A stretch of 64,000 bases of DNA. Source: Nocardioidaceae bacterium SCSIO 66511. GTDB taxonomy: Bacteria; Actinomycetota; Actinomycetes; Propionibacteriales; Nocardioidaceae. The DNA lies in assembly GCA_023100825.1 (NCBI GenBank), contig CP095846.1:868001-932000 (forward strand), written 5' to 3'. Below the pieces are notes generated by a model that was not told the DNA's origin, did no database searches, and saw nothing but the letters and a program-made list of their open reading frames with translations. Made by a program: the position numbers and the translations under genes. Numbering within the stretch: the stretch's first letter is position 1; every line of letters starts with the position of its first letter. This document shows positions 1 through 64,000 of this stretch, in pieces.

Positions 1-636
1 ATGCGGCATCTGCGTTGAAACGTGCACGGTGAGGTGATCGCCGTTGGGCTCGACCAGCAACGCGTTGCCCTCGATCGGTGCGACGGCGACCCGCTGGTTC
101 TCGACCCGGGCGCGTACGACGTGGTCGGCACCGGCAAGCGGGTCCACCTCGGGATCGTCGCGTACGCCCGCGGCGATATTGCTGCCGAGCTCCTCGAACT
201 GCAACGGGGCGTCCGCGGCCAGCGCGGCTTCGGCGTCGCTGACGGTATCGAGCGGCTCCAGATCGGCATCGATGAGCTCGAGCGCATCGGTTGCCGCGGC
301 GGGTGTTTCGGCGATCACCAGCGCAATGGAGTCGCCGACGAAGCGGACGCGGTCGGTCGCCAGCGGCGGGCGGCTGCAGGCCTCGTTGACGGGCGAGAAG
401 CCGGCGAACGGCGTGAGACCGAGGTCGTCGGCCGTGTACACCGCGACAACTCCCGGAAGGGCGGTCGCCTCGGTGGTGTCGATCGAGGCTATGCGGGCAT
501 GAGCGAACGTCGACCGCACGAAGGCGGCATGCAGTACGCCTGCGGGCTGTACGTTGTCTACGTAGGTTCCGTGACCGCGTACGAGAGCAGGGTCCTCGAC
601 GCGACGGACTGATGTTCCGAGTATCGATCCGGGCAC
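1..636 (-). CDS. Xanthine dehydrogenase / CO dehydrogenase family molybdenum hydroxylase, large subunit (N-terminal part)
   Basis: The minus strand is open from a GTG at 636 to the window edge, giving 212 codons. The protein begins VPGSILGTSVRRVEDPALVR and continues through a GHGTYVDNV stretch. This is the N-terminal a/b hammerhead domain of molybdopterin-binding large subunits (CoxL, XdhA and aldehyde oxidoreductase types). The later HAAFVRSTFAHARI, AVYTADD and DRVRFVGD-x-IALVIAE stretches are also typical. The domain precedes the Moco-binding half, which lies outside the window. AAGG about eight bases upstream supports the GTG; a TTG at 663 is an alternative. The active-site loop and the partner FAD and Fe-S subunits are not visible, so the substrate (CO, purine or aldehyde) cannot be assigned. 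Confidence 0.85.
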   Translation of the reverse strand, partial: MPGSILGTSVRRVEDPALVRGHGTYVDNVQPAGVLHAAFVRSTFAHARIASIDTTEATALPGVVAVYTADDLGLTPFAGFSPVNEACSRPPLATDRVRFVGDSIALVIAETPAAATDALELIDADLEPLDTVSDAEAALAADAPLQFEELGSNIAAGVRDDPEVDPLAGADHVVRARVENQRVAVAPIEGNALLVEPNGDHLTVHVSTQMPH

Positions 637-675
637 GTCAGCGACCTTACGCCGCCGTGCCAACCTGCAGGCCCG

Positions 676-1317
676 TCAGTCGTGTCGACCGGTCACGGCG
701 ACGCTGAGGCCGAGACCGATCATGGAGAACCCGCCGACCGCCTGCACGGCCTCACTCCGCCGCGCCGACCGCGCGAACCAGGATCGCACGCCGCTCGCAA
801 CCAGCGCCCACACGCTGTCGCTGAGTACCGCGACGACCGCGGCGAGTAGACCGAGCAGCAACATCTGCAGGGGTACGTGACCTGATGAGCGGTCGACGAA
901 CTGCGGCAGCACCGACGCGAAGATGATGAAGCCCTTCGGGTTGGCGACGGCGACCACAAACCCCTCGCGCATCGACCGCCACGCACTCTGGGCGCTCGCG
1001 AACTCGGGAGTCGCGAGCGACGCGGAGAACGCAGCCCTGCTGCGGATCGCGCGCAGCCCGAGCCAGACGAGGTACGCCGCGCCGGCGTACTTGAGGATGG
1101 TGAACGCCGTGATCGAAGTGGCGACCAACTGGCCGACTCCGAGCGCCACCAGGACGGCGAGTGCGAACATTCCGGCCGCGTTGCCGAGCACCGAGGCAAG
1201 CGCGGTACGCCGGCCGTACGCGAGCGCACGGCCGACGACGAACATCACGCTCGGTCCGGGAATCGCGATCAGGATGAACGCTGCTGCGCCGAAGGCGAGG
1301 AACTGGTCGATGGTCAC
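676..1317 (-). CDS. LysE/RhtB family amino-acid exporter
   Basis: A 213-residue membrane protein starting at GTG. About six hydrophobic segments and the family signature are present: PGPSVMFV at residues 20-27, the Gly/Ala-rich repeat after it, and NPKGF at 126-130. The family (LysE, RhtB/C) exports basic or small neutral amino acids and analogues through the cytoplasmic membrane. The length is standard and the protein looks intact. The gene lies alone between the molybdenum hydroxylase gene, whose start is about 40 bp away, and a Nudix gene on the same strand. Context does not identify the exported compound. Confidence 0.85.
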   Translation of the reverse strand: MTIDQFLAFGAAAFILIAIPGPSVMFVVGRALAYGRRTALASVLGNAAGMFALAVLVALGVGQLVATSITAFTILKYAGAAYLVWLGLRAIRSRAAFSASLATPEFASAQSAWRSMREGFVVAVANPKGFIIFASVLPQFVDRSSGHVPLQMLLLGLLAAVVAVLSDSVWALVASGVRSWFARSARRSEAVQAVGGFSMIGLGLSVAVTGRHD

Positions 1318-1363
1318 CGGCAGATGATCTCACCGATGTCATCGTTTCGACCAGGTATTTCGT

Positions 1364-1762
1364 TCAGCGGAGTGCAGGTAGAACCTTCAGCGTGAGCATC
1401 GGGGCAAGGTCGTCGTACGCCTCGGCGCCGGCGGGGTCCAGCCAGCGCAGCTCCTCGATCTCGCCGGCGACAACGGGACGAGGATCGGATACATCTGCGG
1501 TGAACACCGTCGAGTCGATGTACGTATCGGGCTCGTTCGCCGCGGGGGCCCGCCACTCCCCGAGCAGTACGAGGTCGTCGAGGGCGACGACGATGCCGAC
1601 CTCCTCGGCGGTCTCACGTACGACGGCCAGCTCGGGTGTCTCCCCGGGTTCGAGCTTGCCGCCGGGGAGCATGAAGCGATGGGTGCCGCGCTTGCGTACG
1701 GTCAGCAGCCGACCCGCACCATCGTGAATGCAGATCGCCGCCACCACGATCACCTCGGCCAC
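1364..1762 (-). CDS. Nudix hydrolase (MutT-like)
   Basis: A 132-residue, single-domain protein. The Nudix box runs from Gly35 to Ile57 (G-x5-E-x7-RE-x2-EE-x-G), with Glu50, Glu53 and Glu54 as the metal-binding helix. The Arg-rich stretch before it (TVRKRGTHRFMLPGG) resembles MutT-type enzymes that remove pyrophosphate from nucleoside or sugar-nucleotide diphosphates. The GTG start lies 3 bp after the stop of the upstream membrane-anchored protein at 1766, so the two are probably one transcript. The exact substrate cannot be read from the sequence. Confidence 0.85.
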   Translation of the reverse strand: MAEVIVVAAICIHDGAGRLLTVRKRGTHRFMLPGGKLEPGETPELAVVRETAEEVGIVVALDDLVLLGEWRAPAANEPDTYIDSTVFTADVSDPRPVVAGEIEELRWLDPAGAEAYDDLAPMLTLKVLPALR

Positions 1763-1765
1763 GAC

Positions 1766-2197
1766 TCAGAACCCTTCGTCGGCGCAGGCGTCGCGGGCGT
1801 CGGCGAGGGCCTCGACGAACTCGTCACTCGTTGCGACGAACGTCTCGTTCGAGATGGCGCGCGGTTTGCGGATCGCGTCGTACAGGTCTGCGTACGTGTC
1901 GTCCTGAGCCTCCGCGAGCATCGCAAGCGACTCGGCCGCAGAGAGCCGCGCTAGATCGGGCGGGTAGTCGTCCTGGTCGCCGGCCGTCAGCTCGAATCCG
2001 CGCTCGGGGATCTGGTTGATCGCCTGACATGCTCCTTCGGCACTCGTGGCGGCGGACTCGCCGACCTTGTCGCCGTCCGAGGCGAGCAATACAACCGTCA
2101 GCGTCACCGACAGGCACACGGCTACGAAGGCGAGTACGCAGGTCGCGACGACCCACTTGGTCGGTCGTGGTCGCGACGGCGGCATGACGGGCTGCAT
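1766..2197 (-). CDS. Membrane-anchored protein of unknown function
   Basis: A 143-residue protein with a Pro/Arg-rich cytoplasmic start, one hydrophobic segment at about residues 14-37, and an acidic outer domain of about 100 residues. Two Cys residues (in GACQAI and DACADE) could form a disulfide outside the membrane. I do not recognise the family. The outer part contains regularly spaced Asp/Ala runs that look helical. GAGGAG sits five to eight bases before the ATG, so the start is well supported. Spacing suggests co-transcription with the Nudix hydrolase downstream. Confidence 0.65.
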   Translation of the reverse strand: MQPVMPPSRPRPTKWVVATCVLAFVAVCLSVTLTVVLLASDGDKVGESAATSAEGACQAINQIPERGFELTAGDQDDYPPDLARLSAAESLAMLAEAQDDTYADLYDAIRKPRAISNETFVATSDEFVEALADARDACADEGF

Positions 2198-2227
2198 CCG
2201 AACTCCTCAGGGTGCTGTGGTCGCGGG

Positions 2228-4744
2228 TCAGCCGGGGGCGTACGGGCCAACGTCGTCGAGGCGTACGGCGGCGGCGCCGATCTCGTCGGACTCGGCCAGG
2301 TCGACGACTGCACTGATGCCCCAGTCGCGGTCGCCATCGGGGTCGTCGAAGGTCTGGCGGACGTTCCAGCGCCCGGGAGACTCGGTGATCGTGAGCAGCG
2401 CCGGACCGCGTGCGTCGGGGCCTGTGCCGACCCGGTCGTACTCCTCGAAGTAGCCGGCCATCGCATCCGACCAGGCGTCGGCGTCCCAGCCTGCCTCCGA
2501 GTCGAGCTCGCCGAGCTCGTCATAGCGTCGCAGGGCGGCCAGCTCGACGCGGCGGAACATCGCGTTGCGGACAAGCACCCGGAATGCGCGCTTGTTGCCG
2601 GTTACAGCGGCAGGTTCGTCGTCGACCATGCTGGGGCGCACCTCGACGTCGGTGTCACCGGCGGCGAGCTTCTCCCATTCGTCGAGCAGACTCGAGTCAG
2701 TCTGCCGGACCAGCTCGCCCAACCACTCGGTGATATCGCTCAGCTCGTCGGTACGAACGGAGTCTGGAACCGTGTGTAGCAAGGCCTTGTACGCATCGGA
2801 CAGGTAGCGCAGCACCATGCCCTCGGAGCGCGCGAGCCGGTAGAACGCGACGTACTCGCCGAACGTCATCGCTCGCTCGAACATGTCGCGGGCCACCGTC
2901 TTGGGGCGCAGCTCGTGGTCGGCGATCCACGGATGGCCTGTGCGGTAGTGCTCGTACGCGACCTCGAGCAGATCGCGCAGCGGCTGCGGGTGCTCGACGT
3001 CTTCGAGCAACTCCATGCGCTCTTCGTACTCGATGCCCTCGGACTTCATCTCCGCTACCGCCTCGCCGCGTGCCATCGAGCGCTGGGCGGAGATCACGGG
3101 GCGAGGATTCTCCAGCGTCGACTCGATCACCGAGAGAACGTCGAGCGCGTACGTGGGGCTCTCGGGGTCGAGTACGTCCAGCGCGGCGACAGCGAACGGT
3201 GACAGCGGCTGGTTGAGGGCGAAGTCTTCCTGCAGATCGACGGTCAGGCGTACGGTCCGCCCGTCTGCGTCGGGCTGATCGAGTCGTTCGACGACGCCTC
3301 CGGCGACGAGCGCCCGATAGATGCCGATCGACTCGCGGATGAGGCGGTTCTGGGTGTGACGGTCTTCGTCGTTGTCGCGCAGCAGATGGTGCATCGCGGC
3401 GAATGCGTCGCCGGGTCTTGCGACGACGTTGAGCAGCATCGAATGGCTGACCCGCATCCGTGAACGAAGTGGCTCGGGCTGCGAACCCACCAATCGGTCG
3501 AAGGTGCCTTCGCCCCACGAGACGAATCCCTGTGGCGGCTTCTTGCGTACCACCTTGCGTCGCTTCTTCGGGTCGTCGCCCGCCTTCGTGAGCGCCTTGT
3601 GGTTCTCGACCTCGTGCTCGGGTGCTTGCACGACGACCGTGCCGACGGTGTCGTATCCGGCGCGACCGGCGCGTCCGGCGATCTGCTGGAACTCGCGTAC
3701 GTTGAGCTGGCGTTGACGGATGCCGTCGTACTTCGAGAGGCCGCTGAAGACGACCGTACGGATGGGCACGTTGATGCCGACGCCGAGCGTGTCTGTACCG
3801 CAGATGACCTTGAGCAGGCCGGCCTGGGTGAGCGTCTCGACGAGCCGGCGGTAGCGGGGCAGCATGCCCGCGTGGTGTACGCCGATGCCCATGCGGACCA
3901 GGCGGGAGAGCGTCTTGCCGAAGCCGGACCGGAACTTGAAGTCGCCGATCTTGGCGGCGATCGCGTCCTTCTCCTCGCGGGTGCAGACCCGGATACTGCT
4001 CAGTGCCTGAGCGCGCTCGAGCGCCGCGGCTTGAGTGAAATGCACTACGTACGCGGGTGCCTGATGGGTCTCGAGGAGCTCTTCGAGGGTCTCGTGCATA
4101 GGAGTGAGTACGTACTCGAAGTGCAGCGGAACGGGGCGTTCCGACGACGTCACTGTCGTGGTCGTACGCCCGGTGCGCCGCCGCAGGTCGCGCTCGAACC
4201 TCGACGTGTCACCGAGCGTCGCCGACATGAGCAGAAACTGCGCACGCGGCAGCTCGATGAGCGGAACCTGCCATGCCCAACCTCGGTCGGGCTCTCCGTA
4301 GAAGTGGAACTCGTCCATGACGACGAGGTCGATGTCGGAGGCCGCGCCTTCGCGAAGTGCCTTGTTGGCAAGGACTTCAGCTGTTGCGGTCAGGATCGGC
4401 GCGTCGGGGTTGACCGATGCGTCACCGGTGAGCATCCCGACGTTGTCGGCGCCGAACAGGTCGCACAGGGCGAAGAACTTCTCCGAGACGAGCGCCTTGA
4501 TCGGTGCGGTGTAGATGCTGCGTTTGCCGCGTGCGAGGGCCGCGAACTGTGCGCCGGCCGCGACCAGGCTCTTGCCGGAGCCCGTCGGTGTCGCGAGGAT
4601 CACGTTGGCGCCGGAGACGAGCTCGATCAGAGCTTCGTCCTGGGCAGGGTAGAGATCGATGCCCTGTTCTTCGGCCCATTCGAGGAACGACTCGTACAGC
4701 GAATCCTCATCGGGCTCGGCAGGTACGTGGTCGACAAGGCGCAT
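2228..4744 (-). CDS. Superfamily II DEAD/DEAH-type helicase with DUF3516 C-terminus (Ski2-like)
   Basis: An 838-residue helicase. Motif I ATPTGSGKS is at 51-59, motif II is DEFH (144-147) in place of DEAD or DEAH, motif III SAT is at 174-176, and motif VI QIAGRAGRAG is at 354-363. A Lys/Arg-rich linker (KKRRKVVRKKPP) follows, then a C-terminal half of about 430 residues matching the actinobacterial DUF3516 type. The family resembles Ski2/Mtr4 RNA helicases; a role in RNA metabolism is inferred, not shown. It is divergent from a second RNA helicase at 4935, with 190 bp between the starts. The ATG has no clear Shine-Dalgarno sequence. Confidence 0.9.
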   Translation of the reverse strand: MRLVDHVPAEPDEDSLYESFLEWAEEQGIDLYPAQDEALIELVSGANVILATPTGSGKSLVAAGAQFAALARGKRSIYTAPIKALVSEKFFALCDLFGADNVGMLTGDASVNPDAPILTATAEVLANKALREGAASDIDLVVMDEFHFYGEPDRGWAWQVPLIELPRAQFLLMSATLGDTSRFERDLRRRTGRTTTTVTSSERPVPLHFEYVLTPMHETLEELLETHQAPAYVVHFTQAAALERAQALSSIRVCTREEKDAIAAKIGDFKFRSGFGKTLSRLVRMGIGVHHAGMLPRYRRLVETLTQAGLLKVICGTDTLGVGINVPIRTVVFSGLSKYDGIRQRQLNVREFQQIAGRAGRAGYDTVGTVVVQAPEHEVENHKALTKAGDDPKKRRKVVRKKPPQGFVSWGEGTFDRLVGSQPEPLRSRMRVSHSMLLNVVARPGDAFAAMHHLLRDNDEDRHTQNRLIRESIGIYRALVAGGVVERLDQPDADGRTVRLTVDLQEDFALNQPLSPFAVAALDVLDPESPTYALDVLSVIESTLENPRPVISAQRSMARGEAVAEMKSEGIEYEERMELLEDVEHPQPLRDLLEVAYEHYRTGHPWIADHELRPKTVARDMFERAMTFGEYVAFYRLARSEGMVLRYLSDAYKALLHTVPDSVRTDELSDITEWLGELVRQTDSSLLDEWEKLAAGDTDVEVRPSMVDDEPAAVTGNKRAFRVLVRNAMFRRVELAALRRYDELGELDSEAGWDADAWSDAMAGYFEEYDRVGTGPDARGPALLTITESPGRWNVRQTFDDPDGDRDWGISAVVDLAESDEIGAAAVRLDDVGPYAPG

Positions 4745-4934
4745 GGTGCGGCCATCGTGTCACGGAGGCGCCGACGGGACCCCGCCCGGCCACCGTGTAC
4801 GCTCGTCGTGACTGGGTGCGCACACGGCGCACCCGCGGTCGTCTGCATGAGCGCCCGACCACGTGGCGCCGCACCCATCTCGAGTCTCCTTGCGATCGGT
4901 CCTGCAATCGCGGCCACCCGACCGAGGGAATCCC

Positions 4935-6305
4935 TTGACTCTGCAAGACAGCACTATGCCCGTTTCCGACCGTACGGAGCCTCGTCCGCTCGACTTCGCC
5001 GAGCTCGGCGTGCGCGCGGAGCTCGTATCCGAGCTCGCCGCACAGGGGATGAGCTCGGCGTTCCCGATCCAGGCCGCGACACTGCCCGACTCGCTCGCCG
5101 GGAGGGACGTTCTCGGCCGTGGGCGTACCGGCAGCGGTAAGACGATCGCGTTCGCGATCCCGACTCTCAGCCGGCTCGCCGCATCGGGTCGCCGCCCTCG
5201 CAAGGGCGAGCCCCGCGCTCTGATCCTCGTACCGACCCGTGAGCTGGCCGCTCAGGTCGCGTCGACGATCATGCCGCTCGCGCAGAGCCTGCGGCTGCGC
5301 ACGATGACCGTCTACGGCGGGGTGAGCCAGAACCCGCAGGTCGACAAGCTGCGCGCCGGCGTCGACGTCTGTATCGCGACGCCGGGACGTCTCGAGGACC
5401 TGATCGGTCAGGGGCACTGCCGGCTGTCGCAGGTCGACGTGACGGTGCTGGACGAAGCCGACCACATGGCCGACCTCGGCTTCCTCCCGGTCGTCAAGCG
5501 CATCCTGGACCAGACGCCGCGTACGGCCCAGCGGCTGCTGTTCTCGGCCACTCTCGACAACGGCATCGACAAGCTGGTCAAGCGGTACCTCACCGATCCG
5601 GTGACGCATTCGGTCGACAGCGAGACATCGCATGTGCCGCAGATGGAGCATCACGCGTTCGTCGTGGACCGCGGCAACAAGGCGGAGGTCGTACGAAGGC
5701 TCGTCTCCGGTCGTGGCCGGACCCTTGCGTTCGCGCGTACCAAGCACGGAGCCAGGGCGCTCGCCCGCAAGCTGACCGCTGCGGGCATTCCGGCGGTCGA
5801 CCTGCACGGAAACCTGAGCCAGGGAGCGCGGCAGCGCAACCTCGCGGCATTCGGCGACGGTCACGCCCGGGTGCTCGTCGCGACCGACATCGCTGCGCGA
5901 GGCATCCACGTGGACGACGTCACGCTTGTCGTACATGTCGATCCGCCGAGCGAGCACAAGGCGTACCTCCACCGGTCGGGCCGTACGGCGCGAGCGGGCG
6001 CTAGCGGGCGGGTCGTGACGGTCGTGACGCACGAACAGCGACGCGACGTACGCCAGCTGATGCGGCGGGCGTCGATCAAACCGACCATCGCGATGATCGA
6101 GCCGGAATCCCCGCAGATCACCGAGCTCACGGGTCCGCCCGCCGAGTACGTCGATCCAGCGACCGTTGCGCGGTCGGCTCCGGGCGGCGGATCACAGGGC
6201 GGCGGTCGCAACCGCAATAGGAACCGGAATCGCAATCGAAACCGCAACCGGCGGGGAAGCACTGGTCGGGGTACGGCGAGTCGGGGTAATTCGCGCCGGG
6301 GCTGA
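4935..6305 (+). CDS. DEAD-box RNA helicase with Arg-Asn repeat tail
   Basis: A 456-residue protein if started at TTG 4935, where GAGGGA lies five bases upstream. Other in-frame starts are 4863 and ATG 4956. All core motifs are present: Q-motif region FPIQ, TGSGKT (65-70), PTRELA (100-105), TPGR (149-152), DEAD (173-176), SAT (204-206) and HRSGRTARAG (346-355). The last 30 or so residues are a Gly spacer followed by seven alternating Arg-Asn pairs and an Arg/Gly/Ser end. This is a basic disordered tail of the sort that tethers helicases such as RhlE/CsdA to RNA. It probably remodels rRNA or mRNA structure. Confidence 0.9.
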   Translation: MTLQDSTMPVSDRTEPRPLDFAELGVRAELVSELAAQGMSSAFPIQAATLPDSLAGRDVLGRGRTGSGKTIAFAIPTLSRLAASGRRPRKGEPRALILVPTRELAAQVASTIMPLAQSLRLRTMTVYGGVSQNPQVDKLRAGVDVCIATPGRLEDLIGQGHCRLSQVDVTVLDEADHMADLGFLPVVKRILDQTPRTAQRLLFSATLDNGIDKLVKRYLTDPVTHSVDSETSHVPQMEHHAFVVDRGNKAEVVRRLVSGRGRTLAFARTKHGARALARKLTAAGIPAVDLHGNLSQGARQRNLAAFGDGHARVLVATDIAARGIHVDDVTLVVHVDPPSEHKAYLHRSGRTARAGASGRVVTVVTHEQRRDVRQLMRRASIKPTIAMIEPESPQITELTGPPAEYVDPATVARSAPGGGSQGGGRNRNRNRNRNRNRNRRGSTGRGTASRGNSRRG

Positions 6306-6333
6306 TGGCCGCTCGGGGTTGCGCGTCTTCTGT

Positions 6334-6755
6334 GCGACTACTCGGCTGCCCGATTCGGCTGCGTCGTCGGCTTCCCCGCCCGCTTCGGCTGGGCAAAAGA
6401 CGCGGCGACGCGGGAGCCGCAGCTACGTAGCTCGGTTGCTTGCCGGCTTTCCCGATCTGGTCGGCATTTGCGGGGTCGGTCGATGGTGGTTTACCAAGTA
6501 AACATGGTGAAGCACCGCTTTGCATGGCAGGGACACCGTGCAAGGTGACACCTTGCCGTGCCCGTTGGTACGCCCGTGGCCGCCGGTACGGATGTGACAA
6601 CGAAACCGAACGTTACCCCGATCCCATATTAAGGTGGCGGAAGGCCGTCAATCGGCCGAACCGACGTGGCGGCTGCGCGCGTCGCCGCGTCTTTTGCCCA
6701 GCCCGAAGCAGCGGGAAAGCCGACGGCGGTGAGGACCGTAGTAGCGGGTAGTCGC
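6334..6755. mobile_element. Candidate non-autonomous inverted-repeat element (MITE-like)
   Basis: This fills most of the 490 bp gap between the helicase stop and the thioesterase gene. A left arm (6334-6427) and right arm (6662-6755) are inverted copies of about 94 bp. The inner core GCGTCGCCGCGTCTTTTGCC and the bases after it are identical over about 25 bp; the outer ends share GCGACTAC. The interior holds the multi-hairpin repeat that recurs at 28508. No protein gene is convincing inside, so any movement would need enzymes in trans. I could not identify a clear target-site duplication. Confidence 0.55.
6441..6583 (-). repeat. Multi-hairpin intergenic repeat, copy 1 (family 1)
   Basis: Read on the minus strand, this matches 28508-28650 along its whole length of about 140 bp, with indels and substitutions. 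Conserved blocks include GGGCACGGCA, TTGCACGGTGTCCCTGCC, CACCATGT-TACTTGGT and a GCCGGCAAG end. In this copy one stem has a mismatch (CCATGCAA instead of CCGTGCAA). It sits at the centre of the inverted-repeat element 6334-6755. Confidence 0.75.
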
Positions 6756-6795
6756 CGAAGCAGCAAGGAAAGCCGGCAGCCGCCCGGCACAGCAA

Positions 6796-7209
6796 CTACG
6801 CCGTACGACCCACCCCCAGGACCGCTTGTGTCTGTGTCACCTGTGCGACAAGGCGATCCTGTGCGTCGGTGAGGCTCGTCTGTACGACGATGGTGGTGCG
6901 ACCCCGGTGTAAAGGCCGAGCGGATGCGATCACGGTCCCTTCCCGTACCGCCCGGAGCAGTTGGGTGTTCGAGGAGGTCGTGGCGGTCGACGCGCCCTCG
7001 GGGAGGTTCAGGAAGGCGCATACGGCGCCGATCGTGTCACCGAGTGACATGAGTGACCCGCCGTGCAGGATGCCGCCGGCGGTGCACAGCGACTCGTCCC
7101 AGTCCAGATGACCGACGACCCGATCGGCGTCGGCCACGTCGACGACGATCCCGAGCCGGCGCGCGTACGGCATCGCGTCGACGAGGTCCGCGATCGAGAA
7201 GTCGGCCAT
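6796..7209 (-). CDS. PaaI-family hotdog-fold thioesterase
   Basis: A 137-residue single hotdog domain. The conserved HGGSLMSLGDT helix lies at residues 49-59, with the catalytic-type Asp and Thr at its end. The second half carries the beta strands typical of the PaaI/YdiI/MenI group, which hydrolyse acyl-CoA thioesters. MADFSIADL at 7209 is chosen over an upstream in-frame start, which would run into the neighbouring gene. The substrate is unknown. A DHNA-CoA thioesterase role would suit the menaquinone genes 3 kb away, but it is only one option. It is probably co-transcribed with the membrane protein ending at 7223. Confidence 0.8.
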   Translation of the reverse strand: MADFSIADLVDAMPYARRLGIVVDVADADRVVGHLDWDESLCTAGGILHGGSLMSLGDTIGAVCAFLNLPEGASTATTSSNTQLLRAVREGTVIASARPLHRGRTTIVVQTSLTDAQDRLVAQVTQTQAVLGVGRTA

Positions 7210-7222
7210 CGGTGTCTCCGTT

Positions 7223-7633
7223 TCAGCGGCGACGCAGGGCAGTGATCTGCAGCTCTGCGAACGCGGCGACGACTGCTGCTTGAGTGACGACCCAGACCGT
7301 ACCGATCGTCGTCGGGGAGTGCCAGCCGGATATTGCGACGACAAGGCTGCCGGCGACCCAGATGGCGTTCGCCGCGACGACGGAGTACGCGAGTGGCCGC
7401 GAGATCGTTCGGGGTGTTCGGACCGCCCATACCGACAGGGCGTACCCGATCAGGAACACGCCGACGACTCGAAGCACGGTGGCGGGGATGCCGAGCACGT
7501 CGTCGAGAACCGAGCCGGCGGCGACGTAGGCGACACCGTTGAGTCCGGTGACGACGGCGTCGAGCGACAGTGCGGTCCGCAAGTCGGTGAGAGTGGAGAG
7601 GAGGGTCCGTGAGGTCATTGTCGAAGTAGTCAT
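7223..7633 (-). CDS. Small integral membrane protein, four TM segments
   Basis: A 136-residue protein with four hydrophobic segments at about 24-45, 50-72, 82-104 and 108-130. No catalytic motif is visible. The family is not recognised beyond general similarity to small four-TM proteins next to actinobacterial regulators. ATG 7633 is the natural start. The gene is divergent from the MmyB-type regulator at 7719, with 85 bp between the starts, so it is a likely target of that regulator. The thioesterase gene follows 13 bp downstream. Confidence 0.7.
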   Translation of the reverse strand: MTTSTMTSRTLLSTLTDLRTALSLDAVVTGLNGVAYVAAGSVLDDVLGIPATVLRVVGVFLIGYALSVWAVRTPRTISRPLAYSVVAANAIWVAGSLVVAISGWHSPTTIGTVWVVTQAAVVAAFAELQITALRRR

Positions 7634-7667
7634 GCGACAACCCTGCGGTCGATCGCGCGGCGCGTCG

Positions 7668-7684
7668 ATTACGCGGGAGGTAAT
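7668..7684. promoter_or_regulatory. Candidate operator between the MmyB-type regulator and membrane-protein genes
   Basis: The imperfect palindrome ATTAC-GCGGGAG-GTAAT sits midway between the divergent starts at 7633 and 7719. It is the only clear AT-bearing dyad in this GC-rich gap. Its position fits autoregulation by the XRE protein. Confidence 0.4.
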
Positions 7685-7718
7685 GGCGACACCGCTCGGA
7701 TAGGACAAGGCTCGGCGC

Positions 7719-8525
7719 ATGCCGACCACATACGATTTCCGCGTGACCATCGACCGAACCGAATCGCCGATCGGGCCCCTGTTGCGTGAATGGCGAAACC
7801 GCCGCAGCATCAGCCAACTGGACCTCTCGATCGAAGCCGACATCTCCTCCCGGCATCTGAGCTTCCTGGAAACCGGTCGATCGAAGCCGAGTCGAGACAT
7901 GGTGCTCAAGCTGGCCGAGCGCCTCGACATTCCATTGCGGGAGCGCAACCAGCTGCTGCTCGCGGCGGGTTTCGCACCGGCGTACTCCGCGCTCGATCTC
8001 GACGCGGAGGAGATGCGCCCGATCCGGGCGGCGATCGACCAGGTACTCGGGGCGTACGCGCCGTTCCCGGCTCTCGTCGTCGACCGCGGGTGGCACCTCG
8101 TCGCGTCCAACGACGCCCTGCCGATGCTGCTGACCGGCCTCCCGGAGGAGCTCCTCGCCCCGCCCGTGAACGTGCTGCGGGCGAGCCTGCATCCGGACGG
8201 TCTCGCGCCGCGCATCGCCAACCTTGCCGAATGGCGGGGGCACGTACTCGAGCGGCTTGCCCGCGAGATCGCTGTGACGGGGTCCGATGAGCTACGCGAG
8301 TTGTACGACGAGCTCGCTTCGTACCCGGGCGGTCTGGAGCCGGGTACGCCCGAGGGCCGTGTCGCGGTGCCGCTGAGTCTGCGCCCCCCCGATGGCGAGC
8401 TCGAGTTCGTCAGCACGGTGACGACGTTCGGCACAGCCGTCGATGTCACGTTGGCCGAGCTGAGCATCGAGGCTTTCCTCCCTGCCAACCAGGAGACGGC
8501 CGACGCGCTCCGCCCGAAAGGGTGA
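7719..8525 (+). CDS. XRE-family transcriptional regulator with MmyB-like ligand-binding domain
   Basis: A 268-residue protein. An N-terminal helix-turn-helix (about residues 17-75; SQLDLSIEADISSRHLSFLETGRSKPS) is followed by the MmyB-like PAS-related domain typical of actinobacterial regulators ([38 protein letters not shown]-type stretches). In related structures this domain binds fatty-acid-like ligands. The targets are often neighbouring, divergently read oxidoreductase or membrane genes. ATG 7719 is used; GTG 7743 is possible. The divergent four-TM gene and thioesterase are the obvious candidate targets. Confidence 0.85.
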   Translation: MPTTYDFRVTIDRTESPIGPLLREWRNRRSISQLDLSIEADISSRHLSFLETGRSKPSRDMVLKLAERLDIPLRERNQLLLAAGFAPAYSALDLDAEEMRPIRAAIDQVLGAYAPFPALVVDRGWHLVASNDALPMLLTGLPEELLAPPVNVLRASLHPDGLAPRIANLAEWRGHVLERLAREIAVTGSDELRELYDELASYPGGLEPGTPEGRVAVPLSLRPPDGELEFVSTVTTFGTAVDVTLAELSIEAFLPANQETADALRPKG

Positions 8526-8538
8526 GACGATCGGGGCC

Positions 8539-9318
8539 ATGACGGTCCCTGCCTTCCACCGGTACGTAGCACTCGGCGACTCCTTCACCGAAGGTGTGGG
8601 CGATCCGGACCCGACGCGGCCCAACGGCCTACGTGGGTGGGCCGACCGCGTGGCCGAGCAGCTCTCGTCGCTCACGCCCGACTTCGGGTACGCGAACCTC
8701 GCGATCCGAGGCAGGCTGTTGCGGCCCATCCTCGCGGAGCAGCTCGAACCGGCCGTTGCGCTGGATCCTGACCTCGTCACGGTCAATGCCGGCGCCAACG
8801 ACATCCTGCGGCCGAAGGTCGATATCGACGGACTGATGGCGAAGTACGACAGTGCGGTCGGCAAGCTCGCGGCAACGGGCGCGCGCGTACTCGTGTGGAC
8901 CGGGTTCGACCTCGGCTGGGCGCCGGTGTTCGGCAAGCTGCGCGGCCGGGTCGCGATCTACAACGAGCTCGTACGCGAGATCGTCGATCGCCATGGAGCA
9001 ACGTTGGTTGACTTCTGGCGACTGTCGGAGTACCGCGATCCCCGGCTGTGGGACATCGACCGGATGCACATGTCGCCGGCCGGACATCAGCGGATGGCGA
9101 TCGAGGTGCTCGACACCCTCGGCATCGAGCATGGCCTCGTACCCGACGACCTCGGCGATCGGCCACTGCTCAGTAAGAAGGAGCAGCGCGATGCCGACCT
9201 CGAATGGGCGAAGGCGTACGCGATGCCCTGGGTTCAGCGCCGCCTCAAGGGCACGTCGTCGGGCGACGGGGTTGCGGCGAAGCGGCCGACACTGCAGCCA
9301 ATCTCGATCGACAGCTGA
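8539..9318 (+). CDS. SGNH/GDSL-family hydrolase
   Basis: A 259-residue protein with all SGNH blocks: GDSFTEG (nucleophile Ser15), Gly61 region (ANLAIRGR), NAGANDI (Asn87) and DIDRMHMS (Asp174, His177). It lacks a signal peptide, so it is probably cytoplasmic. The family includes esterases, lipases and acyl-carbohydrate esterases; the substrate is not evident. It starts 13 bp after the regulator gene on the same strand and may be transcribed with it. A basic extension after the catalytic His carries KKEQRDADLEWAKAYAMPWV, which recurs in actinobacterial homologues. Confidence 0.88.
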   Translation: MTVPAFHRYVALGDSFTEGVGDPDPTRPNGLRGWADRVAEQLSSLTPDFGYANLAIRGRLLRPILAEQLEPAVALDPDLVTVNAGANDILRPKVDIDGLMAKYDSAVGKLAATGARVLVWTGFDLGWAPVFGKLRGRVAIYNELVREIVDRHGATLVDFWRLSEYRDPRLWDIDRMHMSPAGHQRMAIEVLDTLGIEHGLVPDDLGDRPLLSKKEQRDADLEWAKAYAMPWVQRRLKGTSSGDGVAAKRPTLQPISIDS

Positions 9319-9327
9319 GGCGGAGCA

Positions 9328-9386
9328 GAGTTCGCGGACTTCTCGTTGTTTTCGGCGCTCCGCAGCACCGAAAAGTCCGCGAACTC
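9328..9386 (+). repeat. 59 bp hairpin repeat, copy 1 (family 2)
   Basis: The perfect 14 bp arms GAGTTCGCGGACTT and AAGTCCGCGAACTC flank a loop of about 31 bases. About 52 of 59 positions match 48081-48139. It lies exactly between the convergent stops of the SGNH hydrolase and menF, where it could act as a two-way terminator. Confidence 0.8.
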
Positions 9387-9395
9387 TTCAGTACG

Positions 9396-10646
9396 TCAGC
9401 CGCCGAGCGAGTCGCGTACGGGGATCAGCTTGGCCTGGCTCTCGGCGAGCTCGGCCTGCGGGTCGGAGTCGGCGACGATGCCGCAGCCGGCGTAGAGACG
9501 TACGGTGTCACCGCAGACGCTGGCCGATCGAAGGGCGATGCCCCACTCGCCATCGCCGTTGCCGTCGATCCAGCCGACCGGGCCTGCGTAGCGGCCGCGG
9601 TCCATGCCCTCGATCTCGGCGATCAGGTCGACCGCGGTGGCGGTCGGGGTGCCGCCGACTGCGGCCGAGGGGTGAAGCGCGGCCGCGAGTCCCAAGGACG
9701 AGGTCGCGTCGTCGATCACGCCCGCAACGTCGGTTGCGAGGTGCATGACGTTCGGTAGATGGAGTACGAACGGAGACTCGGGCACGTTCATGCTCGAACA
9801 ATGCGGAGCGAGCGACTCGGCGACGGAGCGAACGGCGTACTCATGCTCCTCGAGGTCTTTGCTCGATCGGGCCAGTGAAGCGGCGAGCCGCAGGTCGTGT
9901 GCGTCGTCTCCGGTGCGCCGGATCGTGCCGGCGAGCACGCGCGAGGTGACGAGGCCGCGTTCGCGGCGTACGAGCATCTCCGGCGTGGCGCCGAACAGTC
10001 CGTCTACATGGAACGTCCAGCAGGCCGCGTAGCGATCGGCGAGACGCTGCAACGGCCAACGTACGTCGAGCGGGGTCGGTGTTTCGGCAACGAGGTCACG
10101 TGCGAGCACGACCTTGTCGAGGTCGCCGGCCTGGATGCGGCGTACGCCGTCTGCGACAACGAGCTCCCACTCGGCGCCGGACATCGAGCCGTCGGCGAAG
10201 GTGACGTCGGTCGGCCGCTCGGGTTCGTGGGTACGAAGGTCCGGCGGAGTGGCGAGCGCGCCGGAGCTGACGGTTGTGATCCAGCAGGAGTCGCCGCGGC
10301 GACCGACGATGACGCTCGGCACGACGAGCGCCGACTCCCCAGGGGAGTCGGCGAAGGCAAAGGAACCGAAGGCGACGAGCCCCGAGCCCGGCAGCCGGAC
10401 CTCGTCGCGGATGACGGCGCGCGTCGCGAGGTCGTTCCACCAGGAGTCGGCCTCCGCGAACCTGTTCGCGCCGGACGGGTTGATGGCCGTCGCGCGGCCC
10501 CACCCGACGATCCCGTCGGTGTGGTGAACCCACGCGAGCGACTCGTCGCGGGGGAGGAGGGCGAGTAGCGGGCCGGGGTCGTCGATCGGAACGCTTCGCA
10601 CCACGAGCGGACTCGTGTGCGGAGTCGATCCGGCAAGTTCGGTCAC
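9396..10646 (-). CDS. menF: Isochorismate synthase (MenF/DhbC type)
   Basis: A 416-residue chorismate-binding enzyme. The C-terminal two thirds hold the family landmarks: LARDLVAETP, the LAGTIRRTGDD stretch, SSKDLEEHEYAVRSVAE, ALHPSAAVGGTP and the metal-binding EIEGMDRGRYAGPVGW. It converts chorismate to isochorismate, the first step of the classical menaquinone route. The start is set at GTG 10646, because longer in-frame options run into menG, which is divergent. No Shine-Dalgarno sequence precedes it, so a leaderless message is plausible. A siderophore-type isochorismate synthase is the alternative, but the menG and nuo context favours menaquinone. Confidence 0.88.
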   Translation of the reverse strand: MTELAGSTPHTSPLVVRSVPIDDPGPLLALLPRDESLAWVHHTDGIVGWGRATAINPSGANRFAEADSWWNDLATRAVIRDEVRLPGSGLVAFGSFAFADSPGESALVVPSVIVGRRGDSCWITTVSSGALATPPDLRTHEPERPTDVTFADGSMSGAEWELVVADGVRRIQAGDLDKVVLARDLVAETPTPLDVRWPLQRLADRYAACWTFHVDGLFGATPEMLVRRERGLVTSRVLAGTIRRTGDDAHDLRLAASLARSSKDLEEHEYAVRSVAESLAPHCSSMNVPESPFVLHLPNVMHLATDVAGVIDDATSSLGLAAALHPSAAVGGTPTATAVDLIAEIEGMDRGRYAGPVGWIDGNGDGEWGIALRSASVCGDTVRLYAGCGIVADSDPQAELAESQAKLIPVRDSLGG

Positions 10647-10673
10647 GGAAGAAGAGTACGACCCAGGGGCGTC

Positions 10674-10687
10674 GTGACGGTCGTCAC
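10674..10687. promoter_or_regulatory. CRP-like palindrome between menF and menG
   Basis: GTGA-CGGTCG-TCAC matches the GTGA-N6-TCAC core recognised by CRP/FNR-family regulators. It lies in the 58 bp between the two divergent menaquinone gene starts, where one factor could govern both. An overlapping GTCAC-C-GTGAC dyad follows at once. Confidence 0.45.
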
Positions 10688-10704
10688 CGTGACACGCTTG
10701 CCGG

Positions 10705-11400
10705 ATGAACCGAGCGGATCTGGACAAGCGACCGGATGAAGTCGCGTCGATGTTCGACGATGTCGCCCGCCGTTACGACCTGACGAACGACGTACTCACC
10801 TTCGGCCTCGACCGGCAGTGGCGTTCGCGAGTTGTGCGGGCGATCGCGCCGCGGGCGGGCGAGCGCATTCTCGATCTCGCTGCTGGCACGGCTACGTCGA
10901 GTGATCCGCTCGATCGGGCAGGCGCTCGCGTTGTTGCATGCGACTTCTCTGTCGGCATGCTGCAGGTCGGCATGCGTCGGCGTCCCGGTCTCTCGTTCGT
11001 TGCGGGTGACGCGATGGCGCTGCCGTTCGCCGATGCGAGCTTCGATGCCGTGACCATCTCGTTCGGGCTGAGGAACGTCGCCGATGTCGACGGTGCGCTC
11101 ACTGAGATGGCGCGCGTGACGAAGCCGGGCGGGCGGCTGGTGGTCTGCGAGTTCAGCGACCCGACGTGGAAGCCCTTCCGCATCGTCTATCTGGAGTACC
11201 TGATGCGTGCGCTCCCGATGATCGCCCGACGCGTGTCGTCGAACCCCGCCTCGTACGTGTATCTCGCGGAGTCGATCCGGGCGTGGCCGAACCAACCCGA
11301 GCTCGCCGCGCGGATCGGCGACTGCGGCTGGACCGACGCGAAGTGGCAGAACCTGACGGGCGGCGTCGTCGCCATCCACCACGCCACTCGGGACGCCTAG
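10705..11400 (+). CDS. menG: Demethylmenaquinone methyltransferase
   Basis: A 231-residue class I SAM methyltransferase. The UbiE/MenG signature is clear: [20 protein letters not shown] near the N-terminus, SAM motif ILDLAAGTA, and the second signature region [12 protein letters not shown] with [15 protein letters not shown]. It methylates demethylmenaquinone in the final step of menaquinone synthesis at the membrane. It is divergent from menF and upstream of nuoA-N, whose enzyme reduces menaquinone. About 400 bp of regulatory DNA separates it from nuoA, so it is a separate unit. Confidence 0.93.
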
Positions 11401-11806
11401 CTTCGGCCAATTACGCAACGAATACGTACGCTAAATGCCCAGGTCAGCAAGGGATTTCGAGTCGGCACCCCCGGTTCGCACACCTGCCGCGTTCGTCCTA
11501 GACTGCACCTACCTATCACCCTTAGTGAAGACATTCACTAACAGCGTCGTTAGCGAGAGGGGCGGATGTGGCACGGCGGTGCCCGCACAGCATGACTCCT
11601 AATCACCCCGCCGGCCTGGTTCAAGGCCGCGTCTGCTCATCGGACGCCGGCTCGCGTGCCCCCGCATCCCGCCCGGCTGCGTTGCGGTCGCTCACAGGAG
11701 GAATCGGCTTCGGTTTCGCTCCCACGCCTTGCCGGACCGGGCGCGGAACCCCGCTCGCTGATCGACGCCCGATGAACAGACCCGGCCTTGACCAGAGGGC
11801 GTCCGC
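11401..11806 (+). promoter_or_regulatory. nuo operon upstream region with candidate promoter
   Basis: No supported gene lies in these 406 bases. A candidate promoter is TTCGCA (11475-11480), an 18 bp spacer, and TAGACT (11499-11504). It is followed by the Rex-like palindrome at 11522 and then a GC-rich leader of about 265 bases. A small hairpin (CGGCCT-GGTTCA-AGGCCG, about 11611-11628) lies in that leader. AGAGGG precedes nuoA. If the promoter is right, the leader is long enough for post-transcriptional control. Confidence 0.45.
11522..11541. promoter_or_regulatory. Rex-like operator upstream of nuoA
   Basis: The perfect 8-4-8 inverted repeat TTAGTGAA-GACA-TTCACTAA matches the GTGAA-N4-TTCAC core of Rex operators (TTGTGAA-N4-TTCACAA). 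Rex senses NADH/NAD+ and is known to control nuo in Streptomyces. The site lies about 280 bp before nuoA and just downstream of the candidate -10 box, a position suited to repression. Confidence 0.65.
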
Positions 11807-12166
11807 ATGAACATCTATATCCCGATCCTGGTGATCGGCGCGCTCGGTTTCGGCTTCGCGTTGTTCTCGCTCGCCGCGAGCGCGCTCGCCGGGCCGAAGC
11901 GCTACAACCGCGCGAAGTACGACTCCTACGAGTGCGGGATCCAGCCCACGCCGCAGCCCGCGGGCGGCGGCCGGGTGTCGATCAAGTACTTCATCACGGC
12001 GATGCTGTTCATCGTCTTCGACATCGAGATCGTCTTCCTCTACCCGTTCGCCGTCGCGTTCGATGCGCTCGACTGGTTCGCGCTCATCGCGATGGTGCTG
12101 TTCCTCATCGACGTCTCGATCGCCTACGCGTACGCCTGGAAGCGCGGCGGATTGGAGTGGGACTGA
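11807..12166 (+). CDS. nuoA: NADH-quinone oxidoreductase subunit A
   Basis: A 119-residue membrane subunit with three TM segments (about 5-27, 65-85, 92-112). The conserved loop [13 protein letters not shown] carries the Cys of the loop that gates the quinone pathway. [13 protein letters not shown] is the usual acidic TM2. It helps form the junction between the peripheral and membrane arms of complex I. It is the first gene of the 14-gene nuo operon; AGAGGG precedes its ATG and nuoB starts one base after its stop. Confidence 0.95.
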
Positions 12167-12167
12167 C

Positions 12168-12722
12168 ATGGGCATCGAGGAGAAGCTCCCGAGCGGCATC
12201 CTGCTGTCGACGGTCGAGGGCCTTGCGGGCTACTTCCGTAAGGCGTCTCTGTGGCCCGCGACGTTCGGTCTCGCGTGCTGCGCCATCGAGATGATGACGA
12301 CCGGCGCACCGCGGTACGACCTCTCGCGGTTCGGCATGGAGGTCTTCCGGCCGTCCCCGCGCCAGGCCGACCTGATGATCGTCGCTGGCCGCGTCAGCAA
12401 CAAGATGGCGCCGGTGCTGCGTCAGATCTACGACCAGATGGCAGCCCCCAAGTGGGTGCTGGCGATGGGTGTCTGCGCCAGCTCCGGCGGCATGTTCAAC
12501 AACTACGCGATCGTGCAGGGCGTCGACCACGTCGTACCCGTCGACATGTACCTCCCCGGCTGCCCGCCGCGGCCGGAGATGCTGATCGACGCGATCCTCA
12601 AGCTGCACGACGACATCCAGCACACCAAGCTCGGTGCCAACCGCGCGGCCGAGATCGAGGAGCAGGAGCAGGCCGCGCTGACGGCGCTGCCGACGTCGCA
12701 GATGAAGGGGCTCTTGCGGTGA
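12168..12722 (+). CDS. nuoB: NADH-quinone oxidoreductase subunit B
   Basis: A 184-residue subunit carrying the terminal [4Fe-4S] cluster N2, which passes electrons to menaquinone. The four ligands are visible: Cys37 and Cys38 (LACCAIEMM), Cys103 ([10 protein letters not shown]) and Cys132 (LPGCPPRPE). ATG 12168 is chosen over a longer overlapping reading because it begins MGIEEKLP, like other actinobacterial NuoB. The TGA overlaps the GTG of nuoC. The Glu/Gln-rich C-terminal tail is longer than in E. coli. Confidence 0.95.
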
Positions 12723-13489
12723 GCGAGAAGGACGAGCGCAAGGAGCCCGAGGTCGGCACCACGCCGCACGCCGACGACCAGCCGACGAAGGCCGACCAGA
12801 ACCTCCCCGAGAACACCCTGCCGGCACCGAGCGATGCCACCCAGCTGGAGGTTGTCGACGTACGCGAGGGCATGTTCGGCGTACGCGGCTCGGGCGACAC
12901 CTCGGGTTATGGGGGTCTCACCCGTCCGGTCGCGATGCCCGGGGCATCGCAGCGTCCGTTCGGTGGTTGGTTCGACGACGTCGCCGATCAGCTCGAGCGG
13001 GTCCTCGATGACGATGCCGCCGTCGAGAAGGTCGTCATCGACCGCGACGAGATGACTGTGTTCGTACGCCGCGAGGACATCCTCGGTGTCGTCCAGGCGA
13101 TGCGCGACGACCCGGACCTTCGGTTCGAACTGTGCAGTGGCATCTCCGGCGTGCATTACCCGCACGAGGCGGGGCGTGAGCTGCACGTCGTCTACCACCT
13201 GCTCTCGTTGACGCATAAGCGTCGTATCCGCCTCGAGGTCACCGCTCCCGACTCCGACCCACATGTGCAGTCGGTGGTGAGCGTCTACCCGACCGCCGAC
13301 TGGCATGAGCGCGAGACGTACGACTTCTTCGGCGTGATCTTCGACGGCCACCCGTCGCTGACCCGGATCCTGATGCCCGACGACTGGCCGGGCCACCCGC
13401 AGCGCAAGGACTACCCGCTCGGCGGCATCCCGGTCGAGTACAAAGGCGCAACCATTCCGCCACCCGATCAGCGGAGGTCCTACAACTGA
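12719..13489 (+). CDS. nuoC: NADH-quinone oxidoreductase subunit C
   Basis: A 256-residue protein starting at GTG in a GTGA overlap with nuoB. The first 85 or so residues are an acidic, low-complexity extension ([13 protein letters not shown]) not needed for the fold. The 30 kDa-subunit core follows, with the signature region [20 protein letters not shown] and [21 protein letters not shown] near the end. It is separate from NuoD here, unlike the NuoCD fusion of E. coli. It lies in the hydrophilic connecting module near the quinone site. Confidence 0.94.
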
Positions 13490-14823
13490 TGTCCACAACG
13501 GACCCGTACGCCAGCACTCAGGACACCACCGGCGGTCCGGTCTTCACCGTCACCGGCCAGGACTGGGACTCCGTCGTCAAGGGAGTCGACCTCGGCGAAG
13601 AACGCATCGTCGTCAACATGGGGCCGCAGCACCCGTCGACGCACGGCGTGCTGCGACTCATCCTCGAGCTCGACGGTGAGCAGGTGACCGAGGCCCGTTG
13701 CGGCATCGGCTACCTGCACACGGGCATCGAGAAGAACATGGAGTTCCGCAACTGGACGCAGGGCGTTACGTTCTGCACCCGGATGGACTACCTCTCGCCG
13801 CTGTACAACGAGGCGGCGTACGTCATGGGCGTCGAGAAGCTACTCGGCATCGAGGACGACATCACCGAGAAGGCCAGAGTGATGCGCGTCCTGCTGATGG
13901 AGATCAACCGCATCTCCTCGCATCTGGTCGCGATCGCGACCGGCGGTATGGAGCTCGGCGCGCTCACCGTCATGACGATCGGCTTCCGCGAGCGCGAGCT
14001 GTGCCTCGACATGCTCGAGTTGATCACCGGTCTGCGCATGAACCACGCGTTCATCCGGCCCGGCGGCGTCGCGCAGGACATGCCCGACGGCTCGATCGGC
14101 GAGATTCGCGACTTCGTCAAGCTGATGAAGAAGCGGCTCCCGGAGTACGCCGCTCTCTGCAACCAGAACCCCATCTTCAAGGGGCGCCTCGTCGACGTCG
14201 GCTACCTCGACCTCGCGGGCTGCCTTGCGCTCGGCATCACCGGGCCGCCGCTGCGAGCGACGGGCTACGACTGGGACCTCCGTCGCGATATGCCGTACTG
14301 GGGCTACGACGAGTTCGACTTCGACGTCGTCACCTGGGACACCGCCGACTCGTACGGACGCTTCCGCATCCGGCTCGACGAGATGTGGGAGTCGCTGCGC
14401 ATCATCGAGCAGGCGCTCGACCGCCTGGAGGGCCTCGAAGGCGCTCCGGTCATGGTCGGCGACAAGAAGATCGCCTGGCCTGCACAGCTCGCGATCGGCG
14501 CTGACGGCATGGGCAACTCCCTCGACCACATCCGCCACATCATGGGCGAGTCGATGGAGGCGCTGATCCACCACTTCAAGCTGGTGACCGAGGGCTTCCG
14601 CGTACCCGCCGGGCAGGCGTACGGCGTGGTCGAGTCGCCGCGTGGCGAGCTCGCATGCCATGTCGTCTCCGACGGTGGCACGCGCCCGTACCGCGCGCAC
14701 TTCCGCGATCCGTCCTTCGTGAACCTGCAAGGTACGTCGGTGATGTCCGAGGGCGGCATGGTCGCCGACGTGATCGTCGCGGTGGCCAGCATCGACCCGG
14801 TGATGGGAGGAGTTGACCGGTGA
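13489..14823 (+). CDS. nuoD: NADH-quinone oxidoreductase subunit D
   Basis: A 444-residue 49 kDa-type subunit that forms the quinone pocket with NuoB. Landmarks are [14 protein letters not shown] (conserved His-containing loop at the quinone head), [22 protein letters not shown]-type helix, [10 protein letters not shown] and the C-terminal DPVMGGVDR. It is related to the large subunit of [NiFe] hydrogenases but lacks the metal cysteines, as expected. Its ATG overlaps the nuoC stop, and its TGA overlaps the GTG of nuoE. Confidence 0.95.
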
Positions 14824-15581
14824 CACACGAGCTCACCGACGAGGTACGCGCCGAGCTGGGACAGATCATCGACCGCTACCCGCAATCGCGGTCGGCACTG
14901 CTGCCGATGCTGCACCTCGCACAGTCGGTCCAGGGCCGGGTCACACCGGAGGCCATCGAGCTGTGCGCCGAGATGCTCGACATCAGCGCGGCCGAGGTGT
15001 CCGGTGTCGCGACGTTCTACACGATGTACAAGCGTCGTCGGGTCGGCGACTACCACGTCGGCGTCTGCACCAACACGCTGTGCGCGGTCATGGGCGGCGA
15101 TCAGATCTTCGAGCGGCTCAAGGACCACCTCGACGTCGGCAACGACGAGACCACCGAAGACGGCAAGATCACGCTCGAGCACGTCGAGTGCAACGCGGCA
15201 TGCGATTTCGCGCCGGTGATGATGGTCAACTGGGAGTTCATGGACAACCAGACGCCGGAGTCGGCCGTCGAGGTCGTCGATGACCTGCGCGAGGGCAAGG
15301 AAGTCCACGCGACGCGTGGTGCGCGCATCTGCACGTGGCGCGAGGGCGAGCGCGTACTCGCGGGATTCTCCGACGACCGCGCCGACGAGGGCCCCGCTGC
15401 GGGCCCCGCATCTCTTGCCGGGCTGGAGCTTGCCCGCGAGAACGATTGGCACGCGCCAGGCATGGGCGCCCGCCCGACGTCGCGTCCGGAGCGGGCGACC
15501 GCCCGTACCGCCGAGGGTGCGGTCAAGCAGGCCGACACACAGCGCGCCGAGACAGAGACGAAGGGAGAGGTCGACAAGTGA
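14820..15581 (+). CDS. nuoE: NADH-quinone oxidoreductase subunit E
   Basis: A 253-residue thioredoxin-like [2Fe-2S] protein; the ligands are Cys83, Cys88, Cys124 and Cys128 (VCTNTLC and CNAAC). It pairs with NuoF in the NADH-oxidising module. The conserved fold ends near residue 165; about 85 further residues are Ala/Arg/Glu-rich and look disordered, as seen in several actinobacterial NuoE. AAGGGAGAGG near its 3' end is the ribosome binding site of nuoF. Confidence 0.94.
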
Positions 15582-16885
15582 CCGATACACTGACTCCCGT
15601 CCTCTCGGACAACTGGGACGCCGATCGTCCGTGGACCCTCGACGGCTACGGCCGTTACGACGCCCTGTCGAAGGCGCTCGCGATGGACCCCGACGACCTG
15701 ATCCAGCTGGTGAAGGACTCCGGTCTGCGCGGCCGCGGCGGCGCGGGCTTCCCGACCGGAATGAAGTGGGGCTTCATCCCACAGGGCGACGGCAAGCCGC
15801 ATTACCTCGTGGTCAACGCCGACGAGTCCGAGCCAGGTACGTGCAAGGACATCCCGTTGATGATGGCCAACCCGCACGTACTCATCGAGGGCATTGCGAT
15901 CTCCTCGTACGCGATCCGCGCCGAGAAGGCGTTCATCTACGTACGCGGCGAGGTGCTGCACGTCGTACGCAGGCTGCAGCGCGCCGTACAGGAGGCGTAC
16001 CTCGCCGGTTACCTCGGCAAGGACATCCTCGGTCGCGGTGTCGACGTCGACGTGATCGTGCACCCGGGTGCGGGCGCGTACATCTGCGGTGAGGAGACGG
16101 CGCTGCTCGACTCCCTCGAAGGTCGGCGCGGCCAGCCCCGGTTGCGGCCGCCGTTCCCGGCGGTCGCCGGTCTGTACGACTGCCCGACCGTGATCAACAA
16201 CGTCGAGTCGATCTCCTCGGTTCCGAGCATCGTCGCCAACGGCATCGACTGGTTCGGCTCGATGGGCACCGAGAAATCGAAGGGTATGACCCTCTACTCA
16301 CTGTCCGGCCACGTGAAGCGGCCCGGGCAGTACGAAGCGCCGCTCGGCATCACGCTGCGCGAGCTCCTCGACCTCGCCGGCGGAATGCGCGAGGGCAGCG
16401 AGCTGAAGTTCTGGACGCCGGGAGGGTCGTCGACCCCCATCCTGACCGCCGAGCATCTCGACATCCCGCTCGACTACGAGGGCGTCGGCGAGGCCGGTTC
16501 GATGCTGGGCACCAAGGCGCTGCAGATCTTCGACCAGACCACGTCGATGGTCCGCTGTGCGTTGAGGTGGACCGAGTTCTACAAGCACGAGTCCTGCGGC
16601 AAGTGCACGCCGTGTCGCGAGGGCACCTTCTGGCTGGTCCAGGTGCTCGAACGTCTGGAGGCGGGCAAGGGCACCCAGGACGACGTCGAGCTGCTGCTCG
16701 ACCAGTGCGACAACATCGTGGGTCGGGCGTTCTGCGCCCTCGGAGACGGCGCTGCCGCACCGATCACCTCTGGCATCAAGTACTTCCGCGAGGAGTTCGA
16801 GGCCGGTTTGCACACGCCGGCGTGGGAGCTCTTCCCGTACCAGGCATCGACGCTGTTCGCGCAGCCGGAAGGAGCGTCGGCATGA
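15578..16885 (+). CDS. nuoF: NADH-quinone oxidoreductase subunit F (NADH/FMN-binding)
   Basis: A 435-residue subunit starting at GTG 15578, four bases into the nuoE stop. RGRGGAGFP (51-59) and [11 protein letters not shown] bind FMN and [17 protein letters not shown] is the second glycine-rich element. A [4Fe-4S] site [11 protein letters not shown] lies near residue 345, with a fourth Cys in the GRAFCALGD loop. It oxidises NADH and passes electrons to NuoG. The start is far shorter than the longest open frame, but the RBS and alignment fit. Confidence 0.95.
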
Positions 16886-19338
16886 CCGTCACCAGCGGAC
16901 CCGGCGAGCAGGCCGCGCCGCCGGAAGAGCTCGTGACGCTGACCATCGACGACGTCGAGGTGAGCGTCCCGAAGGGCACGCTGCTGATTCGCGCCGCCGA
17001 GCTGATGGGCGTCGAGATCCCGCGGTTCTGCGACCACCCGCTGCTCGACCCCGTCGGGGCCTGTCGTCAGTGCCTGGTCGAGATCACCGATGCCGGCAAC
17101 GGGCGGGCAATGCCCAAGCCGCAGGCATCGTGCACGATCCCGGTTGCGCCGGGCATGGTCGTCAAGACCCAGGTGACGTCACCGGTGGCCGAGAAGGCGC
17201 AGCACGGGATCATGGAGTTCCTGCTGATCAACCACCCGCTCGACTGTCCGGTGTGCGACAAGGGCGGCGAGTGCCCGCTGCAGAACCAATCGCTCAGCCA
17301 CGGGTACGGCGAGTCGCGCTTCACCGAGACCAAGCGGACCTTCCCGAAGCCGATCAACGTATCTCCGCAGGTGCTGCTCGACCGTGAGCGCTGCGTTTTG
17401 TGTGCACGTTGTACGCGGTTCTCCGAGCAGGTCGCCGGTGACCCGTTCATCGAGCTGCTCGAGCGCGGTGCCCTCCAGCAGGTCGGCATCTACGAGAATC
17501 AACCCTTCGAGTCGTACTTCTCCGGCAACACGATCCAGATCTGCCCGGTCGGTGCGCTGACGAGTGCCGCGTACCGCTTCCGGTCGCGTCCGTTCGACCT
17601 CGTGTCGACGCCGTCGATCGCCGAGCACGACGCATGCGGCTCGGCGATCCGCGTCGACCACCGGCGCGGCAAGGTGATGCGGCGACTGTCGGGTGACGAT
17701 CCAGAGGTCAACGAGGAGTGGATCACCGACAAGGACCGCTTCGCGTTCACCTACGCACGTCAGCCGGACCGCCTCACGCGGCCGCTCGTACGCGACCCCG
17801 ACACGGGTGAGTTGGAGCCGGCGTCGTGGCCGGCCGCCTTCGCTGTCGCCGCGCGCGGTCTGCAGGCGGCCGAGGGCAAGGTCGGCGTGCTCACCGGCGG
17901 ACGCCTGACCAGCGAAGACGCGTACAGCTACGCGAAGTTCGCACGCGCGGTGCTCGGCACCAACGACATCGACTTCCGTGCGCGTACGCACACCGCCGAG
18001 GAGGCAGCGTTCCTCGGCTCGACGGTGGCGGCGTCGCCACTCGGTGTCACCTTCACCGACCTCGAGCGCGCAAACACGGTCGTACTCGCCGGGTTCGAGC
18101 CGGAGGACGAAGCCGGCACGGTGTTCCTGCGCTTGCGCAAGGGCGCCCGCAAGAACGGCGTGCGTGTGTTCGCGATCGCGAGCCATACGACGCGGTCACT
18201 GACCAAGATGAGCGGTTCGCTGCTTCGTACCCGCCCGGGTGACGAGGCGTCCGCCCTGGACGACGTCGCATCGAATGCCGAGGTCGCCCTCGACGGAGGC
18301 GGCATCATCCTCGTCGGCGAGCGGCTGGCGCAGACCCCCGGTGCGTTGACGGCCGCGCTCGCGCTGAGCCGGAAGACGGGCGCGCGACTCGCCTGGATCC
18401 CGCGCCGTGCCGGCGAGCGAGGCGCACTCGACGCGGGCTGTCTGCCGACGTTGCTGCCGGGCGGGCGCCCCGTACACAGTGCCGAGGCGCGTGCAGACGT
18501 CGCGGCCGCCTGGGGCCTCGACTCGTTGCCCGCACTCGAAGGCCGCGATACCAACTCGATCCTCGCGGCTGCGCGTGACGGCGAGCTGTCCGCCCTCGTG
18601 GTCGGTGGCGTTGAGCTCGACGACCTTCCCGACTCCGAAGCCGCCGCTGCGGCGCTCGATGCGGTCGGGTTCGTGGTGAGCCTGGAGGTACGCGAGAGCG
18701 CGGTGACCGAACGCGCCGACGTCGTACTCCCGGTCGCACCGGTCGTCGAGAAGCCGGGCACCTTCGTGAACTGGGAAGGCCGGCACCGTCGCTTCGAGAC
18801 CGTGCTGGACACCCCGAACTCGCTCACCGACACCCGGGTGCTCGCGGGCATCGCCGAGGAGCTGGGCGACGGGCTCGGCTTCCGTACGGTCGAGCAGGCC
18901 GGCGCGGAGCTGGCCGAGGTCGGACGCTGGGACGGCGCACGTACCCCCGAGCCGCAGAGTGCAGGCGAGCCGCCGGCATCGCCCGGCGAAGGCGAGGTCG
19001 TCCTCGACACCTGGCGACTGATGGTCGACGACGGTCGTGGCCAGGACGGCGACGACTACTACAAGGCCACCGCGCGCAAACCGGTGCTGCGCGCCAGCGA
19101 GGCGACGCTTGCCGGCGCGGGAGTCGGCGACGGCGCCGAGGCAGTCCTCAGCACCGCCGAGGGCGCGATCGCACTGCACGCCGAGATCGCAGATCTACCC
19201 GACGGCGTGGTCTGGGTACCGGCCAACTCCGACGGGCTGAACGTCCGCCGAGTGCTCGGTGCCGGAGCGGGAGACGCGGTACGCATCGAACGCGGTGAAG
19301 CGGGCGATGTGGGAGCGAACGCGGAGGTTGAGAGATGA
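16882..19338 (+). CDS. nuoG: NADH-quinone oxidoreductase subunit G
   Basis: An 818-residue iron-sulfur subunit. The N-terminal [2Fe-2S] ligands are Cys50, Cys61, Cys64 and Cys84. A His-ligated [4Fe-4S] site is His118, Cys122, Cys125 and Cys131, and a further cluster uses CVLCARC and the CPVGAL segment. A molybdopterin-oxidoreductase-like domain without active-site function follows; it is Asp/Glu/Ala-rich and less conserved. NuoG carries the electron wire between NuoF and NuoB. The start overlaps the nuoF TGA (ATGA), and its stop overlaps the nuoH start. Confidence 0.94.
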
Positions 19339-20624
19339 GTGATCTCTTCGGCAACGAGACCTTCTGGGTCGTCCTGCTCAAGGCTGTCCTGGTCTTCATC
19401 GTCCTGGTGGTGTTCACGCTCTTCAACATCTGGTTCGAGCGGCGCCTGGTTGCGCGCATGCAGCACCGGGTCGGGCCGAACGTACACGGCCCGTTCGGAC
19501 TGCTCCAGAGCCTTGCCGACGGCGTCAAGCTCGCGCTGAAGGAAGACATCACTCCGACGGCGGCCGATAAGTTCGTCTACTTCCTGGCACCCGTGCTCGC
19601 GACCGGGCCGGCGTTCCTCACCTGGGCGGTCATCCCGTTCGGGCCCGAAGTGACGATCCCGTTCACCGACACCCAGACTCCGCTGCAGCTCACCGATCTC
19701 CCGGTAGCAGTTCTGTACGTCCTGGCCGTCGCATCGGTCGGCATCTACGGCATCGTGCTCGCCGGCTGGTCGTCGGGCTCGACCTACTCGCTGCTGGGTG
19801 CGCTCCGTAGCTCGGCGCAGATGATCTCGTACGAGGTCGCGATGGGCCTGAGCCTGGTCGCGGTCTTCATGTATGCGGGCTCGATGTCGACATCGGAGAT
19901 CGTCGCGGCACAGGCCGACGACATGTGGTTCGGACTACCGCTGATCCCGTCGTTCCTGATCTTCGTGATCGCGATGGTCGGCGAGACGAACCGCGCACCG
20001 TTCGACCTCCCCGAAGCCGAGGGCGAGCTCGTCGGCGGCTTCCACACCGAATACTCATCGCTGAAGTTCGCGCTGTTCTTCCTCGCCGAGTACATCAACA
20101 TGGTCACGGTCTCCGCGATGGCGACCACGATGTTCCTCGGCGGCTGGCGCGCACCGTGGCCGATCTCCCAGTGGGACGCCGCCAACGAGGGCTACTGGCC
20201 GGTGCTGTGGTTCCTCGGCAAGGTGCTGCTGTTCATCTGCCTGTTCGTCTGGCTGCGCGGTACGCTCCCGCGGATGCGCTACGACCAGTTCATGCGCTTC
20301 GGCTGGAAGATCCTGATCCCGGTCTCGCTGGTCTGGATCGTCGCGGTCGCGGTCGTCCGACGCATCCGTCTCGACGGCGGCATGGACACCCAGACGGCGA
20401 TGATCATCGGCGGGGTCGTGCTTGCCGCGCTCGTCGTCGTGATGATGATCCCCGAGCGCAAGACACCCGACGAGCCCGCCGAGGCAGAGTTCGACGCGTT
20501 CGCGGGCGGCTACCCCGTACCCCCGCCGCGCGGTCAGGAGCTGTCCTCGCAGGTCGGTAAGCGAAACGACGAGCTCGTGGCGTCTCGGGCCGCGGACTCC
20601 ACCGAGGAGGAAGGCAATGGCTGA
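19335..20624 (+). CDS. nuoH: NADH-quinone oxidoreductase subunit H
   Basis: A 429-residue membrane subunit with eight or so TM helices. Recognisable are [17 protein letters not shown], the quinone-site loop [20 protein letters not shown], and a [18 protein letters not shown] helix. It links the quinone cavity to the proton channels. A hydrophilic C-terminal tail of about 70 residues ([15 protein letters not shown]) extends beyond the E. coli length and is common in actinobacteria. Its end overlaps the nuoI start. Confidence 0.95.
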
Positions 20625-21186
20625 GTCTCGCCCCCGCCTGAAGGAACAGCTGTGGGACCCGATCGCCGGGTTCGGCGTCACGTTCCGCACGATGTTCCGC
20701 AAGACCGTCACGGAGCAGTACCCGTTCGAGAAGAAACCGACGGCTCCGCGCTTCCATGGTCGCCATCAGCTCAACCGCTGGCCCGACGGACTCGAGAAGT
20801 GCATCGGCTGCGAGCTGTGCGCATGGGCCTGCCCGGCCGATGCGATCTACGTCGAGGGTGCGTCCAACGGCGGTGACGATGAGCGGTTCTCACCGGGTGA
20901 GCGGTACGGCCGGGTGTACCAGATCAACTACCTGCGTTGCATTCTGTGTGGCCTGTGCATCGAGGCGTGCCCGACGCGCGCGCTCACGATGACCAACGAG
21001 TACGAGCTCGCCGACAACTCCCGCGAGAAGCTCATCTACGAGAAGCAGGATCTCCTCGCTCCACTGCTGCCCGGTATGGAGCAGCCGCCGCACGGCATGC
21101 GTCTCGGTGACGACGATGACGACTACTACCGCAACGCCACCCGTGACACGGTCGCGACCGGAACCGACGCGGAGGCAGACGAGTGA
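20617..21186 (+). CDS. nuoI: NADH-quinone oxidoreductase subunit I
   Basis: A 189-residue ferredoxin-type subunit with two [4Fe-4S] sites: Cys62, 65, 68, 72 (CIGCELC-x3-C) and Cys108, 111, 114, 118 (CILCGLC-x3-C). It carries electrons between NuoG and NuoB along the connecting arm. The C-terminal 40 residues are acidic ([10 protein letters not shown]) and probably disordered. A conserved [12 protein letters not shown] stretch precedes this tail. Confidence 0.95.
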
Positions 21187-22028
21187 ACGCCTGGGAAGAG
21201 TTCGCGTTCTGGCTGATGGGCGCGATCATGGTGGCGTCTGCGCTCGGCATGGTCCTTGCGCGCAAGGCGGTCCACTGTGCGTTGTTCCTCGCCACGATCA
21301 TGATCACGCTCGCGATCATGTACGCCGCGCAGGGCGCGCCGTTCCTGTTCGCCGTCCAGATCATCGTCTACACCGGCGCGATCCTGATGCTGTTCTTGTT
21401 CGTGCTGATGCTGGTCGGCGTCGACTCCTCCGACTCGATCGTCGAGACGATCAAGGGTCAGCGCCTCCTCGCGGCGTTCGTGGGCATAGTCTTCGGCGTC
21501 GTGTTCGCCGTTGCCGTCTCGCAGACCGCAGTCGGTACGGTCGCCGGCACCGATGTAGCAAACGAAGACGGCAACGTCTACGGCATCGCCAAGTACCTGT
21601 TCTCCGACTACATGTACGCCTTCGAGCTCACCGGCGCCCTGCTGACCGCCGCGGTCCTCGCCGCAATGGTGCTGGCACATCGCGAGCGCCTGGTGAAGAA
21701 GCAGACCCAGCGCGAGCTGGCTGAGCAGCGGATGGTCGACTACGCCGAGTCCGGTAAGCACCCGGGTCCGCTGCCGACACCGGGTGTCTTCGCCCGCCAC
21801 AACGCCAACGACACCCCGGCACTGTTGCCCGACGGGTCGATCTCGCAGCTGTCCATCTCGCGTACGCTGCGTGCCCGCGGCTCGGTCAAGGGCGCGCTCA
21901 CCGACGACGTGAACGAGACGATCCGGATGCTCGATCCCGAGGCGCAGGTCGACGAACGCGACGACACCTCGCCGCCGGAAGCCGACGCGCAAGACGACAA
22001 CCGAGACGAGGACGGTGACGACAAGTGA
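21183..22028 (+). CDS. nuoJ: NADH-quinone oxidoreductase subunit J
   Basis: A 281-residue membrane subunit with five TM helices in the first 175 residues. [17 protein letters not shown] carries the pi-bulge helix (TM3) characteristic of NuoJ, which lies beside the E-channel. The C-terminal 100 residues are hydrophilic, Asp-rich and without known fold, longer than the E. coli protein. GTG start in an overlap with nuoI; its TGA overlaps the GTG of nuoK. Confidence 0.93.
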
Positions 22029-22324
22029 GTCCCACCTGGTTCCTGACGCTCTCGGCGCTGCTGTTCACCATCGGCGCGGTCGGCGTACTCGTACGCCGCA
22101 ACGCGATCGTCGTGTTCATGTGCATCGAGTTGATGCTGAACGCCTGCAACCTCACCCTGGTGACCTTCTCGCGCGTCCACGGCACGCTCGAGGGCCAGGT
22201 TGCCGCGTTCTTCGTGATGGTCGTCGCCGCCGCCGAGGTCGTCGTCGGCCTGGCGATCATCGTGGCGATCTACCGTGCCCGGCGTTCGGCTTCTGTCGAC
22301 GACACCAGCCTGCTGAAGTACTGA
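22025..22324 (+). CDS. nuoK: NADH-quinone oxidoreductase subunit K
   Basis: A 99-residue, three-TM subunit of the MrpC type. The buried Glu residues of TM2 and TM3 are seen in [16 protein letters not shown] and [19 protein letters not shown]. These carboxylates take part in proton movement. Length and topology are standard. GAGGAGAG right after its stop is the ribosome binding site of nuoL. Confidence 0.95.
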
Positions 22325-22334
22325 GGAGAGTGTC

Positions 22335-24266
22335 TTGACTCATCTCATCGCCAGTTCCGAGCATGCCGGTACGATCGCTCCGGTAGCAGCGGACGGCTCG
22401 TTCTCACTGCTGTGGCTGCTGGTCGCACTACCGCTTGCGAGCGCCGCCGTGCTACTGCTCGTCGGTCGTCGGGGCGACAAATGGGGTCATCTGCTCGGCA
22501 CCGCGGCGCCGCTGGCGTCGTTCGTGATCGGCGTGATCACATTCGTCGAGCTACTCGGCCGCAACGACTCCGATCGCACCGTCTCGCAGAACCTCTTCAC
22601 CTGGATCGAGGTCGGCGGCTTCAACGTCGACATGGAGATCCTGTACGACCCGCTGTCGGCGGTCTTCGTACTGCTGATCACCGGTGTGGGATCGCTGATC
22701 CACATCTACTCCATCGGTTACATGGAGCACGACGAGCGACGTCGGCGATTCTTCGCGTACCTCAACCTGTTCGTCGCGGCGATGCTGACACTCGTACTCG
22801 CCAGCGACTACCTGGTCCTGTTCCTCGGCTGGGAGGGCGTCGGCCTGGCGTCGTACCTGTTGATCGGGTTCTGGCAGCACAAGAACTCCGCGGCGGTCGC
22901 GGCCAAGAAGGCCTTCGTCGTCAACCGGGTCGGCGACATGGGCATGGCACTCGCGATCATGCTGATGTTCGCGCAGTTCGGTACGACCTCGATGGCCGGT
23001 GTCTCCACCGTGGCCGGCGAGGCGTCCAACGCCGCTGCAACGGCACTCGGCCTGCTGCTTCTGCTCGGTGCCTGCGGTAAGTCCGCTCAGGTACCCCTGC
23101 AGAGCTGGCTGCTCGACGCGATGGAAGGCCCGACGCCGGTCTCGGCGTTGATCCACGCCGCGACGATGGTGACCGCGGGCGTCTACCTGATCGTCCGGTC
23201 GAACTTCATCTTCAACGAGTCGGAAGCCGCACGTACCGCCGTTGTGACCGTCGGTCTCGTGACGTTGTTGTTCGGTGCGATCATCGGTTGTGCCAAGGAC
23301 GACATCAAGAAGGCACTGGCCGGTTCGACCATGAGCCAGATCGGCTACATGACACTCGCCGCAGGGCTCGGCCCGGCCGGTTATGCGTTCGCGATCTTCC
23401 ATCTGCTGACGCACGGCTTCTTCAAGGCCAACATGTTCCTCGGCGCCGGCTCGGTGATGCACGGTACGAACGACGACGTCGACATGCGCCATTACGGCGC
23501 ATTGCAGCGGGCGATGCCGATCACGTTCCTGACCTTCGCGGCCGGCTATCTCGCGATCATCGGCTTCCCGGGCTTCTCCGGGTTCTTCTCCAAGGACAAG
23601 ATCATCGAGGCCGCGTTCGCCGACAACATCTGGATCGGTCTCGGTGCCGTTCTCGGTGCCGGCATCACCGCGTTCTACATGACGCGACTGATGATCATGA
23701 CGTTCGTCTCCGAGAAGCGGTGGCGCGAAGGCGTACACCCGCATGAGTCGCCGCGGGTCATGACGGTGCCGCTGCTGGTGCTCGCCGCGCTCTCGGTGTT
23801 CGGCGGCGTGCTGCTGCTCGGTAACTGGATCAGCGACTGGCTCGAGCCGGTCGTCGGTCACGAGGAGCACCACCTCGACGTGCCCGTATGGGTGCTGACG
23901 GTGTTCGTGCTCGCGGTCGTCGCGGTCGGCATCGTGATCGCCTACTTCCGCTACCTGCGCGACGAGATCCCCGACGTCGCCCCGACGAAGGTCTCGGTGT
24001 TCACCAAGGCGGCGCGTGCCGACCTGTACGGTGACGCGTTCAACGAGGCCGTGTTCATGCGGCCGGGTCAGTACCTCACCCGGACCCTCGTCTTCGTCGA
24101 CAACCGCGGCATCGACGGAGCCGTCAACGGCATCGCAGGTCTGACCGGACGCGCGGCGAACGCGGTTCGTCGCTGGCAAAACGGATACGTGCGTTCGTAC
24201 GCACTCGCAACCTTTGGAGGCGCGCTCCTCGTGGTGCTCGCAATGCTGGCGGTGAACCTGACATGA
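22335..24266 (+). CDS. nuoL: NADH-quinone oxidoreductase subunit L
   Basis: A 643-residue antiporter-like subunit starting at TTG, supported by GAGGAGAG upstream. It is the distal proton channel, with conserved [16 protein letters not shown] (Glu of TM5), [11 protein letters not shown] (Lys), [19 protein letters not shown] and TMSQIGYM. The long lateral helix and the terminal TM helix are represented by the C-terminal 120 residues. Length is normal for the family. The ATG of nuoM overlaps its stop. Confidence 0.95.
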
Positions 24267-25801
24267 GTTTTCCCTGGCTCACTGTTATTGCCGCGCTGCC
24301 GATCGTCGGTGCGCTGGTCCTGGTCGCGCTGCCGCGCGGGCGTACCGCTCTGGTCAAGCAGACCGCGATCGGCTTCACCGCCGTCACGTTGGCGGTCGCC
24401 ATTGCCATGGCGACGCAGTACTCCGCGAGCGACGGCGGCTACCAGCTGACCGAGAAGCATGAGTGGATCGGCCTCTTCGGCGCGTACTACGCCGTCGGCG
24501 TCAACGGCATCGGGCTCACCCTGATCCTGATGACGGTGATCCTCACCCCGATCGTCGTACTCGCATCCTGGCGCGACGGCGACACCGGGCGCTGGAGCCC
24601 GAACGCCTTCTTCGCTTGGATGCTCGCGCTCGAGGGCCTTGCGATCGGCGTCTTCGCCGCGATGGACGTGTTCTTGTTCTACGTCCTGTTCGAGGCGACG
24701 CTCATCCCGATCTATTTCCTGATCGGCGGTTTCGGCGGGGCAAAGCGCTCGTACGCCGCGATCAAGTTCCTGCTGTTCTCGCTCGTCGGCGGGCTCCTGA
24801 TGCTCGCGTCGGTCGTCGGGCTGTACGTCGTATCGGCCGACCAGGGCGATCCGAGCTTCCTGATCACCGATCTGATGAGCCTCGACATCGGCGAGACCAC
24901 CGGCCGCTGGCTGTTCCTCGGCTTCATGATCGCGTTCGCGATCAAGGCGCCGATGTGGCCCGTGCACACCTGGCTGCCCGATGCCGCGGCGGCAGGTACG
25001 CCCGGAACATCGGTGTTGCTGGTCAGCATCCTGGACAAGATCGGCACGTTCGGCATGATCCGGCTGTGCCTCGGGATCTTCCCGGAGGCATCGCAGTGGG
25101 CAAGCCCCGTGGTGATCGTGCTGGCCGTGATCAGCGTCATCTACGGTGCGTTGCTGGCGATCGGCCAAGACGACATCCGCCGGCTCATCGCCTACACGTC
25201 GGTGTCGCACTTCGGCTTCATCGTGCTCGGCATCTTCGTACTCAACAGCCAGTCGGCGTCGGGTGCGTCGCTCTACATGTTCAACCACGGATTGTCGACG
25301 GCCGCGTTGTTCCTGGTCACCGGCGTCATGATCAGTCGGCGAGGCTCGGCGCGAATCTCCGACTTCGGCGGCGTACAGAAGATCGCGCCGTTGCTCGCCG
25401 GGGTGTTCCTGATCGCCGGTCTGTCCAGCTTGTCGCTGCCTGGGTTGTCGCCGTTCGTGAGCGAGTTCCTCGTACTCGCAGGCACGTTCACGCATTCGAT
25501 CGCGGCTGCCGCGGTCGCGACGCTCGGCATCGTGCTCGCTGCGCTGTACATCCTGTTGATGTACCAACGCACGATGACCGGACCACTGCGCGAGGACAAC
25601 GAGGGAGTCACCGACCTGCGTCCGCGCGAGTTGGCCGCGTTGGCGCCGACCGTTGTTCTGATCATCGGCCTCGGGTTCTTCCCGCAGCCGCTGCTCGACG
25701 TGATCAACCCGGCCGTCTCCGACACGCTCGAGCACGTCGGCGTCCACGATCCTGAGCCCGACCACCCGGCTGCTGAGTCGGCGGAGGAGGCACACCAGTG
25801 A
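24263..25801 (+). CDS. nuoM: NADH-quinone oxidoreductase subunit M
   Basis: A 512-residue antiporter-like proton-channel subunit with about 14 TM helices. The key Glu lies in [15 protein letters not shown] (TM5), the Lys in [18 protein letters not shown], and the second half has [17 protein letters not shown] and [17 protein letters not shown]. It begins ATGAG within the nuoL stop and ends within the nuoN start. The acidic tail ([15 protein letters not shown]) is an actinobacterial feature. Confidence 0.95.
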
Positions 25802-27417
25802 GCTCAGCTCTACTCGCAGCGCCCCCGGACATCTCGGGGCCGTCGATCGAGTACTCCGTCATCTACCCGGTCCTGATCGTCTTCGGGGCTGCGTTCGTCG
25901 GCGTGATGCTCGAAGCGTTCGCGCCGCGCAAGGTGCGCTACTTCTCGCAGCTGGTCGTCACCCTGATCGGGCTCATCGCCGCCTTCGTCGGCACGATCCA
26001 GGTCGCGGCCGGGCTCGACGAGACGTCCGGTGGTGCCGCTTCGGCGCGAGGCAAGGTCGTTGCCGAGGGTGCACTTGCGGTCGACGGTCCGACGGTCTTC
26101 ATCTGGGGACTCGTCCTCATCCTCGCGTTCGTCAGCATGCTGCTGTTCGCCGAGCGTCGACTCGAGGGCGGACTCACCGCGTTCGCTGGCCAGGCCGCCG
26201 CGATCCCCGGCACCGAGGCGGAGCGCGAAGACACCGCACAGCGGGTCGAGCAGACGGAGATCTTCCCGCTCGCCCTGTTCGCCATCGGCGGCATGATGGT
26301 CTTCCCAGCGTCGAATGACCTGATCACGATGTTCATCGCGCTCGAGGTGCTGTCGTTGCCGCTGTACGTACTCTGCGGCATGGCTCGGCGGCGTCGCCTC
26401 CTCTCGCAGGAGGCCGCGATGAAGTACTTCCTGCTCGGTGCGTTCGCATCGGCGTTCTTCCTGTACGGAATCGCGCTCACCTATGGCTACGCGGGCAGCC
26501 TGACGATGGCCGGGATCGCCGATGCAGTCGCGAGCCGCTCGGGCGGTCACAACCTGCTTCTCGCGGGTATCGGCCTGCTCGCCGTCGGCACGCTGTTCAA
26601 GGTGTCGGCAGCGCCGTTCCACGCGTGGACGCCCGACGTCTACCAAGGTGCCCCGACGGCCGTCACCGGCTTCATGGCCGCGTGTACGAAGGTCGCCGGC
26701 TTCGGCGCCCTGCTGCGGATCTTCTTCGTGGCGTTCGGTGACGCGCAATGGGACTGGCGCCCGATGCTCTGGATCATCGCCGGACTCACCATGGTCATCG
26801 GCTCTCTGGTCGCCATCGCGCAGACGGATATGAAGCGCATGCTCGCGTACTCCTCCGTCGCACACGCAGGCTTCCTGCTGGTCGGTGTCGCCGGTGCGGT
26901 CGGTGTGACTGCCGATTACACGGGCATCACCAGCATCGAGAGTGTGCTGTTCTACCTGGCCACGTACGGCTTCCCGACGATCGGTGCGTTCGCCATCGTG
27001 ACGCTCGTACGTGATGCGGGCGGCGAGGCGACGCACCTCTCGCGGTGGGCGGGGCTCGGTAAGGAGTCACCGCTGCTCGCCTGCATCTTCGCGTTCTTCC
27101 TGCTCGCATTCGCGGGAATCCCGCTCACCAGCGGCTTCATGGGCAAGTGGGCGGTGTTCGGCGCGGCTTGGGCCGGCGACGCCTGGCTGCTCGTGGTGAT
27201 CGGCGTGCTGATGAGCGCCGTGGCGGCGTTCTTCTACGTCCGGGTGATCGTGCTGATGTTCTTCCAGGAGCCGACCGGCGAGGGCCCGACCGTCGCCGTA
27301 CCGAGCTATCTGACCTCGGTCGTTCTCGCCGTGACGGTTGCTGTCACAATCGTGTTGGGCATCGTCCCCGGACCGGTGCTCGAGCTTGCCCAGCATGCGG
27401 GCGCGTTCGTACGCTGA
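25798..27417 (+). CDS. nuoN: NADH-quinone oxidoreductase subunit N
   Basis: A 539-residue antiporter-like subunit starting at GTG within the nuoM stop. It has IALEVLSLPLYVLCGMARRR (TM5 Glu), FKVSAAPFHAWTPDVYQGAPT (Lys and conserved loop), and RMLAYSSVAHAGFLLVGV. It ends the standard nuoA-N set, so this is a full NADH-dependent complex I. The next gene, polyprenyl synthase, starts 25 bases after its stop. Confidence 0.95.
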   Translation: MSSALLAAPPDISGPSIEYSVIYPVLIVFGAAFVGVMLEAFAPRKVRYFSQLVVTLIGLIAAFVGTIQVAAGLDETSGGAASARGKVVAEGALAVDGPTVFIWGLVLILAFVSMLLFAERRLEGGLTAFAGQAAAIPGTEAEREDTAQRVEQTEIFPLALFAIGGMMVFPASNDLITMFIALEVLSLPLYVLCGMARRRRLLSQEAAMKYFLLGAFASAFFLYGIALTYGYAGSLTMAGIADAVASRSGGHNLLLAGIGLLAVGTLFKVSAAPFHAWTPDVYQGAPTAVTGFMAACTKVAGFGALLRIFFVAFGDAQWDWRPMLWIIAGLTMVIGSLVAIAQTDMKRMLAYSSVAHAGFLLVGVAGAVGVTADYTGITSIESVLFYLATYGFPTIGAFAIVTLVRDAGGEATHLSRWAGLGKESPLLACIFAFFLLAFAGIPLTSGFMGKWAVFGAAWAGDAWLLVVIGVLMSAVAAFFYVRVIVLMFFQEPTGEGPTVAVPSYLTSVVLAVTVAVTIVLGIVPGPVLELAQHAGAFVR

Positions 27418-27442
27418 CCTGCACTTTGATCGAGGAGTCGTC

Positions 27443-28435
27443 GTGTCGTCCACGTTTGGCGTGACCATGACCGACGACGCCTTCGAGGCGCGCGTACGCG
27501 GTCGGCTCGACTCCGTCGAGCAGGCGCTCACCGATGCGGCGGCCACCGACGAGGCGTTCATCGCCGAAGCCGCGACCCATCTGTTGCGCGCGGGCGGCAA
27601 ACGGTTTCGGCCGTTACTCGTCGTGCTGACCGCTGAGTTCGGCGATCCGGTCGCCGAGGGTGTGGTGCCCGCCGCACTCGTCGTCGAGTTGACCCATCTG
27701 GCGACGCTGTACCACGACGATGTGATGGATGAAGCATCGCTTCGGCGCGGAGCCGAGAGCGCGAACGCGCGCTGGGACAACTCGATCGCGATCCTCACCG
27801 GTGACTACCTGTTCGCCCGGGCCTCGCATGTCGTCGCAGATCTCGGACCGGATGCCGTGCGCATCCAGGCCGAGACGTTCTCCCGCCTCGTCCAGGGTCA
27901 GATCCGAGAGACGATGGGTCCGCGCGACGGCGAGCAGCCGCTCGAGCACTACCTGTCGGTCGTCTCGGACAAGACCGGGTCACTCATCGCGACGTCCGCG
28001 CGCTTCGGCGCCATGATGGCGGGCGCATCGGAGTCGGTGCAACAGCGGTTGACCGAGTTCGGCGAGCGCATCGGATCCGCGTTCCAGCTCAGCGACGACA
28101 TCATCGACGTCGCAAGTGACTCACACGACTCCGGCAAGACCCCGGGCACCGATCTGCGCGAGGGTGTGCCCACGCTGCCCACGTTGATCGCCCGGTCGTC
28201 GGACTCACCGCAGGATGCACGGTTGCGTGAACTTCTGTCGGGGCCCATCTCCAGCGACGCTGACCATGCCGAAGCACTCGCGTTGCTTCGCGAGCACTCG
28301 GCACTCGACGAGGCGCGAGCCTTCGTACGAGGCCGTGCCGATGAGGCGCGAGCCCTGCTCGCGGATCTGCCGCCCGGCCACGCTCGCGACGCCCTCGAGT
28401 CGCTCTGCGACACGGTCGTCACCCGCATCGCCTGA
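27443..28435 (+). CDS. Long-chain trans-polyprenyl diphosphate synthase (menaquinone side chain)
   Basis: A 330-residue prenyltransferase with two Asp-rich motifs, DDVMD (92-96) and DDIID (218-222), plus GGKRFRP (51-57) and a DKTGSLIATSARFGA stretch. It condenses isopentenyl diphosphate onto an allylic primer. Residues before the first Asp motif (ELTHLATLYHDD) are of the long-chain (hepta- to decaprenyl) type. GTG 27443 is chosen because GAGGAG stands just upstream. Its place right behind nuoN suggests that it makes the menaquinone tail; the chain length cannot be read with confidence. Confidence 0.88.
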   Translation: MSSTFGVTMTDDAFEARVRGRLDSVEQALTDAAATDEAFIAEAATHLLRAGGKRFRPLLVVLTAEFGDPVAEGVVPAALVVELTHLATLYHDDVMDEASLRRGAESANARWDNSIAILTGDYLFARASHVVADLGPDAVRIQAETFSRLVQGQIRETMGPRDGEQPLEHYLSVVSDKTGSLIATSARFGAMMAGASESVQQRLTEFGERIGSAFQLSDDIIDVASDSHDSGKTPGTDLREGVPTLPTLIARSSDSPQDARLRELLSGPISSDADHAEALALLREHSALDEARAFVRGRADEARALLADLPPGHARDALESLCDTVVTRIA

Positions 28436-28507
28436 CGAGGGTTCGCAGGGTCCCCGCCGCACGGGTCGGAGCAGGGGTGGCCGAGTCAGTCGACTCCTGC
28501 CACGTCA

Positions 28508-28650
28508 GCCACGGACGTACCTATGGGCACGGCACCACGTCACTTTGCACGGTGTCCCTGCCGTGCAAGGTGGAGTTCCACCATGTCTACTTGGTGAACC
28601 ACCACCCACCGACCCGGCAAGAGCCAGCCGAATCGGGGACGCCGGCAAGG
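28508..28650 (+). repeat. Multi-hairpin intergenic repeat, copy 2 (family 1)
   Basis: Three dyads in a row are visible. TTGCACGG-TGTCCCTG-CCGTGCAA is at 28545-28568, GGTGGA-GT-TCCACC at 28569-28582, and CACCA-TGTCTACT-TGGTG at 28579-28596. Dyads two and three share bases, so the strand could switch folds. The unit matches the minus strand of 6441-6583. Confidence 0.75.
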
Positions 28651-28716
28651 AGTCCGAGCCCGCAGCCGGTGCACTTGGTGCGACGAATGCCGAGAGGCCC
28701 TACGTACAACGACGAA

Positions 28717-28749
28717 GCGGCCGGCGCGAACCACGTTCGCGCCGGCCGC
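28717..28749 (-). terminator. Hairpin terminator after the PhoX-like gene
   Basis: The perfect 14 bp stem GCGGCCGGCGCGAA / TTCGCGCCGGCCGC has a five-base loop (CCACG). It lies 16 bases beyond the stop of the minus-strand PhoX gene. It may also stop readthrough from nuo and the polyprenyl synthase gene. There is no long T tract, as is usual in actinobacteria. Confidence 0.75.
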
Positions 28750-28764
28750 CTCAGCAGCGTCGGG

Positions 28765-30828
28765 TCAGCGACCGATGCGCTGGTTGTCGATGCGGTACGT
28801 GCAGATGACCGACGGCCGCGGGAAGCGGTCGGTGTGCGGCCACGTCGAGGTCGGCTCCTCGAAGGTCGCGCCGTCGGACTCACCCGGATGCTGCACGGCG
28901 GCGAACACCGTGAGGCCGTCCTCCGATACCAGCGGCCCGCACGTCTCGGCGGCGACCGGAACGGTCAGGAACTGACGTACGTTGCCGCGCTCGCTGCCCC
29001 GTGTCGGTACGGCGAACATCCCGTCGTTGGACCCGAGCGCGTTACCGTCGGTCGAGATCCACAGATTGCCGGCAGGGTCGAACGCCACGTTGTCCGGGCA
29101 GGAGATCGGGCTGACCTGCTCCTTCGGGAACCCGCCGAAGTACGTCTCGGGTGCCTCCGGATCGCCGCAGACCAGGAACAGGTTCCACCGGAACGCCGTC
29201 GCAGCCGCGTCGTTGCCACGCTCGACCCACTCGAGTACGTACCCGTTGCGGTTGCCCGATGCGCTCGTCAGCGGTGCATCGAGCGATTCGCGAACCATTG
29301 AGGTGTCCAGCGGGTTCGCCTCGTCGACGGGCTGGTCCTTGCCGCGGTTCGAGTTGTTGGTCAGCGCCGCGTACACCCGGCCGGTGACGGGGTTGCGCTC
29401 GATGTCCTCGGGGCGGTCCATCTTCGTCGGCGACACCGAGTCGGCCGCGAGCCGCGTGTCGATCAGCACGTCGGCGACGGTCATCCCGTCCACGTACGAC
29501 TCCGTCGCGGAGGTGAGTGCGATCCACTCACCGGTGCCGTCGTACTCATCGTCGTCGAGCCCGTCGCCGGTGAACTTCGCGACGTACAGCGTGCCGTCGT
29601 CCAGCAGGCCGAGGTTGTGCTCGCGAGCCTTCGCGGCCTTGCCCTTGCGGAACTTCTGCCTGGACACGAACTTGTAGATGTAGTCGCCGCGCTCGTCGTC
29701 GCCCATGTAGACGACGACGCGGCCGTCCTTGCTGAGCGAGGTCGTCGCACCTTCGTGCTTCATCCGGCCGAGCATCGTACGCTTGCGCGGCTTGGCCTTC
29801 GGGTGCTGCGGGTCGATCTCGACGATGTAGCCGAACCGGAACGGCTCGTTCGGCTCCTTGGTCAGATCGAACCGGTCGTCGACATCGCCCCAGCCGCGGC
29901 CCTCGCCGCTCAGTCCGTACCGGTCGTAGCTGTCGGCATGCTTCGGGTCGAGGTCGCCGGATGCGTCGAAGTAGCCGTTGAAGTTCTCCTCGCCGGACAG
30001 GAACGTGCCCCACGGCGTCATGCCGCCCGAGCAGTTGCCGATCGTGCCGCGCGCGGTGCGACCCTTCGGGTTCGCGCTCGTCCGCATCCGCTTGTCACCG
30101 GCGGCCGGGCCGGTCAGCTGCATGGGAGTGTCTGCGGTGATCCGTCGGTTCAGCTTGGTCTTACCGACCGGACGCTGCTTCCACGCGCCGTCGCGGCGGC
30201 CACGCTCGATCTCGACGACGCTGAACCCGTGTGCGGCCATCTCGATGCGCTTCTGGGTGTCCGCGTCGTACCAATCGGTCGGGAACATCAGCTCGGGGTC
30301 GGTGTACTCGTTGTTGACGCCGAGGATGGCGCGGTTCTTCTCACCCTGGACGGGGAGTACGCCGACGTAGTCGCAGTTGTAGCCGAACTGCTGTGCCTGT
30401 GCCTCGGGCGACTGCTTGTACACGTTGAACCGTGGCGCACCCGGCACGACCCGGTCGCCCCACGAGATGATGACGTCGTAGTCGTACCCGGCGGGCACCG
30501 TCACGTTGTCGCGTACGTTCGGGCGTACCGGCCGGAACGCGAGCTCTGCGGCGGCACTGCCCTTACCCGGCTTGCCCGGCTTGGCAACCGCCGCGGCCGC
30601 CGGGCCGGCGAGGGTTGCGCCGAGACCAACGGTCACCGACGCCGCCGCGCCACCTCGGAGGAGCGACCTGCGCGCAACCACGGAGGCGAGCACATTCGAC
30701 ATGTGCTCGTTGTCGGATTTGTTCGGGATCGGCTTATCGCATGCGTCGCCACAGCGGTAGTGGCAGGTCATCGCGCTTCGAGACCCATGCGGGCCGGTCG
30801 GGTTGATCAACGGCAGCAGTCGCGGCAT
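28765..30828 (-). CDS. PhoX-like phosphatase, Tat-exported (DUF839)
   Basis: A 687-residue protein. A conserved N-terminal Cys motif (TCHYRCGDAC, residues 21-30) precedes a twin-arginine signal ARRSLLRGG (Arg53-Arg54) and Ala-rich hydrophobic stretch. The mature part shows PhoX-family segments (GVNNEYTDPELMF, NCSGGMTPWGTFLSGEENF, YKFVSRQKFRKG, RPEDIERNPVTGRVYAALTNNS). PhoX enzymes are Ca/Fe-dependent alkaline phosphatases folded as beta-propellers and act outside the cell. ATG 30828 is chosen for GGAG seven bases upstream; a TTG lies at 30840. A possible PHO box precedes it. Confidence 0.85.
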   Translation of the reverse strand: MPRLLPLINPTGPHGSRSAMTCHYRCGDACDKPIPNKSDNEHMSNVLASVVARRSLLRGGAAASVTVGLGATLAGPAAAAVAKPGKPGKGSAAAELAFRPVRPNVRDNVTVPAGYDYDVIISWGDRVVPGAPRFNVYKQSPEAQAQQFGYNCDYVGVLPVQGEKNRAILGVNNEYTDPELMFPTDWYDADTQKRIEMAAHGFSVVEIERGRRDGAWKQRPVGKTKLNRRITADTPMQLTGPAAGDKRMRTSANPKGRTARGTIGNCSGGMTPWGTFLSGEENFNGYFDASGDLDPKHADSYDRYGLSGEGRGWGDVDDRFDLTKEPNEPFRFGYIVEIDPQHPKAKPRKRTMLGRMKHEGATTSLSKDGRVVVYMGDDERGDYIYKFVSRQKFRKGKAAKAREHNLGLLDDGTLYVAKFTGDGLDDDEYDGTGEWIALTSATESYVDGMTVADVLIDTRLAADSVSPTKMDRPEDIERNPVTGRVYAALTNNSNRGKDQPVDEANPLDTSMVRESLDAPLTSASGNRNGYVLEWVERGNDAAATAFRWNLFLVCGDPEAPETYFGGFPKEQVSPISCPDNVAFDPAGNLWISTDGNALGSNDGMFAVPTRGSERGNVRQFLTVPVAAETCGPLVSEDGLTVFAAVQHPGESDGATFEEPTSTWPHTDRFPRPSVICTYRIDNQRIGR

Positions 30829-30874
30829 CGCTCGCTCCAAAGATGCGGGGAGTTGTCTTGCGTGCGTGACGTTA

Positions 30875-30912
30875 AGCAGCCAACACGTTCACCGGATGAC
30901 GTACGGGTGAAC
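30875..30912 (-). promoter_or_regulatory. Possible PHO box upstream of the PhoX-like gene
   Basis: On the minus strand GTTCACCCGTA is followed by the degenerate 11-base unit CGTCATCCGGT. The Streptomyces PhoP box is built from 11-base direct repeats with a GTTCACC core. A second GTTCACC lies on the other strand (30887-30893), so the site can also be read as a 7-12-7 inverted repeat. It is 50-85 bases before the start codon. Confidence 0.4.
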
Positions 30913-30931
30913 GGTCGGGTACGCCGAGGAG

Positions 30932-31855
30932 TCAGCGGGCCGGTGCCTGCGCGGCGCGGCGCAGCAGCCGGCGACGGTTGGCGATGCCCTCGACGGTGAT
31001 GATCGCCAACGCGGCCCAGACCAAAATGAACCCGACCCACCGGGCCGGTGTCATGTCCTCGTGGAAGACCAGGATGCCCAGCAGGAACTGCAGCGTCGGC
31101 GTCACGTACTGCAGCAGTCCGAGCATCGTCATCGTGACTCGGTTCGCTGCGCCCGCGAACAGCAGCAGCGGGATAGCGGTGAGTACGCCGGCCAGTACGA
31201 GTAGCAGGGCGTTGCCGACTCCTCGGTGGCCGAACGATCCCGAGCCGTCGACATCGAGGTAGCCGAGGTACGCGAGGGCGAGCGGTGCGAGCACCATGGT
31301 CTCCAGACCGAGCCCTTCCAGTGCTCCGACGCCGACCTTCTTCTTCAGCAGCCCGTACGTGGCGAACGAGAACGCAAGCGCCAACGAGATGTACGGCGGC
31401 CGGCCATAGTCGACACCCAGCTCGATCACCGCAGCGAATGCGAGAGCGAGCGCCGCCCACTGCACGACGCGGAGCCGCTCGCCCAGGACGACGACACCCA
31501 TCAGGATCGTCACCAGCGGGTTGATGAAGTAGCCGAGCGAGGTCTCGACGACGTGCCCGTTGTTGACGCCGTAGATGTACACGCCCCAGTTCACGGCGAT
31601 GAAGATCGCGGCCAGGGTCAACAAGCCGAGCCGGCGCGGCGACCGTACGACGGCCAGCGCGCTGCGCCATTTGCCGAGCAGGGTGAGCAGGCCGATGACC
31701 AGCGCCAACGACCAGACGACCCGGTGCGAGAGGATCTCCACCGGTCCGGCGGGCTCCAGCAACGGGAAGTAGAGCGGGAAGAACCCCCAGATGGTGTACG
31801 CGGCGGCGCCGAACACGAAACCTCGGCGTCGATCATCCGCGAACTCAGCACTCAC
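30932..31855 (-). CDS. rarD: EamA-family transporter, RarD type
   Basis: A 307-residue protein with ten TM helices. RarD hallmarks are AYTIWGFFPLYFPLLEPAGP, EILSHRVVWSL, NWGVYIYGVNNGHVVETSLGYFINPL and GLLQYVTPTLQFLLG. RarD belongs to the drug/metabolite transporter superfamily; it was named for chloramphenicol sensitivity but its substrate is uncertain. The start is GTG 31855 without a clear RBS. It ends 100 bp before the PhoX start on the same strand. Confidence 0.88.
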   Translation of the reverse strand: MSAEFADDRRRGFVFGAAAYTIWGFFPLYFPLLEPAGPVEILSHRVVWSLALVIGLLTLLGKWRSALAVVRSPRRLGLLTLAAIFIAVNWGVYIYGVNNGHVVETSLGYFINPLVTILMGVVVLGERLRVVQWAALALAFAAVIELGVDYGRPPYISLALAFSFATYGLLKKKVGVGALEGLGLETMVLAPLALAYLGYLDVDGSGSFGHRGVGNALLLVLAGVLTAIPLLLFAGAANRVTMTMLGLLQYVTPTLQFLLGILVFHEDMTPARWVGFILVWAALAIITVEGIANRRRLLRRAAQAPAR

Positions 31856-31892
31856 CAGATGAGTCTAGTGATCGTGGATGGCGTCAGCGCGG

Positions 31893-32468
31893 TCAGTCCG
31901 GTAGGCGGTCGGCGAAGCTCCGCGCGAGGACATCGCCGCAGGTCAGCAGGGCTGTGGTCGTACGTGTTGCCCGGGAGATCACGAACGCTCCCTCCAGGCC
32001 GCACACCAGCGCAGTCGTGAGCTCGGCTGCGGTTTCGGCATCGACACCGCGGTCGACGAAGTACGCGGTGCCGACGTGCTGCCAGGACGTGAAGACCTCG
32101 GCCGTCGCTTCGCGCAATGGCTCGTTCGTACTCGCGACCTCGAGCGCGACGGTGGCGATCGGGCACGCGTCGGCGAAGTCGGACTCCTCCAGATGCTGCG
32201 CGGCCAGTTCGAAGTAGCGCCGGATGCCGCTGGTCAGATCGGGCGCATCGGCAAACGCGAGCGGGAGCACGCCCGCGTACTCGGCGCCCGAGGTGCGGAT
32301 CGCTTCGGCACTGATCTGCTGTTTGCCGCCGGGAAAGTGGTGATAGATCGAACCGAACGGCGCGCCCGCGCGCTCGACTATCTGTTTGATGCCGGTAGCG
32401 GCGTAGCCCTGGTCGCGCAGTAGCTCGGCCGTGCTCGCCACGATCCGGTCACGGGTTCCGGTTGTCAT
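31893..32468 (-). CDS. TetR-family regulator, LmrA/YxaF type
   Basis: A 191-residue protein. The N-terminal HTH runs about residues 4-50 (TRDRIVASTAELLRDQGYAA, then APFGSIYHHFPGGKQQ). That recognition-helix end and the ACPIATVALEVAS stretch are typical of the LmrA/YxaF subgroup, which represses drug or flavonoid-responsive genes. ATG 32468 has GGAGGT five bases upstream; a longer in-frame start would lie inside the operator. The gene is divergent from the alpha/beta hydrolase at 32549, and a 34 bp palindrome between them fits autoregulation plus control of the hydrolase. Confidence 0.88.
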   Translation of the reverse strand: MTTGTRDRIVASTAELLRDQGYAATGIKQIVERAGAPFGSIYHHFPGGKQQISAEAIRTSGAEYAGVLPLAFADAPDLTSGIRRYFELAAQHLEESDFADACPIATVALEVASTNEPLREATAEVFTSWQHVGTAYFVDRGVDAETAAELTTALVCGLEGAFVISRATRTTTALLTCGDVLARSFADRLPD

Positions 32469-32487
32469 CAGCACCTCCGCGGACCAT

Positions 32488-32521
32488 ACTAGAGCGATCA
32501 TTCTAGAACGATCACTCTAGT
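32488..32521. promoter_or_regulatory. TetR operator, 34 bp palindrome
   Basis: A near-perfect palindrome centred on TTCTAGAA, with outer ends ACTAGAG and CTCTAGT and GATC in each arm. The two arms differ only by transitions at matching places. It can also be read as TCTAGA-type half-sites repeating about every 13 bp, enough for two overlapping TetR dimers. It lies 20 bp before the TetR ATG and 28 bp before the hydrolase ATG. Confidence 0.8.
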
Positions 32522-32548
32522 CGAGGCCGGCTAGTTGGGGGCGAAGCG

Positions 32549-33406
32549 ATGCAGACAGCATCAGTACCGGCAGGCACCATCGAGTACGCAGACACCGGCG
32601 GCGACGGTCCGGTGGTCGTCTTCCTGCACGGCCTGTTCATGAACGGTTCGACGTGGCGCGACGTGGTACCGCAGCTAGCGGACTCCTATCGCTGCATCAC
32701 TCCGAACCTCCCCCTCGGTTCGCATCGCATTCCGATGAACGAGGACGCCGACCTCGCGCTGTTCGCCATGACCAATTTGGTCGCGGACTTCCTGGACGCA
32801 CTCGACCTGCACGACGTCACGCTGGTCACGATCGACTGGGGAGGAAGCCTCTTCCTCACCGCCGAAGGTCGTGACGACCGCATTGCGCGGCAGGTGATCT
32901 GCCCAGCCGAGGCGTACGACAACTTCCCGCCGGGACTCGCCGGCAAAGTGGCCGTACTCGCCTGCAGACTGCCCGGTGGCATCAGCCTTGGCCTGCGCCA
33001 GTTGCGGATCTCTTGGCTCCGGAACTCCCCGCTGATGTTCGGCGGGTTGTTCAAGAAGGGGCTGCCCGACGACATCGCACGCGAATGGACCGCGCCGGGT
33101 CTTGCCTCTGCTGATATCCGTCGTGACCTGCGTAAGTACGGTCGTCGGCAGCCGCCGAAGTCAGAACTGATCGCGGCGACGGAGCGGCTCGCGGACTTCG
33201 AGGGTCCGACGCTGATTGTCTGGGCGCCGGAGAGCGCGATGATGCCGGCGGAGCACGGGCGTCGACTCGCCGAGCTGATCCCGCACGCCCGCTCCGTCGA
33301 GATCCTCGACGCACACACGATGGTCAACGAGGACCAGCCCGAGGAGTTCGTCCGCCAGCTGGGTGCGTTCCTCGCCGACACCGACGCGTCGATCGCGAGA
33401 AGCTAA
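32549..33406 (+). CDS. Alpha/beta hydrolase with Asp nucleophile (dehalogenase/epoxide-hydrolase type)
   Basis: A 285-residue alpha/beta-hydrolase. HGLF at 27-30 is the oxyanion loop. The nucleophile elbow reads TIDWGG, so the nucleophile is Asp96 followed by Trp97 rather than the Ser of GxSxG. This Asp-Trp-Gly pattern is shared by haloalkane dehalogenases and epoxide hydrolases. The catalytic His is probably His256 in AHTMVNEDQP. A cap domain spans about residues 125-210. GGGGGCGAAGCG supports the ATG. Substrate is unknown. Control by the divergent TetR protein suggests a xenobiotic-type inducer. Confidence 0.82.
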   Translation: MQTASVPAGTIEYADTGGDGPVVVFLHGLFMNGSTWRDVVPQLADSYRCITPNLPLGSHRIPMNEDADLALFAMTNLVADFLDALDLHDVTLVTIDWGGSLFLTAEGRDDRIARQVICPAEAYDNFPPGLAGKVAVLACRLPGGISLGLRQLRISWLRNSPLMFGGLFKKGLPDDIAREWTAPGLASADIRRDLRKYGRRQPPKSELIAATERLADFEGPTLIVWAPESAMMPAEHGRRLAELIPHARSVEILDAHTMVNEDQPEEFVRQLGAFLADTDASIARS

Positions 33407-33440
33407 CACATACTGAGATATCGGCCTGCGTACGACTGGA

Positions 33441-33466
33441 CGCTGATACCTTCCTGCGTATCAGCG
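33441..33466. promoter_or_regulatory. Inverted repeat upstream of the MetE-like gene
   Basis: The perfect 9 bp arms CGCTGATAC and GTATCAGCG enclose CTTCCTGC, 24 bases before the ATG at 33491. It could be an operator for that gene or a weak terminator of the hydrolase gene; no T tract follows. Confidence 0.45.
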
Positions 33467-33490
33467 CCACCATCGAATCCAGGAGCCGCT

Positions 33491-34525
33491 ATGCCGGGCC
33501 CGCTTGTCCCAGTCCACCTCTGCGGCAGCGTCCCGCTGGCGGACGCCACGGCCGTGTTCACCCAGGCCGCGCATCGACTTGGCGTCGCCGTCGGGCGGAT
33601 CCCCGACGGTGAGACGGGCGTACGCGACAACTGGGTCGTCTGGCAGCTCCCGATGCTGCAGGCACATCCCGACCTCGAGACCGTGCCGCCGCCGAGCCCG
33701 GAGTACGGGCCGAGCATGCGAGTGCAGGCAAAGCCCGGCATCGATCCGGCGTCGGTGAGGTTCGAGTCGCTGGGGTACGCAGACGCTGCACGGGCGTCAT
33801 GGCAGATCTTCAGCGAGCTGCAGGACGGTGGAGTGATCGCGCCCGAGGTGCGGTTCCAAGTGAGCCTCCCCACGCCGATCGCCGTTGTGGCGGCATTCGT
33901 CGGCGCACACCAGGCCGAGCTCGAGGTTGCTTACGAGGATGCGATCCTGCGCGAGCTCGCCGAGATCGTCGCCGCGGTCCCGGCAGACCGTCTCGCCGTC
34001 CAGTGGGACACTGCGGTCGAGTTCGCGGTGTTCGAGGGCGTATTTCCGTCGTGGTTCGGAGCGGACTACGACGACCAGCGTGCGGAGGTCGCGCGGCGAC
34101 TCGTGCGTCTCGGCAACGCCGTGCCCGCGGGCGTGCAGCTGGGCTATCACCTCTGCTACGGCGACTTCGGGCACGAGCACTTCGTGGAGCCCGCCGACAC
34201 CTCGAAGCTCGCCGACATCGCGAACGACCTCGGCGCGGGTCTCGATCGCGACCTGAACTGGGTGCACCTTCCGGTGCCGCGCGGGCGCGACGACGCCGCG
34301 TACTTCGAACCTCTGAGTGCGCTCGCCCTTCGACCGGAGACGACCGTCTACCTCGGGCTCGTACACGCAACGGACGGGCAGCCCGGCGCCGAACGCCGGA
34401 TCGCCGCCGCCAGGGCCGCGATCTCGGAATTCGGCATCGCAACGGAATGTGGCATGGGCCGACGTCCCGCCGAGCAGATCCCCGGCCTGCTGGATCTGCA
34501 CGCACAACTCGCGGCCGAGCTCTGA
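33491..34525 (+). CDS. MetE-like TIM-barrel protein of unknown function
   Basis: A 344-residue protein that resembles the catalytic half of cobalamin-independent methionine synthase. The likely zinc ligands are His220-x-Cys222 (GYHLCYGDFGHEH, compare HMCYSEF in MetE) and Cys320 (TECGMGRRP, compare the DCGLKTR motif). The folate- and peptide-binding N-terminal half of MetE is absent. The N-terminus PVHLCGSVPLAD is unlike MetE. A role in thiol methyl transfer or C-S chemistry is inferred only. AGGAG lies six bases before the ATG. It follows the hydrolase gene but has its own upstream dyad. Confidence 0.6.
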   Translation: MPGPLVPVHLCGSVPLADATAVFTQAAHRLGVAVGRIPDGETGVRDNWVVWQLPMLQAHPDLETVPPPSPEYGPSMRVQAKPGIDPASVRFESLGYADAARASWQIFSELQDGGVIAPEVRFQVSLPTPIAVVAAFVGAHQAELEVAYEDAILRELAEIVAAVPADRLAVQWDTAVEFAVFEGVFPSWFGADYDDQRAEVARRLVRLGNAVPAGVQLGYHLCYGDFGHEHFVEPADTSKLADIANDLGAGLDRDLNWVHLPVPRGRDDAAYFEPLSALALRPETTVYLGLVHATDGQPGAERRIAAARAAISEFGIATECGMGRRPAEQIPGLLDLHAQLAAEL

Positions 34526-34546
34526 GCGCCTACGGCGCCCGTCGGG

Positions 34547-35629
34547 TCAGCTGACCTTCCAGGTGTCGGGGCCGGTGATCAGGGTCTGCAAGTCACCGGA
34601 GCCGTTCATCTCGGTGGCGGACTCGACCTGCTGCCGGGCCAAATCGTCGTACGTAGGACGCTCGATCTGGCGGAAGATCCCCACCGGTGCGCGGTCGAGC
34701 TGGCCGGCGGCGGTGAGCCGCGACAACGCGAACGCCTGGCTGGGGTCTTCGGCGTACGCATCGTGCACGACCAGCTTGTCGACATCGTCGTCGCCGGTGA
34801 CGTCGACGACCTCGAAAGCACCCGTCGCCCCGTCGCGTACGAGCCCCTGCTCACCATTGGGGCCGAAACGCACGGGCTGACCGTGCTCGAGCCGGATGAC
34901 CGCGTAGTCCTTCGTCTCGTTGTCCTTGATCGTGTCGAATGCGCCGTCATTGAAGATCGGGCAGTTCTGGTAGATCTCGACGAGCGAGGTGCCACGGTGT
35001 GCTGCGGCCTCGCGGAGCACACCGGTCAGGTGTTTGCGGTCCGAGTCGATCGTGCGCGCCACGAACGTCGCCTCCGCACCGAGCGCGACCGATACCGGGT
35101 TGAACGGGGTGTCCAGCGATCCGTACGGGGTCGACTTGGTGACCTTGCCGAGTTCGGACGTGGGGGAGTACTGCCCCTTGGTGAGGCCGTAGATCCTGTT
35201 GTTGAACAGCAGAATCGTCATGTTGACGTTGCGCCGCAGCGCGTGGATGAGGTGGTTGCCGCCGATCGAAAGTGCATCGCCGTCTCCCGTGACGACCCAC
35301 ACCGACAGGTCCGGTCGGGTCGACGCGAGTCCGGTCGCGATCGCCGGCGCCCGACCGTGGATCGAATGCATTCCGTACGTGTCGAGGTAGTACGGGAAGC
35401 GCGACGAGCAGCCGATGCCCGATACGAACACTATGTTCTCGCGTTTCAACCCGAGCTCGGGCAGGAAGCCCTGTACGGCTGCCAGCACGACGTAGTCGCC
35501 GCAACCGGGGCACCAGCGCACCTCCTGGTCGGAGCCGAACTCCTTGCGGGTCTGCTTCTCGTCCGTCGTGGGTACGGATGCGAGCCCGTCACGCGCCAGG
35601 CTCGGCGTGGGCAGGTCGACGGCGGTCAT
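34547..35629 (-). CDS. korB: 2-oxoglutarate:ferredoxin oxidoreductase, beta subunit
   Basis: A 360-residue TPP-binding subunit. CPGCGD (40-45) and the TPP motif from GDG (114-116) to NN (142-143) are present, with SGIGCSSRFPYY and MHSIHGRAPAIATG typical of KorB. No ferredoxin domain is fused. With KorA it decarboxylates 2-oxoglutarate to succinyl-CoA and reduces ferredoxin, replacing or backing up 2-oxoglutarate dehydrogenase. Its ATG overlaps the stop of korA (ATGA), so the two are translationally coupled. Confidence 0.92.
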   Translation of the reverse strand: MTAVDLPTPSLARDGLASVPTTDEKQTRKEFGSDQEVRWCPGCGDYVVLAAVQGFLPELGLKRENIVFVSGIGCSSRFPYYLDTYGMHSIHGRAPAIATGLASTRPDLSVWVVTGDGDALSIGGNHLIHALRRNVNMTILLFNNRIYGLTKGQYSPTSELGKVTKSTPYGSLDTPFNPVSVALGAEATFVARTIDSDRKHLTGVLREAAAHRGTSLVEIYQNCPIFNDGAFDTIKDNETKDYAVIRLEHGQPVRFGPNGEQGLVRDGATGAFEVVDVTGDDDVDKLVVHDAYAEDPSQAFALSRLTAAGQLDRAPVGIFRQIERPTYDDLARQQVESATEMNGSGDLQTLITGPDTWKVS

Positions 35630-37506
35630 CGGACGGCCTCCTCTTCGAGGGAGTCTGCGGTGGCTCGGATCACGTCGGACAACTCGGCTGCGCCGAACGG
35701 AAGTCCGCGTACCTGGTTGTAGCCGACGGCGTCGACGAGATACTCGGCGCGCAGCAGCGTGCGCAGCTGACCGAGGTTCATCTCGGGCACCAACACCTTG
35801 TCGTAGCGGTGCAGCACCTCGCCGAGGTCGGGCGGGAACGGGTTGAGGTGACGCAGATGCGCCTGCGCCACGTGGTAGCCGGCCGCGCGCGCCCTTCGTA
35901 CGCCCGCTCCGATGGGGCCGTACGACGAGCCCCAGCCGATCACCAGCAGCCGTGCGTCGCCGGTCGGGTCGTCGAGGTCGGTTGCGCCGATCGTGTCGGC
36001 GACGCGATGCACCTTCGCGTCGCGGAAGGTCACCATCCGGTGGTGGTTGTCGGGGTCGTACGAGATGTCGCCGGTGCGGTCGGCCTTCTCGAGCCCGCCG
36101 ACGCGGTGCTCGAGCCCGGCGACCCCCGGCGGTGCCCACGGGCGCGCCAGCGTCTCGGGGTCACGGAGGTACGGGAGGAACTCCTCGGTGCCGTCGTCGG
36201 CCGTGTGGTTCGGGCCGGTGACGAAGTCGGGCCGGATCCGCGGCAGACTCTCGATATCGGGGATCGCCCACGGCTCCGAGCCGTTGGCGATGTAGCCGTC
36301 GGACAGCAGCATCACCGGCGTGCGGTAGGTCACGGCGATGCGAGTCGCCTCCAGCACGGCGTCGAAACAGTCCGAAGGCGAACGCGGGGCGACGATCGGG
36401 ATCGGGGCCTCGCCGTTGCGGCCGTACATCGCCTGTAGGAGGTCGGCCTGTTCGGTTTTGGTCGGCAGGCCCGTCGACGGCCCGCCGCGCTGAACGTCGA
36501 TCACCAGCAGCGGCAGCTCCAGCATCACTGCGAGCCCGATCGTCTCGGACTTCAGTGCCACGCCGGGGCCGGACGTCGTCGTCACGCCGAGCGCGCCACC
36601 GAAGGAGGCTCCGAGCGCCGCGCCGATCGAGGCGATCTCATCCTCTGCCTGGAACGTCGTGACGCCGAAGTTCTTGTGCTTGCTGACCTCGTGCAGGATG
36701 TCCGAAGCCGGTGTGATCGGGTACGCGCCCAGGAACACGTCGAGCCCGGTCTGCACACCCGCCGCCACGATGCCGTACGACAGTGCGGTGTTACCGGTGA
36801 TGTTGCGGTACGTACCTGCAGGCAGCGCCGCTGGCTTGATCTCGTACGAGACGGCGAACGCCTCGGTCGTCTCGCCGTAGTTCCAGCCGCTGCGGAAGGC
36901 CGTGAGGTTCGCGTCGCGGATGTCCGGCTTCGACGCGAACCGCTGCGACAGGAACTCGATGGTGCCGTCGGTCGGCCGGCCGTACATCCACGACAGCAGG
37001 CCGAGCGCGAACATGTTCTTGGCCCGTGAGGCGTCCTTGCGCGACAGCCCGAACTCGTCGATCGCCTCGACGGTGATCGCGGTGAGGTCGACCGTGTGCA
37101 GGTTGTACGACTCCAGGCTGCCGTCCTCGAGCGGGTTGGCGTCGTAGCCGGCGCGCGCGAGGTTGCGCTTACCGAAGTCGTGGGTGTCGACGATGAGCGT
37201 GCCGCCGTCGGCGAGGTCGCTCACGTTCGCCTTCAGCGCGGCCGGGTTCATCGCGACCAGTACGTCTGGGCGGTCGCCGGGAGTCAGGATGTCGTGGTCG
37301 GCGAAGTGCAGTTGGAAGGAAGAGACGCCGGCCTGCGTACCCGCGGGTGCGCGGATCTCTGCCGGGAAGTTCGGCAGCGTGGACAGATCGTTGCCGAATG
37401 CGGCCGTCTCCTGGGTGAATCGGTCCCCCGTCAGCTGCATTCCGTCTCCGGAGTCACCGGCGAACCGGATCACGACGCGATCCAGCTGTTGTACCTGCTT
37501 CGACAC
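35626..37506 (-). CDS. korA: 2-oxoglutarate:ferredoxin oxidoreductase, alpha subunit (gamma-alpha fusion)
   Basis: A 626-residue protein. Residues 1 to about 190 form the gamma domain (RVVIRFAGDSGDGMQLTGDR), and the remainder is the alpha domain with GAYPITPASDILHE, QAEDEIASIGAALGASFGG and TTTSGPGVALKSE. This gamma-alpha arrangement is standard in actinobacterial KorA. The enzyme is oxygen-tolerant in mycobacteria. GTG 37506 is preceded by AAGGGAA. Preference for 2-oxoglutarate over pyruvate or branched-chain keto acids is inferred from family resemblance. Confidence 0.92.
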   Translation of the reverse strand: MSKQVQQLDRVVIRFAGDSGDGMQLTGDRFTQETAAFGNDLSTLPNFPAEIRAPAGTQAGVSSFQLHFADHDILTPGDRPDVLVAMNPAALKANVSDLADGGTLIVDTHDFGKRNLARAGYDANPLEDGSLESYNLHTVDLTAITVEAIDEFGLSRKDASRAKNMFALGLLSWMYGRPTDGTIEFLSQRFASKPDIRDANLTAFRSGWNYGETTEAFAVSYEIKPAALPAGTYRNITGNTALSYGIVAAGVQTGLDVFLGAYPITPASDILHEVSKHKNFGVTTFQAEDEIASIGAALGASFGGALGVTTTSGPGVALKSETIGLAVMLELPLLVIDVQRGGPSTGLPTKTEQADLLQAMYGRNGEAPIPIVAPRSPSDCFDAVLEATRIAVTYRTPVMLLSDGYIANGSEPWAIPDIESLPRIRPDFVTGPNHTADDGTEEFLPYLRDPETLARPWAPPGVAGLEHRVGGLEKADRTGDISYDPDNHHRMVTFRDAKVHRVADTIGATDLDDPTGDARLLVIGWGSSYGPIGAGVRRARAAGYHVAQAHLRHLNPFPPDLGEVLHRYDKVLVPEMNLGQLRTLLRAEYLVDAVGYNQVRGLPFGAAELSDVIRATADSLEEEAVR

Positions 37507-37604
37507 TGAGGGTGTTCCCTTCTACGGAGGCCTCCGCCACCCTCGATCGTACGCTGACGGAACCGGCGCGTGACGGGTCCCACCATGTGAGCCAGGTGCT
37601 GGCC

Positions 37605-37690
37605 GAACCGCACCCCCGCCCGCTGGGCCGCACGTTTCAGCCCCTATTTTTGCGATTTCGGGGCCGGAACGTGCGGCTCACGGGGCGGTG
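37605..37690 (+). repeat. Long-armed intergenic repeat, copy 1 (family 3)
   Basis: The arms GGGCCGCACGTTTCAGCCCC (37625-37644) and GGGGCCGGAACGTGCGGCTC (37660-37679) enclose an AT-rich loop; CCGCACCCCCGCC and GGGGCGG extend them outward. It matches 45672-45752. It lies directly after the yajQ stop and before korA on the same strand, so it could separate those two units. Confidence 0.75.
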
Positions 37691-38185
37691 TCAGCGGTAG
37701 TTGACGAACTGTGTCGCGAAGTCGAGGTCGGCGGCCTTCACCAGCGCGATGACCTCCTGCAGATCGTCGCGCTTCTTGCTGCTCACACGGAGCTCATCGC
37801 CTTGCACCTGGGTCTTGACGCCCTTCATGCCCTCGTCGCGGATCAGCTTGGCGATCTGCTTCGCCTGGTCCTGGGTGAGGCCGTCCTTGAGCGTGCACGA
37901 GATCTTCGACTCTTTGCCCGACTGGCGCGGCTCGCCTTCCTCGAGAGCCTTCAGCGAAACACCGCGCTTGACGAACTTGTCCTTCAGTACGTCGAGTGCG
38001 GCGAGCGCCCGCTCGTCGGCATTCGCGGTGATCTCGATGCCGAGCTCACCGCTGCGCTCGACCGACGCGCCGGTGTTCTTGAAGTCGAACCGCGTCGCCA
38101 GCTCGCGGGACGCCTGGTTGACGGCGTTGTCGACCTCCTGCTTGTCGACCTTGCTGACGATGTCGAACGATGACTCGCTGGCCAT
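37691..38185 (-). CDS. YajQ-family nucleotide-binding protein
   Basis: A 164-residue protein matching YajQ from end to end: [20 protein letters not shown] at the start, [10 protein letters not shown], and the conserved end [10 protein letters not shown]. It comprises two related ferredoxin-like domains. Some homologues bind cyclic di-GMP and act as effectors; that role has not been shown for actinobacterial members. GGAGGG five bases upstream supports the ATG. It is a single-gene unit, with tRNA-Tyr divergent 137 bp away. Confidence 0.92.
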
Positions 38186-38322
38186 TCGTACCCTCCGGAG
38201 TGGATGCGGTTTCGGTGAACGCGGTTTCGTTGCTGAAAGTCTCCTACGCTATTGTTTCTCCTCGTTGCTTCGTGGCGCACAGGGGGATGCTCGATCCGCT
38301 CGCACCCGCGGCAGCGAACCCC

Positions 38323-38404
38323 GGCAGGTTGCCCGAGCGGCCAAAGGGAGCTGACTGTAAATCAGCCGGCATTGCCTACGCAGGTTCGAATCCTGCACCT
38401 GCCA
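38323..38404 (+). tRNA. tRNA-Tyr (anticodon GTA)
   Basis: The acceptor arms GGCAGGT and ACCTGCC pair fully. The anticodon stem GCTGA/TCAGC holds loop CTGTAAA, giving anticodon GTA, and the T-arm is CAGGTTCGAATCCTG. The long variable arm expected for bacterial tRNA-Tyr is present. CCA is not encoded. A terminator follows seven bases later. Confidence 0.95.
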
Positions 38405-38410
38405 CCGACG

Positions 38411-38446
38411 TGAGGCCCGACCGCAAGGTCGGGCCTCATTCGTTTC
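38411..38446 (+). terminator. Intrinsic terminator after tRNA-Tyr
   Basis: The perfect 12 bp stem TGAGGCCCGACC / GGTCGGGCCTCA with a GCAA tetraloop is followed by TTCGTTT. It ends the tRNA-Tyr transcript before the convergent siderophore-binding gene. Confidence 0.85.
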
Positions 38447-38483
38447 ACTCGGGCCGTGATCGTGGCCCGCTGCCGTGTGCAGG

Positions 38484-39503
38484 TCACGACGTGATCTCTC
38501 GCGGTACGCCGCCGCGGACCGCGTCGGCGAGCATGGCTGGGAGCCGGTCGAGGATGTACGGCAGACTCAGCGGTGACGTGAAGTAGATCGCTCCCGCGAG
38601 TGTGCCGTCGGTGTACGCGGAGCGGCCCTCCTCGACCGGCGCGAGGTTCATGAACGTCGCCTCGCCCTCGAACCGGTCCAGGTCGGCCGGCTTCTCGGTC
38701 GCCCACAACAACACGTCTGCGCCGTCGATGATGTCGATCTTCTCCGCGGGGATGTAGGCCTGTGCTCCCTCGCGGCGGTACTGGTCGAGGTATCCCGGGA
38801 CAGTGAAGCCGAGTGCGGTCAGGAACTCCGTACCCAGGCCGTCCGGGTACGCGATGTAGGTGCTGTCGTAGACGGCGTTCTGCAGGAACACGATCGACTT
38901 GTCCGCGAACTCCGGATGCTTGCTTGCCTCGGACCTGAACCGGCTCTTGATGTCGTCGATCAGCTTGTCCGCTTCGGGCCGCAGACCGAGCGCGTCGCCG
39001 ATCAGGCGGGTCTGTACGGGCCATGGCGAGAAGTAGTCCGATGCGCCCTGGGGAGCCGCGAGGGTGGGCGCCAGCTCCGAGAGCTTGTCGTAGTCGTCCT
39101 TCGTCACGCCTGAGTTGGTGCCGATGATCAGGTCAGGGCGCAGGGTGGCGATCTTCTCGAAGTCGAACCCGTCGGTGGCGCTGAGTACGGTGGGTTCCGC
39201 GTCGCCGAGCGCGTCTTGGGCCCACGGCCACACGGCGTACGGCTGCTCGCCGTACCACTCGGTCGTCGCGATCGGCGTGTGCCCGAGCGCGAGCACGGTG
39301 TCCTGCTCGGTGAGCCCGACGATCACGATGCGCTCCGGCCGGCTCTCGACGGTGATGGTTCCGTACTTGTGCTCGGCCGTCGCCGGGAACTGCCCGCCAG
39401 AGCCGGCGGATGCCGGTGCATCGTCGTTCTCGCGCCCGCAGGCCGATAGAAACAGGGCCGCACCACCGATCAGGACGGTTCGACGACGGATGTGATGGGC
39501 CAT
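38484..39503 (-). CDS. Iron-siderophore ABC transporter substrate-binding lipoprotein
   Basis: A 339-residue lipoprotein. An Arg-rich start (HIRRRTVLIGG) and hydrophobic stretch lead to the lipobox LSAC with Cys22. The periplasmic-binding-protein fold of the FecB/FhuD class follows, with RIVIVGLTEQDTVLALGHTP, LRPDLIIGTNSG and a helical linker near residue 170. It would deliver Fe(III)-siderophores to an ABC permease. No permease or ATPase gene is adjacent. GGAGG stands five bases before the ATG, and an iron box lies just upstream, so iron repression is likely. Confidence 0.88.
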   Translation of the reverse strand: MAHHIRRRTVLIGGAALFLSACGRENDDAPASAGSGGQFPATAEHKYGTITVESRPERIVIVGLTEQDTVLALGHTPIATTEWYGEQPYAVWPWAQDALGDAEPTVLSATDGFDFEKIATLRPDLIIGTNSGVTKDDYDKLSELAPTLAAPQGASDYFSPWPVQTRLIGDALGLRPEADKLIDDIKSRFRSEASKHPEFADKSIVFLQNAVYDSTYIAYPDGLGTEFLTALGFTVPGYLDQYRREGAQAYIPAEKIDIIDGADVLLWATEKPADLDRFEGEATFMNLAPVEEGRSAYTDGTLAGAIYFTSPLSLPYILDRLPAMLADAVRGGVPREITS

Positions 39504-39519
39504 GACGCCTCCGGTTCAG

Positions 39520-39538
39520 TTAGGTGTGCCTAACCTAT
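39520..39538 (-). promoter_or_regulatory. DtxR/IdeR-type iron box
   Basis: TTAGGTGTGCCTAACCTAT agrees with the 19 bp consensus TTAGGTTAGGCTAACCTAA at 15 positions. It lies 17-35 bases before the ATG of the siderophore-binding lipoprotein. In the presence of iron, an IdeR/DmdR repressor would bind here. Confidence 0.8.
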
Positions 39539-39620
39539 TCCATGAGATCGATGGCCCGACCGTTCGGGCGCCTTCGACGCACCGCGCTGGGCGTACGAAG
39601 GGGTCGAGGGGCCCTGGTCG

Positions 39621-40475
39621 TCAGCGGAGGTTGCGCTCGGCGACCTTGGTGAAGCGGCGGTTGAGGTAGGTCATCGCGACGTCGTACGCAGGGGCGAACT
39701 TGCGCTGCCACCAGTGCCCGAACGCGATGTCGCGGGAGGTGAATACGAGGTGGCGCCGCGACCGAATGCCGCGCATGATCGCCTCGGCCGCCTGCTCCGG
39801 CGTCACCGCGTGACGTTGGAACTTCTCGATCAGCTCGCGTATCTCCGGTGCGTCGCGTTCGACTCCCACGATGTCGACACTGCCGACCAGGGGAGTGTTC
39901 ACCGCGCCAGGGCACACCAGCTTCACGCCGATGCCGTGTCGGGCGAGATCGAAGCGCAGTACCTCGGAGACTCCTCGGAGCCCGAACTTGGCCGCGCTGT
40001 ACGGCGCATGCCACGGCAGGCCGAACAACCCGGCCGCCGACGAGACATTCACCACCAGACCGCCGCGGCCCGCCTCGATCATCGCGGGTACGAAGCACTC
40101 CATGACGTGGATCGGCCCCATCAGGTCGATCTCGACGGTGCGCTGCCAGTGCCGGTGCTCGAGTCGGTCGATGGTGCCCCAGGTGGAGATGCCGGCGATG
40201 TTCATCACGACGTCCATCGAGCCATGCGCATCGTGGATCTCTTCGGCGAGCGTACGAATCGCTTCGTAGTCGGCCACATCTGCCGGTTTTGCGAAGGCGA
40301 TCCGCCCGCCCGCGTCGCGTACTTCGGCGACCACTCGGTCGAGCTGTGTGCCGTCGAGGTCGGTGAGGTAGAGCTCGGCGCCGTCGCGGGCTGCCGCGAG
40401 TGCCGTCGCGCGACCGATGCCGCTGGCGGCGCCGGTCATGAAGACCCGGCGGTTCTGCAAGGACGTGACGCGCAT
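39621..40475 (-). CDS. Short-chain dehydrogenase/reductase
   Basis: A 284-residue classical SDR. The nucleotide motif TGAASGIGR (about 14-22) is followed by NIAGIS, catalytic Ser in VVNVSSAAG, and YSAAK with the Tyr-x3-Lys pair. Asp of YLTDLD after beta-2 suggests preference for NAD(H). The C-terminal 60 residues (SRDIAFGHWWQRKFAPAYDVAMTYLNRRF) are longer than the minimal SDR and hydrophobic, as in lipid or steroid-acting members. ATG 40475 is chosen over longer overlapping starts. A palindrome lies 54 bases upstream. Confidence 0.85.
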   Translation of the reverse strand: MRVTSLQNRRVFMTGAASGIGRATALAAARDGAELYLTDLDGTQLDRVVAEVRDAGGRIAFAKPADVADYEAIRTLAEEIHDAHGSMDVVMNIAGISTWGTIDRLEHRHWQRTVEIDLMGPIHVMECFVPAMIEAGRGGLVVNVSSAAGLFGLPWHAPYSAAKFGLRGVSEVLRFDLARHGIGVKLVCPGAVNTPLVGSVDIVGVERDAPEIRELIEKFQRHAVTPEQAAEAIMRGIRSRRHLVFTSRDIAFGHWWQRKFAPAYDVAMTYLNRRFTKVAERNLR

Positions 40476-40528
40476 GATGAGGTTCGCTCCCGCGGAAGAC
40501 GTGATTGGGACGAATGTACTACTTGATG

Positions 40529-40542
40529 CTACCGGCCGGTAG
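40529..40542. promoter_or_regulatory. Candidate operator upstream of the SDR gene
   Basis: CTACCGGCCGGTAG is a perfect 14 bp palindrome 54-67 bases before the SDR start. Sites with this TACCGG-CCGGTA shape are commonly bound by TetR-family regulators of lipid or acyl-CoA genes. The regulator is not encoded next to it. Confidence 0.5.
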
Positions 40543-40661
40543 TGCAATCCGAAACCAGTTGGGTGAGGGGTCGACGCGGCCCGCGCCGGCGGGCCAGAAT
40601 TGTCCTGGCATGGCCGATTTCTCTATTCGCGGTCGCACTGTGTACCATCGACCGTCGGCTC

Positions 40662-40734
40662 GCCCCTTTAGCTCAGTCGGCAGAGCGTCTCCATGGTAAG
40701 GAGAAGGTCTACGGTTCGATTCCGTAAAGGGGCT
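40662..40734 (+). tRNA. tRNA-Thr (anticodon GGT)
   Basis: The acceptor GCCCCTT pairs with AAGGGGC. Anticodon stem TCTCC/GGAGA has loop ATGGTAA, giving anticodon GGT. The T-arm is ACGGTTCGATTCCGT. CCA is not encoded. It is 44 bases before tRNA-Met and probably transcribed with it. Confidence 0.95.
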
Positions 40735-40778
40735 CTGGGTTGGATGGTTCGTCGCTCGCGGCGGATCACCCTCCCCGT

Positions 40779-40852
40779 GGCGGGGTAGCTCAGTTGGTCA
40801 GAGCGCACGGCTCATAATCGTGAGGTCGCGGGTTCGAGCCCCGCCCCCGCTA
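40779..40852 (+). tRNA. tRNA-Met, elongator (anticodon CAT)
   Basis: GGCGGGG pairs with CCCCGCT with one end wobble. Anticodon stem CACGG/TCGTG has loop CTCATAA, so the anticodon is CAT. The D-arm GCTCAGTTGGTCAGAGC marks an elongator rather than initiator or tRNA-Ile2. The T-arm is GCGGGTTCGAGCCCCGC. CCA is not encoded. rpmG follows 76 bases downstream. Confidence 0.93.
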
Positions 40853-40928
40853 CGTAACAAGCCAAACCGGCAGGCAGGCGCCGCACCTGGGCGCCGATGA
40901 AGCAGTACGACCGACAGAGGACACTCCA

Positions 40929-41099
40929 GTGGCCAGCAAGAGCTCAGACGTCCGCCCCAAGATCACCTTGGCTTGCACCGTGTGCAAGGAGCGGAACTAC
41001 ATCACCAAGAAGAACCGCCGCAACGATCCGGACCGGATGGACCTCAAGAAGTACTGCCCGCGTTGCAAGCAGCACACCGATCACCGCGAGACCCGCTGA
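40929..41099 (+). CDS. rpmG: 50S ribosomal protein L33
   Basis: A 56-residue protein beginning [20 protein letters not shown] from a GTG, with GAGGA upstream. Two CxxC pairs, CTVC and CPRC, make it the zinc-binding form of L33. Actinobacteria often encode a second, zinc-free L33 elsewhere that is used when zinc is scarce. The arrangement tRNA-Thr, tRNA-Met, rpmG, then hadAB and murB is common in the phylum. A hairpin terminator follows. Confidence 0.95.
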
Positions 41100-41128
41100 C
41101 GTCAGGCGCTCTGGTTCGACGCTCGAAT

Positions 41129-41163
41129 GGCACCCACCGCGTACGCGCGGTCGGGTGCCGTTT
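41129..41163 (+). terminator. Hairpin terminator after rpmG
   Basis: GGCACCC pairs with GGGTGCC around an inner CCGCG/CGCGG stem, followed by GTTTCG. It lies 30 bases after the rpmG stop and before the hadA start. Confidence 0.7.
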
Positions 41164-41196
41164 CGCGTACGCGCGCGCTACGCCTAATCTCGTCCC

Positions 41197-41607
41197 ATGG
41201 CACTCGATCCCGAACTCGTCGGTCGTACGTTCCCGCCGACCGCGCCGTACGACGTGAGCCGACATGAGATCGCCGAGTTCGCTGCGGCGGTCGGCTATGC
41301 CGAGGCCGGCGACGAGGCGCCGCCGACGTTCCCGATCGTGATCGCCTTCAAGGCGATGACCGCTCTGATGGGCGATCCGGAGGTCGGTATCGAGCTCCGC
41401 AACGTCGTACACGCCGACCAGCGGTTCGTCTCCGAGCGCGCAATCCGCGCCGGTGACGTGCTGACCGCCCAGCTGCAGGTCGAGAAGCTTCGGCACATGG
41501 CGGGCACCGACATCATCACGACCCGCAGCGATATCGTCGCGGCCGACGGCGAGCACGTCTGCTCGGCGTACGCGACCCTCGCGCACAAATCGGGAGCCGA
41601 CGCATGA
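41197..41607 (+). CDS. hadA: (3R)-hydroxyacyl-ACP dehydratase subunit HadA-like (FAS1-like/MaoC N-terminal domain)
   Basis: A 136-residue single hotdog domain of the FAS1-dehydratase type (VGRTFPPTAPYDVSRHEIAEFAAAVG at the start, FPIVIAFKAM, LVHADQRF-type strand). In mycobacteria HadA or HadC forms a heterodimer with catalytic HadB and completes fatty-acid elongation cycles. This subunit lacks the D-x4-H catalytic pair, as expected. It overlaps the next gene by four bases. No good RBS precedes the ATG. Confidence 0.85.
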   Translation: MALDPELVGRTFPPTAPYDVSRHEIAEFAAAVGYAEAGDEAPPTFPIVIAFKAMTALMGDPEVGIELRNVVHADQRFVSERAIRAGDVLTAQLQVEKLRHMAGTDIITTRSDIVAADGEHVCSAYATLAHKSGADA

Positions 41608-42005
41608 GCATCACCGAAGGCGCCGAGCTCGGCCCGATCTCCTACGCCATCACCCGTGCCGACCTGGTTCGCTACGCCGGTGCGAGCGGTGACTTCAACC
41701 CGATCCACTGGTCCGACCGGGTTGCGATGTCGGTGGGGCTGCCGGGAGTCCTCGCACACGGCATGTACACGATGGCGCTCGCCGGTCGTGCCGTGGAGTC
41801 GTGGCTCGACGACGGTCAACGCGTCGCGGAGTTCGCGGTGCGGTTCACCAAGCCGGTGCTGGTTCCCGATGACGAGCAGGGCACCGAGATCGAGGTGGCA
41901 GGGCTCGTCAAGGGCGACGACGATGACGGGCGTACCCGCATCGACCTGACGGTCCGGTGCGGCGACGAGAAGGTGCTCGGGATGGCGAGGGCGTTCGTTG
42001 CGTGA
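41604..42005 (+). CDS. hadB: MaoC-family dehydratase, HadB-like catalytic subunit
   Basis: A 133-residue hotdog protein with the hydratase-2 motif YAGASGDFNPIHWSD; Asp and His of DFNPIH are the catalytic pair, and GVLAHGMYTMALAGR follows. It probably pairs with the upstream HadA-like protein to dehydrate 3-hydroxyacyl-ACP or acyl-CoA. The start overlaps the hadA stop (ATGA). murB begins inside its 3' end. This hadA-hadB-murB order is conserved in many actinobacteria. Confidence 0.88.
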   Translation: MSITEGAELGPISYAITRADLVRYAGASGDFNPIHWSDRVAMSVGLPGVLAHGMYTMALAGRAVESWLDDGQRVAEFAVRFTKPVLVPDDEQGTEIEVAGLVKGDDDDGRTRIDLTVRCGDEKVLGMARAFVA

Positions 42006-43035
42006 GCAGTACGACGCCGCGCTCGCACCACTGACGACGCTGCGGCTCGGCGGACCCGCGTGCCGGCTGGTCGAGGTCGACACCGAGTCGGAGCTGCTCG
42101 AGGTCGTGGGCGACGCCGACGACGCGAACGAGCCGGTGCTCGTTCTCGGCGGCGGCAGTAACGTCGTCGTGGCCGATGACGGGTTCTCGGGCACGGCCGT
42201 GCTGGTGCGTACGCGCGGTGTCGACATCGAGGTCGACGCGAGCGGCGCAGTGATGGTCACGGTGGCTGCCGGCGAGGAGTGGGACCCGTTCGTACGGCGA
42301 GCCGTCGATGAGCAGTGGGTCGGCGTCGAAGCGCTATCGGGCATCCCCGGTCTCGCGGGAGCGGTCCCGATCCAGAACGTCGGAGCGTACGGCCAGGAGG
42401 TCGCGCAGACCATTGCGAGCGTGCGTACGTACGACCGAGAGGAGCGGCGGCTGCGTACGTTCTCCGCGGCCGACTGCGGTTTCGCGTACCGGACGAGCAG
42501 GTTCAAACAGTCGCCGGGTCGGCACCTGATCTTGTCGGTGACCTTCCGATTCGCGCTCGGCGAGCTGTCCGCACCCGTGCGGTACGCCGAGCTCGCGCGC
42601 AGACTCGGCGTCGAGCAGGGCGAGCGCGCCAAGTCCGCCGACGTACGCGAGGCGGTGCTGACGCTGCGGCGCGGCAAGGGCATGGTGCTCGATGAGCACG
42701 ATCACGACACGTGGAGCGCCGGGTCGTTCTTCACGAACCCGATACTTGCGTCCGACGATGCCGCGCGCCTCCCCGGTGACGCCCCGCGGTTCCCGGAGCC
42801 CGGCGGGCAGGTCAAGACCAGCGCCGCCTGGCTGATCGACCATGCCGGGTTCCCCAAGGGTTACGGCGAAGGCAATGCACGACTGTCCGGCAAACACTTG
42901 CTCGCGCTCACGAACCGCGGCGGCGCCACGACGGCGGAGGTCTTGGACCTCGCCCGCGAGATACGTGATGGCGTCCGCGCCGCGTACGACGTCACCCTGA
43001 ACAATGAGCCGGTGCTCGTCGGGGTCGATCTGTGA
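41998..43035 (+). CDS. murB: UDP-N-acetylenolpyruvoylglucosamine reductase
   Basis: A 345-residue FAD enzyme of peptidoglycan precursor synthesis, reducing UDP-GlcNAc-enolpyruvate to UDP-MurNAc. FAD-binding features are LRLGGPA and VLGGGSNVVVADDG; GIPGLAGAVPIQNVGAYGQE lies in the substrate domain. The catalytic Ser is in SAGSFFTNP and a C-terminal Glu in LNNEPVLVG. The start is TTG 41998, overlapping hadB by eight bases, with GCGAGG upstream. It is a type I MurB by the loop present. Confidence 0.93.
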   Translation: MREQYDAALAPLTTLRLGGPACRLVEVDTESELLEVVGDADDANEPVLVLGGGSNVVVADDGFSGTAVLVRTRGVDIEVDASGAVMVTVAAGEEWDPFVRRAVDEQWVGVEALSGIPGLAGAVPIQNVGAYGQEVAQTIASVRTYDREERRLRTFSAADCGFAYRTSRFKQSPGRHLILSVTFRFALGELSAPVRYAELARRLGVEQGERAKSADVREAVLTLRRGKGMVLDEHDHDTWSAGSFFTNPILASDDAARLPGDAPRFPEPGGQVKTSAAWLIDHAGFPKGYGEGNARLSGKHLLALTNRGGATTAEVLDLAREIRDGVRAAYDVTLNNEPVLVGVDL

Positions 43036-43095
43036 AGTTCGCTGGTCGTCAGGCATCCTGGCGGCCGAGTTGTGCGTCATTGACATGGTGAGGGA

Positions 43096-44586
43096 ATGAG
43101 TTCGAGGCGTGTTTTGACCAAAGCCGCGGCGGCAGTGGCCGGCGCGGCGCTCATCGTGTCGGCCTGCGCGCAGGAGCCGGACTCCGCCGCGACTGAGTCG
43201 TCGGAGAGCACATCGGACGAGGCGACGACAGACGACGAGGCAACGACGGTGGACTTCGTCAGCCGCCCGGATCTGCCTGGCCCCGTCATCGACATTGAAG
43301 GCGACACAGACAAGGCCGCGCCCGGCAAGGTGTTCCTGGCGCCGAAGGGCGCGGACGACCCGATGCACGGTCCGGTCATCGTCGACTCCGAGGGCGAGCC
43401 GGTGTGGATCAACCCGGTCGGTGACCGCTGGACGTACGACTTCCGCGTGCAGACCTACCAGGGCAAGCCGGTGCTGACCTGGTGGCAGGGGCAGCACCTG
43501 TCCGGTGGCTACGGCCACGGCGAGTATGTGCTGATGGATCGGTCGTACCGCGAGGTCGCCACCGTGACGACTCCGAAGCTCGGTGCCGACTTCCACAACA
43601 TGACGCTGACGCCTCAGGGCACGGCGCTGATGACGAGCTTCCCGGTGGTTCGCCGCGACCTGACCTCGATCGGCGGTGCGAAGGACGGCTACGTCGCCGA
43701 CTGCGTGGTGCAGGAGGTCGATGTGAAGACCGGCAAGGTGAAGTTCCGCTGGAGCATGCTCGACCACGTACCGCTGAGCGAGACGACCGAGGACCCCGAG
43801 AGCAACCCCGACGAGCCAGGCACCAAGAAGGCTCCGCTCGACCCGTTCCACGTCAACTCGGTGTACCGCGACGGCAAACACGGGCTGCTCGTGTCGGCAC
43901 GTAACACCAGAGCCGTCTACCGCATCGACAAGCGCACCGGCAAGCTCGACTGGACACTCGGCGGCAAGAACACCGACTTCGACATGCAGGGCGACTCCGA
44001 GTTCGCGTACCAGCACGATGCGCAGCGTCAGCCGGACGGCACGATCACGATGTTCGACAACGAGGCGGCGCCGACGGTCGGCGAGGAGTCTCGCGGCCTG
44101 CGGCTCGCGCTCGACGAGAAGAAGATGACGGCGCAGGTCGTCGCCGAGTACCTCCCGCCGGACGGGCGACTGTCGGCGAGCCAGGGCAACATGCAGGTGC
44201 TGCCGGACGGTCATGTGATGATCGGCTGGGGCTCGGAGGAGAACTACTCCGAGTACAACCGCCGCGGCAAGCTGCTGTACGACGCCGCGGTCATCGGCCA
44301 GAGCTACCGCGTGCACCGCCATCGGTGGCATGCAACGCCGAGTGAGCCGCCGAAGTTCGTGTACCAGGACGGCACGGCGTACGTCAGCTGGAACGGCTCG
44401 ACCGAAGTGAAGTCGTGGCGCTTCATCGCCGGCGGCGACAAGAAGTCGGCCCATGTCGTGGCGACCGTGAGCCGAGACGGTTTCGAGACCGCGCAGCGGA
44501 TGGCAGACCGTCCGTACATCGCGGCCCAAGCGCTGAACGCGAAGGGCAAGGTCATCGCGACCGCGGAGCCCGACGTCTGGCCGTAG
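43096..44586 (+). CDS. Arylsulfotransferase (ASST)-family lipoprotein
   Basis: A 496-residue exported lipoprotein: hydrophobic signal and lipobox VSAC (Cys24), then an Asp/Glu/Ser/Thr-rich linker to about residue 55. The rest is a beta-propeller of the arylsulfotransferase type (GPVIVDSEGEPVWINP, NMTLTPQGTALMTSFP, DPFHVNSVYRDGKHGLLVSARNT, QHDAQRQPDGTITMFDNEA). Family enzymes move sulfate between phenols, but many actinobacterial members are uncharacterised, so activity is not assured. The gene follows murB in its own unit and converges with the MarR gene 12 bases away. Confidence 0.8.
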   Translation: MSSRRVLTKAAAAVAGAALIVSACAQEPDSAATESSESTSDEATTDDEATTVDFVSRPDLPGPVIDIEGDTDKAAPGKVFLAPKGADDPMHGPVIVDSEGEPVWINPVGDRWTYDFRVQTYQGKPVLTWWQGQHLSGGYGHGEYVLMDRSYREVATVTTPKLGADFHNMTLTPQGTALMTSFPVVRRDLTSIGGAKDGYVADCVVQEVDVKTGKVKFRWSMLDHVPLSETTEDPESNPDEPGTKKAPLDPFHVNSVYRDGKHGLLVSARNTRAVYRIDKRTGKLDWTLGGKNTDFDMQGDSEFAYQHDAQRQPDGTITMFDNEAAPTVGEESRGLRLALDEKKMTAQVVAEYLPPDGRLSASQGNMQVLPDGHVMIGWGSEENYSEYNRRGKLLYDAAVIGQSYRVHRHRWHATPSEPPKFVYQDGTAYVSWNGSTEVKSWRFIAGGDKKSAHVVATVSRDGFETAQRMADRPYIAAQALNAKGKVIATAEPDVWP

Positions 44587-44598
44587 CGCGGACGCGAG

Positions 44599-45075
44599 TC
44601 AAGCACCGAACCACGCGGGCGCATCGAGCCGGTACGCGTGCGGACCGACCACCTTGCGCAGATCGGCTTCGAGCGCATCGACCCGACCTTCGCCGAGCGT
44701 ACGCACCCAGCGGGCGCGTAGATCGTCGAAGATCGCTGCGGACCGCCGCAGCACGTCGATGCCGGCGTCGGTGAGTACGACAACCTTGCGGCGCGCATCG
44801 TGTTCATCTGCGGTGCGGGTGACATAGCCGAGTCGTTCGAGGCCGTCGATCGTCTTGCCGGCGGCCTGTTTGGTGACGCCGAGCCGTCGGCCGACCTCGC
44901 TCGCGGTGGCGCCGTCGAGGCCGATCGCCTGCATCGCGAACCCGTGTACGGGTCGCAGCTCGGCATGGCCCTGATCGCGGAGTTCGGCGTGCAGCTCGTC
45001 GATCAGCGTACGAAAGCCGCCGAACAACAGCAGCGGTAGTTCGTATCCGGGCGACGCAGGATTCTCAGTTGGCAT
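44599..45075 (-). CDS. MarR-family transcriptional regulator
   Basis: A 158-residue winged-helix regulator. The recognition segment is GATASEVGRRLGVTKQAAGKTIDGLERLGYVTR, and the wing is DEHDARRKVVVLTDAG. No Cys is present, so it is not a thiol-based peroxide sensor of the OhrR type; an organic ligand is more likely. ATG 45075 is preferred to an upstream TTG. It is divergent from the AhpD-like gene, and a 19 bp palindrome sits between the two starts. Confidence 0.88.
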   Translation of the reverse strand: MPTENPASPGYELPLLLFGGFRTLIDELHAELRDQGHAELRPVHGFAMQAIGLDGATASEVGRRLGVTKQAAGKTIDGLERLGYVTRTADEHDARRKVVVLTDAGIDVLRRSAAIFDDLRARWVRTLGEGRVDALEADLRKVVGPHAYRLDAPAWFGA

Positions 45076-45098
45076 TATCGACAACCAGGTTTACTATG

Positions 45099-45117
45099 TG
45101 GTCAACCATGTTGACCA
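45099..45117. promoter_or_regulatory. MarR operator palindrome
   Basis: The perfect 8-3-8 dyad TGGTCAAC-CAT-GTTGACCA lies between the divergent MarR and AhpD-like genes. Each arm contains a GTTGACC string that can serve as a -35 element, so binding would block both promoters. Confidence 0.75.
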
Positions 45118-45137
45118 ATCTAGCCCAGGAGAATCCA

Positions 45138-45671
45138 GTGCTCGACTTCCCACGCCATACGACCGAAACCGCATCGGAGCCCGCACGGCGCCGGCTGGGC
45201 GCCATCGAGGGCGCGTTCGGATACCTGCCCGCGGCCGTTTCGCTGATGGCCAACTCTCCGGAGACGGTCGAGGCCTTCTCGGCCGCCAACGCGCAGTTCG
45301 AGCGGGCCAGCCTCGACCCGGTCTCGCGGGAGGTCGTCGTGATGACGATCGCGACCCGCTACGACTGCCACGTCTGTATTGCCATGCACTCGGCGAGACT
45401 CGAGGCGCTCGACGCGTCGCCGGCACTCATCGCAGCGTTACGCGACCGTACTCCGCTGCGAGATGAGAAGTACGAAGCGCTGCGTACCTTCACGCTCGCG
45501 GCGATGGACGGTCACGGCGTCGTCGAGGACTCGGTGGTGGAGCGCTTCCGACAGGCCGGTTACGACGAGCGGAACGCGCTCGAGGTCGTACTCGCGATCG
45601 GTACATACACGCTCAGCGCGTTCGCGAACCGGATGACCGCGGCTCCCTTGGACGATCAGGTATCCGCGTAA
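45138..45671 (+). CDS. AhpD/carboxymuconolactone decarboxylase-family protein
   Basis: A 177-residue protein with the AhpD-like motif RYDCHVCIAMHS: Cys77-x2-Cys80 and His84. Family members include thioredoxin-like peroxidases and adaptors, as well as true decarboxylases; the CxxC pair favours a redox role. GTG 45138 is preceded by AGGAGA at the right distance, whereas upstream ATG codons overlap the operator. Control by the divergent MarR protein is likely. The gene ends at the family 3 repeat. Confidence 0.83.
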   Translation: MLDFPRHTTETASEPARRRLGAIEGAFGYLPAAVSLMANSPETVEAFSAANAQFERASLDPVSREVVVMTIATRYDCHVCIAMHSARLEALDASPALIAALRDRTPLRDEKYEALRTFTLAAMDGHGVVEDSVVERFRQAGYDERNALEVVLAIGTYTLSAFANRMTAAPLDDQVSA

Positions 45672-45752
45672 CCACACCCCCGCTGGGCCGCACGTTTCTG
45701 CCCCGATTTCGCCGGAATGAGGGCCGAAACGCGCGGCCCAGTGGGGGTGCGG
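45672..45752 (+). repeat. Long-armed intergenic repeat, copy 2 (family 3)
   Basis: An inverted repeat with 30-base arms (45674-45703 and 45721-45750), 26 of 30 positions complementary; the core is CGCTGGGCCGCACGTTTC. It fills the entire gap between two convergent stops and is homologous to 37605-37690. Confidence 0.8.
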
Positions 45753-46769
45753 TCAGGGCGGCGTGCTCAGCCATTCGTCGATGCCCTTGAGTCCGGCCTC
45801 GACGATGTCACTCGGCGCCCGCGACGAACGCAGCGACATACGAGCCAGGTCGGCCAGCTCCTCATCGGAGAAACCCTGTGCCGCGCGCAGGATCGAGTAC
45901 TGCGCGGCGAGCCGCGAGCCGAACAACAGCGGGTCATCGGCGCTGAGGCCGAGCTGGGCGCCCGCCGCGACGAGCTCGCGTACGGGCACCTCCTGGTACG
46001 TGTCGTACACGCCGAGGGCGACGTTCGAGGCGGGGCAGACCTCGAGGGGTATGCCGTCGTGGACGATCCGATCGAGCAGGCGGGGGTCTTCGATGCTGCG
46101 TACGCCGTGGCCGAGCCGGTCGGCGTGCAGGTACGTCAGGCAGGCGTCGATGTTCGCGGGGCCGCGTAGCTCGCCACCGTGCGGCAGGCTCGCCAGGCCG
46201 GCCCGTCGAGCGATGGCGAAGGCCCGCTCGAAGTCCGACGTCGTGCCCCGGCGTTCGTCGTTCGACAGGCCGAAGCCGATCACGCCGCGACCCGCGTACT
46301 GTGCCGCGAGTCGCGCCAGCGTGCGCGCGTCGAGCGGATGCTTCGTACGGTTCGCGGCGATGATCACCCCGATGCCGATCCCGACAGTGCGCTCTGCCTC
46401 GCGGGCCGCGTCGAGCACCAGGTCGGTGAACGCCGTGACGCCACCGAAGAGGCCGGCGTACCCCGACGGGTCGACCTGGATCTCCATCCACACCGATCCG
46501 TCTGCGCGGTCCTCCTCGGCCGACTCACGCAGCAGACGGCGTACGTCTGCCTCGGTGCGGAGTACCGACCGCGCTACGTCGTACAACCGCTGGAACCGGA
46601 ACCAACCCTTCTCGTCGGCGGCACTGAGCTGCGGCGGCCAGTCGTCGACGAGCGCGCTGGGCAGCGGAATGCCGTCGCGCTCCGCGAGCTCCACCAGCGT
46701 CGGATGACGCATCGAGCCGGTGAAGTGCAGGTGCAGGTGAGCCTTCGGGAGGGTGGCTACCGGTCGCAA
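45753..46769 (-). CDS. add: Adenosine deaminase family protein
   Basis: A 338-residue amidohydrolase. Zinc ligands His13 and His15 lie in LPKAHLHLHFTGS. Further landmarks are SLPHGGE, DRLGHGVRS, CPASNVALG and the catalytic SADDPLLFG. It hydrolyses adenosine or a related aminopurine to the inosine form. The usual E-L-H-x-H becomes H-L-H-L-H and DG becomes TG, as in the actinobacterial ADA-like branch, so the best substrate is uncertain. Start TTG 46769 is inferred: it is the only start after the upstream gene's stop, with TGAGG upstream. Confidence 0.82.
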   Translation of the reverse strand: MRPVATLPKAHLHLHFTGSMRHPTLVELAERDGIPLPSALVDDWPPQLSAADEKGWFRFQRLYDVARSVLRTEADVRRLLRESAEEDRADGSVWMEIQVDPSGYAGLFGGVTAFTDLVLDAAREAERTVGIGIGVIIAANRTKHPLDARTLARLAAQYAGRGVIGFGLSNDERRGTTSDFERAFAIARRAGLASLPHGGELRGPANIDACLTYLHADRLGHGVRSIEDPRLLDRIVHDGIPLEVCPASNVALGVYDTYQEVPVRELVAAGAQLGLSADDPLLFGSRLAAQYSILRAAQGFSDEELADLARMSLRSSRAPSDIVEAGLKGIDEWLSTPP

Positions 46770-46780
46770 TGGAGGCGGCC

Positions 46781-48013
46781 TCAGGCCGTGCCGAGCAGCT
46801 TCTGGATCCGCGAGACACCCTCGACCAGATCGTCGTCGGACAAGGCGTACGAAAGCCGCAGATAGCCGGGCGTGCCGAATGCCTCGCCGGGTACGACGGC
46901 GACCTCGACCTGGTCGAGGATCGCGGCCGCGAGCTCGACCGACGTCGTCGGTGTGACATCGCCGACCGGGCGACCCAGGGCGCCCTTCACGGACGGGTAC
47001 GCGTAGAACGCACCGGTCGGTGTCGGGCACTCGAAGCCGTCGATCGCGTTCAGCATCTCGACGATGGTGCGGCGGCGTCGGTCAAACGCGTTGCGCATCT
47101 CGTCGACGGCCGACAGATCGCCGGTGAGGGCCGCGATCGCGGCGCGCTGCGAGACGTTCGCGACGTTGGAGGTCGCATGCGACTGCAGGCTGGTCGCCGC
47201 CTTGATCACATCGCGCGGACCGATCGACCATCCGACTCGCCAGCCGGTCATCGCGTACGTCTTGGCGACGCCGTTGAGCACGACACACGTATCGGCGAGT
47301 TCGGGCACGACGACCGGCATCGAGACCGACTCGACGCCGTCGTAGGTGAGGTGCTCGTAGATCTCGTCGGTGACGACCCACAGACCGTGCTCGACCGCCC
47401 AGCGTCCGATCGCCTCGACCTGTTCGCGGGGGTAGACCGCGCCGGTCGGGTTCGACGGCGAGCAGAACAGCAGGACCTTCGTACGGTCGGTGCGCGCCGC
47501 CTCCAGCTGCTCGACGGTCACCAGGTAGTCCTGGGTCTCATCGGCGACGACGTCGACGGCGACACCCCCGGCCAGCTTGATCGACTCGGGGTAGGTCGTC
47601 CAGTACGGAGTCGGCAGCAGCACCTCGTCGCCCGGGTCGAGCAGCGTCGCGAACGTCTCGTACACGGCCTGCTTGCCGCCGTTGGTCACCAGCACCTGGG
47701 CGGCGTCGATCTGGTACCCCGAGTCGCGCGCGGTCTTGGCCACGATCGCGTCCTTGAGAGCGGGCAGGCCGCCGGCGGCGGAGTAGCGGTGGTTCACGGG
47801 GTCGTGGCACGCGGCTGCCGCGGCGTCGACGATGTAGTCGGGCGTCGGGAAGTCGGGCTCACCGGCGCCGAATCCGATCACGGGGCGGCCGGCGGCCTTG
47901 AGCGCCTTGGCCTTGGTGTCGACGGCGAGCGTCGCGGATTCGGTGATGCCGCCGATGCGAGCGGAGACCCGGCGCGCGGTGGAGGGGGCTGCGGAGGAAG
48001 CCGACGAAGTCAT
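46781..48013 (-). CDS. aspC: Aspartate/tyrosine-type aminotransferase (class I/II)
   Basis: A 410-residue PLP enzyme. [18 protein letters not shown], the [11 protein letters not shown] substrate loop, [11 protein letters not shown] and the PLP lysine in [16 protein letters not shown] are all as in subgroup 1-gamma AspC. It interconverts aspartate and 2-oxoglutarate with oxaloacetate and glutamate. A prephenate aminotransferase activity is possible in this group. ATG 48013 removes a 58-residue upstream extension that shows no similarity to the family and contains the family 2 repeat. The adenosine deaminase gene follows 11 bases later. Confidence 0.9.
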
Positions 48014-48080
48014 GTGCCTATCGTTGCACTGCGGTTGAGCGCACGCTACGCGGTATCCCGCTTGCCGGACCCGTCGTCGA

Positions 48081-48139
48081 GAGTTTGCGGACTTCTCGTT
48101 GTCGTCGACGCTCGGCAGCACCTGAAAGTCCGCGAACTC
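48081..48139 (+). repeat. 59 bp hairpin repeat, copy 2 (family 2)
   Basis: The arms GAGTTTGCGGACTT and AAGTCCGCGAACTC pair with one G-T wobble around a 31-base loop. Same length and orientation as 9328-9386. This copy is not between convergent genes: it lies upstream of aspC and of tRNA-Trp. Confidence 0.8.
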
Positions 48140-48274
48140 CGCCCGACGTACGCCTGAGTTCGACGGCGACCGCCTGCTCCCGTACACTCGTCACGCGGTG
48201 GATTTCCACGCTTGGTCGTCATGCCCTCACCAACACCGGTGTTGCATGGTCGCGCCGCGCGCCGGAACCGCCAT

Positions 48275-48347
48275 AGGGCAGTAGCTCAACTGGCAGAGCA
48301 TCGGTCTCCAAAACCGAAGGTTGGGGGTTCAAGTCCCTCCTGCCCTG
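48275..48347 (+). tRNA. tRNA-Trp (anticodon CCA)
   Basis: AGGGCAG pairs with CTGCCCT. Anticodon stem TCGGT/ACCGA carries loop CTCCAAA, so the anticodon is CCA. T-arm GGGGGTTCAAGTCCCTC. No CCA is encoded. It is the usual neighbour just ahead of secE in actinobacteria. A 14 bp palindrome (CAACACCGGTGTTG, 48231-48244) lies upstream. Confidence 0.95.
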
Positions 48348-48411
48348 CGAACCACCTCGGCCACCCGGCCGGGGTGTACGAGAAGAGTCGACGAGTAGTA
48401 GGTGGAATGTG

Positions 48412-48639
48412 GTGAGCGATACACGCGCCTCGACCCCGAGCGGGAAACGCGGCGGACGTACGTCCCCGGCCACGTTCTACCGACAGGTCGTTGCCGAGCT
48501 TCGCAAGGTCGTCTGGCCGACGCAGAACCAGGTCGTGACGTACTTCTTCGTCGTGCTCGTCTTCGTACTCGTGATGATGGCGATCGTCGCCGGGCTGGAC
48601 TTCGGGTTCGGCAAGGCGATGTTCGCGGTGTTCGCCTGA
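48412..48639 (+). CDS. secE: Protein translocase subunit SecE
   Basis: A 75-residue single-spanning form. The amphipathic cytoplasmic helix FYRQVVAELRKVVWPTQNQV is followed by the TM segment of about 22 residues. It clamps SecY in the preprotein channel. Two adjacent GTG codons (48409, 48412) are possible starts; the second lies at better distance from AGGTGG. nusG follows 42 bases later, as in most bacteria. Confidence 0.93.
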   Translation: MSDTRASTPSGKRGGRTSPATFYRQVVAELRKVVWPTQNQVVTYFFVVLVFVLVMMAIVAGLDFGFGKAMFAVFA

Positions 48640-48681
48640 CCCCCGCGGGTCGGCTTGATGGTGAAGGTGGCGTAACCAACC

Positions 48682-49632
48682 GTGTCCCAGTCGTACAACG
48701 AGCCTGAGCTCGATCAGGCGCTCGAGGACGTCGCTCCCGAGGGTGACTCCGACCTCGAGCAGGACATCGAGGTCGACGAGGTCGAGATCGGGCTGGACGC
48801 TGCCCTCGAGGCGACCGAGACCGCGGGCGAGGCCGGTGCCGAGGCGTACGACCCGGCCGCCGATGCGGCTGCGGACGCAGGTGACGCCGACACCGCCGAC
48901 ACCGTCGCCGACCCGGCCGCCGACGCGCTGGTCGAGGATGCGGCCGGCGAGCCCGAGGCTGCGGTTGAGGCAGCGGCCGACGAGGCCGAGGCCGCCGATG
49001 ACGACGGGTCGACGACAGCGCCCGATCCGCTCGAGGACTTCCGCCAGGAGCTGCGCAGCAAGCCCGGCGACTGGTTCGTCGTCCACACGTACTCCGGCAT
49101 GGAGAACCGCGTGAAGACGAACCTCGAGAACCGCGTCACCTCCCTGAACATGGAGGACTTCATCTTCGAGGTCGTCGTACCGACCGAGGAGGTCGCCGAG
49201 ATCAAGAACGGCCAGCGAAAGATGGTCAAGCGCACCGTTCTGCCCGGCTACGTTCTCGTCCGGATGGACCTCAACGACGAGTCGTGGGGCGCGGTACGCC
49301 ACACGCCGTCGGTCACGGGGTTCGTCGGGCACTCGCATCAGCCGGTGCCGTTGAGCCTCGCTGAGGTGGAGAACATGCTCGCTCCGACCATCGAGCCGGA
49401 GGCCGAGCCCGAGGAGGCAGCGGCGCCCGCGCAGCAGGCCAAGACGCCGAAGGTCGAGTTCACCGACTTCTCGGTCGGCGACTCGGTCATGGTCGTCGAC
49501 GGCCCGTTCGCCACGCTGCATGCCACGATCACCGAGATCAACGTCGACGCCGCCAGGGTCAAGGCCCTGGTGGAGATCTTCGGCCGGGAGACGCCGGTCG
49601 AGCTCAGCTTCTCCCAGATCCAGCGGGTCTGA
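48682..49632 (+). CDS. nusG: Transcription termination/antitermination protein NusG with acidic N-terminal extension
   Basis: A 316-residue protein; E. coli NusG has 181. The first 115 or so residues are almost wholly Asp, Glu and Ala ([19 protein letters not shown]) and probably disordered. The NGN domain starts near residue 127 ([20 protein letters not shown]), with [15 protein letters not shown] and [12 protein letters not shown] second acidic linker precedes the KOW domain ([20 protein letters not shown]). NusG binds RNA polymerase and links it to Rho or ribosomes. It is the gene before rplK. Confidence 0.93.
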
Positions 49633-49680
49633 GCCGCCGACGTACGCAACACCAGATAACGCAGACAAAGGACCCCATCA

Positions 49681-50112
49681 ATGCCCCCCAAGAAGAAGAT
49701 CGCCGCGCTGGTCAAGGTGCAGCTCCAGGCCGGCTCGGCCACGCCTGCGCCGCCGGTCGGCACCGCGCTCGGCCCGCACGGCGTCAACATCATGGAGTTC
49801 TGCAAGGCGTACAACGCCCAGACAGAGTCCATGCGCGGCAACGTCGTCCCCGTCGAGATCACGATCTACGAGGACCGCTCGTTCGACTTCATCACCAAGA
49901 CGCCGCCGGCGGCCGAGCTGATCAAGAAGGCAGCCGGGCTCTCCAAGGGATCGGCGATCCCGCACAAGGACAAGGTCGGCAAGCTCAGCCGCGACCAGGT
50001 CCGCGAGATCGCGAACACCAAGCTCCCCGACCTGAACGCCAACGACGTCGACGGCGCGATGAAGATCGTCGAAGGCACCGCCCGCTCCATGGGCGTCACC
50101 GTCGACGGCTGA
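49681..50112 (+). CDS. rplK: 50S ribosomal protein L11
   Basis: A 143-residue protein with [22 protein letters not shown] at the N-terminus and the L11 signature region near residue 125 ([21 protein letters not shown]). It binds 23S rRNA at the GTPase centre and is the target of thiostrepton-type antibiotics. No unusual features. It follows nusG by 48 bases. Confidence 0.96.
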
Positions 50113-50208
50113 CAGCACAACCCAACAGTTCCGTGGTAGGGCACACGCTGGCCCGCACACCACACCTGGTTGGCCGCCCCGGCGGCCGGAAGAGAAAGAG
50201 ACACACCA

Positions 50209-50922
50209 GTGGCACAGCGCAGCAAGTCGTACAACTCGATCGCCAAGAAGATCGACAAGGACGCTCTCTACAGCCCGCTCGAGGCGGTCAAACTCGCGAA
50301 GGAGTCGGGCAACCTCACCAAGTTCGACGCGACCGTCGACGTCTCCATGCGTCTCGGCGTCGACCCGCGTAAGGCCGACCAGATGGTGCGCGGCACCGTC
50401 AACCTTCCCAACGGCACCGGCAAGACCTCCAGGGTCCTGGTCTTCGCTACCGGAGCCAATGCGGAAGCCGCTCGCGAGGCGGGCGCCGATCACGTCGGCG
50501 ACGACGACATGGTCGAGAAGGTCAACGGCGGTTGGCTCGACTTCGACGCCGTCGTGGCGACGCCCGACATGATGGGCAAGGTCGGCCGCCTCGGCCGCGT
50601 ACTCGGCCCCCGCGGCCTGATGCCCAACCCGAAGACCGGCACCGTCACCACCGACGTGAGCAAGGCCGTCGGCGACATCAAGGGCGGCAAGATCGAGTTC
50701 CGCGTCGACAGGCACGCCAACCTGCACTTCATCATCGGCAAGTCGTCGTTCTCCGAGCAGCAGCTCGCCGAGAACTACGCCGCCGCACTCGATGAGGTGC
50801 TGCGGCTCAAGCCCGCCAGTTCGAAGGGTCGTTACCTTCGCAAGGTGACGCTCTCGACGACGATGGGCCCGGGCATCCCGGTCGACCCGAACCGCACCCG
50901 TGCGGTCACCGAGGACGACTGA
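50209..50922 (+). CDS. rplA: 50S ribosomal protein L1
   Basis: A 237-residue protein. The start is GTG 50209 ([20 protein letters not shown]), preceded by [29 protein letters not shown] and the C-terminal GPGIPVDPN are L1 hallmarks. L1 builds the mobile stalk at the E site and often represses its own operon by binding the rplK leader. A long stem-loop follows the gene. Confidence 0.95.
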
Positions 50923-50937
50923 CTCCTCTGCAACATC

Positions 50938-50990
50938 ACTCGGCGGGTTGTCGACGGACGCGATCGCGGGCCGTCGGCAGCCCGCCGAGT
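50938..50990 (+). terminator. Two-tier stem-loop after rplA
   Basis: Outer arms ACTCGGCGGG and CCCGCCGAGT enclose inner arms CGACGG and CCGTCG. It begins 16 bases after the rplA stop. It could end the rplKA transcript, although no T tract follows. Confidence 0.65.
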
Positions 50991-51080
50991 CGTTCGTCAC
51001 GGTCGCCGTACCGGAACCGTTCGGTACTCTTGGACGTCGTAGGTGGCGACAAATCGACTACATCACTTGGGGCAGCTCCG

Positions 51081-51908
51081 ATGAAGGTACGTAAGACTCT
51101 GGTCGCGCTCTCGGCGGCCGCCGCGCTTTCGCTGACCGCTTGCGGCAACGCCGAAGACGCGGCCGACGGCACCTCGTCGGGCGGTGACGACTCCTCGGCA
51201 GCGCAGGCGTCGGGCGCCTTGACCGAAGACACCTTCGCGTCGTCGGTCTCCGATGCGCAGAGCAAGGCCAAGACTGCCCACTTCGAGATGAGCATCGAGG
51301 CGTCCGGCTTCGATATGAGCGGCTCGGGCGATATGGCGATGGATCCCGAGTCCGATGACCCGAAGGACTCCAAGATGTCGATGAGCATGGAGATGCCGAT
51401 GGTCGGCGACCTCGAGATGCGCCTCGTCGACGGAGTCATGTATCTGAACATGGGTTCGTACACCCAAGGCAAGTTCGCCGAGTTCAACCTGGACGACGAG
51501 AGCAACCCGATGGGCGCGTCGCTCGAGCAGGTCGACCCGAACGCCATGGTCGAGCAGCTCGCGGGCTCGTTGAAGGATTTCGAGAAGACCGACGAGACCG
51601 AGCAGATCGACGGCGTCGAGGCGACCAAGTACAAGCTCACGATGGACGGGTCCAGTATGAACACCATGATGGACTCCCCGGGTGGCATGGGCGGTACGAC
51701 CGGCGATCTGCCGGAGAGCGTCATCGCGTACGTCTGGATCGGCGACGACGACCTGCTCCGCAAGTTGACGATGGACATCGACGAGGGCACCGTGCCGATG
51801 GGCATGGAGATGACGTTCACCAAGTGGGGCGAGTCCGTCGAGATCGAGGCTCCGTCCGACGGTGATGTCATCGACGGCTCGGAGCTCGACTTCTCGACCT
51901 CGATGTGA
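51081..51908 (+). CDS. LppX/LprAFG-like lipoprotein, methionine-rich
   Basis: A 275-residue lipoprotein with lipobox LTAC (Cys21). The mature part has a short polar linker and then a fold matching the LppX/LprG pattern: ALTEDTFASSVSDAQSKAKTAHFEMSI and GVEATKYKLTMD. Relatives carry lipids to the cell surface in mycobacteria; that role is inferred here. Met residues are very dense at about 80-120 (KMSMSMEMPMVGDLEM). ATG 51081 is chosen because the upstream extension lacks a signal. Lipoproteins between rplA and rplJ are seen in other actinobacteria. Confidence 0.75.
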   Translation: MKVRKTLVALSAAAALSLTACGNAEDAADGTSSGGDDSSAAQASGALTEDTFASSVSDAQSKAKTAHFEMSIEASGFDMSGSGDMAMDPESDDPKDSKMSMSMEMPMVGDLEMRLVDGVMYLNMGSYTQGKFAEFNLDDESNPMGASLEQVDPNAMVEQLAGSLKDFEKTDETEQIDGVEATKYKLTMDGSSMNTMMDSPGGMGGTTGDLPESVIAYVWIGDDDLLRKLTMDIDEGTVPMGMEMTFTKWGESVEIEAPSDGDVIDGSELDFSTSM

Positions 51909-52261
51909 CCGTGCGCGCCATCCGGATCGACGCCACCGGCGCGCCCGTTGTGGCGGGCAGCGTCGGTCTGCTGCTCGGGTGGCTCGTCAGCGGCATCGCG
52001 TACGCGAGCGGTCCGCTGTCCGATGGCCTCTGCCTACTCGTATGGCTGCTACTTGCGGGCGGCACCGCGTACTGGCTCTACCAGCGCATGACCGGTCCGT
52101 ACGCCGACTGGACCGACGACAAATTGGTCAACACCCGCCTCGGCAAATGGATCGTGACGGTTGCGGCGCTGCTGGCGCTGGTCACGGTGATCCGGATCAT
52201 CACCGGCATCGGCAACGATGACGATCTCGGGTTGATGCTCTGGGGATTCCAGCCGCTCTAG
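51905..52261 (+). CDS. Small membrane protein, three TM segments
   Basis: A 118-residue protein starting at GTG in an overlap with the lipoprotein gene, so the two are translationally coupled. TM segments are at about 14-34, 38-58 and 82-102; the end is GIGNDDDLGLMLWGFQPL. I do not recognise the family. Coupling suggests a partner for the lipoprotein at the membrane. Confidence 0.65.
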   Translation: MTVRAIRIDATGAPVVAGSVGLLLGWLVSGIAYASGPLSDGLCLLVWLLLAGGTAYWLYQRMTGPYADWTDDKLVNTRLGKWIVTVAALLALVTVIRIITGIGNDDDLGLMLWGFQPL

Positions 52262-52291
52262 CCTCCAAGAGCTCGTACGCACGGGCCGGAT

Positions 52292-52319
52292 TTGGTACGC
52301 GGCGGGCGCGCCCTATATG
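52292..52319 (+). promoter_or_regulatory. Candidate rplJL promoter
   Basis: TTGGTA (52292-52297), 16 bases, then TATATG (52314-52319); TATGCT two bases further gives an 18-base spacer. It lies just before the L10-leader-like region. Confidence 0.5.
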
Positions 52320-52321
52320 CT

Positions 52322-52507
52322 TGCTTGCGCCGAAGACCGCTGGTCAGTACGAAGGTCCCACTCAGGTGGGCGGCCCGCGCAGGAGATCGTAAGCCAAGAC
52401 GTTTCGTACGTCTTCGCCCCGTGCGCCTGCGCCGGGGCTCCTTTCGTTTCCGGGCCCGTTACGGGCCAGCGCATTCGGCGCATACCGACGAAATGAGAAG
52501 GAGACCC
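52322..52507 (+). ncRNA. Ribosomal L10 leader-like region upstream of rplJ
   Basis: This untranslated region of about 185 bases contains AGGAGATCGTAAGCCAAGACG, the kink-turn-type element in L10 leaders that binds L10(L12)4. A CG-rich hairpin (GCCCCG...CGGGGC, followed by TCCTTTCG) and a GGCCCGTTACGGGCC dyad come next. These could form an attenuator. AGAAGGAGA precedes the rplJ ATG. Confidence 0.6.
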
Positions 52508-53110
52508 ATGGCGCGCCAGGACAAGGCAGCCGCGGTCGCCGAGCTTGCGGACGAGTTCCGTAACAGCAACGGTGCCGTGCTGACCGAGTACCGCGGTCTC
52601 ACCGTCAAGCAGCTGCAGGATCTGCGCCGCTCGCTCGGTGAGGACGTCAGCTACGCCGTGGTGAAGAACACCCTGACCAAGATCGCGGCCCGCGAAGCCG
52701 GCGTCGATGCATTCGACGACCTGCTGGTCGGCCCCTCGGCCATCGCCTTCATCAAGGGCGACCCGGTCGAGGCCGCGAAGGGTCTGCGTGACTTCGCCAA
52801 GGCGAACGAACCTCTCGTGATCAAGGGCGGCGTGCTCGACGGCAAGTCGCTCGACGCCGACGAGATCAAGAAGCTGGCCGACCTCGAGTCGCGCGAGGTC
52901 CTCCTCGCCAAGCTCGCGGGCGGCATGAAGGCCAGCCTCAGCCAGGCAGCCGCGCTCTTCAACGCCCCGTTGGCCCAGGCGGCCCGCGCGGTCGGAGCGC
53001 TGCAGACCAAGGCCGAGTCCGACCCGTCCGTGATCGGCGGCGCCGGCGAGGCCACGTCCGAGGAGCCGGCTCCTGCGCCCGCAGAGGACGCAGCCGAGTC
53101 CCAGGACTGA
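52508..53110 (+). CDS. rplJ: 50S ribosomal protein L10
   Basis: A 200-residue protein. The rRNA-binding N-terminus ([45 protein letters not shown]) and the C-terminal helix that binds L7/L12 dimers are present. An Ala/Pro/Glu tail of about 30 residues extends it beyond E. coli length. L10 is the base of the stalk and the autorepressor of rplJL. AGAAGGAGA upstream supports the ATG. Confidence 0.95.
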
Positions 53111-53160
53111 CCCACCCCACGTACGCACCAAGCAACACCATCCAGGAAGGAAACGCCACC

Positions 53161-53553
53161 ATGGCGAAGTTGAGCACCGACGAGCTGCTGGACACGTTCA
53201 AGGAGATGACCCTCCTCGAGCTCAGCGAGTTCGTGAAGCAGTTCGAGGACACCTTCGACGTCACCGCCGCCGCGCCTGTCGCGGCCGTTGCCGCAGCCCC
53301 CGCCGCGGGCGGCGCGGCAGCCGATGACGGCGCAGCCGAGCAGGACGAGTTCGACGTCATCCTCGAGGCCGCCGGCGATAAGAAGATCCAGGTCATCAAG
53401 GAGGTTCGCGGACTCACCAGCCTCGGCCTCAAGGAGGCCAAGGAGCTCGTCGAGGGCGCGCCGAAGCCGATCGTAGAGAAGGTCAACAAGGAAGCCGCTG
53501 ACAAGGCCAAGGAGGCGCTCGAGGGCGCCGGCGCCACCGTCAGCGTCAAGTGA
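53161..53553 (+). CDS. rplL: 50S ribosomal protein L7/L12
   Basis: A 130-residue protein: dimerising N-terminal helices ([20 protein letters not shown]), an Ala-rich hinge, and the globular C-terminal domain ([20 protein letters not shown], ending GATVSVK). It recruits translation GTPases. Last gene of the rplJL unit; a strong terminator follows 27 bases later. Confidence 0.96.
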
Positions 53554-53580
53554 TCGCATCCAGGTCCTCGCGGGCCTGAG

Positions 53581-53616
53581 CAACGGGCGGCCAGGCATTG
53601 CGCTGGCCGCCCGTTG
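53581..53616 (+). terminator. Intrinsic terminator of rplJL
   Basis: The perfect 14 bp stem CAACGGGCGGCCAG / CTGGCCGCCCGTTG has an eight-base loop. It separates the ribosomal genes from the mce operon. Confidence 0.85.
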
Positions 53617-53898
53617 GCGTACCTGCAGTGCGTGGAGACGGTGCGGTCTTACCCGCCCGCAACGGTGCGGTAACGCCCCGACACCAGGGGTTGTAACTGC
53701 AGGTTACCCTCAGGTAGCATCCACGCTTGTTTAGGATGAGCGTCACACCTCGTCCGGGAACAACCGGCAGATGATCGGCGGCGCCTGACGAGGGCGCCAC
53801 ACAGAGTTCGACCGGGTCGTACGACCCGTGCAGATAAACCCAGGGGAGCGGTGGCCGCGGGAGCGGCGATCGCTCCATGCAGGCAAGGAGGCGCGTGC
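53617..53898 (+). promoter_or_regulatory. mce operon upstream region
   Basis: The 282 bases hold no supported gene. A candidate promoter is TTGTAA (53691-53696), 18 bases, TAGCAT (53715-53720). Near-repeats AGGTTACC and AGGTAGC lie inside it (53701-53718). AAGGAGG at 53885-53891 is the ribosome binding site of mceG. No KstR-like or Mce-regulator gene is adjacent. Confidence 0.45.
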
Positions 53899-54858
53899 GT
53901 GGGCGTTGCAGTGCAGGTGGAAGGGCTGACGAAGTCCTTCGGCAACCAGCTCATCTGGGGCGATGTCACCCTCACGCTGCCACCCGGCGAGATCTCGGTG
54001 ATCCTCGGGCCGTCCGGTACCGGCAAGTCCGTCTTCCTGAAGAGCCTGATCGGCCTCCTCAAGCCCGACCGTGGCTCCATCACCATCGAGGGCACCGACG
54101 TAGCGAGCTGCAAGGAGAAGGATCTCTACGAGATCCGCAAGCTCTTCGGCGTGCTGTTCCAGGACGGCGCGATGTTCGGCTCGATGAACCTCTACGACAA
54201 CGTCGCGTTCCCGCTGCGTGAGCACACCAAGAAGTCCGAGTCCGACATCCGTCAGATCGTGATGGAGAAGATGGAGATGGTCGGACTCATCGGCGCCGAG
54301 GACAAACTGCCCGGTGAGATCTCCGGCGGTATGCGCAAGCGTGCCGGCATCGCCCGCGGCCTCGTACTCGATCCCGAGATCGTGCTCTTCGACGAGCCCG
54401 ACTCCGGCCTCGACCCCGTACGTACCGCCCTGATCAGCCAGCTGATCATCGACCTCAACGCGCAGATCGACGCGACGTTCCTGATCGTCACCCACGACAT
54501 CAACACCGCGCGTACCGTCCCCGACAACATCGGCATGCTCTATCACCAGCACCTTGCGATGTTCGGGCACCGCGAGATGCTCCTGTCCAGCGACCAGCCG
54601 GCCGTACGCCAGTTCCTGAATGCGCAGAAGGCCGGCCCGATCGGCATGACCGAGGAGAAGGACCAGGACGAGCTAGCCCAGGAGGCGCAATACGAGATGC
54701 CTCCGCTGCCGCCGATCCCGATGCAGGTGATGCCGTCCGACGGGCGCCCGCGTCGGGGGCAGCGCCCGCCCGGCGAGTGGTGCCGCGAGAACGGCGTCAC
54801 CCCGCCCCCCGGATCATTCCGCCAGGACATGTCCATGGCCCCCGGCGGTGCTGCGTGA
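53899..54858 (+). CDS. mceG: Mce-system ABC transporter ATPase (MceG/Mkl-like)
   Basis: A 319-residue ATPase. Walker A GPSGTGKS (37-44), signature ISGGMRKR (141-148), Walker B IVLFDEPD (161-168) and switch His in VTHD are intact. The signature differs from LSGGQ exactly as in MlaF/MceG. After about residue 240 comes a Pro/Arg-rich C-terminal extension (PPLPPIPMQVMP). It powers lipid uptake through YrbE permeases and Mce proteins. GTG 53899 follows AAGGAGG by seven bases. In mycobacteria mceG is unlinked; here it leads the operon. Confidence 0.92.
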   Translation: MGVAVQVEGLTKSFGNQLIWGDVTLTLPPGEISVILGPSGTGKSVFLKSLIGLLKPDRGSITIEGTDVASCKEKDLYEIRKLFGVLFQDGAMFGSMNLYDNVAFPLREHTKKSESDIRQIVMEKMEMVGLIGAEDKLPGEISGGMRKRAGIARGLVLDPEIVLFDEPDSGLDPVRTALISQLIIDLNAQIDATFLIVTHDINTARTVPDNIGMLYHQHLAMFGHREMLLSSDQPAVRQFLNAQKAGPIGMTEEKDQDELAQEAQYEMPPLPPIPMQVMPSDGRPRRGQRPPGEWCRENGVTPPPGSFRQDMSMAPGGAA

Positions 54859-55012
54859 CACCAGTGCCCCGGCCACCAGCACATACCCTGTTGCGCGACG
54901 CCCGGACGGGCGCCTCGCTGCGTTCTCGTCGGTCGAAGGTGTGCTATCACCGACTTCCCTCCTCGGCCTTGCGATGCATCCCGCCTGACGTCGCTCACGA
55001 CGGGCAGCGCTG
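54859..55012. other. Untranslated gap inside the mce operon
   Basis: These 154 bases separate mceG from yrbEA, in an operon whose other junctions mostly overlap. Two small dyads are visible: CGCCCG-GA-CGGGCG near 54900 and CGTCG-CTCA-CGACG near 54992. They could tune expression of the permease and Mce genes relative to the ATPase. Confidence 0.5.
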
Positions 55013-55795
55013 ATGGCCGGGACACTCACGACGCTCGCCCGACCCATCGGGGTGGCGGGCAGCCTTTTTGCGTTCGGGCTCGACGTCATCGTCTCGATCT
55101 TTCGGCGCCCGTTTCAGCTGCGGGAGTTCCTGAACCAAGCCTGGTTCATCGCGTCGGTCACGATCTTCCCGACCGCACTCGTCGCGATCCCGTTCGGTGC
55201 GGTGATCGCACTGCAGACGGGTTCGCTGATCAGCCAGTTCGGCGCCCAGTCGTTCACGGGTTCGGCGGCGGTGATCGCGATCGTACGAAATGCCGGCCCG
55301 ATCGCAACGGCTCTGATGGTCGCCGGTGCGGGCGGATCCGCGATCGCGGCCGACCTCGGCGCGCGCAAGATCCGCGAGGAGCTCGACGCCATGCAGGTGT
55401 TGGGCATCGACCCGATCCAGCGCCTCGTCGTGCCGCGGGTGCTCGCCTGCATGCTGGTCGCGGTGTTCCTGAACGGCCTCGTCAGCATCGTCGGCGTGAT
55501 GGGCGGGTACGCCTTCAACGTCATCTTGCAGGGCGGTACGCCCGGCGCGTACCTCGCCTCGTTCACAGCACTGGCGCAGTTACCAGACCTGTGGCAGGGC
55601 ATGGCCAAGGCGCTCGTCTTCGGTCTGGTGGCCGCGATCGTCGCCGCCTACAAGGGCATGAACGCGAAGGGCGGGCCAAAGGGTGTCGGCGACGCGGTGA
55701 ACGAAGCCGTGGTCGTCACGTTCATGCTGTTGTTCGTCATCAACTTCTTCATGAGCGCCATGTACTTCCAGATCGTGCCAGAGAAGGCGATATAG
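55013..55795 (+). CDS. yrbEA: MlaE/YrbE-family permease A
   Basis: A 260-residue permease with five or six TM helices. Family features are the amphipathic interfacial helix at the start (FQLREFLNQAWFI), AVIALQTGSLISQFGA, VRNAGPIATALMVAGAGGSAIAADLGARKIREELDAM and a C-terminal membrane helix. It pairs with YrbEB to form the inner-membrane translocator driven by MceG. No strong RBS precedes the ATG. yrbEB follows two bases after the stop. Confidence 0.92.
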   Translation: MAGTLTTLARPIGVAGSLFAFGLDVIVSIFRRPFQLREFLNQAWFIASVTIFPTALVAIPFGAVIALQTGSLISQFGAQSFTGSAAVIAIVRNAGPIATALMVAGAGGSAIAADLGARKIREELDAMQVLGIDPIQRLVVPRVLACMLVAVFLNGLVSIVGVMGGYAFNVILQGGTPGAYLASFTALAQLPDLWQGMAKALVFGLVAAIVAAYKGMNAKGGPKGVGDAVNEAVVVTFMLLFVINFFMSAMYFQIVPEKAI

Positions 55796-55797
55796 CT

Positions 55798-56625
55798 ATG
55801 GCAGATCTACGTACCATCTACCAGCGCCCACTCGGTAGCGTCGACAACCTCGGCCATCAGCTCGCGTTCTACATCCGTGCCCTGATCTGGGTACCGCGCG
55901 TGCTCGTGCGCTACCCGAAGGAGATCCTCCGGCTGCTGACCGAGGTCACGTTCGGCACCGGCGGCCTCGCGATCATCGGCGGCACGATCGGCGTCATCAC
56001 CGCGATGTCGTTCTTCACCGGCACCGAGGTCGGGCTACAGGGCTTCACCGCGCTCGACCAGCTCGGCACGTCCGCGTTCACCGGGTTCATCTCGGCGTAC
56101 TTCAACACCCGTGAGATCGCGCCGCTGGTCGCAGGCATCGCGCTCGCCGCGACGGTCGGCTGCGGCTACACCGCCCAGCTCGGCGCGATGCGGATCAGCG
56201 AGGAGGTCGACGCCCTCGAGGTGATGGCGATCCCGTCGCTGCCGTACCTCGTCACAACCCGGGTCATCGCCGGCCTCGCGGCGATCATCCCGCTCTACAT
56301 CGTGGGTCTGCTCGCCTCGTACTTCGCGACGAGATTCGTGGTCACGGTCGCGTACGGGCAGAGTCCGGGTACGTACGACCACTATTTCGACCTGTTCTTA
56401 CCACCCGGCGATGTGTTGTGGTCCTTCTTCAAGGTCCTGATATTCGCCGTCGTGGTGATCATGATCCACTGCTTCTACGGCTACTACGCGACCGGTGGCC
56501 CGGCCGGCGTCGGTGTCGCCGTCGGCCACGCTGTTCGTACCTCGATCGTTGCGATCAACGTCGTCGACCTGCTGCTGTCGATGGCGATCTGGGGTACGAC
56601 GACGACGGTTCGATTGGCGGGTTAG
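55798..56625 (+). CDS. yrbEB: MlaE/YrbE-family permease B
   Basis: A 275-residue permease similar in plan to YrbEA. GVITAMSFFTGTEVGLQGF, NTREIAPLVAGIALAATVGCGYTAQLGAMRISEEVDALEVM and HCFYGYYATGGPAGVGVAVG are the expected segments. The EVDAL loop contacts the ATPase. ATG 55798 removes an overlapping extension into yrbEA. mceA starts four bases after its stop. Confidence 0.92.
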   Translation: MADLRTIYQRPLGSVDNLGHQLAFYIRALIWVPRVLVRYPKEILRLLTEVTFGTGGLAIIGGTIGVITAMSFFTGTEVGLQGFTALDQLGTSAFTGFISAYFNTREIAPLVAGIALAATVGCGYTAQLGAMRISEEVDALEVMAIPSLPYLVTTRVIAGLAAIIPLYIVGLLASYFATRFVVTVAYGQSPGTYDHYFDLFLPPGDVLWSFFKVLIFAVVVIMIHCFYGYYATGGPAGVGVAVGHAVRTSIVAINVVDLLLSMAIWGTTTTVRLAG

Positions 56626-56629
56626 CGCG

Positions 56630-57826
56630 ATGGCCCGTACCCCTGTGCTCGAACGCACGTCGACCGTGCGCACGCTCGGCATCGCATTCATCGTGCTGAT
56701 GCTGATCGTGCTGTGGATCACGTGGGGCATCTTCAACAAGACGTTCCGAGACACCGTCGAGGTGTCGATGATCGCGCCGTCGTCCGGCCTGCAGCTGAGC
56801 GAGGGCGGCGATGTCAAGATGCGCGGCGTGCTCGTCGGGTCGGTCAACGACATCGAGCTCGCGCCCGACGGCGAGGGTGCCGAGATCTCCCTCGATCTCG
56901 ACCCCGACCAGGTAGAGAAGATCCCGTCCGATGTGTCGGCGCTGATCGTCCCGAAGACACTGTTCGGACAGAAGTACGTAGACCTGCAGATCCCCAGCGG
57001 TGCGGTGACGACGCCCATCGCCCAGGGTGACGTGATCAGCCAGGCGAAGGTGCCGGCCGAGGTCGAGACCCTGCTGAACGACCTGTATCCGTTGCTGCGT
57101 GCGGTCAAGCCGGCCGACCTGTCGAAGACCTTGAACGCGCTGGCGACGGCGCTCGACGGGCGCGGCGAGGAGATCGGCCAGAACATCGAGAACCTCAACG
57201 ACTACCTGAAGAAGCTCAACACCGTCTCGCCCGAGCTCGTCGACGATATCGTCAAGCTCGGTGACGTGTCCGAGACGTACGCCGACGCGATGCCCGACCT
57301 CGGCACGCTGCTGCGCAACGCGGTAGAGACCGGCGACACGATCGTGGAGAAGCAGGACCAGCTGGCCGAGGTGTTCTCCGCGGTGAGCGACTTCTCCGAT
57401 GTGGGGCGGAGCTTCCTTTCGTACAACGGCACCGGGCTGATCCGGCTCAACCAGCAGGCGCGGCCGACGATGTCGCTGCTGGCGGAGTACTCGCCGATCG
57501 CGCCGTGTGTGACCAGGGGAGCCGCGAAGATCCTGCCGCGACTGAACCAGGCGCTGCGCAACAACACGCTGCACGGGCGCGTGTTGTACCCGGTCAAGCA
57601 GCCCACTCCGTACTCCGGCAGCGAGACGCCGATCCTGCCGCCGATGAGCGACCAGTCGTCGGTGCTGGCACCGAGCTGCCTGTCGGCGCCGAACTCCTCG
57701 TACGGCAACGGCACGTGGGGCCCGGGTGCGCCGCTGGAGCTGCTGCGCAAGTTCGGCGTGAACAACGACCACAACAAGTACACCAGCCTCGGTCGCCCCG
57801 CTCCCGTGGTCGGGGGTGATCGCTGA
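56630..57826 (+). CDS. mceA: Mce-family protein A
   Basis: A 398-residue protein anchored by one N-terminal TM helix (about 15-35). The MCE domain (about 40-120; SGLQLSEGGDVKMRGVLVGSV) is followed by a long helical region that builds the periplasmic tube, and by a Cys-containing C-terminal domain. Six different Mce subunits (A-F) assemble into the lipid-conducting needle. Its stop overlaps the mceB start (TGATG). Confidence 0.92.
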   Translation: MARTPVLERTSTVRTLGIAFIVLMLIVLWITWGIFNKTFRDTVEVSMIAPSSGLQLSEGGDVKMRGVLVGSVNDIELAPDGEGAEISLDLDPDQVEKIPSDVSALIVPKTLFGQKYVDLQIPSGAVTTPIAQGDVISQAKVPAEVETLLNDLYPLLRAVKPADLSKTLNALATALDGRGEEIGQNIENLNDYLKKLNTVSPELVDDIVKLGDVSETYADAMPDLGTLLRNAVETGDTIVEKQDQLAEVFSAVSDFSDVGRSFLSYNGTGLIRLNQQARPTMSLLAEYSPIAPCVTRGAAKILPRLNQALRNNTLHGRVLYPVKQPTPYSGSETPILPPMSDQSSVLAPSCLSAPNSSYGNGTWGPGAPLELLRKFGVNNDHNKYTSLGRPAPVVGGDR

Positions 57827-58914
57827 TGGCTCGTAAGGGACTCGACAAGCAGAGCGCCGGCTCGCTGGTGAAGCTGCTGATCTTCATCCTGGTGACGACG
57901 CTGGCTACCGCGGTGCTCGCGATCACGATCGGCAACATCTCGTTCGAGGACCGCCAGACGTACAAGGCGGAGTTCAGCGACACCACCGGACTGATCAAGG
58001 GCAATGACGTACGTATCGCCGGCGTGCGGGTCGGCACCGTCGAAAGCGTCGAGCTGGGTGACGACAACCAGAGTTCGATCGTGACGATGGCGGTCAACAA
58101 GAACACCACGTTGCCGCAGTCGACCGAGGCGACAATCAAGTACCGCGATCTGATCGGTCAGCGCTACATCTCGCTGGAGCGGGGGTCGAAGGGCTCCGAC
58201 TCGGCGATGGAGTCCGGCGACATGATCCCGCTGTCGCAGACGACCGAGGCGCTCGACCTGTCGGCGCTGTTCAACGGCTTCAAGCCGCTGTTCCAGGGGC
58301 TGTCGCCGGAGGACACCAACAAGCTGGCCAGCGAGCTGGTGCAGGTGCTGCAGGGTGAGTCCGGCACGATCGAGACGCTGCTGTCTCGTACCGCATCGGT
58401 GTCGCAGACGTTCGCCAACCGCGACAAGCTCATCGGCAGCGTGATCACGAACTTCAACGACCTACTCGACACGCTGAACAACCGCGACGAGGAACTCGAC
58501 GACACGATCGTCACGCTGCAGAGGTTCATGAGCGGGCTGAACAACGATCGCGGCGCGATCACGAACGCGCTCGACTCGATCGACGACCTCACGACCGAGA
58601 CGGCGTCGCTCGTCACGGACGTACGCCCCGCGCTGACGACCGACATCAAGCAGCTGCGCGAGCTGTCCACCCGGCTTGACCGACCGGTGATGCGTAAGGA
58701 GCTCAACGAGATCATCAAGATCCTGCCGATCAAGGCGACGAAGCTCGGGCTGGCGGGCGACTTCGGACCGCTCGGTGGTGTCGTGCCGTGCGAACTCTCA
58801 AGCGATATCAATATTCCCGCGTTGCCAGGGGTCCCCGGCTACGAGAAAGCTCAGAGCATCTACAGCGGCGTCGTCGTCAATAACCCGTACTACGAGAAGA
58901 GGTGCGCATCGTGA
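57826..58914 (+). CDS. mceB: Mce-family protein B
   Basis: A 362-residue protein with TM anchor at about 14-36. The MCE domain is at about 45-120 (GLIKGNDVRIAGVRVGTVESV and YRDLIGQRYISLERG), then comes the helical domain DTLNNRDEELDDTIVTLQRFM and a C-terminal part with two Cys. GTG of mceC overlaps its stop. GC content is still like the rest of the window. Confidence 0.92.
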   Translation: MARKGLDKQSAGSLVKLLIFILVTTLATAVLAITIGNISFEDRQTYKAEFSDTTGLIKGNDVRIAGVRVGTVESVELGDDNQSSIVTMAVNKNTTLPQSTEATIKYRDLIGQRYISLERGSKGSDSAMESGDMIPLSQTTEALDLSALFNGFKPLFQGLSPEDTNKLASELVQVLQGESGTIETLLSRTASVSQTFANRDKLIGSVITNFNDLLDTLNNRDEELDDTIVTLQRFMSGLNNDRGAITNALDSIDDLTTETASLVTDVRPALTTDIKQLRELSTRLDRPVMRKELNEIIKILPIKATKLGLAGDFGPLGGVVPCELSSDINIPALPGVPGYEKAQSIYSGVVVNNPYYEKRCAS

Positions 58915-59897
58915 AGCCATTTCGCGAGCGCAATCTCGTCGTCGTCGGGCTCGTTTCGATTGCCGTCATCGCCGTGATGATGCTCGCCGCGTTCCGCGCC
59001 GAGTCGCTGCCACTGATCGGCGGCGGTAACACGTACTACGCCGAGTTCACCGAGGCCGGTGGGCTGCGCGCGGGCGACGATGTCCGCGTCGCGGGTATCA
59101 AGGTCGGTGAGGTCAAAGACATCACCCTAGAAGGCGATACGGTCCGAGTCGAGATGCTGGTGGAGGATGGCGTCGACCTAGGCTCGGAGTCACTCGCCGC
59201 GATCAAGATCAAGACGATGCTCGGCGCGATGATGGTCTCCATCCAGTCTGACGGGCCCGAGACCATGGACGCGGGTGACGACATCCCCGTCGACCGCACC
59301 ACGCCGCCCTACGATGTGGTGCAGGCGTTCTCCGATCTGTCCACGACGACGCAGGAGATCGACACCAAACAGCTGGGCAAGTCGTTCGACACCCTTGCCG
59401 ATGTGATGGACGACGTGCCCAAGGATCTGCGAGGAACGCTAGACGGGGTATCGCGACTGTCCAAGAACCTTGCCGCGCGCGACCAGCAGATCAACACGTT
59501 GCTGAAGAATGTCGACGACCTCTCCGGGACGCTCGCGGATCGCAATGACGAGCTGATCACGCTGTTCAAGGACAGCAGCACCCTGTTCCGAGCGTTGACT
59601 GCCCGCCGCGATGCAATCCACGACATCCTGGTATCCACCCGGACATTAGCCAATCAGACGGAACGTCTCGTCGCGGACACCAGGGGAGACTTGAAACCCG
59701 CCCTCGACCACCTGCGTGGGGTCGTAAGGGTTCTCCAGGCCAACCACGATCAGATCGACCGCGCCCTCGGCGCGCTCCCGAAGTACTACACGGGTCTCGC
59801 AGGTCAGAGCGGAAACGGGCCATGGCTCGATTCCTGGATCGAAAATGTGACCAACTTAATTCTCTGTGGTGAGACCGGAAGCAGCTATTGCGGATGA
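58911..59897 (+). CDS. mceC: Mce-family protein C
   Basis: A 328-residue protein with TM anchor about 8-28 and MCE domain (GGLRAGDDVRVAGIKVGEVKDI, IKIKTMLGAMMVSIQSDGP). GTG 58911 has AGAGG eight bases upstream and a four-base overlap with mceB; an alternative GTG lies nine bases earlier. It is shorter than mycobacterial MceC, which has a long Pro-rich tail; here the end is NLILCGETGSSYCG. Base composition falls toward the 3' end. Confidence 0.9.
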   Translation: MKPFRERNLVVVGLVSIAVIAVMMLAAFRAESLPLIGGGNTYYAEFTEAGGLRAGDDVRVAGIKVGEVKDITLEGDTVRVEMLVEDGVDLGSESLAAIKIKTMLGAMMVSIQSDGPETMDAGDDIPVDRTTPPYDVVQAFSDLSTTTQEIDTKQLGKSFDTLADVMDDVPKDLRGTLDGVSRLSKNLAARDQQINTLLKNVDDLSGTLADRNDELITLFKDSSTLFRALTARRDAIHDILVSTRTLANQTERLVADTRGDLKPALDHLRGVVRVLQANHDQIDRALGALPKYYTGLAGQSGNGPWLDSWIENVTNLILCGETGSSYCG

Positions 59898-61156
59898 CGA
59901 AGACACGAACGGTGCTGATGGCAGGAGTCACGCTGGTGGCCCTTGCTCTAATTGCCGGGCTTCTACTGATTGTGCGTCCAGGGGGCGACTCGCGAACGCA
60001 TATCACGGTGGATTTCGAGCGAACTGTTTCCTTGTATGAGGGAGCTGACGTTCGGATCTTGGGCGTGCCCGTGGGAAGTGTCGACTCGGTCGAGCCCATG
60101 GGTGAGAAGGTTCGGGTTGACCTGTCGTGGGACTCGGACTACAAGGTGCCCGCCGACGCAAAGGCAGTTGTTGTCTCGCCCGCGATCGTCGGTGACAGGT
60201 ACATCCAATTGACGCCCGCGTACGAGTCGGGTCCAGAAATGGAGGACGATACTGTCCTCGACGCCTCCCAAACTGCCATTCCGGTGGAACTCGATCAGGT
60301 TTATGACTCACTCGATCAGCTCGCGACCGCGCTTGGCCCAGAGGGTGCGAACAAGAACGGAGCGCTAGATCGGCTCCTGAGCAGTAGTGCGAAGGCGTTC
60401 GACGGGCAAGGCAAGAAGTTTCACCGTACGCTCGAGGACCTGTCCAAGCTCACTGGGACTTTGGACGACAATAAGGACGAGCTCTTCGGTAGTATGACGC
60501 AGCTTGAGCGATTCGTTGGTGCGCTGGCGGACAACGACGCGGCGGTTCGCAGATTCAACAGGAGCTTGGCCGAAGTGTCGAGCATGCTCTCCGGCGAGCG
60601 CAGGGATCTGGCTGGTGCGCTAGGCGCTTTGGGTGGCTCGCTTGACAAGATCCGGTCTTACGTTCGCGAGAACCGAGGAACGCTGAAGCGCAACGTAAGC
60701 GCCCTGGTTGACGTGACGGATCAGCTTGTGAACCAGAGGCGTAATCTCTCGCGGATCTTTGACACGGCGCCAACCGCTCTGAGCAACCAAGTTCTTGCAT
60801 ACGATCCGTCCGTTGGTGCTCTCAATGCGCGCTCCACCATCGCGATCCAAGCTGGTGCGGCGACGTCCGGCTTCGAGTCTGGACTAGTCACTCCTTCGAA
60901 TATCGCCGCCTGGGGAGGCAACCTGCTCGCACCATGCTCCTTCTTGGGACGGTTCGGAGGCGACACCGGTGCATCGCAGCCGGGAGGCAGCGAGCGAATT
61001 GACTGCCTCGTCAAGTTTCCGCCGAATGCTGTTGACATGCTGCTCAAGCGTGGTTTGCAGGGCAATAGTCCTGCCAGAAGACCGAGGCTAGAGCAGCTCC
61101 GTCGTCTCGATGACGCCAGTGGCGTGGCTAGTTTGATGGCGGAGGTGACAGAGTGA
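59894..61156 (+). CDS. mceD: Mce-family protein D
   Basis: A 420-residue protein with TM anchor at about 8-28 and MCE domain (LYEGADVRILGVPVGSVDSV, AIVGDRYIQLTPAY). The helical domain and a C-terminal part with Cys pairs (APCSF, IDCLVKF) follow. Its start is in an ATGA overlap. GC is much lower than in mceA-B; for example 60001-60060 has about 48 percent. The reading frame is intact, so this is a composition change and not decay. Confidence 0.91.
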   Translation: MTKTRTVLMAGVTLVALALIAGLLLIVRPGGDSRTHITVDFERTVSLYEGADVRILGVPVGSVDSVEPMGEKVRVDLSWDSDYKVPADAKAVVVSPAIVGDRYIQLTPAYESGPEMEDDTVLDASQTAIPVELDQVYDSLDQLATALGPEGANKNGALDRLLSSSAKAFDGQGKKFHRTLEDLSKLTGTLDDNKDELFGSMTQLERFVGALADNDAAVRRFNRSLAEVSSMLSGERRDLAGALGALGGSLDKIRSYVRENRGTLKRNVSALVDVTDQLVNQRRNLSRIFDTAPTALSNQVLAYDPSVGALNARSTIAIQAGAATSGFESGLVTPSNIAAWGGNLLAPCSFLGRFGGDTGASQPGGSERIDCLVKFPPNAVDMLLKRGLQGNSPARRPRLEQLRRLDDASGVASLMAEVTE

Positions 61157-62322
61157 TTGCGAGCAATAGGTCACGTATTTCAATGATATGCGTGAGTAGT
61201 GTTCTCGTACTTGGTGCGACCGGTTGCGGATTCAATTCCGTATATGACGTTCCTCTCCCCGGGGGTGCGGACGTCGGAGACAATCCGACCGAGGTGACGA
61301 TCCAGTTCAGTGATGTTCTCGACTTGGTGCCGCAGAGCGCGGTCAAGGTCGACGACGTCACGGTTGGTAAGGTGACCGATATCGAGATGAAAGACTGGAA
61401 TGCGGTCGTCACGATTGAGATGCGCAACTCGGTGGAAATGCCGTCGAACGCGACGGCTGAGATTCGACAGACGAGTATCCTGGGCGAGAAGTTCGTATCC
61501 CTCGCGGCGCCGACGGAACCGGCACGTGATGACCTCGAGTCGGGCGACACCATTCCGCTAGAGAACACCGGCAAAAACCCCGAAATCGAAGAGGTGCTCG
61601 GCGCTTTGTCGATGGTACTGAATGGCGGCGGGGTCGCCCAGTTGCAAGCCATCACGAGGGAGATGAATCGCATCTTCGATGGCCGCGAGGACGAAGTAAA
61701 GTCAGTTCTCCGACGGCTGAGTAAGTTCATGGGAGATGTTGACCGGCAGAAGCCAGAGCTCGTCGCGGCGCTGCGAAAGGTCGGTCGACTGGGCAAGAGT
61801 GCAAACGATCAGAGCGATGCCATCGAGGCGGCGCTTGACGACGTTCCCCGCGCGGTTCGAGTGCTGAATGATCAGCGTGACGAGTTTGTTCGTATGCTTG
61901 GGAAGCTTGATAGGTTCAGCGAGGTCGGCACAAGAGTAATCCGACGGTCTCGTGCGGACACGGTGGCAAATCTCCGTGACCTGGCGCCTGTGTTGCGTAA
62001 TTTGAATCGAAGCGGCGACTCGCTTGTGCGGTCGCTTCGTCTGCTACTTACTGCTCCATTCCCGGACTCCCTGGTTGGGGATACACCGGTCGAGGCGCGC
62101 GCGTACAACAAGGGGGCATTTCTGAATGCGAGCCTGACGTTCAACCCGGAGTTGCAGCCGATCATCGACGACATGTCACCTGCCGAGTACAAGAAGTTTC
62201 TCGCAGCGATGGGCGTGAGTCGGCGTAGCGCGGATGCGCGGTCAGAGCGGGAGTCCGTTGAGAGCGATAACTCGTCGAACGGACTTGAGCAGCTGCTTTT
62301 GGACGGAAGCGTTAGCGAATGA
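61153..62322 (+). CDS. mceE: Mce-family lipoprotein E
   Basis: A 389-residue protein. Unlike its neighbours it has a lipoprotein signal: GATGC with Cys25 (LprK type, the usual MceE feature). The MCE domain is at about 40-120 (DLVPQSAVKVDDVTVGKVTDI, RQTSILGEKFVSLAAP), followed by long helices (GALSMVLNGGGVAQLQAITREMN-like). GTG start in an overlap with mceD. It shares the low GC of mceD. Confidence 0.91.
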   Translation: MIASNRSRISMICVSSVLVLGATGCGFNSVYDVPLPGGADVGDNPTEVTIQFSDVLDLVPQSAVKVDDVTVGKVTDIEMKDWNAVVTIEMRNSVEMPSNATAEIRQTSILGEKFVSLAAPTEPARDDLESGDTIPLENTGKNPEIEEVLGALSMVLNGGGVAQLQAITREMNRIFDGREDEVKSVLRRLSKFMGDVDRQKPELVAALRKVGRLGKSANDQSDAIEAALDDVPRAVRVLNDQRDEFVRMLGKLDRFSEVGTRVIRRSRADTVANLRDLAPVLRNLNRSGDSLVRSLRLLLTAPFPDSLVGDTPVEARAYNKGAFLNASLTFNPELQPIIDDMSPAEYKKFLAAMGVSRRSADARSERESVESDNSSNGLEQLLLDGSVSE

Positions 62323-63584
62323 TCACACGCGCAACAAGACTGCGACTCCTCATCTTTGTTGTACTCACGCTGGTCGGCATTGCATATGTCGGTGCAAGGT
62401 ACGCTCAGGTGGATCGCCTCGTCATCGACCGTACGTACGACGTGACTGTGGATCTGCCGGAATCCGGAGGCATCTTCGTTGGTGCTGACGTGTCCTATCG
62501 TGGCGTGAGCGTTGGCAGGGTCAGCGATCTGAAGTTGTCGGAGACAGGTGTCCACACGACCCTGAGCATTGATGACACCAACGACGACATCCCGAGTGAC
62601 CTCGAAGCGGTTGTCGCGGACAAATCGGCCGTCGGCGAGCAGTATGTTGACCTTCAACCACGGACAGACTCGGAGCCCTATTTGGCAGACGGCTCCGTCA
62701 TCGAACAGGCTGACACGACGACGCCGATCTCGACTCAGGATCTGCTCGCCAACGTTTCGAGCTTTGTAGGATCTGTGAACACGCACGATCTGCGTACGGT
62801 GGTGCACGAGCTCGGCGTCGGTTTCGACGGTACCGGTCAGGACATCAGCAAGATCATCGATACCTCGAACTCGTTCATCGAGACCGCGAACAAGCGGTTC
62901 GGCGTCACTGCTCAGCTGATCCGTGACGGTTCGACGGTGCTGGACGGGCAGATTGCGGTTGGGAGCAGCATCCGATCGTTCAGCCGGGATCTCGCCGACT
63001 TCTCTGATGCGCTGCGTGAGTCCGATCCTGACCTGCGGGCGGTGCTGGAGGACGCGCCCGGCACGGCCGACGAGATCAGTGCGTTGCTCGACGAGAACAA
63101 GAAGAGTATTGGAGCATTGATCGGGAACCTGCAGAGTCTCAACAGGCTGACGGTGGCGAACCTTCCTGGTCTTCGCGGAGTTCTCGTTCTTGCTCCGTAC
63201 GCGGTTGAGAACGGATTCAGCGTGTTGTCGAAGGACCGAGATGGCAAGTACGAGATCCGGCTCGCGATGGCCGTGAGCAAGGAGCCGCCGTACTGCGAGA
63301 GTGGATACGTTCCGCTTACGGACCTCCCGAAGCCTTCAGATCTCGGGGCACGCAAACTTGTTGGCCGTGTCTGCAACGAGCCCGCATCGAAGACCAACGC
63401 GCGTGGGGTGCAGAACAACCAATCGCTTCGCGGTGCCCCGGTCGCCGGTGTGTACGACGAGGAGTCCGGCGAGTTCAGCACCGATGTGCCCGACGGCCTG
63501 TCGCGGCCGGCCCCGTCTGCCACCGATGAGCCGCCCTCGGACTCGTGGACGAACCTGATGATGGCACCATCGGTTACTCAATGA
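62319..63584 (+). CDS. mceF: Mce-family protein F
   Basis: A 421-residue protein with TM anchor at about 7-27 and MCE domain (GGIFVGADVSYRGVSVGRVSDL, SAVGEQYVDLQPRTD). A helical domain and a polar C-terminus with two Cys (PYCESGY, GRVCNEPAS) follow. The overlap with mceE is four bases. The low GC continues in the first half and rises again after about 62.8 kb. Its stop overlaps the start of the Mce-associated gene. Confidence 0.91.
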   Translation: MITRATRLRLLIFVVLTLVGIAYVGARYAQVDRLVIDRTYDVTVDLPESGGIFVGADVSYRGVSVGRVSDLKLSETGVHTTLSIDDTNDDIPSDLEAVVADKSAVGEQYVDLQPRTDSEPYLADGSVIEQADTTTPISTQDLLANVSSFVGSVNTHDLRTVVHELGVGFDGTGQDISKIIDTSNSFIETANKRFGVTAQLIRDGSTVLDGQIAVGSSIRSFSRDLADFSDALRESDPDLRAVLEDAPGTADEISALLDENKKSIGALIGNLQSLNRLTVANLPGLRGVLVLAPYAVENGFSVLSKDRDGKYEIRLAMAVSKEPPYCESGYVPLTDLPKPSDLGARKLVGRVCNEPASKTNARGVQNNQSLRGAPVAGVYDEESGEFSTDVPDGLSRPAPSATDEPPSDSWTNLMMAPSVTQ

Positions 63585-64000
63585 GCGAAGCAGAAGACGA
63601 CCAGGTCGAGCCGGCCGCCGACGACTCGACTGAGGTCAAGCAGGATGAGCGTGCCCGTACCGCAGCACTTCCGATCGCGATCGTGCTCGTAGTCATCGCC
63701 GTGATCGCGGCAGGTGTCGGCATCTGGCTGGTGGCAGCGCCTCCGGCGACGACCGAGGAGACGAACGACTCGAATCGGCAGGACGCGATTGTCGCCGCGG
63801 AACGGTTCACGAGCCTCCTGACCGACTTCGACGCCACCAAGGACGTGAAGGCGTATGCAGGCGAGCTCGCCGACCAGCTGACCGACGGCACCGACAGTCC
63901 GTGCTGGTCGACTGTCGCAGGGTTCGTACCCGCGGTTGCCGACGAGGCGACCGCGCAGGCCGCGAAGCAGCGCAAGCAGCTCTATGAGGGCGAGGTTCGC
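63581..64000 (+). CDS. Mce-associated membrane protein (5' part)
   Basis: 140 codons, open at the window end. An acidic cytoplasmic start of about 28 residues precedes a single TM helix (about 30-52), then an outer domain with ERFTSLLTDFDATKDVKAYAGELADQL. Genes of this layout follow mce operons throughout actinobacteria and are called Mce-associated (Mas/OMAM) proteins, some of which stabilise the complex. ATGA overlap with mceF shows it belongs to the same transcript. Confidence 0.8.
   Translation, partial: MSEAEDDQVEPAADDSTEVKQDERARTAALPIAIVLVVIAVIAAGVGIWLVAAPPATTEETNDSNRQDAIVAAERFTSLLTDFDATKDVKAYAGELADQLTDGTDSPCWSTVAGFVPAVADEATAQAAKQRKQLYEGEVR

Follow-up and report, generated by a model that had tools for sequence, protein, structure and literature searches.

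The detection of two similar stretches of about 140 bp, lying in opposite orientation within 64,000 nucleotides of actinobacterial DNA (hereafter the window), raised the question of what such repeats are and how they came to be there. A preliminary description of the locus had left three options, namely a REP-like element, an RNA motif or a very small conserved gene. Both copies could be confirmed. Their identity is about 80%, and as a pair they head the list of inverted repeats in the window, with a length of 147 nt, 80% complementarity and arms at 6439–6585 and 28503–28649. The block TTGCACGGTGTCCCTGCC, described earlier as conserved, is present in exact form at 28545–28562 on the plus strand and at 6526–6543 on the minus strand; with up to three mismatches it matches the window twice, against 0.05 expected matches, and none of 100 shuffles gave two. 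The three dyads were also recognised. In the focal copy (28508–28650) we find hairpin B at 28545–28568 (TTGCAYGG-N8-CCRTGCAA), a diverged hairpin A of the TTYACCA..TGGTRAA type at 28576–28599 and, as third dyad, an alternative arm at 28515–28540, a similar arm being present in the sister species. The alternative folds that had been suggested are indeed possible, because the dyad GGTGGAGTTCCACC, located between B and A, overlaps the extended stems of both.

The focal copy reads on the minus strand in the orientation of the covariance model R1 presented below (S strand); it lacks outer arms and is a truncated composite. It lies in a slot of 329 bp (28436–28764) between two convergent stop codons, those of a polyprenyl synthetase gene (27461–28435, plus strand) and of a PhoX phosphatase gene (28765–30828, minus strand). 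The second copy (6440–6579, S strand plus) contains hairpin A (6490–6511, TTTACCA..TGGTGAA) and hairpin B (6520–6543) and is enclosed by a left outer arm AAAGACGCGGCGACGCG (6396–6412, plus strand) and an inverted right outer arm (6678–6694, minus strand), which correspond to genome positions 874396–874412 and 874678–874694 and give an outer span of 299 bp. Its module X occupies 6580–6677, a position where other copies have a longer module Y, and the whole composite, with its outward tails of ~56-bp units, extends over ~6309–6780, the outer ends being approximate. This copy is also located between convergent stop codons, those of a DEAD-box helicase gene (4956–6305, plus strand), which ends just upstream of the element, and of a 4HBT thioesterase gene (6796–7209, minus strand); the latter appears largely deleted in the sister species (2878230–2878370). 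Two other hairpin-like repeat pairs are found at gene ends in the window, one of the AGAGTTYGCGGACTT type (9327–9401 and 48080–48154) and one of the CCCGCTGGGCCGCACG type (37619–37685 and 45679–45745), the members at 9327 and 45679 being in gaps between convergent called genes. A search of the window against Rfam at gathering scores returned tRNAs only, the repeat copies having no family match.

We then considered the complete genome from which the window derives (G000, 4.61 Mb in one contig) and that of a sister species (G001), the only congener searched. The focal copy used as query gave at least 43 matches in G000, at least 40 of them long (40 of 110 candidates scored), and the core pattern with up to three mismatches gave 66 matches vs one for its reversed control. 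The model R1, built from 39 copies (42 were found, and three partial ones were excluded from the alignment, A2), returned at least 114 matches at E ≤ 0.1 and at least 82 above 60 bits, including the focal copy (896509–896648, minus strand, equivalent to window 28509–28648; 151.6 bits) and the second copy (874440–874579; 160.5 bits). The existence of further copies, on which the earlier reading depended, is thus established, the window pair being two of at least 82. These 82 matches above 60 bits constitute our copy set, which is a minimum, the best 150 of 2413 candidates having been scored. Among the 80 copies that were aligned, median pairwise identity is 80%, with 90% of the pairs at 70%–88% and just 4 of 3160 pairs at 93% or more; this narrow spread, read from the identities and not from a tree, is compatible with copies that arose in a single burst from one master and then decayed independently.

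A larger mosaic surrounds the ~140-bp core, and where its inverted arms are intact they span ~300 or 410–450 bp. The outer arm AAAGACGCGGCGACGCG has 124 matches with up to two mismatches in G000 and many copies carry it as an inverted pair. Among the places listed, 35 pairs of exact arms were counted, 27 at 287–302 bp, one at 331 bp and seven at 407–449 bp, which agrees with the presence of either module X or the longer module Y in the interior. Many copies also carry tails of ~56-bp units that point outwards. Covariation within the G000 copies is weak, two-sided changes being seen in 1 of 29 predicted stem pairs, and the wobble pairs show a strand bias across copies that may be inherited from one master copy. 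The same copy set bears on the proposal of a very small conserved gene, which had been based on a frame common to the two window copies. Even the best frame is open in only 60 of the 82 copies, and the three classes of match length modulo 3 are filled 17/21/44, so the proposal was rejected and we give it almost no credit.

With genes and starts taken from our own simple caller, all 82 copies are intergenic, 34 in convergent, 40 in co-directional and 8 in divergent gaps. Convergent gaps are strongly over-represented (34/82 copies vs 119/773 pairs of adjacent genes counted over 864 kb of G000; p = 1e-7); depletion from divergent gaps is not significant in this genome (p = 0.12) and orientation relative to co-directional genes is unbiased (24 vs 16, p = 0.27). 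Turnover between the two species is extensive. The gap that holds the focal copy measures only 8 bp in G001, and of 12 G000 sites compared with G001, four had one or no aligned flank and all eight with both flanks aligned were devoid of the element. Other hairpins occupy two of these eight element-free gaps, and a third contains a tandem array. Where G000 has the element 1052084, a TCGCGCTCACCGCTCCGCTCGTCCCTCGCTA-type repeat is arrayed over ~490 bp in G001 (3059865–3060359). Conversely, 3/3 G001 copies are missing from G000. No target-site duplication was readable at the compared sites, where the intergenic sequence is too diverged. One composite with arms, tails and module X was found in G001 at 968000–968950 (loci L152 and L215), and for this reason the composite form probably predates the split of the two species.

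The sister species carries many compact relatives made of three consecutive hairpins, A, B, then A again or the alternative arm. Hairpin A is exemplified by GGATGTTTACCATG-TNNA-CATGGTAAACATCC, and hairpin B is the TTGCAYGG-N8-CCRTGCAA palindrome given above for the focal copy, found with up to three substitutions in 37 of the 40 G001 loci fetched. Placement counts refer to these 37 loci (the three without the B pattern being excluded), an element being defined as B with 42 nt on each side. None of the 37 compact copies read has the outer arms that the G000 composite carries. The gene 3′ ends that face an element are within 60 nt of it in 38 of 43 cases, 23 of 25 co-directional copies are closer to the stop than to the next start, and divergent gaps hold 3/37 copies. 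Since the hairpins follow stop codons so closely in this species, the RNA role envisaged at the outset is plausible in the form of a role at the 3′ end.

Stem covariation was evaluated on 56 A hairpins of G001 against 2000 shuffles, a null that ignores relatedness. Three stem positions were paired in 49, 43 and 31 hairpins vs shuffle maxima of 46, 36 and 27. The other seven of the ten positions stay within the shuffle maximum, five of them being nearly invariant, one lying inside the shuffle range (29, maximum 33) and the outermost falling under the mean (11 vs 23). The inner ACCATG-N4-CATGGT is conserved through the selection of the 56 hairpins, therefore only the outer positions count. The search for compensatory changes advocated earlier thus had a divided outcome, with paired stem changes in the sister species and little within the G000 copies. 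The G001 signal speaks for pairing being selected or corrected, without favouring RNA specifically, because the shuffles ignore relatedness and template switching can keep hairpins palindromic. A run of at least four T within 20 nt was found at 1/56 hairpins, so that a U-tract is missing from nearly all of them, and the tags GTAG and CGTC occur at the stem foot in 2/56 and 3/56, respectively. When seven loci with compact elements were searched against Rfam with E up to 1, no credible match to the elements was obtained. The match above cutoff in these loci was Ms_IGR-5 in L232 (2297–2508), ~790 bp from the hairpin, and a weak microRNA match, below cutoff, lies beside the L232 hairpin.

The distribution of the hairpins extends beyond these two species. 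With up to two mismatches, the A-type hairpin is found in 11 of 58 genomes, own included, the reversed control giving 0 in all 58; the counts are 73 in G001, 44 in G000, 18 in G036, 15 in G028, 12 in G015 and 1–3 in six others. Between genera, the inner stem changes in paired fashion, and several loci read in other genera have the order A-B-A′ or A-B with an unrelated B, often straight after a stop codon. As a DNA query, the composite matched G000 and G001, the remaining match being a 31-nt fragment in G002, and R1 at E ≤ 0.01 gave matches in 13/58 genomes, own included, weak outside the genus. An origin from phages or plasmids was considered and set aside, the composite having no match in the plasmid and phage collections and the exact pattern being absent from viral contigs. 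The exact core pattern matched the genome_contigs collection twice, in a Nocardioides soli contig and in a Methanoregulaceae MAG, and we take both matches for chance. The motif CCANGTNNACNTGG was also tried as a general site and rejected, many of its counts in 296 genomes of the phylum being near those of the reversed control. Its excess is by far the largest in the own genome (79 vs 3 reversed), and smaller excesses elsewhere, for example in G085 (32 vs 7) and G019 (35 vs 11), are perhaps due to a general palindrome bias.

The Y1 transposase domain (PF01797), the only transposase family searched genome-wide, was not found in G000 or G001; of the 20 genomes searched, two have it. The genomes G000 and G001 each have one gene (3288551–3289531 in G000) enclosed by a pair of inverted compact elements ~1.2 kb apart, in the same neighbourhood in both. 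In G028 and G036, the gene between close A hairpins again encodes a protein of this family; its neighbourhood differs, and the hairpins are of the version proper to the respective genome. All four loci were chosen for two hairpins ~1.2 kb apart and are therefore not an unbiased sample. The partner proteins share 74% (G001), 35% (G028) and 40% (G036) identity with that of G000. An N-terminal AbiEi_4 domain is above the Pfam cutoff in 3/3 proteins of this focal subfamily, which PADLOC AbiEi models match too, and it was matched in 0/5 homologues of the other subfamilies. In their C-terminal half, all four partner proteins share invariant residues (ES-GESR, DF-W, GEFDG--KY, EK-RED), which, by the general features of such enzymes, we take to be those of a PD-(D/E)XK nuclease. 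Pfam gave no nuclease match in the focal-subfamily proteins, and 4/5 homologues associated with other repeat families match REase_MTES_1575 or DUF559 below the Pfam cutoff (two of them only at E 0.02–0.05). The conserved residues, together with these below-cutoff matches in other subfamilies, point to a putative PD-(D/E)XK domain in the partner protein. The search for structures yielded no credible PDB relative, relatives were looked for in viral contigs and not found, and the genes called beside the partner gene included none that looked like a toxin, as judged from gene calls and not from a toxin model.

The copies that flank such genes are all of the compact form; the composite was not seen in this position. 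The repeats beside such genes in the two sister species belong to four different families, two of which are clearly dispersed. The hairpin of the second family (CCGCCGAGGTACG...) is itself dispersed and occurs 10 times in 400 kb of G001, always intergenic, and in 464 kb of G000 it has five intergenic occurrences and one match in a coding region, two of the hairpins counted in each genome being the gene's own flanks. The homologues at 2857287–2858225 in G001 and 2131088–2132020 in G000 have flanking repeats of their own, of the GACGAGAGAATCTGCAGTTG and ACACGCGAGAAGCACCACGCTG types, with few other copies in the stretches read. Among plasmids, a homologue from Collinsella aerofaciens is flanked by matching 16-bp hairpin repeats, of which no other copy was found in the plasmid collection, and three homologues from Tsukamurella tyrosinosolvens are unflanked, so that 3/4 plasmid homologues are unflanked overall.

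How specific the flanking is was assessed with a scan for inverted repeats between the 300 bp before and the 300 bp after each of 1861 called genes, in 2.06 Mb from four genomes. Homologues of the partner protein take the top three scores (44, 37 and 26); they are located at 2857287–2858225 in G001, 2131088–2132020 in G000 and 2959979–2960929 in G001. A fourth flanked homologue (G000 955824–956783) scores 55 with the longest-ORF start and 10 with the called start. Flanking was thus observed for 4/9 homologous ORFs and not for the other five (one in G000, one in G001 and three in G023); scores of at least 18 were also reached by three other genes, including one for a GIY-YIG nuclease. Comparison of these two classes by Fisher's test gave p = 9e-9, and p = 6e-7 with called starts only (3/7). 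The protein of G001 2857287 had entered the HMM seeds owing to its repeats; leaving it out gives 3/8 and p = 1e-6, and counting it as an unrelated gene gives p = 2e-6. On the three stretches (1.2 Mb) fetched after the hypothesis was formed, 1/5 homologues are flanked (p = 0.014). An HMM without the G001 2857287 protein still recovers all nine homologues, G001 2857287 itself at E 6e-9, and the three top-scoring genes each have E 6e-9 or better with it. When only the four partner proteins were used to build the HMM, seven homologues were recovered at E < 0.02; G001 2857287 reached 0.1 and G001 2925480 was missed.

Comparison with known systems shows where the likeness to REPs holds. REPs are described as extragenic palindromes in many copies, with inverted hairpins (PMC3733652, PMC3116915); PMC3733652 reports their location between co-directional and convergent genes and RAYT genes that are flanked by repeats, and PMC3116915 reports compensatory changes and proximity to RAYT for REPINs. 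The present family agrees with the initial REP-like label in its many extragenic copies, its inverted hairpins, the compensatory stem changes of the sister species, its location at gene ends, mostly in co-directional and convergent gaps, and in having an enzyme gene flanked by repeats. It departs from the RAYT-associated type, having three hairpins per compact unit, no conserved GTAG or CGTC tag, no Y1 transposase in G000 and G001, and as partner an AbiEi-type protein with a putative PD-(D/E)XK domain. CGTC-tagged REPs are also repetitive extragenic palindromes, and according to PMC3733652 they are apparently without a dedicated transposase; here CGTC is near the stem foot in only three of the G001 hairpins. 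The partner shares its N-terminal domain with the AbiEi antitoxin family of type IV toxin–antitoxin systems but is longer, with a C-terminal nuclease-like region. Among the open-access literature matches listed, none linked AbiEi or DUF559 proteins to dispersed palindromes, which is not proof of absence.

Taken together, these observations lead us to propose that the repeats are mobile hairpins of the REP/REPIN kind, which could also serve as 3′-end signals, and that they spread by or with an AbiEi-type nuclease instead of a RAYT, a reading to which we give even chances. Each basic unit would consist of DNA hairpin A, hairpin B and, as the third in the row, A′ or the alternative arm; the composite form (core, inverted outer arms and tandem tails) would have expanded in G000 and the compact form in G001. 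Copies would persist in gene-end gaps, especially convergent ones, where they may do little harm, and the hairpins there could double as bidirectional 3′-end or terminator structures or as mRNA ends. The AbiEi-type N-terminal domain of the partner would bind the hairpin, its putative PD-(D/E)XK domain would nick or cut it, and host repair might then copy the cut hairpin to other sites. The gene unit would act in trans on solitary elements and so allow them to spread, in the way proposed for REPs and RAYT. The copy number, anatomy, placement, differences in presence between the species, stem covariation in G001 and flanking of the gene are observed; binding, cutting, movement and the 3′-end role are inferred. 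Against this proposal stand the 5/9 homologous ORFs and 3/4 plasmid homologues that are unflanked, the failure to see a target-site duplication and the lack of any composite beside such a gene; moreover, no integration chemistry is known for a nuclease alone.

Other explanations account for part of the data. The elements could be functional 3′-end structures only, serving as terminators in both directions or as stabilisers of mRNA; ordinary recombination would have duplicated them, and the flanking of nuclease genes would be coincidental. Their position close after stops in G001 and between convergent genes in G000 agrees with this, and PMC8355165 reports terminators that are hairpin clusters close to stop codons and often have no U-tract, which is not required according to that paper. 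However, terminators need no common sequence, whereas 73 G001 hairpins fit one 18-base pattern with up to two mismatches (reverse, 0); presence or absence differs at 11/11 tested sites, one gene family is repeatedly flanked, and a T-run is found at 1 of 56 hairpins, so that we regard this explanation as unlikely. A different origin, as MITEs, would imply a conventional insertion sequence with its transposase lost or encoded at another place, and the outer arms would be its terminal inverted repeats; PMC10969869 describes MITEs as short, non-coding, intergenic elements with inverted ends and many copies. The narrow classes of arm span in G000, the narrow spread of pairwise identities and the orthologous sites without an element all fit. 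Yet the 37 compact copies of G001 were read without these arms, no target-site duplication was seen and Y1 transposase, the family searched (PF01797), was not found, which makes this origin quite doubtful.

Pfam describes AbiEi_4 as a transcriptional regulator and palindromes flank the gene, as would be expected of operator sites, in which case the genome-wide copies would be a regulon. This would hardly account for the few copies in divergent gaps (8/82 in G000, 3/37 in G001), for G001 copies lying nearer to stops than to starts, for orthologous sites without an element or for inverted copies at both gene ends, and we hold it to be improbable.

The REP-like reading with a nuclease partner bears on how such families persist without a RAYT, for which the repeat-flanked nuclease gene provides a named and testable candidate. 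We more tentatively suggest, at somewhat under even chances, that hairpin-flanked AbiEi-type PD-(D/E)XK nucleases mobilise or maintain their own dispersed families of intergenic hairpins in actinobacteria, as a counterpart of the RAYT/REP system. Annotation of such proteins as AbiEi antitoxins is common. If the suggestion is true, it would provide a role for proteins so annotated (one such annotation was seen here) and would help to explain why intergenic gaps differ so strongly between two species of one genus.

A further nuclease gene emerged from the flanking scan. The GIY-YIG gene mentioned above (PF01541, E 8e-20), at 65458–65763 of G023 on the minus strand (L302, 5458–5763), is flanked by inverted copies of a repeat that contains GTCGAGCAGCGAGCG, which has 13 exact copies in 400 kb, vs 0 reversed, with 5 of 21 near matches inside called genes; gene and repeat are possibly a second nuclease–repeat partnership.
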